Shown here in pieces: positions 1 to 64,000 of a DNA stretch of 64,000 nucleotides (positions are counted from its first letter, which is position 1; each line of letters starts with the position of its first letter). Position numbers and translations under genes: made by a program. The notes beneath the pieces were generated by a model. It saw only the letters and a program-made list of their open reading frames with translations, was not told where the DNA came from and made no database searches. The DNA is from Ziziphus jujuba (Eukaryota; Streptophyta; Magnoliopsida; Rosales; Rhamnaceae): the NCBI RefSeq assembly GCF_031755915.1, contig NC_083388.1, positions 13,156,501 through 13,220,500 on the forward strand. Direction: 5' to 3'.

Positions 1-74
1 TAACTTAGATCTTAAAGATTCAAATATCAGTAAATCTCAAAATAACAAAATTACCATTTCAATTGTGCATAGAG

Positions 75-1196
75 TGATGCGAATCCGCCCGAACCCGCAT
101 AACCGACAACCCGCTAGGGTGCCTACTCGATATGAATGAAGACCTGGCTGATCACTAAGGCTCAAGCTAAGAGGTTTAGGGTAAAAAATTGCTACTTTTA
201 TCCATGGAGTAGTTTTTTCTCAAGAGGGCTTGTTCATACCCGAAGATCAAAGGCTTGTTTTGAGCATACAAGTGGTGGAAGCCGAGACGGACCCGGGTAG
301 CGGTTTTGGTGCATTTATGGAGTTCGGGTAGCATGACATGGTTCCAATCTTCATGGATTAAATAAATATGTCTAAGAGGTCATGGAATCAAGTCAAGGAA
401 GCTTCAAAGGCAACCAAAAAGGGGCTGTGCGCATGGCATCAAAATTTTTGGCTGGTTTTACTGTTTTTCTTGCTGACTTTACTATATTTTGCTGAGTTGG
501 CTTTTTCTCTTTCCTCCAAGCAAGGGAAATGTGTGGGACTCCATGATTATCCTATTTGGCATCCTAAAAAGTATATGGAAGCTGATTTGGAGCTTAAATT
601 GGTCAAAGTTAACTTAGTTAAAAAGATAGTATTTTAGTTTCCTAATTTGATTTCTACTTTTTGTTTAAGGAAATTACTTTTACTTTTGATTTTTATTTAT
701 TTATTTGTTGGACAAATAATTTGAGAAAAGTTATTATTTTATTCTCTTCATTCTAAATTAATTAATTCCTAATTCAAAATAAAGGAATTAGTTAATCAAG
801 ATTAGATTAGGAAAGGAGAGAGAAAATTCGGCCACATTAGGAAACATTAAGGTATGGCCAGTTTTTGCTTTAGTTTTTAAGGTTTTATTTTGTTTTCTCA
901 TAGCCTATATAAGGGCTTGTTTTTGAGGAAGAACACACCATTAATAATATTGAGAATTTATTTTGTAAGATTGAACTTCTTTTTATTCTTTCGAACACCT
1001 AAAACACCATTAGTGAATGGGTGTTTTAGTTTGACTTATCAATAGGATATCCATCACCTATTGTGGTGTCTTCACTATACCAAAGTTTCTAATCACAAGT
1101 TGGTTAGAGGTCAAGGTGGCCATTAGAACTTGAACATAATTAGATTTGGGCTAATATAATATGGGTTTAGGTATGTGTCAACCTAGGTTCGTATCA
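75..1196 (+). repeat. Solo LTR of Gypsy family A (copy 1)
   Basis: The sequence starts TGATGCGAAT and ends GTATCA. It aligns along its whole length with the two LTRs of the Gypsy element at 41750-49682. It is flanked by a perfect 5-bp target duplication, TAGAG (70-74 and 1197-1201), and has no internal retrotransposon region beside it. This is the signature of a solo LTR left by recombination between the two LTRs of a full element. A short open frame at 368-637 lies inside it but is not conserved among the other LTR copies. The promoter and polyadenylation signals of the element would lie here; I cannot place them exactly. Confidence 0.9.
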
Positions 1197-1201
1197 TAGA
1201 G

Positions 1202-3603
1202 CATACTAAGAGAATACAACATACACAATCTAGGTGGAGAGATTTACAAAAGTACTAATGGATCAAACATATACATATACAAAGATTGAATGTGTCAAAA
1301 AATCCTGTATCCAGGAGCCAAGACAATATGTGTGCACATATCTTTTAGATAATCATGAACCACTTCCATGCATGTATTGCTGCTCAACAAGGCAATTCTC
1401 AATAGTCAACAACATATTCAACAATGCATATTGCAATATTCCAACTCACCCAATGTAGTTACTATCAAGGGCATATGCTCCTAAAAAGTACTTGTGGGTA
1501 AGCTCTTGGTTATTAAATTTGCTAACATGTCGTAAGTAGGCATGTGCTTAACAAAATGAGGCTTTCTACTTCTTTCTCATTCACTTTATATAATTACACA
1601 TTGATGTGTTCGGCCCCAAATGTGCTCTTAATATTGTTGGAGAAAGTCATTGCTTTAAATTCATCACAATAATCGTTATTAGCCTAAATGGATTTAACTA
1701 CAACCATAGCATACACAAACTTCCATGGCCAACACCTTTGATGTTGCCTAAAAAACATGCAACATACTCTACTTTTACAATAAAGGAAGCTATAATAGTC
1801 TACTTGTAAACCTTCCAAGATACAACTCTTTATGCCATGATACAAAACATACCCAATAGTGGATCTCAAATTATTCACATAGCCAACATAATAGGTAACA
1901 CAATATCTAATCATATCAAGTGAATCAGCTTGCCAATATCTCACCATATAGCTTGTACCTTCAAGGCACCTTAGAACCTTCTCAGCTACTTGCCAATGCA
2001 CATATACCCAGGATCATACAAGTATCTATAAAACACACCAGCAACATAAGTAATATCAAATTGTGTACAAACTTAAATATACATCAAATGAATAATATGA
2101 GACCATTTTCATTTTATCTCTTTTCACTTCATTATTAGGATATAAAAACCCTTGAAAGTTTGTTACTTTTCAGCACCAAAACCTTATTAGGAGAATAATC
2201 GTGCATATTGAACCTTTTTCAAAATTTTATCAATATAGGTTCTGTGAGATATCATTAACCATCTATTGAAAAACCTTTATCTTTAAAAACATAAAGCCTT
2301 TCCACTGTTCTTCACATCCAAATGGCTAAATAACATTCACTTTGTCTTTACCAATAGGTCAGAGTTTTTGGACACAAATTGTATGCCACTAACATACCAA
2401 ATCATAAACATAAAACTACTCTTACTGATCCTTGCTAGAATTATTTGATGTAAATAGTATGTCATCATATACAAAACCATAAATTTAAAGTTACTCCCAC
2501 TAACCTACTAATTACAATATTCTCCAAAAAACAATTTTGATGAACACATCATCAAACATGAGATATGCCATTGCCTCGAGACTTGCTTAATCCATAAAAT
2601 AACTTATTAAGCATGCAAATCAAATGTTCATTCCTTACATTTTGGAAGCCAACTGATTAAACCTTATAAATGCCCTTACATAAAAGTTCATTTAGAAAAT
2701 TAGTTTTGACATTCTTCATTTAGAAAATTAGTTTTGACATTCATTTGATACCACGCCAAAATTAAAATAAATGACAATCACCATAATGATTCTAAAAATA
2801 TTACGTTAAAAAAAAAAAGGAAATTGCTATCTAAATCAAGTTCCTCATACTGGCTAAACCTTTTAGCCATATGTCAAGTTTTATACCTTTCAACTTAGCT
2901 ATTGGAATCTTGTTTGATCCAAAAGAACCATCTAGAACCAATAGGTTTGCATTCCTATGGCAAATCAGAGGACATTTTAAACCTTATTTTGCATCATGGA
3001 TGCCACCTCATCATTCATTATATCTAAGCAAAAGTTAGATTGTAAATTACTTATGGCTTCCTAGTAAGTGATTTGTTCTAATTCATCACTGATAAATCAA
3101 ATATATAATAGGTATGAACCTTCTATACCTTTTTGGAAGCACATCAGTAGTAACTATATATATATATATATATCATGGACTCTATATATCATGGACTCCA
3201 TATTCATCATCAATGATTTCAACCTAATTGACTACTCGTTCCTTAACAATCTCATGGCCAACATCTTAAACGTAAATAACTATAATAAAAATGAATATAT
3301 TTCCATTTCTAAAACTCAAGCTCTTTTGGCCCTTACTAATATCACATGCCAGCATCATCCTTAAAATATATGCAACTTTGCCTAACTTAACAATATTGGT
3401 GATATAAGATGAAAAAGTAAATTATGAAACCTTTTGGTCCTATAAAAATCAACAAAACAACTATTAAGATCCATCATCTTGATTTGGGAATTATAAGTTT
3501 CACATAAGCTTTATAACCTCAAACACGAATTGTGAAACTAGCATTTTTACCATACTGGAACTCATGTATGTAATCTTCAAAACCTCACCCACAAGCAAAT
3601 TCT
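1202..3603 (-). pseudogene. Decayed Copia retrotransposon polyprotein (RT/RNase H part)
   Basis: Broken reading frames on the minus strand resemble a Copia polyprotein. About 3600-3370 resembles the region after integrase. About 3060-2880 resembles the start of the reverse transcriptase, with a recognisable NDEVASMMQNKV block equivalent to the usual MKEEMxSMxxNxVW. The RNase H end is at 2001-1684, with HWQVAEKVLRCLEGT and NNLRSTIGYVL, matching the family motifs HWxAxKRVLRYLKGT and NxRSTSGYVF. Stops and frameshifts are frequent, so this is dead. The same decayed element probably continues at 4776-4947 and beyond 10496, because later elements interrupt it. The exact ends and LTRs of the old element could not be found. 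Confidence 0.65.
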
Positions 3604-4770
3604 TGATACGAATCTAGATCGACTCAAGCTTAAACCCGTATTATACTAGCCTGGATTTCAATTAAGTTCAAGTTCTTATGAAAAACCTTAACCCCAAACC
3701 AACTTGTGATTAGAAACCTTGGTATAATGAAGATGCCACAATAGGTTATGGAAGCCCTATTGATAGGTCAAAACTAAAACATACACTCTCTAATAGGGTT
3801 TTAGGTGTTCAAAGAGAACAAAGAAAATTTTATCTCACAAAATAAATTCTGAATATTATTAAAGGTTCATTCTTCCTCAAAAATAAGCCCTTAAATAGAC
3901 TAGAGTCACAAAACAATAAACTCTAAAAACTTTAGGTAAAACCAGCCACCAAAGACAAAAGGAAACATGTTGGCTGAAATTCACCTACTTTCCTAAACTA
4001 ATAATTTGGATGAATTAACTTCTTTATTTTGAAGTAGGAATTAATTAATTTACAATAAAATAATAAATTTCCTAAGTTTGTTATAATAAAATAATAAATT
4101 TCCTAGTTGTTTATAATAAAATAATAAATTTCCTAAGTTGTTTGTCCAAAAAATAAATAAATAGAAACCAAATATAAGACTAATTTCCTAAAACAAAAAG
4201 TCAAACTTGTTGACTAGTTTGATTACTAAGGTATATTTGATCAATTTCCAACTTGTTTGAGCTCTAAATCAGCTTCCATATCCATGTAGGATGCCAAATA
4301 TGATTAATAATGATTCCCACATGCTGTCCCTTAATTGGAATAAGTCAAACTTGCTTGAAGAAGAAGAAAAGTCAAAGCTAACAGCTAAACAATACATTTT
4401 CGACCAAATTGAGAGGTTGTCCGCACAAGCTGGTTTTAGGTGCTTTTGATTCTGCCTTGACATGATTCCATGGCCTCTTAGTGATATTCATTGAATCCAA
4501 AAAGTGTTGGATCCATTCGTTGCTGTCCGAAGTCCATATTTAACAGCTATCCGGGTCCGTAATGGCTTCCACCACTTGGATGCTTAAAACAAGCTTTGTA
4601 TCTTCCGGTATGGACAAGCCCTTTTGAGAATTGATAACTCCCTGTATATAGCAGTTATGTTGTCCTTAAATCTCTTTGCTTGAGCTCTAGTGATTGGCCC
4701 AGTCTTCATCCGTATTGGATCAGCACCCCAGTGGGTTGTCGGTTGTTCAGGTTTAGGTGGATTCTCATCA
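3604..4770 (-). repeat. Solo LTR of Gypsy family A (copy 2, inverted)
   Basis: Read on the minus strand this is the same LTR family as copy 1. On the plus strand it runs from TGATACGAAT to ATTCTCATCA. It is flanked by the perfect 5-bp duplication ATTCT (3599-3603 and 4771-4775) and has no internal region. It landed inside the decayed Copia element, so it is younger than that element. Confidence 0.9.
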
Positions 4771-4952
4771 ATTCTACTAAATTAGAAGTACTTGTATTCA
4801 CCACACCACATTCCAAAATATGCAGTTCCTCATCTCTAAAAAGTACCAAACATTGTATAATGTATGTCAATATCACATTCTTACAAATAATTTATAGATG
4901 GTCGATGGTTCCGATTAGTCTTATCAAACCTTTTATAGTAATCACCACCTTT

Positions 4953-5691
4953 TGAAAGAATGAGGGCAAGGTTAATCAAAAGAAAACAAGGTATGAAGGA
5001 TTGAAATTGATTTGGAGTGAAGGTGTATCTTGGCTTTGATGTAATAAGCTGCTGAAAAATTTGTAACAAGGCCGGTTTTGGTGTTCTCTTGGTTTCAAAT
5101 GGAAACTAAGGTATATTTCTCCAAAATTCAATATATTCATTCATGGAACTATAATACATATTTATAGCATACAAAATAGGTGTGAAGGCATACCATGACC
5201 GGTTTTAAGGACCAATACAAACAAGTCCTTCATGGTGAAGCAAAACAACATGTGTAAAGTAACTTTGCAACATGCATTATGGTTGGTTGACAAGTGTTGC
5301 TGCCTCATTAGTTGCTTCATGGTGAAGTAGTCCTCATGCATGATGAAAAATGTCCTTCCATGCATTGGTTGAGAGAAAGGCCAAATGGTGAAGCTCCATG
5401 TCACCAAGTAGCTTCCATGTCACCATCCTTGTCACCAAGGTGCTTTCCATGTCATCTAGGTGCTTGGTTTTTCTTAAACTCTAATTTGGCTGGTATACTT
5501 TAAACAACATATTTTGGTGTCTTTGTGCACCAACTTATCTAGCCTAGATTACACAATTTGCTAGAATTAAAATACAAACCAAATATGGAACAACTAGGTT
5601 AATAATTTCGGCCAAGGCATTTCAGCTTTTACCTTGCCTTGGTCTCGGTTTTGCATGTTTCATGGCTAACACTTGCCATGATTCTCTAACA
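4953..5691 (-). repeat. Copia 3' LTR
   Basis: A 739-bp direct repeat of 9752-10490 with the same ends. Because the element reads leftward, this is its 3' LTR. The polypurine tract lies immediately beside it at 5692-5705. Confidence 0.95.
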
Positions 5692-5705
5692 CTCCTCCTT
5701 GGCAA
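5692..5705 (-). other. Copia polypurine tract
   Basis: On the minus strand this reads TTGCCAAGGAGGAG and abuts the 3' LTR. It is where plus-strand DNA synthesis would be primed during reverse transcription. Confidence 0.75.
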
Positions 5706-5739
5706 TGTTAGGTATGATGTGAAAAAGACTCCTAAGCTT

Positions 5740-7488
5740 TTAAAGTCTTTCTTTTGGCAATGGTTTTGTAAGAATGTCGGCCAGCTGGTCTTGTGTTGAA
5801 CAATGCATCAAACTAATTTCTTTATTTCTTTCAGCCTCACGGATGCTATGGTATTTCACAGGGATATGCTTGGTTCTGTGTTGTACAGGATTTTTGGTTA
5901 TGGCTATGGCTGAAGTATTGTCACAGTACATGGTGGTTGCGTTTGTTTGCTTACAACCTAAGTCATCAAGCAATTTCCTTAGCCAAATTGCTTGGTTTGA
6001 CGCAGCCGCTATCGAGATGTATTCAGCTTCTACTGTTGATTGTGCCGTGGTTCCTTGCTTGTGTGAGCTCCATGAAAATGGACCTGAGTCAAACATAAAC
6101 AAGTATCCAGAGGTGCTCTTCATGTCTTCCAAGCTACCTGCCCAATCACTATCACAATAGCCAACCAACTCACACATGTTGCCATGCTTGTATAGAATTC
6201 CAAGGTTGGCTGTGCCCTTTACATAACGTAGGACTCTTTTTGCAGCTTGGTAATGGTTTTGAGATGGTGCATTCATAAACCTTGATAGCACACTTACAGC
6301 ATACATAATATCAGGTCTTGAAGCACACAAATAAAGCAAGCTTCCAATTAATCTTCTATAAACCGAAGCATTCACTTTCTCACTTCCATCTTCACGTTCG
6401 AACTTGGCATTTTGTATCATTGGTGTATCAACAATCTTTGCATTTTCTAGTTGGAACTTATCAAGCAAATTCAAAGCATATTGTTCTTGAGATAAAATTA
6501 TACCTTTACTTGTTTGCTTGATCTCCAATCCTAGAAAGTAATTCATCAAACCAAGGTCAGACATCTCGAAGGTTTCCTTCACTTTGTCTTTGAATTCTTG
6601 AATGCCTTCGGTATTGCAACTTGTTATGAGCAAATCATCTACATAAAGAGAGATTACCATTGCATCTTCATGTGTGTTAGCTTTGATGTAGAGGGTAGGC
6701 TCATTATCACTTCTAGAAAAGCCTTCATGAGTGAGGTAGTCATCAATTCTTGCATACCAAGCTCTTGGAGCTTGTTTGAGCCCGTACAAAGATTTATGAA
6801 GCTTGTACAATTTCTCCTCCTCTCTTTCTATGATAAATCCTTCAGGTTGCTCAACGTATACTTCTTCTTCTTCTAATATACCATTTAGAAAAGCTAATTT
6901 TACATCCAAATGGTATATTTTCCAAGATTTGCTGGCTGCATATGCAAGTAGGATCCGAATGGTTTCATGTCTTGCCACCGGTGCAAAAGTCTCCATATAG
7001 TCTACACCATATTGTTGAACGTAGCCTTTAACAACCAGCCTTGCTTTGTGTTTGTTCAAGGTGCCATTAGGGTTTAGTTTGGTTCTAAAAACCCATTTAA
7101 CACCTATCACATGTCCTTTCTTTGGTCTCGGCACCAAACTCCAAGTTTTGTTCTTGTTAATCATGTGAAGCTCCTCCATTGCAGCTTGCCATTCTTTGTG
7201 TTGTGAAGCATCACTATATGTTGTAGGATCAGGTGTTGCCATCCTTGCACTTGCATAAAGTTCTTCAATTGATTTTGTGCCTCTCTTGCCCACATAATCT
7301 TCGTTGGCCGGGTCATCATCATCTTCATCATTATTTTCAACATCAAAATCACTTTGATCGGTGGAAGGAGTTTGATCGGTGGAAGGAGTTCTTGATTGAA
7401 TATAAGTTTTTGCTTCCACTTTATGCTCCTTCCAATTCCAATATGAGTTCTCATCTATTATAACATCTCTAGAGACAACAACCTGCAT
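5740..7488 (-). CDS. Copia polyprotein, reverse transcriptase-RNase H part
   Basis: A 582-codon open frame holding the second half of the Copia polyprotein. It copies element RNA into DNA inside the virus-like particle. RT starts at about residue 100. Visible motifs are KWVFRTKLNPNG (131-142), the first catalytic aspartate in HLDVKLAF (193-200), and YVDD (282-285). RNase H follows with CDSDWAGSLED, the EAEY block, MYCDN and the closing DILTKPLP. All key residues look intact. An 18-bp unit duplicated at 7353-7388 repeats the hexapeptide TPSTDQ in the linker before RT. The true protein is not separate: the frame before the listed methionine continues from the gag-integrase frame across one frameshift near 7560. 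Confidence 0.93.
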   Translation of the reverse strand: MQVVVSRDVIIDENSYWNWKEHKVEAKTYIQSRTPSTDQTPSTDQSDFDVENNDEDDDDPANEDYVGKRGTKSIEELYASARMATPDPTTYSDASQHKEWQAAMEELHMINKNKTWSLVPRPKKGHVIGVKWVFRTKLNPNGTLNKHKARLVVKGYVQQYGVDYMETFAPVARHETIRILLAYAASKSWKIYHLDVKLAFLNGILEEEEVYVEQPEGFIIEREEEKLYKLHKSLYGLKQAPRAWYARIDDYLTHEGFSRSDNEPTLYIKANTHEDAMVISLYVDDLLITSCNTEGIQEFKDKVKETFEMSDLGLMNYFLGLEIKQTSKGIILSQEQYALNLLDKFQLENAKIVDTPMIQNAKFEREDGSEKVNASVYRRLIGSLLYLCASRPDIMYAVSVLSRFMNAPSQNHYQAAKRVLRYVKGTANLGILYKHGNMCELVGYCDSDWAGSLEDMKSTSGYLFMFDSGPFSWSSHKQGTTAQSTVEAEYISIAAASNQAIWLRKLLDDLGCKQTNATTMYCDNTSAIAITKNPVQHRTKHIPVKYHSIREAERNKEISLMHCSTQDQLADILTKPLPKERL

Positions 7489-7535
7489 CTTAGATACATC
7501 AAAGATTCTATAGCCTTTTGAAATTGAGCTATAGC

Positions 7536-9638
7536 CTACAAGAACACCAATACTTGCTTTCTTGTCAAGTTTGTTCTTTTGGAGTCATGGACATGCATGT
7601 AACAAATACTTCCAAAGACTTTTAAGTGAGCAATTGAGGGTTTAAAGCCATACCATAATTCATGTGGTGTTTTGGATGCAATTGTCTTACTTGGAAGTCG
7701 GTTTAGGAGGTATACACTTGTATTAGCTGCTTCGGCCCAAAATTTCTTTGGCAAGCACTTCTCAAACAGCAAGCATCTTGACATCTCCATGATTGTTCTA
7801 TTTTTCCTTTCACTCACTCTGTTTTGTTGTGGTGTGTATGGAGTAGTGAGTTGATGTATGATGCCATTTGTCTTGCAAATATCTTGGAAAGTTTTGGATA
7901 TGTACTCTCCACCATTGTCGGTTCTAATTACCTTGATAGTTGTTTGTGCTTGATTTTCAACAAGTGTTTTGAACTCTTCAAATGTGGCTGTAGCTTCTGA
8001 CTTTTGTTTGAGGAAGTAGATCCAGCACTTCCTTGAATAATCATCAATAAAGATGATAAAATACTTCCTCCCAGCATGTGTTACTTCATTCATAGGTCCA
8101 CACAAATCCGAATGCACCAATTGTAATTTTTCCTTTGCCTTGCCGATTGTAGTCAAAGGAAATGGTTGTCTTTTGATTTTGCCAAGTTGACATGTTTGGC
8201 AAACAGCATCATCTCCAAGGATTTGTGGTAAGTTCTCAACAATTTGTTGAGTATGCATCTGCTTCATGGTGGCATAGTTGTAGTGGCCGAACCTTCTATG
8301 CCATAGCTTTGATTCTTCATGGATTTTCGTATTCGTAGCCATTTGATTTTGTTGATTAAAATCAATTACAAGGCTATTATCTTTCATATGGACAAGTAAT
8401 ACAATTTTTTCATCCTTAGACATTTCACAACATTTATCTAAGAACTTCAAAGTATATCCTTTTTTCATAAGTTGAGGCACACTAAGTAAATTTTCAGACA
8501 GATTTGGTGCAAATAAAACATTGGTAATTTGAATTGTACCTTTTGGTGTTTTAATGACCAAATCTCCTTTTCCTTGTGCCTCCATGATTTGTCCATTTAC
8601 TGCCCTGATTTTTGTTGCAATTCTAGGGTTTAACTTGACAAACAAGTCCTGGTTGTTACACATGTGATTTGTGCACCCGCTATCCAAGATCCATGAGTCT
8701 TTAATTGAGCTTACAAGGTTGCAAGTTGCTGTGAAGGTATGTGCATGCTCACCACTTGCCTCTTTGGGTTCATGAGCATGTCTAGCTTCTTGCCTTTGGT
8801 TCCTTTGCCGGCAAACTCTTTCCATGTGACCGAATTGCTTGCAAATTTTGCATTGAGCATTCGGTCTCCACCAGCATATCTTAGCCGTGTGTCCTTGCTT
8901 TTTGCAAATTATGCAAGGACCATATGCCATCTTGTTCTCTCTTTGGTTTGTTATTTCCTTGCCTCTATTTTGCCTTTGGAAAGGCCTTGGTTGCTTGATT
9001 GATTTACCTTTGTTATTTGCTGCAAAGGCTGCTTCACTCGAGCTTGATTCACCTTGTAGCCAAAGACTCCTCCTTTGTTCCGTGGCTTGCAAGGCATTGA
9101 TCAATTCAGCAACTGTGAGTTGTGTAAGGTCTCTTGTCTCCTCCAAAGTTGAGATCTTTGCTTCATACTTCTCTGGAAGGCATATAAGGATCTTTTCAAC
9201 AATCCTTTGATCTGGTAAAAACTCACCATGGAACCGAATTTGGTTGACAATCTTCATAAGTTTGTTGGAAAACTCCTTCACGGTTTCATGCTCCAACATC
9301 TTCATATTTTTGAATTCTCTTCTAAGGTTGAGCAGCTGCATCTGTCTTGATCTTGTACTTCCTTGGAACTCCTCTTGAAGCTTTTCCCATGCTTGTCTAG
9401 GAGTTGTACAGGTCATAATTCTAGTGAAGATGTCATCGGTCACAGCAGCTTGTATTGCTGTGAGAGTTTTGTAAGGTCTTGCATTTTCTTCACTATGAAG
9501 TTTGATTTGATTTACAGTAGCACCTGCTCTCAATGGTTCTACCTCATAATCAACTTCAAAAAGCTCCCAAAGGTCATAAGCTTGAAGATAAGATCTCATT
9601 TTGATTGCCCAAACAGGATAGTTGTTGCCATCAAACAT
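7536..9638 (-). CDS. Copia polyprotein, gag-protease-integrase part
   Basis: A 700-codon frame. Residues about 1-190 are a plant Copia gag of the UBN2 type (it begins MFDGNNYPVW). Two CCHC zinc knuckles follow, CIICKKQGHTAKIC (242-255) and CKICKQFGHMERVC (263-276). The aspartic protease active site is DSG (319-321). The GAG-pre-integrase zinc region has WHRRFGHYN and CQTCQLGK. The integrase core carries D511 (HSDLCGP), D574 (TDNGGEY) and E610 (SERKNRT), so the DDE set is complete. The frame is open upstream of this ATG for about nine codons, so the exact start is uncertain. It ends early because of a frameshift near 7560; the other frame then continues into RT. Confidence 0.93.
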   Translation of the reverse strand: MFDGNNYPVWAIKMRSYLQAYDLWELFEVDYEVEPLRAGATVNQIKLHSEENARPYKTLTAIQAAVTDDIFTRIMTCTTPRQAWEKLQEEFQGSTRSRQMQLLNLRREFKNMKMLEHETVKEFSNKLMKIVNQIRFHGEFLPDQRIVEKILICLPEKYEAKISTLEETRDLTQLTVAELINALQATEQRRSLWLQGESSSSEAAFAANNKGKSIKQPRPFQRQNRGKEITNQRENKMAYGPCIICKKQGHTAKICWWRPNAQCKICKQFGHMERVCRQRNQRQEARHAHEPKEASGEHAHTFTATCNLVSSIKDSWILDSGCTNHMCNNQDLFVKLNPRIATKIRAVNGQIMEAQGKGDLVIKTPKGTIQITNVLFAPNLSENLLSVPQLMKKGYTLKFLDKCCEMSKDEKIVLLVHMKDNSLVIDFNQQNQMATNTKIHEESKLWHRRFGHYNYATMKQMHTQQIVENLPQILGDDAVCQTCQLGKIKRQPFPLTTIGKAKEKLQLVHSDLCGPMNEVTHAGRKYFIIFIDDYSRKCWIYFLKQKSEATATFEEFKTLVENQAQTTIKVIRTDNGGEYISKTFQDICKTNGIIHQLTTPYTPQQNRVSERKNRTIMEMSRCLLFEKCLPKKFWAEAANTSVYLLNRLPSKTIASKTPHELWYGFKPSIAHLKVFGSICYMHVHDSKRTNLTRKQVLVFL

Positions 9639-9736
9639 GGGAGGTGAAGGTGCTGAAAAATGTGAGGAAGCCCTTTAAACTGGTTGGTGTTTTGTGAGAT
9701 TTGAATCGGTTTTTGTTGAGGGATTGATGAAAGAAG

Positions 9737-9748
9737 GCTCTGATACCA
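9737..9748 (-). other. Copia primer-binding site (tRNA-iMet type)
   Basis: On the minus strand this reads TGGTATCAGAGC, the exact 12-base complement of the 3' end of plant initiator methionine tRNA, the usual primer of plant Copia elements. It lies three bases inside the 5' LTR. Confidence 0.92.
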
Positions 9749-9751
9749 ATT

Positions 9752-10490
9752 TGAAAGAATGAGGGCAAGGTTAATCAAAAGAAAACAAGGTATGAAGGAT
9801 TGAAATTGATTTGGAGTGAAGGTGTATCTCAGCTTTGATGTAATAAGCTGCTGAAAAATTTGTAACAAGGCCGGTTTTGGTGTTCTCTTGGTTTCAAATG
9901 GAAACTAAGGTATATTTCTCCAAAATTCAATATATTCATTCATGGAACTATAATACATATTTATAGCATACAAAATAGGTGTGAAGGCACACCATGACCG
10001 GTTTTAAGGACCAATACAAACAAGTCCTTCATGGTGAAGCAAAACAACATGTGTAAAGTAACTTTGCAACATGCATCATGGTTGGTTGACAAGTGTTGCT
10101 GTCTCATTAGTTGCTTCATGGTGAAGTAGTCCTCATGCATGATGACACATGTCCTTCCATGCATTGGTTGAGAGAAAGGCCGAATGGTGAAGCTCCATGT
10201 CACCAAGTAGCTTCCATGTCACCATCCTTGTCACCAAGGTGCTTTCCATGTCATCTAGGTGCTTGGTTTTTCTTAAACTCTAATTTGGCTGGTATACTTT
10301 AAACAACATATTTTGGTGTCTTTGTGCACCAACTTATCTAGCCTAGATTACACAATTTGCTAGAATTAAAATACAAACCAAATATGAAACAACTAGGTTA
10401 ATAATTTTGGCCAAGGCATTTCAGCTTTTACCTTGCCTTGGTCTCGGTTTTGCATGTTTCATGGCTAACACTTGCCATGATTCTCTAACA
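9752..10490 (-). repeat. Copia 5' LTR
   Basis: The 739-bp partner of 4953-5691. In this leftward-reading element it is the 5' LTR and should hold the promoter. It is followed on the right by the target duplication CCTTT. Confidence 0.95.
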
Positions 10491-10495
10491 CCTTT

Positions 10496-10501
10496 GTCAA
10501 C

Positions 10502-10532
<31 letters not shown>

Positions 10533-12260
10533 TTCTAATATTCCTTTTAAGAAAACTCCAATTTATCTTAAAATCTTTGAAAGCATCAAACGAAACCAAT
10601 TTATAATAGGTAACTCAATACACCAATAACGGAGGAAATTGTCAATCAAACAACAGAGTATATATAACTATTCTCTTCTAACTTCAGTAGTTAGATTCCT
10701 TTACACATTCAACATAAGTAGAAAAATTAAAAAAACCACGAGTAGTAAATATGTCATCCAACACTAATTAATCCATATCTATCTAGAAATATAACCAAGC
10801 CATTTGTGCCACAACAAAGAAGAATTATCACAACTTTAGTACATTCAGAAGTAATGGTAAAAGCAACCATAATATTAACACAATAATTAATACAAGCAAG
10901 CATTAACCAAATCAAATATGTACTTAATACAACTTGAAGTTTCTTATCCAATCAAAATAGATCCTTAATCCAAAGGTAATATCTTACTACTAAAATTAAA
11001 AAGATAACCATTTATTTTCAAAATAAACTAAAAGTCAATTAACATCATCATATATATATATATATATATATACAAAAGAAATTTCATCCCAATCCAAAAT
11101 ATCTTATGGCAACATTTGACTTCACTATTCCTAAATATCAATATTCCTTGAAAATCTAATCAGTCTCCTTTTACTTGTTGGCTTCTTCTATCAAAGTATT
11201 CTTTTTATTGTTGTAGCCAATATGATTCTTATTTGATTCAAAACCAATCAACACTTTGAGTACTGTGACTTGAATTGACTCTCAGTCAAGAAATCCTTAC
11301 CAAGATCACAATCTTGATGGCCTTGAGCAATATCCACAATGAACTTTAAGGCATTGACAACCTTAAGGATACTCTAAAAGGGAGTCATTCATATGATACT
11401 CTAATATCATCTTGAAATAGTCATTTTGAGCATTGTGACACTTATATAATTTTTTAGCCTCATAATGGTCACATAGATAGGCTTTTCTAGTGGAATTATA
11501 AGTTTCTAGCCTCATAGTGGTCACATAAAAAGGCTTCACTAGTGGAATTATTGATTAAGCTAAATCCAACTTCATTAAGATCAAATTTAACCGAAGAGTC
11601 TTCATCTAGTTATAACAACTGTTCCCATTCTAAACTATCATGACATTTACAAGCAGAGTATTTTAGAATTCTCATAACTGTAGAAATTACAAACATTAAC
11701 AACATACACATCTCAACAGGATCATGCAATAGCACATTTCCCAGCTTCCATTACTTTTAACAAATAAAGAAAGAAATCGCTAGGCCCGTCTTAGCATAAA
11801 AGATTCCCATATATGGATAAAAACAATTAATTAAACACCACAACTAAATGCATTGAACCAGTTACCACGAAGGTAAATAAGAATTCATTGTTCATGGCAT
11901 TTAATCAACTTCTTTTACCAATCTAAGCATCATACCAAGCAATCAAACCATCAAAAGGATGGTTTAACTAGCCATATGGACCTTAGTATAAAAAAATTTA
12001 GGAGAAAATCTTGTAGACAATTTCATTATTTAAATAAATTATGTCTCACAAGAGACGAGCACTTAACATCCTAAACCATTATGTTCATTTTATTTAAATA
12101 TTGCTAAATTGACAATTTCATAGTATAAGCAAGTAAAGACTCATGAGAGGCGAGCACTTAGACATCTTAGTCCACCATGCCAAAACTCATGAGGGGCGAG
12201 CACTTAGACATATTAGACCATTATGTCGATTTTTTTAAAATTGTTTTATAAGCAAAATTA
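10496..12260. other. Gene-free AT-rich DNA, probably decayed retroelement
   Basis: There is no supportable coding frame. It contains (TA)n tracts at about 10505-10531 and 11050-11072. A roughly 55-bp unit is repeated twice in tandem between about 11450 and 11555, containing agcctcata and tggtcacata. A short motif including gcgagcactta recurs between about 12050 and 12210. It is probably the continuation of the decayed element that the young Copia entered, but I recognise no domain. Confidence 0.4.
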
Positions 12261-12449
12261 CATTGACATCATGATGTGAACAAATTAAGTTTCTCAAAAA
12301 GCAAGTATCTAAAATTTTACGTACATTGACATCATGATGTGAACAAATTAAGTTTCTCAAAAAGCAAGTACCTAAAATTCTACGTACATTGACATCATGA
12401 TGTGAACAAATTAAGTTTCTCAAAAAGCAAGTACCTAAAATTCTATGTC
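12261..12449. repeat. Minisatellite, three 63-bp units
   Basis: Three tandem copies start at 12261, 12324 and 12387, each beginning cattgacatcatgatgtg; a shorter diverged copy follows. The 63-bp period is a multiple of three, so an accidental open frame on the minus strand repeats a 21-residue unit. There is no sign that it is translated. Confidence 0.9.
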
Positions 12450-14120
12450 ATTGTGTCAACTAGATATTAAACTCCATGACAATTTTATAGTTCAGATATA
12501 ACCAATGTCACAAGAGGCAAGTACTTGGTCATTCCACACTACTATGTCAAATTAATAAAACCATTAAGGGAATAGCATTTCTATATAACTATCATAATAA
12601 AGGCAATTTTAATAAAATAAGTTAAATTAGAGGAAAATATTTTGCCCTAAAATCAAAATTAAAAAAAAAAAATTTGTTTGTTTTGAAAATTTGTTATGAT
12701 GACATTAACCCAAACAATAATGTCGTTTGGCAAAAACATGGACCAAAACGATGAGTCAATTTTTTTCCTTACCTCCGACCAATTTTGTGGGTTAACCCAT
12801 GTGATAGATCCATGGGTCTGGGACCTGAGTTACGACCCTCATGTAACTTTGTCCTCCAACATACTTGCAATGTTAGTTTGGCCAATTTTGGCCAGAAAAT
12901 ACATGCCAAGAAAAAAAATAAAAATTTGATTGACCAAAATGTTGTAAATTCGGTTCAATTTTGCAAGCATCACGATCAAATTGAAACATTTTAAAGATGC
13001 CAATACGTTCAAACATAACCATACAACAAAACCCAAAACATTCAATAATACATAGTTTATATCAAATTTCAATTTTATTTTTATTTTTAAAAAGGTAAAA
13101 ACCCCAAATTGAGTTCTCAACAAGTTTCCAAATTAAACCACAAAAAAAATTTAAAAAAAAAAACTTTATGGCATTGCATAAGGTTCGGAAGACATTAATT
13201 AACATTAATTAATAAACTTTAACCTATGTTTCGTTTAAAACAACAATTTACAAGATTTTTGAAATTTTACTATAAACTATTTAAAGCAAGCTAGAGCAGT
13301 ACGATGAATTCCAACCAAATTAAATTTAACCCAACTTATAGCATCAAATAGGTTGGTATACCTTCTATGACATTATCCAATAAATCCAAACATCGGGTTT
13401 AATAAAAAAGCATAATATTTCAGAAAATATATATAACACCATTTGGCAATTCACATTGTACATAAGCAATACATATTTAGACAGTATAGTTGTTAATAAT
13501 GAGGAGGCTTTGGTACTATTGATAAATTTTTAATAAATATTATATGAGATAATCACACATAATGCAATGAATAAATTCAATTATCCCTATAGATATCATA
13601 TCTTGCTATGGAATCCTACTTGTTATGTGAGCTGTAAAATAACAAATAATCAACGTGCATGTAAGAGGCTGTTATGGAGGTATCTTTCTCAAAATCGTAA
13701 CCTTCTCCTAGGTCAAAATACATAAAAATATTAGGGTAGCTCCAATTCAATAACCTCATCTCTTTTTTATATAACACATATCAAAATAATAATTATAATA
13801 AATAATATAGTTATAAAGTAGACACCTTAAACCTTTTTGGGTTTACAGTTGGATCATGAAAAAAATATCAAGCTCTTTTGGCTTAATGAGTTAACTAAAG
13901 AATAAAGAGAGAATGACCCCAATCGGCCTTGTTGCAATATCAAATAAATAAAATATTCAATTTCATCATTGAAATATCAATGCCTAGTAAATGATTTAAA
14001 CTTGGTTATATTAATCCACATAAATATTCTAACATTTTATCTATACAACAACCGGACAGCCTTTTATGCAATTTTCCAAAATATCTAGCACTCACTAATT
14101 TCCTCAGACTTTCCTAAACT
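12450..14120. other. Gene-free AT-rich stretch
   Basis: No gene or recognised element. Short open frames around 12696-13123 overlap on both strands, lack any known motif and look accidental. Confidence 0.5.
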
Positions 14121-14129
14121 TTCTCTTAC

Positions 14130-15632
14130 GATACATTTGGTTTATGGAATAGATAGTAGCATAGAATAAGGATTCCTAAAATTTTGATATTCTTTTATTT
14201 GGTTGGATTTTTAAAATTTGTTTTATCTAGTCTTATGAAATCCTGATTCTTTAAAATAAAGAATTGCTATTCCTTTTAAAAAGCTCAGAATCTGTATTCC
14301 CTAAAATAAAGGAATATAAAGAGTAGTTCTAATTGCATTACCATTTGAACTCTATACAGTTTCATTATTAATTTACATTTTTATCCCCATTTAAAATTAC
14401 TATTAAGGACATTTGTTAATTAAATCTATTTAAATAATTTTTTTATACAGTCTCATTTTTCCTCTCAAATAATACGTTAAATATATCTATCTAATTTATA
14501 CTCCACTAAAAATTAGGATTGCAGATATAACAATTATTCACAAATAATGGAAGCTCAAAAATATGAAACAGTAAGATGAATTTAGTTTTTTCTTTATTTT
14601 TTTTATATTGTGATGATTGCTTTAGTTTGGATTTTTCATTTTATCGCTTATCAACGACCAGGTCGGAACAACATTCTTATATTTGATCCTGATATATTAA
14701 AATTCGTCTTTTATTTTGAAGTTTAAAACTGAACATTTTTTAATTGTTCATAAGCATCCATCCGAACAGTATTAAGATGTTTAGAATTCGTCTCTTGTCG
14801 AAGTTTAAAACTGAACATTTTTTAATTGTTCAGAAGTGTCCATCCGAACATTATTAAGATGTTTAGCTTTAATCTATCGAACATTGTATATATATACAGA
14901 TATTAAATACCGTACATTATGAAATATACCAATTTTTTTTTTTAATCATTGATAATTTATATGTTATTGAATGTAAAAAATATGTAGGATGGAAAAGATA
15001 TGGATAATGAAATTGTCTTGAAAAATGAGATGGAAAAATATTAATAAAACTTTTTGGTCTTGAAAAGAGCAATTATCTTGAAATGAGATGGTCATGTCAA
15101 TCTCAATCTCCAATATCCTCTATTGTTCGTTGGTTTTTCAAAAAAATAACCTTTTATGTCATTAAAAAAATAAAAAAAATAAAAAGCAACCCTAAGAATA
15201 TTTTAGTGAAATTAATTTTTATGGGACTGTATATAGTTATTTTAGAATTTTAAAAGAAAATTTTATTTGTAAGAGATATATAATTTTGGGATGGTATGAA
15301 TAAAAGATATTTCAGAAATAAATAATATTATATTAAATAATTTTATATTTTTTATACATTTAAATAGCAGTATATAAAAAATAAAACTGTAAAAAATCAT
15401 TTTGGAATTGTAAAATGAAGCACTCAATATAAAACATGCTATTTTACGTTTTTTTTTTTTTTTTTATGCTTTGATTTTTTTTAGTTTCATATTATCTTTT
15501 TTACTTTTTTTCTACCAAACTAAATAATAAGAATAGATATTCTATTTTACCTTTTTTATTTCTAAAAATTACTAATCATTAATTTTTAAAAATAACTATT
15601 CTTTTAACCAAACATAACCTTAAATGAATAAT
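14130..15632. mobile_element. Possible non-autonomous hAT-like element
   Basis: The left edge (catttggtttatggaatag, near 14134) and the reverse complement of the right edge (tgtttggttaaaagaatag, near 15600-15620) match over about 25 bases with mismatches. No coding capacity is seen. Inside lies a tandem duplication of about 80 bp (14690-14875). No clear 8-bp target duplication was found, so the call is tentative. Confidence 0.35.
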
Positions 15633-15828
15633 GAGTATATATCGAATTTTTTAGGGAATCCACACTTTGGGTTTTTACCTTAGCTTTTTCGAGTTGAAAC
15701 TTGTTTTGAGCAAAGAGATAGTGAAACGGAGAAAAGCATAGGAAGCAAAATGTTATTTTCTAAAGTAGACAAGTAACACACAAGTAAATCAGAGAATAAT
15801 AGGAGTACTGAGTGCTATAATCACAGAG

Positions 15829-15865
<37 letters not shown>

Positions 15866-16181
15866 ATTTTGGTTGAGGAGAAATGAACCGAGTAGTGCAA
15901 AGGGGCCACATGTTAGGAAGATGCTTAAAGCCAAAAGGATTTTGTTCTTACAAAATAAAAGTGAGTTTTATTTGATTTTCTTATTAAAGTCGAAGCAATT
16001 TAGTGGTTTTTTTTCTTTTTTTCTTACAATGGGATTGGAAATTCAAATTCAGATAGCATGGAAAACAATCAACTTTGACAATTTATACCAATGGGAAGTC
16101 TTGAACCCATTTATACCACCATTTATTTTTGGAATTGTCTAAATGAACTCATAATTAATCAGGGATAAAAAAAAAAATAGA

Positions 16182-16207
16182 GGGGGGGGGGGGGGGGGGG
16201 GGGGGGG
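16182..16207 (+). repeat. Homopolymer of 26 G
   Basis: An uninterrupted run of 26 guanines in otherwise AT-rich DNA. Such tracts can form quadruplexes and are often mis-sized in assemblies. Confidence 0.95.
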
Positions 16208-19200
16208 AAGATTCAAATGCTATGATTGCGTAATATTGAGGGGTTGGGTGGTCAATAGCATCATCAAGTCTCAAGTCAACAATGAGACCCACCGCATATG
16301 ATATCTCCACCCCTCTGCCAAACCGAGTTTTTTTTTTTTTTTTTTAATAGTTATTGTTTGAATTTTGGTTGTCACAATCGGCTACGTGACAGGTCGGTAG
16401 AAAGTGAGCAAATTGTGACTGCTTTTTTGACTCCTCTCCATCATTTTGCCTTCGCCTCCAAAACACGCATTGTGGTACGGGGCAACTTAAAAATTTTGTT
16501 TCTCACTAATTATACAATTAAATCTAAAAAGTTAATGTTATTAATTTGATAGAAAATTATTTGAATCGTATTTCTCAACAAAATTAAAATATTTGAATTT
16601 TGGCAATAAAAAGTTTGGGAGATGAAGAGTAGTAATTTAATTCAATTTTATCCACGGGTAAATTATTATAATAAATATTGAAACTTTGACATTTCTATAT
16701 AACAGTGCAAACTCAATGAAGAGTAGCTCCCTCATATCATTTTAGAAATGTGCAATTTTAGCTCATAAAAATTTGAAATTAGTTGCTTAAGCTCGATTTG
16801 GCTTATTTAGCTTGAATCGGTTCGTTATATTAATAAACTTTAAAAATTTATTTTTTTAAAATAAAAATTTTAACATTAATAATTAATAAATTAAATTTAT
16901 TTTATTAATTTTTTGTAAAATCAATTTAATTTAAAAATTTTATAAATTTAACATATAAGAAATATTGATTATGTATTTAAATCTTCAATGTATTTAAATT
17001 CATAATATATTTTTATATAAATAAATATAAATGGTAAATTCAAGTTAGTCATAAGCTATTTATGGGTTTTGTTTATTATTCAAGATCGGTTCAAAAGTTT
17101 TATTTCTTGTTTAATTTTGATTCATTTTCTATATGAGTCGAGTTTGAACGAACTAAAGTGGAAACAATCACACACTACTCGATCCTATTTACAACCATAT
17201 GCACAGTTCATCATGTGCTTGTTTGCCATTAGTTCAAATAAATAAATAAATACACACTCTCTTAACACGACTGATCAATCATCAATTCTTTTTTTGTTTT
17301 TTTTTTGAAAATATCAATTCTTATTTGTTCTCAACTTTCTAATCTTAATTTAATTTAATTTTTTTTATCAACATTGTTTAGTTGATTTTTTTAAAAACAT
17401 TATAACATAGTTTTTAGACACTGATTTCATTGTTTTTCAAATTTTTTTTATTGTTAAGGAATTTTAAGTAATATTCATTTTTTTGTTAAGTTATTTATTT
17501 ATTGTTAAATGCATTTAATTTATTATTAGGGCATTCAAGAACCTTAGAATAACTTGTGTTACTTTTGGTAGTATAATTTTACTACGCTAACCTTATTATT
17601 GTTATTATATCCTTTTAATGCATATGTTGTTTATTAAAAGAAAATTACAAAAAAAAAAAAATACTTTGTAAGGATAAATAAATACCAAAACTAAGGTGGT
17701 AAAGTTTGATTATTTATTTTTATAAAACTAAAAAAGATAATAATATTGTTTCTTGAAAAGAAAAATCATAATAATAATAATAGAGATGTTTTAGATAATA
17801 ATAAAAAGTAAGCTGCTACCAGTTTATTTCAAGGCAGATGGGACGACATGTTTTAGATAATAATAGAGATGTGGGACTCTCCAGCTTTAACCGTGTCCTT
17901 GTCACACGACTTTGACTGCATAAACGAAGCCAACTTGTTGGGGGTGTGTTGGTTCTCCATTGGGCCTAACCTCAACAACTGTGGGCCTTCATTTGTTGTC
18001 CTCAAATGAGCAAAAGTTATGCCTTTGTCTCATATCTAGATTTGATTCTCCTTATTAACTTGTTTCCTGCCTCAAACTAAGGTTTGCCAAGTTGCTCAGT
18101 TGCCATAGTACCAAACAAAAATCATTGATATAATTTATTAATGGTTAGGTCCTGCTCACTTGCTAATGCCTTATGTTATTAACGATGTTTAGTCTTTGGA
18201 TTGGGCATATATTTGCACTTTTGGTTTTTGATTAGTGAGTATTTTATTCACTAATCTAGTCTATTTAGCTTAATTATTTGTTTATTTATTTAATGATGAA
18301 TTTTGGAGAATTTTAGAGCTATTTTTTGAGAGCCAAACATAGAATTGGAAAATACCCTAAATAAATGAGAGTTTAAAACACCAAAAAAAATTCTAGCCAT
18401 GTTGGCATCTAGTGTTTTTTAGTAGAATTTTTGGTGTTATGTAGAGACAATATTTAGATTTATGAGATTCTTTTATGCTTTTATGCTTGTACTTTTTATT
18501 TTTTTGAGAAACTAGATCTTTGATCTAGGATCTTAATGTAGCTTGAATTTTGAAAATGATGAATTAATTTGGTTTATTTATTATTTAATTTTTCTCCAAT
18601 TTTTTGTGTTTCCTTGAATTAATTGAAGAGCATACATAATTTGAAAAAGAATTTAGTTGGGCATTGTTTAGATTGAATAATTAGAGTTTAGATAAGCCTA
18701 ATCTTGTAAATTGAGAACTAGGAAAAAAACAATCAAAGAACCAATTAAATTTGAGAGAGCCTTTTTTGCATTGACCAACCTTAATCTTGAGTAAAATTGA
18801 ATTTGAAGGAACCAATTTGGCTTGAATAATTGGAAAAAGGGACCTAATTGAATGGTTAATTGATAGAATTAGAAAGAAATTTCAATGAGGAAATTTTTCA
18901 TAGATTTTGCTTGCAATGGGAGGGAGTGAGTGAAATTAAAAAAAAAAAAACCCTTTATTTTTAATTGAAGACATAATTGGTCATAAATAAGCAAATTAAG
19001 TAGTTATATGTTAAATTCAAGTAAAATCATGGTCCTAGAGCTTTTATTTTATAGATTTGAAAAGCATTTTCGTAGTGTTTGCTTTTATTTTGCATTTTTA
19101 TTATTAATTTAATTTTAAGTTTATACTGAATTGTTCTTGATTTTTTATTTCCTAGACAAAATTAATGGTGAAAATATCTAGTTTTTAGTTAAAATAAGAT

Positions 19201-20090
19201 TTACACTTTTAACAATCAATCATTGTGAGATGATACCCTTAATCATCCACTTTATTATTTGAGTAATCTGTACTATCAATATTCAAAATAATCAAGTTTT
19301 TAGCCTTATTGCTGATAATTTGAATTGTGTTTGATCATGAACCTGTCATTAAACTTTTTTTGTGACATTTTGGTACAATTTTTATTATATTTTGGTCTTT
19401 AAAATAATTTTTAGTAGTTTTGAGACATGTAGTGTATTTATTGCAATATGAAAACATGAGATTACAAAGTTAGGCAACTACAAAAGAATCCTGTATAATG
19501 CATTAAGTACATTGCACACTTTAAAATTATTAAAAGTTATATTAAAAATAGTTGTAAGGATCAAAGTGCAACAAAAATTGATAGTTTTCTTTATTGCTAA
19601 TTCAACAACAATTGAAGTTTATAGACCACAATATCACAAAAGAAGTTCAAGGTTTAAAGAGTAAATATAGGCATAATTTAGGAACTGTCAGAGCTAATAA
19701 CCTACTGCCTAACCTAATTGTTAACCATTAAACACTAATTACTGATCCCTAATTTATTCAAAAGAATTTATTTCTAAATCAACTAGTTTGTAACATCGTC
19801 CCATTTAGATGGGATATTTTTGATTGATGAAATGACCCATATTAGGAAAAACAGTTAGGTTTGATAGGTCCATAAACTTGATGGTAATCACTAATCAGAT
19901 TGAGCCTATCCTTTAGTTGACAAAATTGCCTCCTGCAATTGGTTCAGGATGCAATTCATCAACTCTCTTTTCCAAAAGACCAAAACACATAAGTTGATTT
20001 TGGGGCCAAATTTTGTTGAGCAATAAGCAAGCCTAGTCTAATTGAAGTAGTCATCTCATCTTTTTTTCATCTTCTTTACATATATATATA
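16208..20090. other. Gene-free stretch, possibly decayed LTR DNA
   Basis: No coding frame can be supported. The part around 18000-19300 (for example the segment containing gtgagatgataccc at about 19225) is reminiscent of long Gypsy LTR or leader DNA, but I found no matching partner in the window. Treat that as a guess. Confidence 0.3.
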
Positions 20091-20297
20091 TATATAGGCC
20101 TTTATGGTAGGAATGTCAGTATCTTTTTATTATGAAGGTTTGCAAAAACGATGATTTTTGAAGAAACTATCTTTAATAATACACATAAAGACAAAGGTTT
20201 CATAAAAAAATCGACGGTTTCTTCAAAAAACCATCGTTTTTATAAATATCCGCATAATAAAAAAATACAAATATCCATACCATAAAATTTCTATATA
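20091..20297. mobile_element. MITE-like hairpin, family M1
   Basis: The outer arms (tttatggtaggaat on the left, ataccataaaattt on the right) and inner arms (aacgatgatttttgaagaaac and the near-complement around 20200-20250) pair along most of the 207 bp. Both ends lie in (TA)n, consistent with a TA target. Related sequences occur at about 38930-39060, 51090-51215 and 51220-51405. No coding capacity. Confidence 0.6.
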
Positions 20298-20330
20298 TAT
20301 ATATATATATATTATAACTAACTTATATCT

Positions 20331-20529
20331 TGTTTGATATAGTTTTTTTAAAAGTTATTTTTTACTTTTAAAATTGAAAAGCTCTTTAAAAGTGTTTGAA
20401 CAATTTTTTAAAAATGCTTTAGAATAATTTTTAAAAAGAATTCTAAACACAGCGAATGAAGAATAACTTTTTAAAAAACACTTCTAAAGAAAAAAATATA
20501 TATAAATAAAAACTATGTCAAACACAGTC
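20331..20529. mobile_element. MITE-like element, hAT type
   Basis: Terminal inverted repeats: left cttgtttgatatagttttt, right the reverse complement of ctgtgtttgacatagttttt. It is about 200 bp with no coding capacity. A clear 8-bp duplication is not seen. Length and end sequence fit small hAT derivatives. Confidence 0.5.
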
Positions 20530-21424
20530 TTAAAGATATTCAATCATAAGTATTGAATGAATTACAACTTTCTTTTAAAAAAATTTTAATTTACAATTAA
20601 ACAATATTTAAATGAGAATTTTGATTGCGTGGGGTAAAAAAAAAAAAAAAAAAAAAAAGTTGCCATGCAAGTAGAAGCTCCCTATTCTTAAAGCTTGAGC
20701 TTAACCATTTAAAGCCCCTACAGAATAAGATGAAATACTCGAGTGGTATGATATTTTATCATTGCAATATCAAATTTTAATATATGTGTAGCCCGTTAGC
20801 TCTCTAAAGGTACATTACAAAATTTAACAATTACATTTTTATTGTCAAATTTTGATATGAACTCCACTATAATAAAGTTTGCAGGATCCATCAATATTTA
20901 ATATTTTTTTTAATTTTATACTTTAATTATTATATTTATAAAAAAAAACTCAAATTAATATAATTTTGTTTTTTAATTGATAAAAAAGAATTTCATTATC
21001 ATTTAATAATATTTATAATATAACAATGCTATTTCTTTAATACTATTGAAAAATAAATATTAATATTGACATTTATTATTAAAAATTTTATGTTAACACT
21101 AAATTTTAAAAATAGTAATTCTAAAATAGATTTGTCATTAGAATTGTTTCAAATATTCAAATTTTCGCCAAAATATATTTAAAATTTTTTATTTTTTTAA
21201 GATGAAAAAAAATTAAGATTTCAAATGAAAATGGATAAAATTTCAATAATATTCATCAAAATTTTTAAAATTTCATCGAAATTTCCATAAAATTTTTCAT
21301 CTATATCAAATTTTTAATAATTTAATTGAAAATTTTATAATACCTATAGAAATTTTGAAAATTTTAATAATATCTATGAAAAATTAAATATCAAGGTATT
21401 TTGCTTTTTTATTGTTAACATCTT

Positions 21425-21690
21425 TTGCAAAGACTCAACCAAGAAACAGTTTGGATCAAATTGGGGAATCGTGGAAGTGGAATTAACACCCGAACAGCAG
21501 CAAGATGGTCACTGACAACTTCACCTTGTAGGAAGCTCATATCAATACAGAACCAAACTCCTTCACTGATAGCAAAAAGTTCTGCATACCCAGCAGATCA
21601 TGTGGCCACAATAGGTTTAGCAAGAGCTCCCATAAATGCCCCTAAATTATTACCCAGTCGTTTTTGTTTGCAGTTAGTGATAGCTTTTTG
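21425..21690 (-). pseudogene. RNase H-like fragment (RVT_3 type), degenerate
   Basis: The minus strand reads a broken RNase H-like segment. GAFMGALAKPI is followed, after a stop, by AELFAISEGVWF and VVSDHLAAVRVLI. These match the family blocks GxFxxAxxxxI, AExxAxxxGL and the ESDSxxxVxxI strand. This domain type ends many plant LINE elements and also occurs in stand-alone fragments. An in-frame stop and short length mark it as dead. No neighbouring LINE reverse transcriptase was seen. Confidence 0.45.
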
Positions 21691-22942
21691 GCTTTCGTTT
21701 CTGATAGAAACACGGTGCATTATTGAGAGAGGAAGAATAAGAAGAAAATTTGAGATTTTTATTTTGCTTTTTTATTTTTATTTTTATTCGTAGCATATAT
21801 TAGTAAAACGGTGGGCCTGCAGTGGGCCATACAAAAGTTGTAAAACAACAGTGGGCCACTTATACAATTTGTTTTTATTCTTATGTTTTTTTAAAATAAA
21901 TTTTAATTTAAATTAATCAAAAAACCGACCAAATCGATTATGATGGATTGATCGATTTTTAAGCCTGAAAATATGCATTCGGTCCAGTAACTGATCGAAT
22001 GACTAAATTTTTTTCCGTGAAAAATCAACCGATGCCCACTTCTAAGCAAAAGTTATAGACGGTGTCTGGTAAGTTTAAATGTAAAATTATTATAAAACTT
22101 AAAAAAATATATGATGTATATAAGTTTATATTTAAAAAAGAAAAATTTATATGTTATGTTGTGATTCTTTTTGGTATTAAAATGTAATTTAAATATATTA
22201 TAAATAATATATAAAAATTATCTATAATTATATTAAATTTATATTAAAAATATAAGGAAATGTTTTATAATACATCATAAGTTATACAAAAAAATTTCTA
22301 TAAAAATAATGTATTATATAAAATTTAAGTTATTGATTGTTTTGTTTTGATTTTATTTTACAAGAGAGTTTTAAGTTTTATATTTTGGACAAGATACGGA
22401 AGTTTTAATTTGAGCCTAATTTTGATGATAAGTAATGATGTTTTAAGAATTTAATTTTTTTTTTATCTATAATTTCAAAAACAGCCCTCTACTTGATTCG
22501 AATTAGTTTTATTAAACGCTAAATTCTCTTAAAATTATGGAAGAGTTAATATTAAACCGTCTAGAATCACTTCCAAATTGATCCTAAATTTATGTGACAT
22601 ATGTCTTTAAATATTATTTATGTCTGAAAAACCATCAATTATTATTTACAACATGTCTTCCAAGCTAACATAATATTTTTTTAATAAATAAAAGCATATC
22701 CAAGTTTGCTACAAGAAATAAATAAGTAAATAAATATTTACCATAAAGAGAAAGAGAACGGGAAGTATAATTGTTTTGCTGGCCGGAACCTTCTGCTTTT
22801 ACACAAATTTACAAAACAATAAACATTATAACTTGACAGAAAAAAGATGATATACATTGAATGCCTATAAATCCCATTTCTTATTGGTCAAAAACTCTCT
22901 ACTATATCATTCTAAATCTAATTATAATTATTAAAAAATGTT
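21691..22942. other. Gene-free spacer downstream of the MLO gene
   Basis: AT-rich with no coding frame. The 3' untranslated region and poly(A) site of the MLO gene must lie in the right-hand part, but I could not point to a convincing signal. Confidence 0.5.
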
Positions 22943-25900
22943 TTAGTTCAAGTTTTGGTGCTGTCCCACCTCTGCGGCCATTTCAATGTCTACAGGGGAA
23001 GATGAAACTACAACTTGTTGGAATTCATTTTGGCTAATTTCTTGATGTTTTTGATGATCAATCTCTGTTTCACTGGAAAAACTAGTGATTTCCCCAAAAG
23101 TTTGCGGCCGCGGTCGGCGATGAGAGGATATATCAGGAGAACTCGAGGACGTGACACTGCTGTCTACAGTAGTAGAGGAAGGGTCGTGAGCATAGGAATA
23201 TTGAGAAAAGTCTTGTCTTTTCCTTTTCTCTTTCACTTCTGAATGCCATTGTCTTATTATGTTCATGGTTTCCCCTTCTAACACTGCACGCTTGAAATTT
23301 GATCCCATCTATACATTTTTGTGTGCGTAATAAACAATTAATGGCAATTGTAAAATACCCAATAATGTAAATATGTGATACTAAATTGAAAATTGAAAAA
23401 TTATATGTTATTATTATATATATGTATAATAAGCATGATATAAATTAAACATTTCACTGGTATTTTATTATTACTGAGTTATGATAATAAGTAACATTAT
23501 CTGTTATGATACATAAATAATGTAAGATAATATTTACCTGGGTCACAAGAGCATACAGGGGAAGAGTAATGTAACTGCACATTATTTGAACTGTCACCCT
23601 GATAAAATTAACCAACACAAGATGTTAAGTTATCAGCAGACCTGTTAGACATAGGGTGTTGTGTGTATGCATCCACATTTTATAAAGTATTTTTATTTGA
23701 TTATTATTATTATTATTATTTTGTGCTGGAAACACATTTTATAAAGTAGCTGGACTTCATCATAGCTGCAGTAATCAGTACCTAACTAATGAGTAAATTT
23801 CTAGTACTCTGGAAACTATATACTCCATATTCTTAAACAGGGGATCCATTTCATTGTAAGTGTGAAATTAATACATACTTGAGAGAATATTATAGCTGTT
23901 TTACCAATGAAGATGTCAATTTAATTTAATTTTTTTATTACTTTAAATTTTGTCTTCTTTTAATATACTTTGATGATTACATTAAAAAAATATATATATA
24001 CGTTGATAGAGTGCAAGCAACTTATCTTGTATAATGAACTTTAGTTTTTTTTTTTTTCCATGAAAAACATTATTTCTCACCATATTAGATTTTTCATATT
24101 AAAAAAGCAAAAAATAAAAAATAAAAAATGCAGCAAATAAATATAATATGGTACATTAGTAGAGAATCCTACTGCTAATGGTTATTAGTGGTAAAAAAAA
24201 AAAAAAAAATAGCGAAAATTCTTTTTTGATATTTAAATCTTTTAAAAACAACTTGTGGTAAATTCTTAATTTACGAATGACATGTAGGAGGTACTTAAGA
24301 AAGAGATAGGATTGAAAACTTACGCTAACACCACCCTTATAATGATAATCCCTTTATGTTCATGGTAGCAAGATCTTATCCCATATTGTACCTAAATATG
24401 ATTTGCAAACAGAAGAAGTAATAAATTAATGAGAAAATATTTCCTTTTCTATATGATTAAAATGATTATAAAGCTAACCGAAAATGTTTCCCAAAATTAG
24501 ATGCAGAAAGACAAATAAAGACATACCGTGACCCAAACAAAGAAAGCAAGCTCAAAAGCATTCTGGCAAGAAATTAAATTAAGGAAACCATTAATAAGAT
24601 GGATCATAGTGGTACTAATAATGATCAGTAAGATCAATTATGTCTATTTTGATTAGTGAGAAAGGATTACCATAAACAAGGTGAAATGCAAAAGAGTCAA
24701 AACGAATTTTGGGTGGCCGAACCAGAAAAGGTCATCATTTGGTTCAACCAAAGGGGTTCCTGCAACCACGCTGTGCTGGTTCTGGAGTTTAAGAGCCATT
24801 TTTGCCACGATTACTTCAAGTTTGGTTCCAAGAACGAGCACCATCTATGAAGCAGCACAATTGGCATTAATATTATAACCAAGCAAAAAAATTAATGTTT
24901 AAGCACTTAATTATTAATTAAGCGATCAATAAGTAGTAACCAGCAAGAATGGTTAAATCTGAGCACATACTAATAGGGGGATGAATGAAACCCAGAAATA
25001 CACATGCCACCCTGTTTCAGTTGATAATCAAATACAATTAGTTACAATTAGTTAGTAATTAATTGATTAATTGTTTTGTTATTGGGAATTAATATTTAAG
25101 GGGAAATCAGAAAAAATAATATATGAGAAATTTTCACTAACCATGCACGTCCACAAGCATGAAGATGACGACTATAAACCACATGAAAGGGCTAGAGAAA
25201 ACACAAGCACCAAAACATATAAATAGATCGACAAGTAAATAATTAAATTGCTATATACTAAAGGGAGAAAAATAGGACGAGAACAAATTAGATATAGATG
25301 CCGGAAAAAAAAAAAAAAAAAAAAGATATTGAAATAGGAATTTTTGTATGTATTTACAAACCTGATGCCAACTACAACTTTGAAATCATCCTCCAAGGAT
25401 CGTTGTATGTACTTTTGGAAATTGAAAGATTTGCTTGTTGACATATGGGCCTGCAGAGTTTGGAAAAGGGGAATTGAGCCCAATACCCTCCAATATCGGT
25501 GGATAAGGATGTTTACCTTTCTCTGATTAGATTTTTTAAATTTACCCTTTAATTTCAATTTTATCCTCAATAAAAACATAAAATTACTTTGTTTTTTTTT
25601 TCCCCCTTCTTCCGAGACGGCTCACAATCCCATTGAAAAAGGCCCGCAAGGGTTTTCCTTTCCTATCTTCATCCGAGGAGGAAATTGGCTTGGACTGGTG
25701 GAACCGATGAAAAAATTAGTGTTGAAGGTTTTCCTATGACAAAGCCTTCATGGAGGAACTTTGAGTATGCAGAGCTTGCGGCTGCTACTGGACGAGTCGG
25801 TGGAGATAGGGGCTGTCCAGGGGGGAATTGTCGTCGGCGGCGGCGGAGAGGGGGAAGGGGATGTCGGAGGAGGAATGGGGAGGAGGAGAAAGAGGGGATA

Positions 25901-28900
25901 AGGAGGAGAAAGAGGGGATAAGGAGGAGTCCATGAGCTCGAGGAAGTTACCGAAAATAGTGAGGGCAGAGGAGGGAAGAGGAAGCAAAATGAAAACAAGA
26001 ATTATAAATTGCTTTCCAAATAATTTTTAAAACAAAAAACAAAAGCAAAGATTGGAGAGCTTAAAAAAGGACTGAAAAGAATGACTTTGGATTTTTCTAA
26101 ATATATTTTGGTTTGAGCAGTTTCTCTGTCTGGTCGGCAATCCGAAGTGAAGGCTACAATAAACTTGAACGCAATGAATCAAGCTCCCGACGCATGGCAT
26201 CTCTCATTCTCATGTGCCAGAGGTCTTCAAAACAACTGCCTGAAGAAATGGGGAGGCATAGCTGAGAATGTGAAGAGAGATAGTGAGAAGTAGGGGAATG
26301 GGAAGTGTGGTGAGAAGAAGAAGAGGAAGGAGCAAGGAGTTTGTTTTAGACTTGCTCGCCGACCAGGAAAAATGGTGAGAAGAATAGTTTTTGCTCTTGG
26401 TTTTTCTCTTTCTTGATTTTATTTTTAAAAAAGGATAATTTAGGAATTTAAAAAAATAAATGGGTAAAACAAAAAATATGTAAATGGAGTGGGTAATTTT
26501 TATGATACCGTTTAAAATAGGGGTATTGGATCAAATTCCTTTGGAAAAAGAGACGGTGCAACATTTCATATATGTTTTGATAGTTTGGGACTACCAGAGA
26601 TTTGTTCACCAAATAAATGATGGTTGGTACGGTTTAATTAGTAAAAAATGGGCTAAAAACTAACCGAACTTAACCATCATCCAACTCCAACGAAAATGTA
26701 AGGGATAGTGGTTATCGTTCATTTTGACTATTCGTTCATCTTTTTTAATTAATGAAGCCGGTATTAGAAACTGTCATAATAAAACTATAAATTAGAATAT
26801 ATTTTAGCCAATTAATATTAAGAAATCAGTGTATTCATTTATTTAGTCAATGAAATCTGTATTTTCTAAAAATGAATTTCATAAAATGAGAAACTCGTAA
26901 GATGAAGAATGATTATCATACTCATTGATATGAAAATTTAAAAAATAGTGAATAAATACTAACCGATATGAAACCATGGCGTAAAGTGAGGTAATCAACT
27001 TTTGCCACTGAATGGAAAAATTGCCGGAAGAAGCATTTCTGTATGACACAAGAGAAATTTGTATATTAAAAGCAACATAAATTCTTTCCCTTTTCTTTAG
27101 AAATAACAAAATAATGCTCAACAAAGAATGAGATCATCGAATGGACTCACAATCCACAGAAGAATAGATGTTTTGGCGCAAGAATTCATGTGTCGGCGAC
27201 CAAATGTAGTTTGTCTTGTAAATCTGAATCGATTAGGATCTAATCGAAGCGTTATGATGAAAAAAGAAAAAAAAAAAAGAGTGCTTAGATCTTATATATT
27301 TATTACAAACAAAACAATAATTTTTTTTAAAACAAATTATTTAATTATAAACTATCCAAAATTTTCTGTATAAGAAGCTAACCTTCTTCATCAATAAAAT
27401 AAAGACTTGAAACAATTATTTTTTGTTGTGACAAGATTAATATATATATATGTATATATATCATGTGTACATATGTGTTATGCATTTTTGTTGGTATTGT
27501 TTTTTCTTAGCAGGCAAATTTGGTTAATTATTTATTTTATATGTTGTATTTTCCTTGATAATCTGTACCAATTTTAAATGTAAAGTTGTTTTTTTGTTTT
27601 GGTTTTTTATGACATATACTTATATTAAAAGATTAGTAACCAACTTACACAAAATTAAATAGGAAAACAGAAAATAAAAAATCAACTTGTTATCAAATGA
27701 CATCTACTTATGATTACTTTTATTGTCTTATCATGTTCCTTATTTATACCATCATAAATTGATTTTGAACCGGGAAATTGATACAAGTTAATAATTTTAT
27801 AAATTTTCTTGTAGTTATATGCATACCAAAGAATAATGACCCTTTATAATTAGCTTTGTTTAATTTCCCCCTGTTGGTGTTTTGTTTTTTATATTCTTAT
27901 AAATTTACTATTAAATGCCGTCCATATGACTATGAAAAAACTCTTTAAGAAAATTGACACCATATAAAACGATAAAAGATGCATAAAAATAAAAAATCAG
28001 AGTCAAATTTTGCCACTCAATTACATAAAATCAATCTTTCAAAATAAATGAATAAATAAAAAGCGGAGTGATGAACTGAAAGTCATGTTTACGTGCAAAA
28101 TTAATTAGTTATGTTGTAATTTGACTTCTAGAACTGCCGACAATCATACAGAAAGTTTTATATTTTTGAGCTTCTTAAAACCGATAACAGGGAATTGACA
28201 CATGATGAGGAAGTAGAGACAAAGTTAAACACTGTATGGGTTTATATGTTAAATTATCATTGATTTTAAAATTTTTGTCAGAAAATGAATTTGCAATATA
28301 TATTAAATTATTTTAATATATTTTTTTAAATTTTAATATCATATTAAATTATTATTGATTCCAAAACTGTGAAGAATTGATTTTATTATGTATATCAAAT
28401 AATATTAATAGTTCTTACCATTAGCCACTTGGTATTCCACCGTTTGAGTTTCCATCTCCCAAGATTTCCAACGTCTCATCTATATAAATACAAAATATAC
28501 ATCAACATTAATGACAAATAAAAAGTTATTGGGTTGATTTCAACTATATCCCTCAAGGTTGACTTAAATATAATTTTGTTATTTTAGTTTAAAAAATATC
28601 ATTAACTTTTTCTTATGTTTCAAAAAATCAATATGTTACTATTATAAACTATTACTTCATTTGCATGCTCCTAATAATATCATCTCTTTTTTTTCATTTC
28701 ATGATCCTGGCTTGGCCCCTCTCTCTATCAACCATCACTTCCCTGAATCAAAATCTGGATCTTCCTAAGCAATTTGGATTAACCACTTATTTGGAATATG
28801 TCATCTAGTTTTATCAATCTGGTTTGAAATTTAATTTAAATATAATTTAGTTTCAAAAATATCATCAACTGTATCTTAGATTTCAAAAAAGTTATCATTT

Positions 28901-31900
28901 TTCCCTCATATTATTTCATTTACACCTTTTTGAACTAGTATTATCTACATTCCCTTATGAATGCTAGTTGTAATTTTCAAAATATAACAAATTAAGTTGT
29001 AATTAATGCAAATTTTAGAAGATCTAAATATAATATTTCCTTTTCAAAATTTAAAATATTAAATTGTAATTAATATAAACTTTATAGAGATGTGGAAATA
29101 TATCCAAAAGTTATATCACTGATTTAGTATTAAAAATTTATATATTTTTTTTATTAACAATGCATTCGGGTTCTGATTTTATTTTATTTTATTATTTTTT
29201 TTTGTGTGTATAAGCTCTTGTTTATTGATACCATCTCATTTTAACAAAAGTGCATATTTACTAGTGGTTCCCCACCCCCCCCCCCCCCCCCCCCCCCCTC
29301 TTTCTTTTTTTTTTTTTTTTTTTTTTTGGCTTTAAATTTTTTTAGAGCTAAAAACATTTACTTGACCAAATAAGCATTTGACAGTATGTTTGGCAAAAAA
29401 TAAAATAGTACTTTTTGAATTGAAAAAAAAGAAGAAGTATTTTTATGTGCTTATTCTCCAAGACCAAAGTGTTTCATGTTTTAATTAAATCATTAACGCT
29501 TAAAAAATTTTCTATTTGACTTTCAAAAGTATTTTTTTTATGATTTTTAACCAAACACCTTCGTGCTCTATTTGAAAAGTGATATCAGAAGTATTACAGT
29601 GAGTGCATTCCAATAATTGTTTAATTTAAAAGGGCGGGGAGTGTGATTCCAACGTGCTATTTTATGCTATAATGAATTGAAGCACTACTAAATACACCCT
29701 AAATTACACTTCTAATTAAGTTACATCTTACTAAAAGTTACACCTTACCAAAACACTTGTACAATACTCTTGTTCAAATAGTTCAATTTTAACTTGTATG
29801 GATTTTTGTTTCTTTTTCAGTCAACAATTTGTATGCAAGTTGACTGTATAGATCCTATGAATTGGACATTTATTAACAACAACAATATGTCCACTTGAGA
29901 GGAGTTTTTGATATAATATATAAAATGCAATTCTGATGGACAGATCCTTGTAATGAGGGAATGCCATTTGTTCCATGTTTAAATCTACTACATATTAGCT
30001 AATATGCTCAAGTATCAAAATTAGATCTTTTCAAAAACTAAATATTAGCTAATGCTAAATATTCAATCTTTTATCTCTAATTTTGGTTTAAAAACTTCTA
30101 AATATAAATTAGTAACTAATAAATGTACCTGAGAAGACTGTAATGCTATTTGTATATACACTTTGAATTATTAAAACGCAGGTGAAGAGATAATCTATAT
30201 CCATTAACTATAGCCCATGCCACTAATTTGATTTGGCATAAGATGGGATCTTACTATACTACATATTTTTTAATCATTTAATTTTTTTCGCTCGGATGGA
30301 CCCGCAGTTCTACTTGTTATTCATATACATATATAATTAAGCGCTTCATTTAATTTCCAAGATAGTAAAGTTCATGTTTGTCAAAATAGAAAAGAAAAAA
30401 ACAATAAATAAATAAATAAAGTTCACAGCAAATTTTTGATTAAGATCAAAGTCATCTAAAAGCATCTTCAATAATTTTGTCTATTATTATTTTTTCTACT
30501 ATATTAGAAAGTTTGAGAGTAGTTCAAAAAAAAAAAAAAAAAAAAAAATTCTAATGTCTAAACACATGGTAAAAGAAAATACTTGACTGTCAAGGTAACC
30601 ATCATCTGCTAGATTGTTAAATTTCTTTTAAAGTAATTATTTTTAAATAATTAAATTTTTCTTAAAAAGTTATTTAAAAAAAATTAATAAAATATATTTA
30701 ATTAAATAGTAATCATAAATAACCTGATACATATTATTATTAGAAAATAATTTTAAAATTAACTATATATTTATACTATCTAAATTTAGATAATATTAAA
30801 TTTTATATAATATAGACAGCAATCTACATTTGTTATTAAATATAGTGAAATTTTCTAGTCTAATTAAACAATTGAGAAAAGGAGAAAAGTGTATTTTTTT
30901 TCGTAAAATCCAGAACAGGAGATATCGGTTGCCCTTAATACTCTAGGAGTCAACTGGGCAAGGAATTCATCGGTAGGGAGGTTGTTTTATGTGCTTCCTC
31001 AACACCTTTTACTTTTATCAGGGGAAGAATTACATATATGCCATTTTCAATACAAAGAAACTATACTTGCATGGTTTGAAAATGGTAAGCTAGATAATGA
31101 TCAAACAGCCGTACTTTAAAAGGATGTTGCAAAAAGAGACCTGGATGGTAAATAGGTTTAGGTGAAATATGCATACCTTGGCCCTTCCTAAAGCCATGGT
31201 GAGGACACTGTAGACAATTTGCATAATTGCTAGCACAAAGATGAAGTTGTTGAGCTGATTTATTCCATCTTGTGACATAAACGAAGTCTTTCCCTGCCAT
31301 TTGGTCAATATGGCTTAACTTAGAGAAAAGGGCCAAAAAAACTAACCAATTCAAGGACTTCAATGCATATAATAAATACCTGGGATTCACAGTAATCAGA
31401 AGTACTTGAACTAGATTCTGCCAATCTTCTTTCTGATCCCAAATAAAAGTCCTCAAACACATCTTTCATGGATAACGAATTCTGAGCCGCGGCAGCACTA
31501 CTGGTCCACGGCCGCGAAATTAAACCAAGTGCTTTCGTAGTTTTAGTCGATGAACTTTTCCGGCATGGTAGCATGGTTTGCCCAACTTTGGTGGGTATGC
31601 AAATCCTGGAGATTGGTCTTTGAGTTACGGCCAGTATCAGAGACATGAACCCTAAGAGCATAAGCACTGCAGTCAACACCCAGCACCCCCCCAAACAAAA
31701 AAAAAGAAAAAAAAAAAAAAAAGGTAGTTAAGATTAGGAGAAACATATTATAGCCATTATTATTTATTGAAATGATTAACATCCATATGGATTCGTCAGG
31801 AGAATTAGAAAAAAAAAAATGGCCGAAACCTACCTGATTTGAGCTTTTCTACGGCTTCAAATAAAGCAGCCTTCCTGTGTCTCTTGAGCCACTGCACCAA

Positions 31901-32130
31901 ACACCAAAAGGTGTCGAATTAAAATCCCATAAATGTCGAGCATCGCCCATCTGCTCTGATATATATATATATTTGCTGTTTTGGTTTAATTTTCTTACGT
32001 TAGAAAGTAGATGGATCAAGTGCTCCACGAAAATTGAGAAGGAAATGAAAACAAAGCAAACTGTTGCCAGAGCCCATGTGGGTGTGTATTGCAGAGAAAG
32101 AGATTGTCCTCCTGATGATCCTCCGGCCAT
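22943..32130 (-). CDS. MLO-like seven-transmembrane protein, 15 exons
   Basis: Exons, in coding order: 32130-31999, 31891-31834, 31666-31380, 31293-31177, 28479-28419, 27239-27151, 27038-26964, 25450-25362, 25191-25142, 25011-24971, 24844-24671, 24562-24527, 24391-24324, 23598-23538, 23308-22943. Every border has GT/AG and phases join, giving 567 codons plus stop. MLO proteins sit in the plasma membrane with seven helices and a cytoplasmic calmodulin-binding tail; recent work describes calcium-channel activity. Family marks are TPTWA near residue 17, LMLLGF at 65-70, [14 protein letters not shown] (222-235), [26 protein letters not shown] and [17 protein letters not shown]. The tail has W467 in [13 protein letters not shown], the expected calmodulin site. 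The clade V tail motif [D/E]-F-[S/T]-F is absent (DFSQ instead), so a mildew-susceptibility role cannot be claimed. Exon 13 ends may be off by one base. Introns 4 (2.7 kb), 5 (1.2 kb) and 7 (1.5 kb) are enlarged. Confidence 0.95.
25459..26548. mobile_element. Mutator-like (Pack-MULE type) element in MLO intron 7
   Basis: The element is 25468-26539 (1072 bp). It is flanked by a perfect 9-bp duplication, TTTGGAAAA (25459-25467 and 26540-26548); 9-11 bp is the hallmark of Mutator elements. The ends are inverted: ggggaattgagcccaatacc on the left against ggaatttgatccaatacccc read from the right, with weaker pairing further in, as in plant MULE termini. No transposase is present, so it is non-autonomous. 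The interior includes a GC-rich, gene-like segment (25690-25930). It lies only 17 bases from the start of MLO exon 8. Confidence 0.8.
25685..25930 (+). pseudogene. Captured gene fragment inside the MULE, kinase-like lead-in
   Basis: The plus-strand frame contains [16 protein letters not shown]. This resembles the stretch before the kinase domain of plant receptor-like cytoplasmic kinases (WRNFxYxELxxATxxF). It then runs into a GC-rich, arginine- and glycine-coding tract containing two copies of aggaggagaaagagggg. No kinase catalytic motifs follow. Proline-rich open frames on the opposite strand are shadows of this tract. The kinase link rests on one short block and is an inference. Confidence 0.4.
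29275..29327 (+). repeat. Poly-C then poly-T tract in MLO intron 4
   Basis: A run of 24 C (29275-29298) is followed after a few bases by a run of about 20 T. It lies inside the 2.7-kb intron 4 of the MLO gene. On the transcribed (minus) strand this is an A-rich run followed by 24 G. Confidence 0.9.
29372..29561. mobile_element. MITE-like element in MLO intron 4
   Basis: The left end (gtatgtttggcaaaaaata) pairs, with mismatches, to the right end (tgatttttaaccaaacacc). It is about 190 bp with no coding capacity. The ends resemble the hAT-like MITEs elsewhere in the window. No convincing target duplication was found. Confidence 0.4.
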
Positions 32131-32190
32131 GTTTGGTTTATCTTCTCTTGAAGGGACCCAACAATACTAAATGAGGCGAAAAGAATGCAC

Positions 32191-32200
32191 GATATATACT
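32191..32200 (-). promoter_or_regulatory. Candidate TATA box of the MLO gene
   Basis: The minus strand reads AGTATATATC 61-70 bases upstream of the ATG, a normal distance for a plant TATA box with a short leader. The start codon context, AAACATGGC, is also favourable. No transcript evidence is available. Confidence 0.3.
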
Positions 32201-33916
32201 TGTACTACCAGGACCAGAGAAGAAATATTCAAAATTTCAGTGCAGCTAAGACTTTGGACACGGATAGATATAGTCCATGCAAATTTTCTGGTGGAGGTCC
32301 TATCCGGAAACCCCATGTAGTTAATTTGACACGGTATATTAAATTCTTTATATGGTTCAAAACGTAGCCAACCATAAATAAAAGCAGGGTCGCGGTACTT
32401 ACATGGTTTGGTAGGACCAGGTTTTTGCTTTGAAACTTTTGCCTTTGTGTTGCACAATTGGCTTAGTTGACCGTAGCGGTGAGTCATTTATGTTCCCTCA
32501 ACGAATCATATCTCTTGTTTCATTTTTTGTCCTCTTTTACATCCCTCAAATAAGGACGGAACAGAGGATCTGAATCTTCTCCGGTCTAAAAGTTTTTTGT
32601 GTACAAGGGCGGAAATTTACAGGTTTCATTTTATTTTTATTTGAGAATTACTAGTGAGTTTGGATTGGACCCGTGGAAAATATGGTTAGACTCGTAAATT
32701 GGAGGGCAACAAGAGGTAAGCAGGTGGTGGTTAAGACAGAGAATCCAAACAGGTCCCATGTTGAGCATTGCAATTGGAGGTTGCTAGTCATCTCTATGAG
32801 CCATAGGAATAAGTAAAAGATCCAAAAACTTGAATTTTGGATGTTACACTTCTTTGCCTTTCTTCATAAGATAAATTACATGGGATCTCAACGGACCAAA
32901 GTGTCAATCTAATTCTGAATTATCAATAGAGACTCCACCATGAAAATATTGTCCTCACGCTGGAAATGGTATTTCATATGTATACATACATATATATATA
33001 TATATATATGTATGCAACCACAGTTGTAAGATAAAAGACTGGCATACACTCAGAATAAGTTCTTTTCAGGTCATCGCAATTTTTTTTTTTTTCAGGTGCA
33101 GCCTAAAAGGAACAATTTATAATCAATGCCCAAGTTGAAAAAAAAAATAATAATAAAAAAAAATAAAAAATTAAGTAAATTCATGTAGACTTTACAAAAT
33201 AATTATTTAATGTAAGATTACGACTTGGAAGCGATTTGTGACAGTCTTTCAATTATGCGTGGTTGGAATCGTCTACTTGGGTTTGCCATTGGATGACGTT
33301 AATCAGGCGGATTTACTCCACCTATACAAGTCCCATGACATAAATGTCCAACCACCAGTTTTCAAAAAAATCTCAAACCCATCAGCTACCAGATCAATCT
33401 CACTTGCAGGCTTATCATTAAGCTTCTTGTTCCCGCCATAGGCAATGTTCGTTCAGTTTTTTGCCTTTTTTTTCTTTTGAAAACGATCTTTCAGATAATT
33501 GATCTGTACTATATTTTATATTTGATACTAGTCATGCATGCGAAATTATAGGGACTCCTAAGCTTTGATTAGGAACAGAGAGGAAAGGGATCCAAATTTC
33601 AACTCTCCGTTCTTTGTTGAAGGTAGTCTTCCATTTCCAAGTTAATAGGAGCATAGCCTCATTCCCATTTACGAATCGACTGACCATATAGCTTCTAACT
33701 TTAACATATATATATATATATAGATACGAAAACAGAAAAAGCTATTTTAGAAATTTGTATAATTGTTTTGATCATCAAATGGGATATCTGTTTAATATAC
33801 ATAACAGAGAAAACATTGCTGTATGCTCCAAATTGAGCAAGCAGTCAGATTTTTTTGTCCTAGCGAAAGGACTTGTCTAATTGCAGAAAGAACACACACA
33901 CACACACGGGAGAAAA

Positions 33917-33949
<33 letters not shown>

Positions 33950-35091
33950 AAGAGGGGAAAAAAATGAAAAAAAAAACTAGTTCTCTGAGTAGCTTTCTGG
34001 GGACGAGACAATCAGCTTAATTTATAACTATTCATATTTGATGCATATCTTAGCCATCCAAGGTTGAATTACTCAACTATTATATACATATCTAGATTGA
34101 ATTATGATGAAATCTATCCCAAATTATTCCACACGTTTCGTGGGGCTACCATTTGGATTGGGTCACTAAGGTCAGATCGCGTGTCTCTAAAACAAACGTA
34201 TCTAGAAAGCAAAAGTTGCAAATTGCAACTTCGTAATTGAACTTTGATAGTTTTAATGCATAGAGTTTTTCTATCAATGCTTTAAATTTTTTAACTCAGC
34301 AATCTAAATTTTTAATTTTTTTTTTAATTTATTACAATTGAATCTTATTTAACATTTAACTATAGCGCATAACCATTATCCTAGGTGATTAGCATTAAAT
34401 TGTACCAATTAATTAAAAAGTATTAAAATGTAAAATATTAAATTTATTCATAAAATTTTACATTTTAATATCTAAAAATACATGTAAAATATAAAATTTA
34501 TTTATAAGATTTTACATTTTCATATTCTTTATTTTTTCAATAAAAAATTGGTATAAATCATTTTATTGGTATTAATCTTCATAAATTTTAAATTAAAAAA
34601 TATTAAAAATATAATTTAAAATTTAATATAATTTAATATTTTTTAATTTAAAATTTGATATAATTTAATATCTATTAGCAAACGCAACTATTAAATTTCA
34701 AAAATTAAAATGGTCTAAATTCTAATGAATTGAAAAATACGAATTTAAATTATGGAGTTAAAATTTAAAAACTTAAATTGCAAAAGTATGAAAGTTGAAA
34801 GTCCCACAATCAACGGATTGCAACTTTTTATCCCCTTTCTTCCGATGGGTTTCGTTAGGTGGAATGGGGGTTGGCCCACCGTGAGTGAAATTGTCAATGA
34901 ACCATCTGAGCTAACTTAAAAACAGTCCACATCTTTTTACCAGTTGCATTCTCTATGCTCCGTGACTTGGAAGTTCAAGCCCGAGAAAAGGAAGGCTGAA
35001 CATTCTACAAAAGATTATATGCCCGTGACATATAAAAATAAATAAATTAACACAGCGATGAAGTCTCCTGTCGGTGGTCTAGAAATGTTAA

Positions 35092-35122
<31 letters not shown>

Positions 35123-35380
35123 AAAATAAGTAGTCTCCGCTCAGTTTTTATATATGAAGATTTTATTTATTTGTTACTGTCTAAAAATATCTTATTGAAA
35201 TTTTTTCTTTTTGTTCTGTCAATATCTTGTTGAAGATTGGAATTTTTTTTTTTTTTTTATAGTTGCATTATCATTATATTTATATTTTTTTAAAACTCTT
35301 CTTCCGGGTACCTTTTAGTTTCTTACACGTGTTCAAGCATTTTACGCTTTGGTATTTGTTTAAATTATCAATTTTCTTTT
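32201..35380. other. Upstream region of MLO, no supported gene
   Basis: AT-rich with simple repeats: (TA)n at 32990-33009 and 33708-33722, and a short (CA)n at about 33893-33907. A 67-codon open frame at 33238-33441 has no recognisable motif. MLO upstream regulatory DNA must lie in the right-adjacent part, but no specific element can be supported. Confidence 0.5.
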
Positions 35381-35385
35381 TCCTT

Positions 35386-36177
35386 GGGATGTTTGGTAAA
35401 AAGAAAAATATTAAAGAAAACTGATTTTTGAGAATTAGTTTGTTGAGATTCAATGTCTTGATAATGAGTTTTTTTGAGATTTTTTTTTATAATATTTGGT
35501 TAATTATAGAGAAAAATAAAACTTACAAGTAATTAAATAAATTTATACATTAAAATTAAAAAATAAAATTATATTTAAAAAAATACGTAATATCAGTTTC
35601 TCAGAAAATTTTAAAATAACATCTCTTTATGTGGTGTTTGGGTAGTGGTAAAGTTAGTGGGAATTTAAAATTCTGTAGGAAAGTGAAATTTTCTCTTGTT
35701 TGGGTAATTTTTAAGAAAATGAATTTGTGAACCTCAGTGAAAAATAAATCTCGTAATGTGGAAAACTAACAGAGAAAGTAGATCCTACTAAAGATGTGTC
35801 ATTCTAAAATTTCTTGAGAAACTGATATTACGTATTTTTTTAAATACAATTTTATCCTTTAATTTTAATGTATAAATTTATTTTATTACTTGTAAGTCTA
35901 TTTTCCTCTATAATTAACCAAACACTATAAAAAAAATTTCAAAAAAATTTATATTCAGGAAACTGAATCCCAAAAAACTAATTTCCAAGAATCAGTTTCC
36001 TTGAATACTTTCCCTTTTACCAAACACCCCATTTGTAGAATCTAATTTCCCTATTAGTTTCCCACATTACGAGATTTATTTTGCACTGAGACCCACAAAT
36101 TCATTCTCTTAAAAATTATCCAAACATGAGAAAATTTTACTTTTCTAGGTCACTAACTTTACCATTACCTAAACACC
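35386..36177. mobile_element. Self-nested inverted-repeat (MITE) pair
   Basis: Four blocks lie in the order A (35388-35625), B (35632-35785), A' (about 35812-36029), B' (about 36034-36177), where A' and B' are reverse complements of A and B. For example gtttggtaaaaag in A pairs with cttttaccaaac in A', and gtggtaaagttagtg in B pairs with cactaactttaccat in B'. The simplest reading is one element (A...B') into whose middle a second, inverted copy (B...A') inserted. All ends carry the GTGTTTGG-type terminus. A degenerate 8-bp duplication (ctttatgt / ccatttgt) may bracket the inner copy. Confidence 0.65.
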
Positions 36178-36584
36178 CGATTAATAGAGAATAGTTTATA
36201 TAACAAAGAGGCGAAGGCTTTCCTAATTATGTCTCTTTTAACAAACTTTAGATTTCACATCTACAATATGAATATTATTTAAAGCATTTCCTAATTATAA
36301 TTTTTTAATTATTTCATACTTTTTATTTTAAAAATCCATTATTTTATAAAAGACTTCAAATAACTTTTTAATATAAAATATTAATTTTTAGCTCTTTAAA
36401 TGTAGAAAATCAACTTTCTATTTCAATATTATATTATTTTAATTTAATTACGTATATAAAAGTTATACTTTTTATTATAATTAAAAAGATATTCTTTATT
36501 TTTAAAAGTTTAACAGAAATGCTTTTGTAGATTTGAATCATATCTATGTGAAAATAAATATTAATAAAGATAGAGTTAGCATTT

Positions 36585-36909
36585 AAGGCCGATCCTAAAA
36601 TTTAAAATGCCCTATACAAAATTCAAGAAAATATCCCATTTTTTACCTATTTATATATATAAAAGCTTCTTTCATATATCTAAAAACACAAATATATAAC
36701 AAATAATAATAAAAATATTATAATAATCATTGATTATAAAACTATTACATAACAAAAATAGCATTTCAATTTCTTTTTATATACCATGAAAGAAAAAAAA
36801 AAAACTATAATTAGAGCACTTAATTTATGCTTGAAAGCACTACTAAAATTCCCATCCAAGCCAATCTACTAACATCTTTTAGTAATTCCATAAGAATAGA
36901 CCTTTAACC

Positions 36910-36941
<32 letters not shown>

Positions 36942-37465
36942 AGCAAATACGTTACGTAATACCGTGTTACACCTTGAAATGCAACAAATCTTGTAAAAAT
37001 AATTTTTCTTGCATTTCTAGAAGCAAAATCATTAATTAAACTCGTATAATCAGTATTTATCTAGAAAATTTATCTTTACGACCCTTTTCCAATGAAATAT
37101 CTTTTATAGGACCATTTACCACTACCAAATTTTTAGATTATATATCAAAATTATCCCAAATTCCTGGACAACGAATATTAGAAGGAATGAACCTATTATC
37201 AATTAAATCATTTAAGTTTTCAATTTTATCATTTTCATTGTTGACTTTAACATCAAAATCTTCATTTTTATTATTTTGATCTAGTTGACGGTTATTATTA
37301 AATTTTCCATTAAATTTTCAGCTACATAGTGTAAATTTTGTGGTTCTTTAACAATGAATCTATGAAGAGCATATTTTTAAAATTGCATAAACTGTTCATT
37401 TTTTTCTCTTCGTTTTTCATATCCAGATAGTTGTTTTCTAGGTAACATTTTAATTTTTTATTACC
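36585..37465 (-). pseudogene. Degenerate hAT transposase fragment, antisense
   Basis: The minus strand from 37460 reads a broken start of a TTF zinc-finger/DUF4371-type hAT transposase: PRKQLSGYEKRREKNEQF, then pieces resembling the IWDN and VEKGPI blocks seen in the larger hAT at 40 kb. At 36585-36630 the sequence ggccgatcctaaaattt resembles a terminal inverted repeat of this family. Stops and frameshifts are frequent, the C-terminal half is missing, and a run of 30 A (36911-36940) lies inside. It is a deletion derivative. Confidence 0.55.
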
Positions 37466-38169
37466 AAAAAAAAAAAAAAAACACAATAGGAAACAAAACT
37501 GAATAAAACTAATACAAAAGTTAATAGAGAATACTGGAAAATATAACTTAAATTATGGTAAAACAAAAACAAAGAGGCACACTGGCAAAAGATTACAGAA
37601 GCATATAAATAAAATTGTAAGTAACACAACTATAGAAAATATGAAAGATTTTTCCTTTTTTTTATTTCTTTTAATAAGATAAAATTTCTCAAAAAACTAT
37701 TAATTAAAGTCTTAGACTAGTTAAATCTGAATAAAATATCCACTTTTTCACTTTCCATAAAATAATATATCAATATATCTTTATTAATTAGTTTTGTATA
37801 TGGTGATATTTACTATGCGTTATTATATAGATTTCCTTAACTATATTCAATCATATTTAATTGTAATATGTGCTTCAAGAATAATAAAAAAATCTTGTTA
37901 ATTAATATGTTATTTTTTTTTTCCAAAAAATATATATCATCTAATCCTTTTATCCCCTAAATTTTGTGCCTATTAATTTGGGCAAAAATAACTTTTTCAA
38001 AAACTTTTTAAATAAAAAAATACGCACATACACATTCACACACGCATATATATATATATATATATAGCCATATATTTATGGCTATGGTGGTCTTGTGTTT
38101 GTAGAGTTCTGTGCAGTTGCACATCTTGTACGCTATGAGGACGAGCCTTATTAACACCCTTCTAGTTGT

Positions 38170-39060
38170 ATATAGATAGGACAAGCTTGTAAACTTTTTA
38201 TAATTTAAGATATGTTTTACACTTAGAAAGTTAAAGAGTTCAAATAACATTTTTTCCTATTCTCACTGGTGGTCCAAGTCCATATCTTCCAAAAACCCTT
38301 TTTCTTAAAAAATTCTTCTATACTAAAGCCTTGCTCCCATTCTTTAATACCATCAAGTTATGAATTATTAGCTAAGATAGGAAGCCAAATCATCGCATAA
38401 GGGTAAAATACATGCATTGGATAGCAAGTATCAGCCTTGGGCGAGCTAGTTGTTCTACACTTTTTACTAGGTGTAGCTTGTTTCCGTCGGTCGGAAAAGG
38501 TTTTTGTCTATTGATTTTTATAATATTATAGTACCCTTTAGAATAAGAAGGTAACATTTTGGACATGGTTAGTTGATTGGGGGCCCAAATCAAAGCTGAT
38601 ACTTCTCTGAGCTTTTTGCAAATTCCAATTATCTTCTAGACCCTATAATATCCAACTTATAAAGTTAAGAGATCAAATAACATTTTTTTCCTTTTAATTT
38701 AGAATATATTCTAATATCTAATAAAAAACTGTCGTCTCAACTTCTAATTAAAAGAATTCTTTGTAATTTAAATTATTATTATTATTTTTTGATAAACTCA
38801 AGAAGAAAATTTTATTACCAAGTTATCATTAATTAAAATGATTTTAATATAAAAATATAAATTAATAAAAGTGACAAAGTTTGATGACAGAGTATAAGTT
38901 AATAAATATTAATATATTATATATATATATATATAATTTTTTTATTATGCAAATATTCATAAAGATGATGGTTTTTAAAAAACCATAATCAATATTATTA
39001 CATAAAAATAACAATTTCTTTAAACATTATCATTTTTTGAATATCCACATATATATATAT
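38170..39060. repeat. Segment duplicated at 50790-51220
   Basis: About 400 bp here (38655-39060) match 50835-51220 with scattered differences; a shared landmark is gataaactcaagaagaaaa. A shorter block at 38170-38258 also matches the start of the right-hand copy. Between them, 38259-38659 is bracketed by two copies of a 30-bp stretch containing gttcaaataacattttt, so extra DNA was inserted or duplicated in this copy. Confidence 0.6.
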
Positions 39061-39065
39061 ATATA

Positions 39066-39208
39066 TATAGGATAAGACCACGGTGTGGACGGTCCGCATG
39101 CTGACCAGCACTACATATAGCAAAGCTGATATATATATTTTTTTTCAAAATATCGGTTTTGGTGTTGGTCCGCATGCGGACCGTCCACACTGTAACCTCG
39201 TCCTATAT
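39066..39208. mobile_element. Palindromic MITE with GC-rich arms
   Basis: The arms 39066-39110 and 39162-39207 are inverted repeats of about 43 bp. Both contain gtggacggtccgcatgc, and the outer ends read ataggacgagg/ataggataag. Both ends are in TA repeats, suggesting a TA target. The loop is about 50 bp. It lies immediately left of the hAT transposon. Confidence 0.75.
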
Positions 39209-40100
39209 ATATATACAAGGCCGACTGAAGGCATAGGTCACCAAGGCATATGCTTAGGGTGACTGTTGTTAGGATTCTAAATTATCTTTAATTGATCATT
39301 TATTGCTATAATTATCCATAATTATTTTTATTTTTGGAAAAGAACACTAATAAGGTTTAATTGAAACTTTTTATATTCTATTTCTATAATTAATTAGATT
39401 GTAACAGTACAAAAAAAAAAAAAGAGAAAAAATACATATTAAAAACTCATTCTTGTTTATGCATAGTTTCTGCGTTTTTTTCTCTTGCTAACTTCCTTTA
39501 TTCTCTTCTCATTCACTCATCTTTTATATTTGTTTAATTTTTGATACTCATAATACATAATTGCAATTCTAATCCAGACGGCTCCTAAATAAAAGGTAAT
39601 CTTGTTGGTTTTTATTTATTTTAATGATTCATTCTCCTCATTTATATATATTATTTTATACGAATTCATGATGTAGTTATTTACTAATCATTCTTATTAT
39701 TCTTATACATATATATAGCTCACAGCTTTGTTCTGTATTTTGTGTTTTTATTTTTTTTCTTTATATTTTTTATTCAACTAAGTTGATTAGATTTTAATCC
39801 TTACATGGTGTTTTTAATTTGGGCCAATTAATTCTCCTAGATGCTCATTCTAATTAATCTAAATAAAAGTTAATATTTGTTTGTTCTTTTATCATATTCA
39901 TGCAGGTAACAGTGTCATACTTTAAAGTATCATCAAATTAAAAGTGCAAGGCACAAATCAGGTTCTATTGTTTCTTTAATTTTAAGCATTTTAATTTTGA
40001 TAAAATATTAGGGATCTATATTTTCTATTATTTGAATATAAATATTTCTGTTAGAAAATATGAGTCTGGATATGCAAAATGTATGGAAAAAAAAAAAAAA

Positions 40101-41749
40101 ACAGAAGAATTTGTTCAATCTCAAAAAGGAGCGTTTGATATGTTTGTTACTAATACTAAAAATCAAAACTCAAAAAATCAATTTAAAATTTAAATGAAAA
40201 AACAATTGAATTTTCATTAGAAGATGATAATTTATTAGGACAAAAAGAAATCTGTCAAGAACTTTCTAATAATCATAAATCTAATTCACCAAATATTAAT
40301 ATTAACGAAGAAGATAATAATAATTTAGAAGAAGATGAATTAGTTGATCAAGAAGATAAATTTTTTAATGATATTGATGAAACTATTGTTAAAAATATAT
40401 ATGATCCAGCACAACGGGAAAACATAAATACAAATTCAATAGATTTATTAGTTGAAAAAGGTCCAATTAGAGAAACCAATTTATGTTTTCCCAATGATGA
40501 AAAATCTAGACATTTTTCTATTGTTCATTACATTAAAAAATTACCAATGGAGAAAAACATGATAGGAGATGGCTAGTATATTCAAAAGAATTAGATAAAG
40601 TATTTTGTTTTTGTTGTAAATTATTTAGTCAAAAATCAATTACAATTCAATTAGCAAATGAAAGATGTCAAGATTGGAAAAATCTTACTGCCAAACTTAA
40701 AAGCCATGAAACAAGCAGTGAACATATTATAAATATGAATATTTGGTTTGATGTTGAAATGAGATTACTTAAAACTAAAACTATTGATCAAAATTTACAA
40801 GAAAAGATAAACAAGGAAAAAGAGCATTGGAGGAACGTATTAGTAACAATTATTGCTATAGTTAAAAATCTTGCAAAAAATAATTTGGCATTTCGTGGTA
40901 CAAATGAGAAGATTTATCAAGATAACAATGGAAATTTTTTAAGTTTAATTGAAATGATTGCAGAATTTGATCCTATAATGCAAGAACACCTTAAACGTAT
41001 CCAAAATGGTGAAATTCATAATCATTACCTTGGCCATAACATAAAAATGAGTTAATAAATATATTAGGATTAGAAATAAAAAGTATTATAATTAAAAAAA
41101 ATAAAAGAAGCAAAATGCTTTTCAATTATACTTGATTGTACTCCAGATATAAGTCGTCAAGAACAAATGTCTTTTATATTAAGATGTGTAGATATTTTGA
41201 CAAATCCAATCAAAATAGAAGAGTATTTTTTAGAATTTTTAAAAGTGGATGATACAGCAGGGAAATGTCTTTTTGATATGCTTACCAGTGTAATAAAAAA
41301 ATTTGAACTTGATATAAATGATATAAGAGGACAAGGATATGATAGTGGGTCTAATATGAAAGGTAAACAACAAGGCATACAATTGAGATTGTTAGATATA
41401 AATTCCGAAGCTTTTTATATACCATGTGATTGTTATAGTCTTAATTTAGTGCTTTCTGATATGGCTAATTCTTGTCCTAGTGCTATAACATTTTTTGGTG
41501 TGACACAATGTATATACTTATTATTTTCTTCTTCTACAAAAAGATGGAAAATTTTCCATGACCATGTTTCTAATTTAACTCTTAAACCATTGTCACAAAC
41601 ACGTTGGGAAAGTCTTCTTGAAAGTGTCATAGCAATAAAATATCAAGCTCCACACATAAGAGAAGCTTTATATCAACTAGCAGAAGCTAGTGATGATCCT
41701 AAAACAAAAGTGAAGCAATTTCTTTAGCAACATATGAGATTAAAAATTT
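40101..41749 (+). pseudogene. hAT transposase, N-terminal half
   Basis: A TTF zinc-finger/DUF4371-type hAT transposase, which cuts and pastes the element in the nucleus. The pieces, in order and in shifting frames, are SQKGAFDMF near 40115, VEKGPIRE and FPNDEKSRHFS near 40450-40515, KELDKVFCFCCKLFSQ near 40590-40630, and an open block 40735-41055 (LAFRGTNEKIY). A second open block follows at 41167-41727 (GQGYDSGSNMKGKQQG, QTRWESLLESV). Several frameshifts and stops (for example near 40545, 41055 and 41700) make it non-functional. At 41750 the Gypsy LTR begins, so the coding sequence is cut. The second half is at 49683. Confidence 0.85.
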
Positions 41750-42861
41750 TGATAAGAATCCACCTCTGCCCGTACAACTAACAACTTGTTAGGGTGTTAA
41801 TCCAATACATTTGAAGACCAGGCCAATCACTAAAGCACAAGCTAAGAGATTTAAGGATAACCTGGCTGGATTTATATAAGGAGTTGTCAATTTTTAAAAG
41901 GGTTTGTCAATACGCGACGATTCAAAGCCTGTTTTAAGCATTCAAGTGATGGAGGTCAATACGGACCCGGGTAGCAGTTTTAGAGCATTTGTGGACTTCT
42001 GGTAGCAAGGAATGGGTTCAACACTTATTGAACTCAATTGATATCACTAAGAGGTCATAGAATCAAGTCATGGTAGAAGCAAAAGCAACCAAAGAGGCCA
42101 TTTGCGCATGGAAAACATTTTTGGCCGAAAATGCATCTTTTGCCATTGAGATTGAAGTATCTTGATGATTAAGCCCTTTCTCTTTGTTCCAATAAAGGAA
42201 AACGTATGGGAATCATAATTAATCCTATTTTACATCCTACATGGTACATTGGATCTGATTTAGAGCTTTTACAAGTTGGAAATCGATCAAAAATACCTCA
42301 GTTGTCAAACTAGTTTCCTAATTTGAATTTGATTTTTTGTTTTAGGAAACTATTTTTTATTTTGGTTTTTATTTAATTTTTTGCTGGAAAAATTAACTTA
42401 GAAAGTTGATATTATATTATTTTAATTGTATTCCTAATTCAAAATAAAGAAATTAATTAATCCAAATTAGTTGACGAAAGTCATAAAATTTGGCCACATC
42501 ATGTTTCCTTCACTATGGCTGAATTTTATCTTTGTGTTTTAGGGGTTTTTATTTCATGACTTTAGCTTATTTAAGGGATTATTTTTCAATAAGAATATAG
42601 CTTAGAATTTTTACAGAAAATAATTTGTGAGAAAGAATTCTCTTTGTTCTTTTTGAACACCTAAAACACCATTAGAGAGTAAGTGTTTTAGTTTGACTTA
42701 TTAATAGGACATCCATCACTTATGGTGGCATATTTGATATACCAAGGTTTCTATTCATACGTTGATTAAGGTTTGAGGTGATCATAAGAACTTGAACTTA
42801 ATTTTTTGATCTGGACTAATATAATATGAGTTTAGGTGCAAGTCGACCCATGTTCATATCA
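41750..42861 (+). repeat. Gypsy family A 5' LTR
   Basis: 1112 bp from TGATAAGAAT to CATATCA, aligned with 48554-49682 and with the LTRs at 75, 3604 and 61762. The tRNA primer site begins two bases after it. Confidence 0.92.
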
Positions 42862-42863
42862 TT

Positions 42864-42875
42864 TGGTATCAAAGC
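42864..42875 (+). other. Gypsy primer-binding site
   Basis: TGGTATCAAAGC differs by one base from TGGTATCAGAGC, the complement of initiator methionine tRNA. It lies two bases after the 5' LTR. Confidence 0.85.
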
Positions 42876-44000
42876 TGAATTTTAATTCAAGTTTGATCTA
42901 TGTTATTTGTTTTATTTTGTTTTATGTTAATCTGCAATTTTAGCATTAGGTTAAGTTTGCTTCTATTTTCTTCATGTTCTGAATTCAAAAAAAAAAAAAA
43001 AAAAAAAAAACAGATTTTTCATAGCCAAATTTGTTCTTTATTTTGTCGAAATTTTTTGCTTCTAGTTTGTTGGTTGTTTTGCATATTAGTTCATAGTAAT
43101 TTTGGTTATTATTGATTTTTTTTTTTGCTTTTTTAATCTTAAATTAGTTGCATTCATATATTCCCCCCAAAAAAAAAAAAAAAAAGGATTTGCGACAACA
43201 TATTGCAAACTCACAAATTTTGCAATTTGTGTGGCCACGAGTTTGAGCTTGTGTTTGGTTTGGAATTGTGGTTTGTGCACTGTTTGGTGCTGCTGGAAAT
43301 TGTGTTTGCATCATTTTATTTGTGATAAAAAAAAGAACAAAAAAAAAAAAAAGAGAAAAGCCAAATGCTTATAATAAAAAAAAATTTGCAAAAGGCCGGT
43401 TTTGTTTGAAAGTTTGGAATTTGAATTTGTTTGAGTTGGAAAAAGTGAATTTGTGATATTTGGATTTGCTGGAATTCAATATTTGCTGCTGGATATTTTA
43501 ATTTTGAGTGCTAAAAATTGTTTGGATTAAATTTGGTAAAGAATTCAAAACAAAAACTTAAAATTATAAGAACTACAACCAACAACTAGTCCATATTTTG
43601 TTCAAAATTGTTCTTGTACGTTGTTTGAATTTATTTCCTAAATTTTATCCTTGAATTTTTGATTTCTTAATATTTTGGTCTAATTTCAAAAATTGCTTGT
43701 TGAATTACCCTATTTTTGGTTAGTTAGGCTAAGACTAGGTTTTGTTAATTTACTCGGTATTTGTTCTTTTTGTTGCTGTTTTGTTGATAAGTTTAATTAA
43801 GGCATACTTGTGATCTAGTTGCTATTTTGTGTGTATTTTAATTAGAACTTTGAAAAAGTCTTGTGATTGGAAAAAGGCAAGAAAGTGTGAGCTTAAAAGA
43901 GGGTAAAAGTCAAAACTAATGTGCAAACACAAGTGTCGAGATCTTATTTGAATGAAACACGTGAGGAAGTGATTTTAGAGAGAATTTTTGTGTTATTTAT
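42876..44000 (+). other. Gypsy 5' leader, no coding capacity
   Basis: The untranslated leader of the element, rich in poly-A/T runs (for example 42988-43010 and 43169-43186). Short open frames here have no known domain. Confidence 0.6.
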
Positions 44001-44006
44001 ACTAAC

Positions 44007-45376
44007 ATGGTAGATTCAAGGATGAGAAGAGGAGATGGCTCATTTAGAAATAATGAAGAGGAATCCGTAGGGTTCAAGGGTGACTCTCAAGCAACAGGAA
44101 GTAGAGGTGAACTTACTGACTTGATGGCAGTCTTACAACAACATCAAAGGATGAGTGCTTGCTTTGATCACCTAGATCAAAGGATGGAAAAGTTAGAAAC
44201 ATCACAAGGTGGGCCGAATTAAAGGTTTGATGTACATGGAGGCCTAGGTTGAGGTCGAAGAGGCCGTGGACGACATAGAGAAGAATTCGGGGATAGTAAT
44301 TTTGGAGATAATCCTGAAGAGGAAATTGATAATGAAATTGATAATGTTTTTGCACTCTAAGGAAGGCCAACCTGTGGGAGACAAGCTAGAGAAGAAGATG
44401 ATGATCTTAGAAATATTAAAGTCAACATCCCGCCATTTATGGGAAAGAGTGATCCGGAAGCTTACCTAGAGTGGGAGGAGCGAAAGGAGATGATTTTTTT
44501 ATTGTCATAACTATTCGGAGGCTAAGAAGTTTAAATTGGCAGCTTTAGAGTTTGGACACTATGCACTCCAATGGTGGACAAATGAACAAAGTACATGAAG
44601 AAGAGTTGGAGATGAATTGATTACTACTTGGTGTCCAATGAAAGGAGCCATGAGGAAGAGATTTGTATCGACTCACTATCATAGGTTGTTGCATCAAAGA
44701 CTCCAATCATTAACTCAATGAAGTAGAACCATAGAGGACTACTACAAGGAGATGGAGATGCTCATGATGAGGTTGAGCATGAATGAAGATTGAATGGCAA
44801 TCATGACATGGTTTCTAGGTGGGTTGAATTGCGAGATAGCCAATCAAGTAGAATTGTAACAATATGTGGAATTGGAAGAGATGTTGCATGTGGCTATACT
44901 TGAGAACCAAATCAAGAGGAGGGGTACAAGGTCACGGTTTGGAGGAGTATCAAATAGGGGGAGATCAAATTCAAGTGTTTGGAGAAGCAATCCCACATAT
45001 GACACGAAGCCAAAACTGAAGCATGGTGAAGAAAGTTCTACTTGGCCAAAAAAGGAAGTCAACATCGAATCTATCCAAGCACCAAGAATTGAAGGTAAAT
45101 CTTAGTCTAAACCTTCAAGAACTAGAGATATTGTATGTTTTAAGTGCTAATCATGGTACTGAAAGGTAATGTAGATTTGGAATCTAAAAGTGAGGAATCC
45201 AAGGAAGATGTTGAATTTGTTGATGAAGAAATTGGAGATGAAGAACATGAGGAATTTGAAACACTCAAGGCTTCAAGGGATGAATTGAGCTTGGTGGCAA
45301 GAAGGGTTCTAACCGTGTACAAAGATGAGGATAAAATTCAAAGAGAGAACATCTTCCACACTCGATGTGACATTTA
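44007..45376 (+). pseudogene. Gypsy gag remnant
   Basis: The frame opens MVDSRMRRGDGS with a heptad-like stretch HQRMSACFDHLDQRMEKLE (about residues 47-65), typical of the start of these gag proteins. Later pieces include IPPFMGKSDPEAYLEWEE near 44430-44480, the core of the gag retrotransposon domain. An acidic tail with LVARRVL and ENIFHTRCD near 45290-45370 leads into the protease. At least eight stops or frameshifts break it. A zinc knuckle is not readable (only VCFKC-like traces near 45133). Confidence 0.8.
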
Positions 45377-45735
45377 AGGGAACATATGTAGTATGATAAT
45401 TGATAGTAGAAGTTGTGCTAATGTAATTAGTAATGTGGTAGTTGATAAATTAGGGTTAGCAACCATTAAACATACAGAAGCATATAGATTACAATGGCTT
45501 AATGATAATGGTGAGATGAAAGTAAACAAATAAGCCAAAGTAAAATTTAGTATTGATAAATATGTGGATGTTGTCTTATGTGATGTTGTTCCCATGCATG
45601 CTGATCATATTTTATTGGGGAGACCATGGCAATTTGATAAGGATGCCATACACTATAGAAGAGAGAATTCCATTTTTTTTCTAAATTTAAAGGAGTCGTT
45701 AACTCTAAGGGAAGTGTTTAGAGATCAACTTTAAA
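45377..45735 (+). pseudogene. Gypsy aspartic protease remnant
   Basis: IIDSRSCANVISN (from about 45400) corresponds to the active-site strand, usually IIDxGSxxNxxS. The flap and C-terminal block VVPMHADHILLGRPWQFDKDA (about 45585-45650) are well preserved in order. A stop at 45530 interrupts the frame. Confidence 0.7.
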
Positions 45736-45942
45736 TGCAACAAAGGAGGGAGGCTGAACGGCTCAAGGAGAAAGCAACAAAGGCACCCACGGTCTCACCA
45801 TCCATCTAAGAGGGTAGGTCCAAACTTGCTATCCAAGGTAAGTCTTCTAAACCCCAAATTTAGTGGAAAAAGCATGATAAACCCGAGAGTGAGAAAAATC
45901 TAGTAAAAGCCGAGAGTGAGGGAAGAAAAGGGAAGTTTGTGA

Positions 45943-47330
45943 GTGAGAAGGAAAGAGAAGAAAAAGGGGAATTTTTATCTTAGTCTTGGGGAAGTTGAAA
46001 AGGCATTTTTGAGTGATAAACCCTTGCTGGTAATTTATAAAGAAGTTTATTTAAATGATCAAGCTAACCTCGAAGAATATGAATTGCCAAGTTCTATCTC
46101 TTCTCTTTTACAGGATTTTGAAGATATCTTCTTGGAGAAGATTCCTAATGGTTTACCACATATCTGAGCGATTGAACATCAAATTGATTTTGTACCGGGA
46201 GCTATGATTCCTAGCAAGCCTACATATAGGAGTAATCCTAAGGAGACAAAGGAGCTACAAAGGCAGGTAAGTGAGTTATTAAACAAATGTTATATTTGTG
46301 AGAGCATGAGTCCATGTGCTGTTCCTGTTTTATTAGTTCCTAAGAAAGATGAGTCATGGCGTATGTGTGTAGATTGTAAATCCATAAATAACATAACCAT
46401 TAAATATAGGCATCCAATTTTTAGGTTAGATGATATGTTAGATGAATTACATGACGCATGCATGTTTACTAAAATTGATCTTAGGAGTGGATATCATCAA
46501 ATTAGGTTAAAAGATGGTGATGAATGGAAAACTGCATTTAAAACTAAATATGATTTTGTATGGGTGGTTAGTAATGCCATTTGATCTAACTAATGCACTT
46601 AGCACTTTCATGAGATTAACGAACTATGTTATGCACCTAATTATTGGAAAATTTGTGGTTGTTTATTTTATTGATATTCTTGTATATATAGGCATTTAGA
46701 TGAGCATGTAGAACATCTTAGGTTAGTTTTAGGAGTACTTAGGAAGGAAATATCATTTGCTAACCTCAAAAAGTGTGATTTTTGTAAAGTTGAATTGGTT
46801 TTTCTAGGATTTGTTATAAGTACTGCAGGAATTAAAGTTGATTAATCCAAGGTGAAAGCTATACAAGTGTGGCCGAAACCTACTTCTATCATTCAAATAA
46901 GAAGTTTTCATGGTTTGGTTAGTTTCTATAGGAGATTTGTCAAGGATTTTAGCACCATCATATCACCTTTGATCGATGTTGTCGAGAAGAACGTTGGGTT
47001 CAAATGGAGCAAAGCACAAGAGAAGTTTTTCAATTTGTTGAAAAAAAATTATTTAATGCACCTTTATTAGTATTGCTAAATTTTGAAAAAGTTTTTGAAA
47101 TTGAATATGATGCTTCGGGTGTAGGTATTGGAGCTGTTTTAATGCAAGAAGGAAGACGCATAGCACATTTTAGTTAGAATAGTGGCATTGAAGTACCCGA
47201 CATATGATAAAGACATGTATGTGTTGGTGAGGACTTTGGAGACATGGCAGCATTACTTAATGCCGAAGGAGTTTCTAATTCATACGAATCATGACTTATT
47301 GAAGTACATCAAAGGCTAAGGGAAGCTTAA
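45943..47330 (+). pseudogene. Gypsy reverse transcriptase-RNase H remnant
   Basis: RT fingers and palm are in the open block 46204-46584: [20 protein letters not shown], then [27 protein letters not shown]. The second aspartate motif, normally YFDDILVYS, reads YFIDILVY (near 46665). One catalytic aspartate is thus replaced by isoleucine and the enzyme could not work even without the frameshifts. The thumb and RNase H follow (PTSIIQIRSFHGLVSFYRRF from 46876; the EIEYDASGVGIGAVLMQEG block at about 47100). Confidence 0.85.
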
Positions 47331-47439
47331 TCGACGACATGATAAGTGGATTGAGTTCATTGAGACTTTTCCTGTACTAAACATGGTTTTAATAAATTTG
47401 ACATTTTTGAGGGATATTTGTTTAAGAAAAATCAACTTT

Positions 47440-48560
47440 GTGTGCCTAATTGTAGCATTAAGGAATTGTTAGTGAGGGCAGATCATGGTGGTGGTTTAAT
47501 GGGTCATTTTGTTATCTTAAAAACTTTATCCTTATTGTAAGAACACTTTTATTGGCCTAATATGAAGAGAGATATGGAAAGAATTTGTGAAAGCTACTTA
47601 AAATGCCAAAAATCCAAATCTAGATTGAAACCGCACGGTTTGTATCTCCCATTGCAGATTCCATCTATTCCTTGAGTGGATTTGTCTATAGATTTTGTTC
47701 TTGGTTTACCTAGGTCTAGAATAGGTAATGATTCAATTTTTGTTGTTATGGATAGATTTTCTAAAATGGTACATTTTATTCCATGTAATAAAATTGATGA
47801 TGCATCTATTATTGCTAATTTATTCTTTAAGAAAATTGTGAGGTTACATGGAATGCCTAGAACAATTGTTTCGAATAGGGATGCTAAGTTCTTAAGTTAC
47901 TTTTGGAAAACTTTGTGAGCTAAGTTAGGAACTAAACTTTTTCTTTTTAACTACTTGTCATCCACAAACTGATGGACAAACTGAAGTAGTAAATAGAACT
48001 TTGTCTGCATTGTTAAAGATTTTAATTAGTAAAAATTTAAGAACATGGGAAGAATGTTTACCACATGTTGAATTTGCTTATAATAGATTTTTGTATTCAG
48101 CTACTACACCATTTGAGATTGTTTATGGTTTTAATCCTTTGACTCCATTAGATTTAACACCTTTACCTTTAAGTGAACGTGTTAATCTGGATGGAAAGCA
48201 AAAAGTTAATTTTGTGACGCAAATTCATGAAAAGACAAGGCAAATATTGAGAGGAGAACCAAGCAATATGCAAGGAATGCTAACCAAGACCGGATTAAAG
48301 TTGTCTTTGAACCTGGAGATTAGGTATTGTTGCAATTAAGAAAAGAGAGGTTTTTCGAACAAAGAAAGTCAAAGCTTATGCCGCATGGGGATAGACCTTT
48401 TCAAGTTTTAGAGAGAATTAATGAAAAGGCTTACAAGCTTGACCTACCAGGTGAGTATAATGGTAGTGCAACATTTAATATTGATGATTTATCACCTTTC
48501 GCTGCAAGTGATGATTTTGATTTGAGGACAAATCCTTTTCAAGAGGAGGGGAATGATGAT
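47440..48560 (+). pseudogene. Gypsy integrase remnant
   Basis: The zinc region has HGGGLMGHF and FYWPNMKRDMERICESY; the first cysteine of the CxxC pair is replaced by serine-tyrosine context (ESYLKC). The core starts [13 protein letters not shown] (47677) and contains [11 protein letters not shown], where family members have SDRD. It is followed by [14 protein letters not shown] after a frameshift near 47935 and by [17 protein letters not shown] (48031-48080). The C-terminal domain ends in [11 protein letters not shown] and FQEEGND, with the stop just past the start of the 3' LTR. Several frameshifts make it dead. Confidence 0.85.
48541..48553 (+). other. Gypsy polypurine tract
   Basis: AAGAGGAGGGGAA lies directly before the TG of the 3' LTR. 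The equivalent tract in the right-hand copy is at 62883-62896 on the minus strand. Confidence 0.9.
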
Positions 48561-49682
48561 AATTCCCCTAAACCTTTACAATTGACAACACGTTGGGGTG
48601 TTGATCCAATACAATTGAAGACCAGACCAATCACTAGGGCATAAGACAAGAGATTTAAAGACAACCTGGCTACTTCATACAAGGAATTATCAATTCTCCA
48701 AAGAGTTTGTCAATACCTGAATATTCAAAGCTTGTTTTAAGCATGCAAGTAGTGGAGATGGATATGGATCCGGGTAGCTGTTTTAAAGCATTTGTGGACT
48801 CTAGGGAGCAATTAATGGGTTCAACACTTCTTGAACACAATTGATATCACTAAAAGGTCATGGAATCAAGTCAAGGCAGAAGCAAAAGCAACTGAAGAGG
48901 CCATCTGTGCATGGAAGACATTTTTGGCCGAAAATACATCTTTTGCCACTGAGATGGAAGTATATCTTGATAATTAAGCTCTTCCTCTTTGTTCCAATCA
49001 AGGACAACTATGAAAATCATAATTAATCTTATTTGGTATCCTACATGACACATTGGATCTGATTTGGAGTCTTTACAAACTGGAAATTGATCAAAAATAG
49101 CTCAGTTGTCAAACTAGTCAATTAGTTTCCTAATTCGAATTTAACTTTTTGTTTTAGGAAACTATATTTTATTTTGGTTTTTATTTAATTGTTTGCTGGA
49201 CAAATTAACTTAGGAAAGTTGATATTTTATTATTTTAATTTTAAATTAATTAATTTCTAATTCAAAACAAAGGAATTAATTAATCCAATTTAGTTTAGAA
49301 AAGTCGTGAAATTCGGCCACCTCATGTTTCCTTCACTATGGCCGAATTTTATCTTTGTGTTTTAAGGTTTTTTCTTTGTAACTTTAGCCTATTTAAGGGC
49401 TTATTTTTCAATAAGAATACAGTTTAGAATTTTTACAAAAAATAATTTGTGAAAAAGAGTTCTTTTTGTTTTCTTTAAACATCTGAAACACCATTTAGAG
49501 TGAGTGTTTTAGTTTGACTTATCAATGGGACGTCCATCACCTATTGTAGCATCTTCGATATACCAAGGTTTTTAGTTACAGATTGATTAGGGAATGAGGT
49601 TACCATAAGAACTTGAACTTAATTTTTTAATCCGGGCTAATATAATAAGGGTTTAGGCTCAAGTCAACCTTGGTTCGTATCA
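48554..49682 (+). repeat. Gypsy family A 3' LTR
   Basis: 1129 bp from TGATGATAAT to CGTATCA, followed by the target duplication AATTT. It aligns with the 5' LTR but with many substitutions. Confidence 0.92.
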
Positions 49683-50518
49683 AATTTTGAATTTTTATTA
49701 GGTATGATTATTTGGTATGATATATTGTTTGCAATTAACACTTTTAGTAAATTTTTACAATATAAAGATATGAATATTGCCATTGCATTAGATCAACTAA
49801 AAGGTCTTGTTTCATTTTTTAATGACTATAGAGAAAATGGATTCACATATGCTATGATTTATGCTAAAGAGATTGCCAATGAAATGAATATAGAACCAAA
49901 ATTTTGTGAAAAACATGTGATTAGAAGAAAGAAAGAATTTGATGAGAATGAAACTAATGAAGTGAGACTTTCACATGAAAAATCTTTTAAAATTTATTAT
50001 TTCAGCCATATAGTTGATCATGCAATTTCTTCACTTCAAATTAGGTTTGAACAGTATAAGATATATGAAGATAATTTTGGTTTTTTGTATGATGTAGAAA
50101 AATTAAAATTGCTTGATGATGATTTTCTAGAAGAAAATGTTTGCATCATGAAAATTTTTTAAAACATGATATGTTATCTGATATTGATGGTTTAGATTTA
50201 TTTTCAAAACTAAAAGTTTTAAAAGAAATAATAAATCTTGAATTAAAAATAGCACTTGAGATACTAAACCTTATAAAAAAATTAATTTCTTTTCCTAATG
50301 CATGGATAGCTTATAGAATACTACTGACAATACCTGCTAGTATAGCTTCAGCAGAAATAAGTTTTTCAAAATTAAAATTAATAAAATTTTATTTACACAC
50401 AACAACGTTTCAAGAAAAATTAAATAATTTGGTAATTTTATCAATTGAAAATGATTTATTATCAAAACTTGAATATAAAAATTTAATTAGTAATTTTGCA
50501 TCTCAACTAGAAAATTAA
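49683..50518 (+). pseudogene. hAT transposase, C-terminal half
   Basis: This resumes the transposase exactly where the Gypsy element cut it. The frame runs through WYDILFAINTFSKFLQ and LDQLKGLVSFFNDYRENG (about 49710-49850). It continues after a frameshift near 50150 to the hAT C-terminal dimerisation block, with TIPASIASAEISFSKLKLIK near 50325-50385 and a natural stop at 50516. The left and right flanks join through one copy of AATTT, in a frame shifted by an older mutation. The product is non-functional. Confidence 0.88.
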
Positions 50519-50632
50519 ATTTTATATAAAAATCTATTTTTTAAAAAACTAATATTTAATTTTTTTTAAAAAAAATATTAAAGCTCCAAATAAGTTTTTC
50601 TGCCTAGAGCCCAAAAAATGCATGAGGCTCTG

Positions 50633-50662
50633 TGTGTATATAAATATAAATATATATATATA

Positions 50663-50711
<49 letters not shown>

Positions 50712-51495
50712 AATTGTTCCTCCATTGTTGGACCAAATAATTCATGATGAGCAACCGCCACGCGAATCATGTCCCTTAGAGAGGTACACTCTTGTAAATT
50801 TTTTATAACTTAAAATACGTTTTACACGTATAAAGTTAAGAGTTCAAATAACATCTTTTCTTTTTAATTTAGAATATATTCTAATATCTATTAAAAAATA
50901 TTGTCCAAACTTCTAATTAAAAGATTTCTTTATAATTTAAATTATTATCATTATTTTTTGATAAACTCAAGAAGAAAATTTTATTACCAAGTTTCATTAA
51001 TTAAAATGATTTTTATATTTTTAGTAAAAGTGACAAAGTTTGATGTAAGAGTATATGTTAATAAATATTAATATATTATATCTGTGTATATAATTTTTTT
51101 TATTATGTAAACAATTATAAAGATTATGGTTTTTTAAAAGTTTATATTAATATTATTATACAAAAATAATAATTTTTTTTAAATTATCATTTTTTAGATA
51201 TCCATTTTTGTATATATATAGTTTGTTTATGGTAAGGATATGCACATATTTTTTTATGCGAATTTCAATATTTAAAATAATTTTTTAAAAAATTATCGTT
51301 AATACTATTATACAGAAAAAAATATCGATAATAATTTTTTAAAAATTATCATTAGTATTAAAATCCGCATCATATGAACTCCACACCATAAAATATCTTT
51401 ACATATATGTATATATATATATATATATATATAGTTGTTCCTCCATTATTGGACCAAATAATTCATGGTGAGCAGCCGCCACGCGAATCATGCCC
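50633..51495. repeat. (TA)n plus duplicated block bracketing a second copy of the 38.2-39.1 kb segment
   Basis: A (TA)n tract followed by a 61-bp block (50714-50775, containing ccaaataattcatgatgagc) recurs at 51405-51495, so the repeat unit is about 720 bp. Between the two blocks lies the second copy of the segment seen at 38170-39060, ending in M1 MITE-like hairpins (51090-51215 and 51220-51405). Confidence 0.6.
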
Positions 51496-52298
51496 AATTT
51501 TTTTTTGTTTTTTTGTTTTTAAGTTTTATCTTTTTTCGCTGTCTGGTCCAAGTTTTCTTTTCGTTTATGAATTATATAATGAATTCGCTAATCTTTAAAA
51601 CGGTTGATTGAAAACATATATAATATAGCCGCCACCCATTATTGAACTGTATCCATACTGTGCAAGTCAACAGTTATTAGCTTGCGGGAGACAGTGATTA
51701 GGGACAGGAACCAATAATCTCTTTTCCTTTGTTCGTCTAGAGTCTTCTTTTGAACTTATGGTATAACATGTATCTCTATCTTGAAAGGTTATATGGGTAG
51801 CTTGATGTAAGTTGTAAACTAAAGCCATATAATATGACAAGAAGCTACATGAAAAATAAAAAAATAAATAAAAAAAACAAAAAAAAAAAAACGAAGAGAA
51901 AAATCTTTTATGGCAGCCCATATAGGTTTAAATATGTCATGTTCAATTATTATAATGCAAGATAGTAGTGTTCTTTATGCCATATGATATCACAATTTAA
52001 TTAATTATTGTTAAAGAGTTGAACTTTTCATATTAAAATTTCAATATAAAAAATTTGTAAAATTTATAAACCTCCTATTAGTTGATAATTGCTATATTAA
52101 TAGGCATTCAATTAATGATTATGACCTATAATAATAAGTAATAAAAATTTTAAAATATTGATTAAATTTATTTATCAAATTGTCTAATAATATATTAACA
52201 GTTGAGAAATTCATATATCTTTAAATGGATATATAAATAAAGAAATTAGATAACAAAAGAAATGAAAAATTATTACATGGTTTACCATGTTATTGATA

Positions 52299-52336
52299 AA
52301 CTTTTGGGGGATAAATTGCATGTTAACCATTTAGTC

Positions 52337-52379
<43 letters not shown>

Positions 52380-52411
52380 TTGGGGGATAAATTGCATGTT
52401 AACCATTTAGT

Positions 52412-52471
<60 letters not shown>
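52299..52471. repeat. Duplicated CA microsatellite
   Basis: A unit containing ttttgggggataaattgcat, then a short spacer, then (CA)n occurs twice in tandem. The first CA run is about 38 bases (52340-52377); the second is about 57 bases (52415-52471) and ends in (TA)n. The open frame coding (VC)n on the opposite strand is an artefact of the repeat. Confidence 0.9.
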
Positions 52472-52479
<8 letters not shown>

Positions 52480-52984
52480 GAGATCTATTAAAAGAGAGGT
52501 TAGTTTATTTACATTTGATAGGTGTGACTTAGCTAATAGGCATTGGATAAATGGCATTTCATTATGAGACAATTGGATAGGTGTCATTTAGGCTTTATTG
52601 GCTGTAAAGGTTTTTGCACGTGTCCTTTTGCTGCCGTACATATGACCATATGTTACGTTAGGTCTAATTAAAGATGTTGATCTTCACCACCACTGAATAA
52701 TATAAAGAGAGAATTTTTTTACAATTTTAAATTATCTTTTTATAGTCTCATAAAAAATAATTTTACCAAATTACTTTATCTTTTTCGTTTTTATTTTCAA
52801 TTAAGGTTAGGCTTTTTGGTCTTTTGATGTCAGTGTGCCAGAGATGCAACCAACGCCAAACCATGAACATGGATTGGTTTGAGTGACGTTCCATGTGTAC
52901 GTTTGCCAACAAAGCGCTCTCTGCAACTTAAATTCTCAGAGCAATATCTTTAAAATCTCAAGCTCTTTCATAGGCGTTCAAGCT

Positions 52985-53340
52985 TGACCAAGCGCCTCCA
53001 TCGAATGCGGAATCCAAACCTATAAGTAGGAAAGACATGAAGAAAGAAGCCGCCAAGCGGGAAGCTGTCTTAGCTATGGTGGCATAATTGGTAATTTGGT
53101 ATCCATGGATGAGGAGGATCCACTCACAGGCAACTATGGTGACGTGTCCTTTGGGAGCCGAATCGATGAATGAGGATGGAAATAGATGGACAAAAGTTGG
53201 ATCGCTTTGTGTGCACTGAATGGCAAATTTGTACTGATATGGGCACAGATAATCAAAGCTATGAGGAAGAACATGGCCTTGTAGTTGTCTGAGAGAAAAG
53301 TTTCACCATGTAATATTGACTGCTTGGTTACAGGGAATGT
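52985..53340 (+). pseudogene. Aspartyl-tRNA synthetase-like pseudogene fragment (cytosolic type)
   Basis: In broken frames the plus strand reads SKPISRKDMKKEAAKREAV, then MDEEDPLTGNYGDVSFG, then WTKVGSL and a diverged GKFVLIWAQIIKA / KNMALVVV segment. This is the order in the N-terminal part of plant cytosolic aspartyl-tRNA synthetase: a lysine-rich SKKxxKKEAAK helix, EDPLxxNYGDV, then the anticodon-binding fold beginning WTxVxxLxxxxxGxxVLIRGRxQTxRxxxKxxAFVVxRE. Stops and frameshifts are present. No introns are evident, so a processed copy or captured fragment is possible. Catalytic motifs are missing. Confidence 0.6.
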
Positions 53341-54028
53341 GAAGGAAAAAGAGAAATCAATTATATATTTTTAAATAATTTAAAATAAAAGATATCAAAA
53401 GGGTAATTTAGGTAATCAAAATAGTGGAAATTGTATTGAGTTAATTTGGTATTGAAACTAGAAATTATCTAATATAAATATCTGTTTCTTTCATTCATGT
53501 TCGTCATCTTCCTGTTATAACAGTTCTTGATTGTGCATAAGGCTATACTGATATGTATCTTCTAACAAGAAAAGCAATAACAGAAGATGCAATTAATGCA
53601 TCGTGTAAAATAAAAACCGATGCTTCATAAAGTGTCACCTAATATGGTATTGCTAAAATTACTTAAAAAAAGACAACACTTTAAAGTGTCGCCTAATTTG
53701 ATATTTCCAACGCTTTTTTTTTAAGAAAAGCTGATTTTTTTTTTTTTTTAAGAAAAGCATTGCTAAATGTTTTGAAATAACTGACGTTTTTTGAAGAAAA
53801 GCATCGTTAAATGCACAGGAATAACCGACATTTTTAGCTGATGCTTTTTTCAGAAAACAGTTGGCTATTATGTAGACATTTAGTGATGCTTTCTTAAAAA
53901 TGCATAGTTATTCTCTACATTTTTAGCAATACTTTTTAAAAAAGCATCGCTAAATATAGACAAAATAGTATACGCTTTTTAAAAAAGCGTCACTAAATAT
54001 AGGTTTACCCTACGTTTTTTTAGAAAAG

Positions 54029-56627
54029 TATAATATACTATGTATATATATATAATTAATTTTTTATTCTAATAGATTTGGTTTATAAGTATATTTCAAT
54101 TTTATTAGGAAATTGAAAAAAAAAAGTATTTACTCTATTTTTGGTTTTATAAAAAAGAAGGAAAAGATATGTTTATTTATTTATTAATTTTTTTTTACGT
54201 TTGTTTTCAACCTTGCAATGCCAGGGTATCATGTAAGTCTTCCTCCTCTTTTTCTTCGTTTTTCTTCTAGCCTTAAATACTATTAGGGTTAATATTAAGG
54301 GCTTTTAATTTTTCAATTTAGAGTTTTGGTATCTGTTTAAGATTGTTAGGAATTCAGTATCTTTGGAGATTTTTAAATTCTAAACAAGTTTTTGAATATA
54401 GGAAGGAAGATCCTAAATCTTTGAAGTTGATCAACGTTGATTTTTTATTTTTTTTTATTTATTTTTTTAATTTTTTATGTTATATGAGATTATTTGAGAT
54501 TTTTTGGGGTAATAGAAGTAATGATTCAGGCTAATTTGAAGATTTTGTTTTTTAAAAATCCTAATTTGGAATTTATATTGGGATTTGTATAGGGTGACTG
54601 TTTGAATTTATTTAAAATATTTAAAAGTTTCATTTGATACTAAAATTTTTATAGATGAAAATAGACATGTTTATAAATCAGTAGAAATTTATTTGGGGTG
54701 ATTTGGATCTATTTTAAATTCATTACAAAATTTTGAATTTATATATTCTGTCTGGTTTTTCTGTGAGACTACATCATGGTTAATTTGTAATTTCAAACAA
54801 AATTATTTTAATCTGAAAATTTTCATGAATTATCCTCTATATGTCTAATATTACTATAACAAAATTTAGCTTCAACTTCTTTATATTTTGGCCGTGGTCA
54901 TTTTCTAAGTTACTTATACTCAGCTATCTGAATTTATTTTCTGGTTTGTTTAGCAAAAAATAAAATTCAATTTAAAATATTTTTCGATATTTATTTGACC
55001 TAATAATTTTTATATAGCATTATTACTATATATAGTGAAACTCTGTAAAATTTTTCTTCTTTTGGATTTGTATTTTATTTTGAATGAATTTTTATGTAGA
55101 TTGAATTCCCTGTGAAATACTGATTTTCAGTTTCAATTTGTTACTAAATTCAATTTGACCATGTTTTTGACCTTTTTTTGGCTTTTAAAACTTTGTAGGA
55201 GTGTATATAAGTATCTAGTATTTATCTGTAAAATTTCAAATGAATACAAAATTTCATGAAAGAGAAACAAATTTAACATTAAATAAAGGTTTCTGAAAAT
55301 CTAATAGTTTTAGTATTTCTTTGTTAATTTTTCCATGAGTTTTGGATGGTTTTTCATTATTTTTTTATGAATTGTTTTAATGATAGTTACTGATGCATAT
55401 GTACAGTACCTTATAACTTTTTAGACTTAGATGATACCGTTTAAATAAGGAATTAAATTCTTGTTTAGAGACTATTTATGGATTAATAGGTTTTTATTTG
55501 GCTTTTGATAATTTAATCTTGTTCTAGGCTTATAATATTAAGATTTGAGGGTTAGACTATGATGATCTTATGGTATCAATTCTTATTCATTTAGTTTGAA
55601 TTTAAGAGCTTGATTATAGGATTTATACGTAAGATAATTGTGGTATATGATAGTTATGCTTTATACTTATAAGAGACTGTTGATGTTATGCCAATGTTGT
55701 TATCTTTTGTGGACTTTGCTGATTAATGTAAGTTATTAGACTTTTTACTAAAACCATATCAAATATGTAATTATGATATGTTATTGTTTTATTTATGTTT
55801 TCTATAATTTTATGTTTTATGAAATATATATGTATTGTACAAATAAATTATTGGATTATTGATATATATATTTATGTTCTAGTTGTTGGTACTTAGTTGG
55901 CATTTATGCGATATGTTATGAATATGTTTTCGGGTGTTGAGATTATTTATGTAAGGGTATTTCTCTAGTTATTTATAGTTCTTTAGCTTCTGATTTAGAC
56001 GTATTGTTTCATGTAGGAGGACCTACTGATGATTACAGTAGGGTTTGACTTGTATCTTCAGGTATGGGTGCTTGTTTTTATTCAAATTTATACTTCCTCA
56101 CTTGTTACATGCCTCACACGTGAGTTGATACAGATTACCGATGGGTAAAATTATGTTATGCCAAATCTTACTAAATAATTAACAATTAGAATTTATATTA
56201 AAATGATGGTTATGTTGTTAAAGATTATTTTTGGATATATATTTGTTATCATTTTTCAGTATTTTTATTTTTATTTTTGTATTTATGAAAAACCTAGTAG
56301 CTTGTTGGGTTTTATACTCATTATTTATTATTATGGTTTTAGGTACATCATAGTTTCAAGATAGCTAAATTTGGCATAAAAAAATGGTGTAATGGTTGTT
56401 TTTCAATTTTTTATTTTTTAATTTTTTTTATTTTTTTTATATTAGTTAGTTTGGAGGACCTTTTAGGTGTTGGAGTTTATTTTTGTTTTTTTTTTTTTGT
56501 GGAGATATTTTAGATATTATTTATTAATGATGTTTAGAGAGTTTTTATATTCCACATTATAAGTTCTATCAAGTATTATAAGTATGATTTTTATGACATT
56601 CTAAGTATATAGATTTGGGATGTGACA
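54029..56627 (-). mobile_element. LTR-like insertion in the CACTA 3' region
   Basis: 2.6 kb flanked by a perfect 5-bp duplication AAAAG (54024-54028 and 56628-56632). Removing it restores continuity of the CACTA subterminal repeats. Read on the minus strand it begins TGTCACATCCCAAA, a start common among plant LTRs. No coding capacity, so it is a solo LTR or a non-autonomous element. The other end (TATAATATAC) is unusual for an LTR, so the class is not certain. Confidence 0.6.
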
Positions 56628-56956
56628 AAAAGTGTTGGCTTTTCCTAGCCTTTTAACGATGCTTTTCTGAAAAATCATCATCTTTACTTTTTTTTTTTAA
56701 TTTAATTTTGAATGGTGTTTTGGTTTTGCTAAATTAGAATTGTTCAATAGCTAGCTTCATGTAAAATAATTAATAGACAACGAAATTCAAATAAATATTT
56801 ACATAACAAAATAATATTTCAAATAAATTAAATATTAACTTATATAATAATTTTACAATTCGATCAACCATTTTATATAGTTATGTACAAACAAAAAGCA
56901 ATTAAACTACTATACTCTTTCAATTTGAAATGTTTGAGATCATAATTGGTACTCAT

Positions 56957-59900
56957 TCAGCTCTAAACTGGTTGACATCATCTTGTGACCAAGTTACACA
57001 CTCATATTGCATATAGAAAAATTATGTTAAAAAATTATAAAAAAATATACAAAATAAATAAATATTAATTATCTTAAAATGTTAAAATTACCATTATTTG
57101 TAAGTTTTGCTGAGGTATATTTTTCCTAATGATATCCCTCATTATTATCATGATATAATAACCACATTCGGTGTTTCCAAGCTGCTTAGGAGTCTAAATT
57201 TGCAAATATTAATTTAAATATAATATTAGATGATAAGACGCACTTTATGTGTAAGATAATAAGTATGTAAATTAACAACTAATAATGCACACTTTAAATA
57301 TGATAATTACCTTTGTGTTGTTTTGTCATCAAAGCTTTTTTTCGAATGTCTTCCCTTGGTTCTATGGAATGAATGTACTATAAAAATATAAATATTGTAT
57401 AATAATTTTAATATTATGAAAATTCATTATACAATTAATTAAATAAAATATTAGTTAATTAACTTGCTCATCCAGCAAAGATCTAAAGTTCTTATGAATA
57501 TGATTCTTTAATGAATCATAAAACCATACCACTGTTCGGTAGAGATCAACAACATCTAACATCCAATGATTGCTAAAAACACCCATAAATTATTAGTTAA
57601 TATGTCATTTTATTAAATTAATTATGTAACAAATATATCACAACTTAACATAACATACCTGGCACAATATGGAAAAAAAAAAAACCATAGATGACATTTT
57701 CTTGCATGTTGCCATCTACTCAATATAGTTATCATTTTTCATGAGGATTTGGATGACCAATTGGTACAATGACAGTGGGATGAACAAAACAATAATTCCC
57801 TTCAGCTTGTGTTCCTATCGATTCATTAAATAAGTACTGTATAATCCAATTACAAGTAAATATAATTTTTTATAATGACATTTATAATTAATTGAATTGA
57901 AAAATTAGAAATTAACACATTTAAATTTAAGTTATCTTATGTAGAAAAAGATACACTCGAAAGATAATTCATGCATATAGCAAAACTCAGTTATGTTGTT
58001 TTTTGATTTGCACAAATCTTGTTCATACCCCCACGGTTCTTTCAATTATATGAAATAACCATAAATGATCGCTCTCGACATCCTCTATCTGATGTAACAA
58101 CTAGCGGATTAGTGCGGTAACTATTAAGGCATCACCATCATTACCTTGATTATCCTCAAAATGTGTTTTCCTTGAAGTTCCTTACAAATATCAACAAACA
58201 AAATGTTAATATAACAAAAACAAAATTATTTAAAACATATACATATAAATTATTATATATAGTTGCATCAAACGGTACTTCATTCGATGGTAAAATAACA
58301 AGATATCTAGGCCATGCAATAAATGCCCCTTTTGCATCATCGACACGTCTGATATCAAAGGATGAAATAGGCAAAGGGACAAATCCATCAATCACCTCAT
58401 CAATAGTGATTGTCAAATTTTGAGCATCTAACATAACACCATGGTACACATTCGTTGGGGTAGAAGGAATCAAAGTACCACGTGCTACTATATTTTCAAT
58501 ATTATCTTGTGTAAAATTACATTTAACACCTTGCATTACAAACAAAGTTAGAATAACTAAATAATATGTAAATTTATATATATATATATATATATATATA
58601 AATATATATAGATACTTCTGATGGTAATAATGACAACAAAATTAAACATAAACATAACAAAATAAATGAAGAAAATTATTATTTAAACATATATATTAAT
58701 GCTAAATATAAATTTCAATATTTTTATTAAGATATCTTTGAAGATGTCATAGGTGATGGATAAATAGGAGGAGCATCAAGCCTAGAACTAGATGGGGTCC
58801 TTGGATCGGTGACATCGTCGTTATGTACTATACGGTCTCCATGTGATAACCTAGTATGTGCACAAGAATGCATTGACTCTCCATATGAATACTGTGGTTT
58901 AGGTGTAAAACCAACTCGCAAGTGCACGAATCGTTTTCAAATAATAAAATGAAAAAATAAGGTTGGTAAGAGATTAAGAATTAAGTACTAAAAATAATTA
59001 GATTTTGGTAATATTTGAACTAAAAAAATTAATTAAACTAAAATTAAGCAAAAGCAATCAATTAAAATTAGATCGATTTAAAGTAAAAAAGAGAATTTAA
59101 TAATTATGAATACTAGGATATTTGACTTCACTACTAACTATTCCAATTTAATTACTTAAATATATGAATTTAATTAACTAGTAAGTTTGTTAACCACACT
59201 TAATCACAAAATTAATCAAAAGTAGTTTCCATTCATAATTGATAATATTTATATAACCTAATTTATTCCTTCTGGTCTATAAATTAAATCATGCAAATTC
59301 ATTAAGCAATTAATATGGCATGAGACAAAACCATTTTCTAATCAATTATGCATTCATGTAAATCATTATAGATCCATAATATTATCCTTTTCCAAGCATA
59401 AATATTGTTAAAATCATTCATTCCTTCTGGCTTATGAAAGCATTTAGCATATCAATAACTAATTAAATAAAACTCAACATATATTAAAGTAATTAAACCT
59501 TCATAGTTAAAGCTATATTATAGCCTTAGTTGTGAAAATTAGTTCATGGCAAAAATAAATTAAACATCCATTATTATTAAAAATAATAAGGTTCACAATT
59601 AAAGAGATAAGAGAAGAGAATAAGAACTAGAGAAGAAATCCTCCAAAAGCTATCCAAGTCGTGGACTTTTTCCTTAAGGAAGCCCATTCTACCCTCTCCA
59701 AGCTCTCCAATTGACCCCCAAAACTCTAAAAATTTAAAACACTAGAATCCTTAAGAGAACTTAAGAAACTCCTAAAATTTGAAATGTTTCTATCCAAGCC
59801 TCCTAAAGCTTTTAATTAACTCTCTAAACTTCTATATCTTACTTCAATGAGATAGGGGCTATATATATATAAGATCTTGGGGACCTTTTTCTCTTTTTGA

Positions 59901-61660
59901 TTTCAATATGAGGCTCTTGCAAGATACCTTTTTTAAGCCATCAAGAGGGTTGGACGAATTTCATGTCTAAAATGGAAACTTGATATTACTTGCTCCCCAT
60001 ACCTTTCTTTTTCTCTAATTCCTTCTAGAGAAATTGTTAGTTAGTCTAATTTATTCTAAATGAAGCATGTGATATGACATGTGTCTCATTAGCCAATTAT
60101 CACCACTTGTCCTAATCTTGGCCGTTGAATTGCCTTGATTCCCTTTCTTGATCAATAATCTAGATTTAATTAGAATTTTCTTTTTATAAATTCCAAACTT
60201 CGAATGACGATATCTTTTTAGTGGCACCTTTGAATTCGAAAATAATGTGATATTAGAAATCGTCAAATTATGAGGATTCATATGACATCCACCTCCACTA
60301 TGAAATTCCTGATAGAATCTTTATGGAGTCTTGAAGAAATTTTTTTGGAATCTTCTTAATGCTTTGTCCATTTGAGCTCAAATCTTGCTTCCCACCATAA
60401 TTTGATCCAAGAAATCTATTTTTATGGTTGTTTTCTTGAAATTCTTCTTCCTTCACCTAGATTAAGAAAAACACATAATTAAGTATCTTTAAAAACACAT
60501 AATTAAGTATCTTTCCATAACAAATTAACACAAATTAACAAATATTAAGCTATAAATATGGTACAAATTCATCAATATTTTAGGCTTAAGAGAGGCTGAG
60601 ACTGTAGGTTAATATTACATGCAGATTATTAACTCACTAATCTTCTCAATATTGTCCTTTCTTTTGAATGATGTACAAAAGACCACTAACAACCAATTCT
60701 AGCTTGGTAATTCTCTCACTCTTCTCGGACTTATCCTTTTTTTTTTTTTTTGGTGAACTTTGCCTAAGTGTGAGGAAAAAACTATTCACCATATAACCTT
60801 TACCTCTATTCCTAAGCTGACCTCCATGCTCATCGTTCCCAAAGCTTGTCTAAGTATATCATTTGAAGGTGAAGACTAAATTTCTACTTCCTTTGCCTTC
60901 TTCCTTAGGATATTCTATAATATATATATATATATATATATTAAATGATTAAATAATTAGAAAATTACAATATTTAATTAAATGATAATATATTGTGCAT
61001 GGCAACAACAATAATAAATTTAAAATTTAAGCACAATTAAGTGAAAGAATAAAAATATAAAAATTGAAAACTAAACAAAAATATCTATATTTTAATAATA
61101 ACAATATATAATGGTAAAAAATAAATAATTATGCTTACAATATATATTAAATGATTGAATGAATGTTTAATTACAATATTAACTAAAAATTAATGTATTT
61201 TGCATGGTAACAATAATAATAAAATTCATACCATAATTAAGTGAATGAGTAAAAATATAAATTTAAAATTTAAACAAAAATATTCATATTTCAATCATAA
61301 AAATATATAAACTATAAAATTAATCATATATAAATATTCCAAATTTAAATAAAAATACTCACAATTTTTTCACTAAAATTTCAATTTCTTCATTTGCATA
61401 TTTTCCATTTTTCCCCATCCATGCCTGTGTCCATAGATCCTCATGTTCTATGTATTCTTGGATGCTTCTTTCAATTTCCTATAAAAGTTATAAATAAATA
61501 TTAATCATACCGTGTGATTAAAATAAAAAATGCTTATATAGTTAAATGCAAGTAAAAAAGAAAAAACATACGATGGTTTTTTCCAATCTTGCATATCCCA
61601 ATGCACCCATTCTATGTGGATACTTGTTTAATTTTCATCTTTGAGATTTTTGCTCATTTA
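56957..61660 (-). pseudogene. CACTA transposon-encoded protein with C-terminal Ulp1-like protease
   Basis: Exon-like blocks on the minus strand, in order: YPHRMGALGYARLEKT (about 61630-61575); EHEDLWTQAWMGKNGKYA (about 61470-61380); ILRQALGNDEHGGQLRNRGK (about 60860-60790), then a lysine-rich helix. Next comes 58900-58727 with PQYSYGESMHSC, then 58545-58156 with VARGTLI, VYHGVML and GAFIAWPRYLVIL. The first blocks are typical of plant En/Spm transposase-associated proteins; the later one resembles the DUF8039-type domain. The end is a Ulp1 (C48 peptidase) fold: NHWMLDVVDLY (His near 57567), KQLGNTECGYYIM (Gln, then Cys at 57163-57165), and a terminal WSQDDVNQFRAE with stop at 56957-56959. His, Asp, Gln and Cys are all visible. 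An LTR-like insertion splits the middle, so it is probably dead. Exon borders are not resolved. Confidence 0.7.
58904..60578. mobile_element. LTR-like insertion in the CACTA coding region
   Basis: 1.67 kb bracketed by the direct repeat TTTAGG (58898-58903 and 60579-60584). Across it the CACTA reading frame rejoins cleanly (minus strand: LKPKPQYSYG). It begins TGTAAAACCAACTCGCAAGT, a start seen in long Gypsy LTRs, and has no coding capacity. The other end (CATCAATAT) does not show a clean CA, so whether this is a solo LTR is open. Confidence 0.6.
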
Positions 61661-61761
61661 ATTTCTACAAAATTTTGAACACACATACATATTAGAAAAT
61701 TAAATAATTAATATTGAAGTTAGAAATTAAGTTTAATTTTAAGTAAATAATGACAACACCA

Positions 61762-62882
61762 TGATATGAATATAGGCTAACTTGCTTCTAAACCCGTATT
61801 ATATTAGCCCGGATTGCAATTAAGTTCAAATTTTAATGGCCACCTTAACCCCTAATTAACTTGTGATTAGAAACTTAGGTATATGATGAAGATGCCGCAA
61901 TAGATGATGGATGTCCTACTGATAAGTCAAACTAAAACACTCACTCTCTAATGGTGTTTTAAGTGCTCAAAGAGAACTAAAAGATTTTATCTCACAAATA
62001 AATTTATGAATATTATTAAAGGTGAATTCCCCTTGAAAAATAACCTTTAAATAGGTTAGAGTCACAAAACAATAAACCACACTTTAGCTAGGTAAAAGCT
62101 GCCATGAGATAAGGAAGCAATGGGTTGGCTAAAATTCACCTACTTTCCTAAACTAATTTGGATTAATTAATTCCTTTATTTTGAATTAGAAATTAATTAA
62201 AATAACAAAATAATAACTTTCCTAAGTTGTTTTTTTCCAGCAAATAAGTAAATAAAAACCAAATAAAAAACTAATTTCCTAAAATAAAAAGTCAAACTCA
62301 AATGAGGAAACTAGTTGACTAATTTGACTACTAAGCTAACTTTGACTAATTTCCAGCTTGTAAGGACTCTAAATCAGATCCAAAGTGCCATGTAAGATGC
62401 CAAATAGGATTATTTATGATGCCAATACATTTCCCTGGATTGGAACATAGAAAAAATGTTTAATCAGCAAAATACAGTAAAGCTAGCAACAAAAATAGCA
62501 ATTTCGGCCAAAAACTCCTCATATGCGCAAATGCCTTCTTTTGATTGCTTTTTCTTCTGCCTTGACTTGTTTCCATAACCTATTAATGGTATGAAGTGAA
62601 TTCAAAAAGTGTTGAACCCATTTAGTGTTGCTTGGAGTCCATATTTGCACCAAAATAGCTACCCGGGTCCATATCGGCCTTTACCACCTAAATGCATAAA
62701 ACGGGTCTTGTATCTTTGGATATGGATAAACCCTTTTGAGAATTGATAACTCCTTGTATGAATCAGCCAGGTTGTCTTTAAATTTCTTGGCTTGTGCTTT
62801 AGTGATTGGCCTGATCTTCACTTGTATTGGATCAGCACCTTAGAGGGTAGTCGGCTGTACAAGTTCGGGCGGATTCTCATCA
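61762..62882 (-). repeat. Gypsy family A 3' LTR (right-hand copy)
   Basis: 1121 bp with the family ends (TGATATGAAT to ATTCTCATCA on the plus strand), inverted relative to the copy at 41750. The internal region lies to the right, so this is the 3' LTR. The polypurine tract on the minus strand (AAGAAGAGGGGAA) abuts it at 62883-62896. Confidence 0.92.
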
Positions 62883-64000
62883 TTCCCCTCTTCTTGAAAA
62901 GGATTTAACCTCGAATCAAAATCATCACCTCCAGAAAAAGGGGATAAATCAGCAACATTAAATGTAGCACTAGTATTACACTCACCCGATAAGTCAAGTT
63001 CATAAGCATTCTCATTAATCCGTTCCAAAACTTGAAAGCAGCATAAGCTTGGACTTTCTTTGCTCGGGAAACCTCTACTTTCTTAAGTGCAACCAAACCC
63101 AATCTCCAAGTTCAAAAACAACCTTTATTCGGCCTTGGTTAGCATTTCTTGCATATTGCTTGGTTCTCCTCTCAATATTTACCTTTGTCTTTTTATGAAT
63201 TTGCTTCACAAAATCAGCTTTTTGCTTTCCATCTAGATTATTACGTTCACTTAAAGATAAATGTATTAAATCTAATGGAGTCAAAGGATTAAAACCATAA
63301 AGAATTTCAAATGGAGTATATTTAGTACCTGAATGCAAAGATCTATTATAAGCAAATTCAACATGTTGTAAACATTCTTCCCATGTTCTTAAATTCCTAC
63401 TAATTAAAGCCTTAATAATGCAGACAAAGTCCAATTTACTACTTTAGTTTGTCCATCAGTTTGTGGATGAAAAGTAGTTGAAAATAAAAGTTTATTTCCT
63501 AACTTAGCCCACAAAGTTTTCTAAAAGTAACTTAAGAACTTAGCATCCCTATCCGAAACAATTGTCTAGGCATTCCATGCAACCTCACAATTTCCTTAAA
63601 GAATAAAGTAGCAACATTAGATGCACCATCAGTTCTTTACATGCAATAAAATGTGCCATCTTAGAAAATCTATCCACAACAAAAAAATAGAATCCTTACC
63701 TATTTTAGATCTAGGTAAACCAAGAACAAAATCTATAGACAAATCCACCTAAGGAAAGGTTGAAATCGACAAAGGATGATACAAACCATGCAGCTTCAAT
63801 TTAGACTTGGTTTTTTTGTATTTCAAGCATCTTTCACATATTCTCTCCACATCTCTCCTTATGTTAGGCCAATAAAAATATTCTTGCAGCATGGATAAAG
63901 TTTTTAAAACACCAAAATGACTTATTAAACCACCACCATGACTTTCCCTTGCTAACAATTCCACAATTAGGCACACAAAGTTGGTTTTCCCTAAACAAAT
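62840..64000 (-). pseudogene. Gypsy polyprotein, integrase to C-terminus, cut by the window end
   Basis: This is the 3' part of a second family A element. Blocks on the minus strand: 63976-63749, the integrase zinc region (SHGGGLISHFG, YWPNIRRDVERICERCLK, so both cysteines of CERC are kept, unlike the copy at 47.5 kb). The core follows at about 63750-63480, with stops and frameshifts but RDAKFLSYF and HPQTDGQTK readable. Then 63434-63075 ([22 protein letters not shown]) and 63028-62840 ([17 protein letters not shown]), ending just inside the LTR. It is better preserved than the nested copy but still broken. The rest is outside the window. Confidence 0.88.

What the first reader, a model, noticed from the sequence alone, without database searches (positions are those of the whole stretch)
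25362..26548. Pack-MULE inserted at the 3' splice site of MLO intron 7
A Mutator-like element with a perfect 9-bp duplication (TTTGGAAAA) ends 17 bases before MLO exon 8, where the polypyrimidine tract and branch point normally lie. The nine duplicated bases keep ttttccaaactctgcag at the acceptor, but any branch point must now be inside the transposon end. Correct splicing would mean the MULE terminus supplies it. Failed splicing would skip exon 8 (89 bases) and break the frame, a natural loss or reduction of MLO function. MLO alleles with transposon insertions are known to change mildew response in other plants.
Basis: partly seen in the sequence, partly recalled or inferred. Interest (0 to 1): 0.75.

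Follow-up and report, generated by a model that had tools for sequence, protein, structure and literature searches.

The report
Transposon squeezed against an MLO exon
In jujube, a mobile element carrying scraps of two other genes sits 17 bases before an exon of an MLO family gene, and database versions of this gene's protein either keep or drop the three exons that follow it; it is a new example of known transposon-and-splicing biology, in a gene branch not tied to mildew susceptibility.

Summary
A 1,072-bp Pack-MULE (25468-26539) with a perfect 9-bp duplication lies in intron 7 of a minus-strand MLO gene and ends 17 nt before exon 8. Other copies in the genome (apparently Ziziphus jujuba) end at the same borders, and it carries fragments of an aldolase gene and a protein kinase gene. 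The MLO gene itself is intact: 15 exons, 567 aa, identical to NCBI's 'MLO-like protein 3 isoform X1'.

New: NCBI isoforms X2 (jujube) and X3 (var. spinosa) lack exactly exons 8+9+10, the three exons just downstream of the MULE. They total 180 nt, so the frame is kept and 60 residues with one membrane helix are lost. None of 17 isoform-labelled relatives listed from other species shows this, but four unlabelled models from other plants do. So causation by the MULE is likely, not shown.

The mildew reading is weak: MLO3 is clade VI, while known dicot susceptibility MLOs are clade V. The branch point, if the acceptor is used, probably lies in the MULE end. No RNA reads, other accession or empty site could be examined.

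The parts
25468..26539 (.). Pack-MULE, 1,072 bp, inside MLO intron 7
   Evidence: Borders shared with other genome copies; flanked by 9-bp duplication
25459..25467 (.). Target-site duplication copy next to exon 8 (TTTGGAAAA)
   Evidence: chance estimate
26540..26548 (.). Target-site duplication copy on the exon 7 side (TTTGGAAAA)
26117..26293 (+). Captured fragment of a class I fructose-bisphosphate aldolase gene, antisense to MLO
   Evidence: PF00274, 58.2 bits, E 7.9e-16; best solved relative chloroplastic aldolase 1, E 4.4e-16
25671..25790 (+). Captured fragment of a protein kinase gene, antisense to MLO
   Evidence: 95% over 120 bp to G000:C7:15624651-15624770; the downstream exons of that locus match Pkinase PF00069 and PF07714
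25362..25450 (-). MLO exon 8 (89 nt), first of the three exons absent from isoforms X2 and X3
   Evidence: (PF03094, 39.9 bits)
25142..25191 (-). MLO exon 9 (50 nt), absent from X2 and X3
24971..25011 (-). MLO exon 10 (41 nt), absent from X2 and X3
26964..27038 (-). MLO exon 7 (75 nt), upstream partner of the skip junction
24671..24844 (-). MLO exon 11 (174 nt), downstream partner of the skip junction
25451..26963 (-). MLO intron 7 (1,513 nt with the MULE; 432 nt without it and one duplication copy)
25472..25478 (-). Candidate branch site CTCAA in the MULE end, A at -25 from exon 8
   Evidence: Consensus scan with recalled weights; a paralogue has CTCAA at -26
22943..32130 (-). Whole MLO3 coding region, 15 exons, 567 aa
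   Evidence: 100% to P0001

Best explanation
A non-autonomous Mutator-like element that had captured pieces of an aldolase and a kinase gene inserted 17 nt upstream of exon 8 of jujube MLO3 (shown). It kept the AG and the last pyrimidines through its target duplication but pushed everything further upstream 1.1 kb away, so that a branch point at normal distance must now come from the MULE end (inferred; candidates CTCAA at -25 and CTTAT at -54). The new acceptor works only part of the time. When it is missed, exon 7 is joined to exon 11, dropping exons 8-10 (180 nt) in frame; products that skip a non-multiple of three would be frame-shifted and probably degraded. The result is two protein forms: a full 567-aa one and a 507-aa one that lacks 60 residues including one transmembrane helix, which probably cannot keep normal membrane topology. 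Both forms are annotated; that the MULE causes the skip is inferred.
For: Element, duplication, family and captures. Intact 15-exon gene equal to X1. X2 equals X1 minus exons 8-10 exactly, and X3 has the same junction plus a 32-aa N-terminal extension. Among 17 proteins of other species with a visible 'isoform X' label in the lists, none lacks exons 8-10; 16 cover exons 7-11 fully and one (P0152) lacks exon 9 only. Skipped exons are the three directly after the MULE intron. Intron 7 of six jujube paralogues measured is 94-449 nt, against 1,513 here. Precedent: 3 of 14 NF1 Alu insertions lay in the polypyrimidine tract of an acceptor and 1 in its AG, all with skipping of the downstream exon (PMC3219598, passages).
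Against: Four models from other species show the same skip: P0121 Quercus suber, P0122 Actinidia rufa, P0124 Morus notabilis, P0173 Gossypium australe, so it may be a general MLO splice form or model error. The empty site rebuilt has a weaker best branch-site score (3.4) than the MULE-bearing one (5.0 at -54, 4.5 at -25), which does not fit simple damage by the MULE, though the displaced flank may have drifted since. The donor after exon 8 (GTTTGT) is itself weak and could favour skipping. No reads were seen: that NCBI isoforms rest on RNA evidence is recalled.
Confidence: 0.6

Rival explanations
1. Joint skipping of exons 8-10 is an old, low-level splice form of MLO genes, or follows from weak exon 8 signals (donor GTTTGT); the MULE is a neutral passenger in an intron that tolerates it.
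For: The same junction appears in models from Quercus suber, Actinidia rufa, Morus notabilis and, for an MLO6, Gossypium australe. Skipping all three is the way to keep frame here (89+50+41 = 180). The MULE end offers branch-site matches as good as or better than the rebuilt empty site.
Against: 0 of 17 isoform-labelled proteins from other species have it. It is found in both jujube taxa listed, exactly behind the inserted element.
Confidence: 0.27
2. The short isoforms are annotation artefacts: the predictor could not bridge or score the long MULE intron and short exons, and one true transcript (X1) is made.
For: Exons 9 and 10 are only 50 and 41 nt; gene models elsewhere lose parts of exons 8-10 in other ways (P0131, P0138, P0147, P0151, P0152, P0156, P0163).
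Against: The same exact, in-frame junction is annotated in two taxa (P0002, P0003).
Confidence: 0.13
3. One reading: exon 8 alone is skipped, the frame breaks, and MLO loss alters mildew response.
For: Exon 8 skip would give a 312-aa product. Transposon-disrupted MLO alleles with mildew effects exist in cucumber and pea (PMC4600303, passages).
Against: No such product among the proteins listed, although degraded or frame-broken messages would hardly be listed. Full-length X1 is annotated. The gene is MLO3, clade VI; PM-resistance MLOs in dicots are clade V, and an MLO3 construct did not restore susceptibility in Arabidopsis, though its GFP signal was not reliably detected there (PMC13360292, passages).
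Confidence: 0.06

Closest known systems
CsaMLO8 transposon allele of cucumber (PMC4600303; passages read)
   Same: A non-autonomous element in an MLO gene goes with aberrant splicing; both reported losses (72 and 174 bp, 24 and 58 residues) keep the frame, as the 180-nt loss here does.
   Different: There an LTR element sits in exon 11 of a clade V susceptibility gene and segregates (27% of resequenced accessions); here a Pack-MULE sits at an intron's 3' end in a clade VI gene, and no empty allele is known.
Alu insertions into acceptor sites of human NF1 (PMC3219598; passages read)
   Same: Element lands in the polypyrimidine tract just before an exon and the downstream exon is skipped.
   Different: Disease alleles with skipping of the downstream exon(s) shown on cDNA; here a fixed-looking plant element, both inclusion and a three-exon in-frame skip annotated, no cDNA seen by me.
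Pack-MULEs (recalled; one listing, PMC5664825, not read)
   Same: Inverted ends, 9-bp duplication, captured fragments of host genes, no transposase.
   Different: Position directly at a splice acceptor; the aldolase and kinase pieces lie antisense to the host gene.

Membership tests
Pack-MULE | Target-site duplication of about 9 bp (8-11, recalled) | tested here: met
   Perfect 9 bp in the window; 3 of 6 other copies have 9 bp, one of these with a mismatch
Pack-MULE | Terminal inverted repeats shared by a family | tested here: met
   19 nt at 79% in this copy; L011 has both ends matching GGGGAATTNGRCCCAATRNCCC without mismatch
Pack-MULE | Captured fragments of host genes with donors in the genome | tested here: met
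   Aldolase piece with 6 of 15 genome matches outside element copies, 55-72% identical; kinase piece 95% to its donor gene
Pack-MULE | Mobilised by a MULE transposase with matching ends | tested here: inconclusive
   The genome has at least 150 scored MULE transposase matches, but none of the 30 fetched loci, which reach 1.5 kb on each side, bears the ends at 4 mismatches or fewer; genome-wide end search did not complete
MLO family | Mlo domain (PF03094) and intact reading frame | tested here: met
   exon 8; 567-aa frame; P0001 carries PF03094
MLO clade VI (AtMLO3 group) | Closest named relatives are MLO3 | tested here: met
   Many of the 120 listed relatives are named MLO-like protein 3; no tree was built. 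Clade VI for MLO3: PMC13360292, PMC5865747
Clade V mildew susceptibility MLO | Falls with MLO2/6/12 | tested here: not met
   By name and similarity it is MLO3; no tree was built
Transposon-induced exon skipping | Transcripts skip exons in the insertion allele and not in the empty allele | not testable with these tools
   Skipped isoforms are annotated; no empty allele or reads available

The most novel reading that the evidence does not exclude
The MULE terminus supplies a working but leaky branch point, turning a once constitutive junction into a frame-preserving three-exon switch. Jujube MLO3, wild and cultivated, now makes a full seven-helix protein and a shortened one lacking a helix, so that a transposon end has become a standing part of the gene's splicing control.
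Probability: 0.25. Interest if true: 0.6.

Novelty: new member of a known kind. Interest (0 to 1): 0.42.

Why it matters
It is a clean natural test of how a splice acceptor survives when a DNA transposon replaces everything beyond the last 17 nt. The prediction is concrete: the lariat branch should map inside the MULE end, and the 7-11 junction should drop when the MULE is absent. It also shows how in-frame multi-exon skipping can soften an insertion, similar to the in-frame losses in cucumber CsaMLO8. It does not, on present evidence, explain mildew response in jujube.

Tried and rejected
Exon 8 skip alone as the main outcome: computed (frame breaks, 312 aa) but not seen among listed proteins. 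MLO as a mildew susceptibility gene: set aside because MLO3 is clade VI. Cryptic acceptors in the MULE end: AGs at -37 (out of frame), -66 and -72 (in frame) noted; no protein form using them was seen. Autonomous partner: 30 transposase loci scanned for the ends, none found; flanks were only 1.5 kb. Branch-site scoring uses weights that I set from a recalled consensus; it favours the MULE end over the rebuilt empty site and is not decisive. 12 of the 13 other MLO3 introns and 7 of 7 paralogue acceptors score 4.6 or more, intron 2 only 1.6. Papers: no jujube study of this gene was found in two searches; of PMC10299734 I saw passages only, which report MLO genes down in phytoplasma-diseased jujube without identifying this one. 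Searches for Pack-MULE or Mutator insertions and exon skipping gave nothing close. (bacterial promoter scan upstream of the gene) was irrelevant to a plant and is not used.

Full report
What is there. The window lies in a 394-Mb genome at C10:13156501-13220500. The MLO gene on the minus strand reads as 15 exons from 32130 to 22943 with no stop before its end, 567 aa, and is 100% identical to a protein that NCBI names MLO-like protein 3 isoform X1 of Ziziphus jujuba. I infer the species from this; the genome itself is unnamed. Jujube is in Rhamnaceae, Rosales.

The element. TTTGGAAAA is repeated at 25459-25467 and 26540-26548. Between them lie 1,072 bp. A genome search gave 49 matches to the 1,187-bp query, a lower bound since only 40 of 283 candidates were scored, with the longest ones ending at the same borders. 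Of 6 near-full-length copies, L011 and L014 have perfect 9-bp duplications, L012 one with a mismatch, and L009, L010 and L013 none found. The copies show GGGGAATT...AATTCCCC ends; the window copy lacks the last two C. Over aligned bases the window copy is 93.6% identical to L009 and 84-87% to the other five. A matching 9-mer pair at such spacing arose in 95 of 200,000 random placements.

Captured pieces. 26117-26293 encodes 58 residues of class I aldolase (PF00274, 58.2 bits; chloroplastic aldolase structures first among 43 matches). In the genome this peptide has 15 matches, 9 in copies of the element including this one and 6 elsewhere, at 55-72% identity. 25671-25790 is 95% identical over 120 bp to a locus on C7; the fragment itself has no Pfam match, but two open stretches downstream of the donor match Pkinase and PK_Tyr_Ser-Thr. 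Of the copies aligned, L009 and L010 also carry the kinase piece and L011-L014 do not. Gene capture, inverted ends and 9-bp duplications together make it a Pack-MULE; a transposase source with the same ends was not found in 30 loci.

The splice site. Exon 8 starts at 25450; 17 nt separate it from the MULE. The last 17 nt, ttttccaaactctgcag, hold no A far enough from the AG for a usual branch (general knowledge). With branch-site weights that I set from a recalled plant consensus, the MULE end offers CTTAT at -54 (5.0) and CTCAA at -25 (4.5). The rebuilt empty site reaches only 3.4, while 12 of the 13 other introns of the gene reach 4.6 or more and intron 2 only 1.6. Seven paralogue acceptors reach 4.7 or more, one of them with CTCAA at -26. 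Intron 7 in the six paralogues where it could be measured is 94-449 nt. So the MULE end can plausibly serve as branch region. The low score of the empty site may mean that the acceptor was weak before insertion, or that the displaced flank has drifted. This is against a simple story of damage.

The isoforms. NCBI's isoform X2 of jujube (507 aa) is exactly the first 273 residues of X1 joined to residue 334 onward; X3 of var. spinosa (539 aa) has the same junction and a 32-aa N-terminal extension. Residue 273 ends exon 7 and residue 334 begins exon 11. The missing exons 8, 9 and 10 are 89, 50 and 41 nt: none alone is a multiple of three, the sum is 180. Exon 8 alone skipped would give 312 aa. 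The missing 60 residues hold a strong hydrophobic segment (298-316) and the first part of the next. They are better conserved (76.9%) than the whole protein (66.4%) in 142 relatives that cover both well enough.

Control. All 173 proteins from the two searches (120 listed each, out of 3,856 and 653 matches) were aligned to X1: 159 cover exons 7-11. Besides X2 and X3, the same loss is seen in P0122 Actinidia rufa, P0124 Morus notabilis and P0173 Gossypium australe (an MLO6), and by eye in P0121 Quercus suber, which the pairwise aligner placed otherwise. Eight others have different gaps around here. Of 17 proteins from other species with a visible 'isoform X' label, none has the loss; 16 are complete there and P0152 lacks exon 9. 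Labels are cut in the lists, and sequences are clustered at 90%, so isoforms could be hidden. The control favours a jujube-specific effect but does not prove it.

Function. MLO3 is clade VI (PMC13360292 and PMC5865747, passages). The same 2026 paper states that all MLO genes whose impairment gives mildew resistance in dicots are clade V. Its MLO3 construct did not restore mildew growth in the triple-mutant background, but its fluorescence was not reliably detected, so that is weak evidence. No claim on mildew in jujube follows.

Comparison. Closest in gene family is cucumber CsaMLO8, where an LTR element in exon 11 goes with in-frame losses of 72 and 174 bp (PMC4600303, passages). Closest in position are Alu insertions at NF1 acceptors, 4 of 14, with skipping of the downstream exon (PMC3219598, passages). 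The case is a new member of a known kind, with two less usual features: the element is a Pack-MULE, and the annotated skip takes three exons at once and keeps the frame.

Verdict. Observation confirmed; interpretation partly supported. Most likely the MULE makes the exon 8 acceptor leaky and the gene yields full and three-exon-skipped forms (0.6). What is shown: insertion, family, captures, gene model, annotated isoforms. What is inferred: branch point in the MULE, causation, loss of function of the short form.

Noticed in passing
window 32404-32487 (-): The N-terminal extension of var. spinosa isoform X3 matches an upstream open frame here that begins MTHRYGQLSQLCNTKAKVSKQKPGPTKP, suggesting an extra 5' exon spliced just before the usual ATG.
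   Followed up: partly
window 25468-26539: The captured aldolase and kinase pieces lie antisense to the MLO transcript, so MLO pre-mRNA contains antisense sequence to parts of two gene families.
   Followed up: no
window 25881-25920: A perfect 20-bp tandem duplication inside the MULE that the six other aligned copies lack.
   Followed up: partly
L010, L009, window: The kinase piece is present in three aligned copies and absent in L011-L014, so the family has at least two capture states.
   Followed up: partly
window 28418-31177: Intron 4 of the gene is 2,697 nt and intron 5 is 1,179 nt; other insertions may lie there.
   Followed up: no
   Followed up: partly
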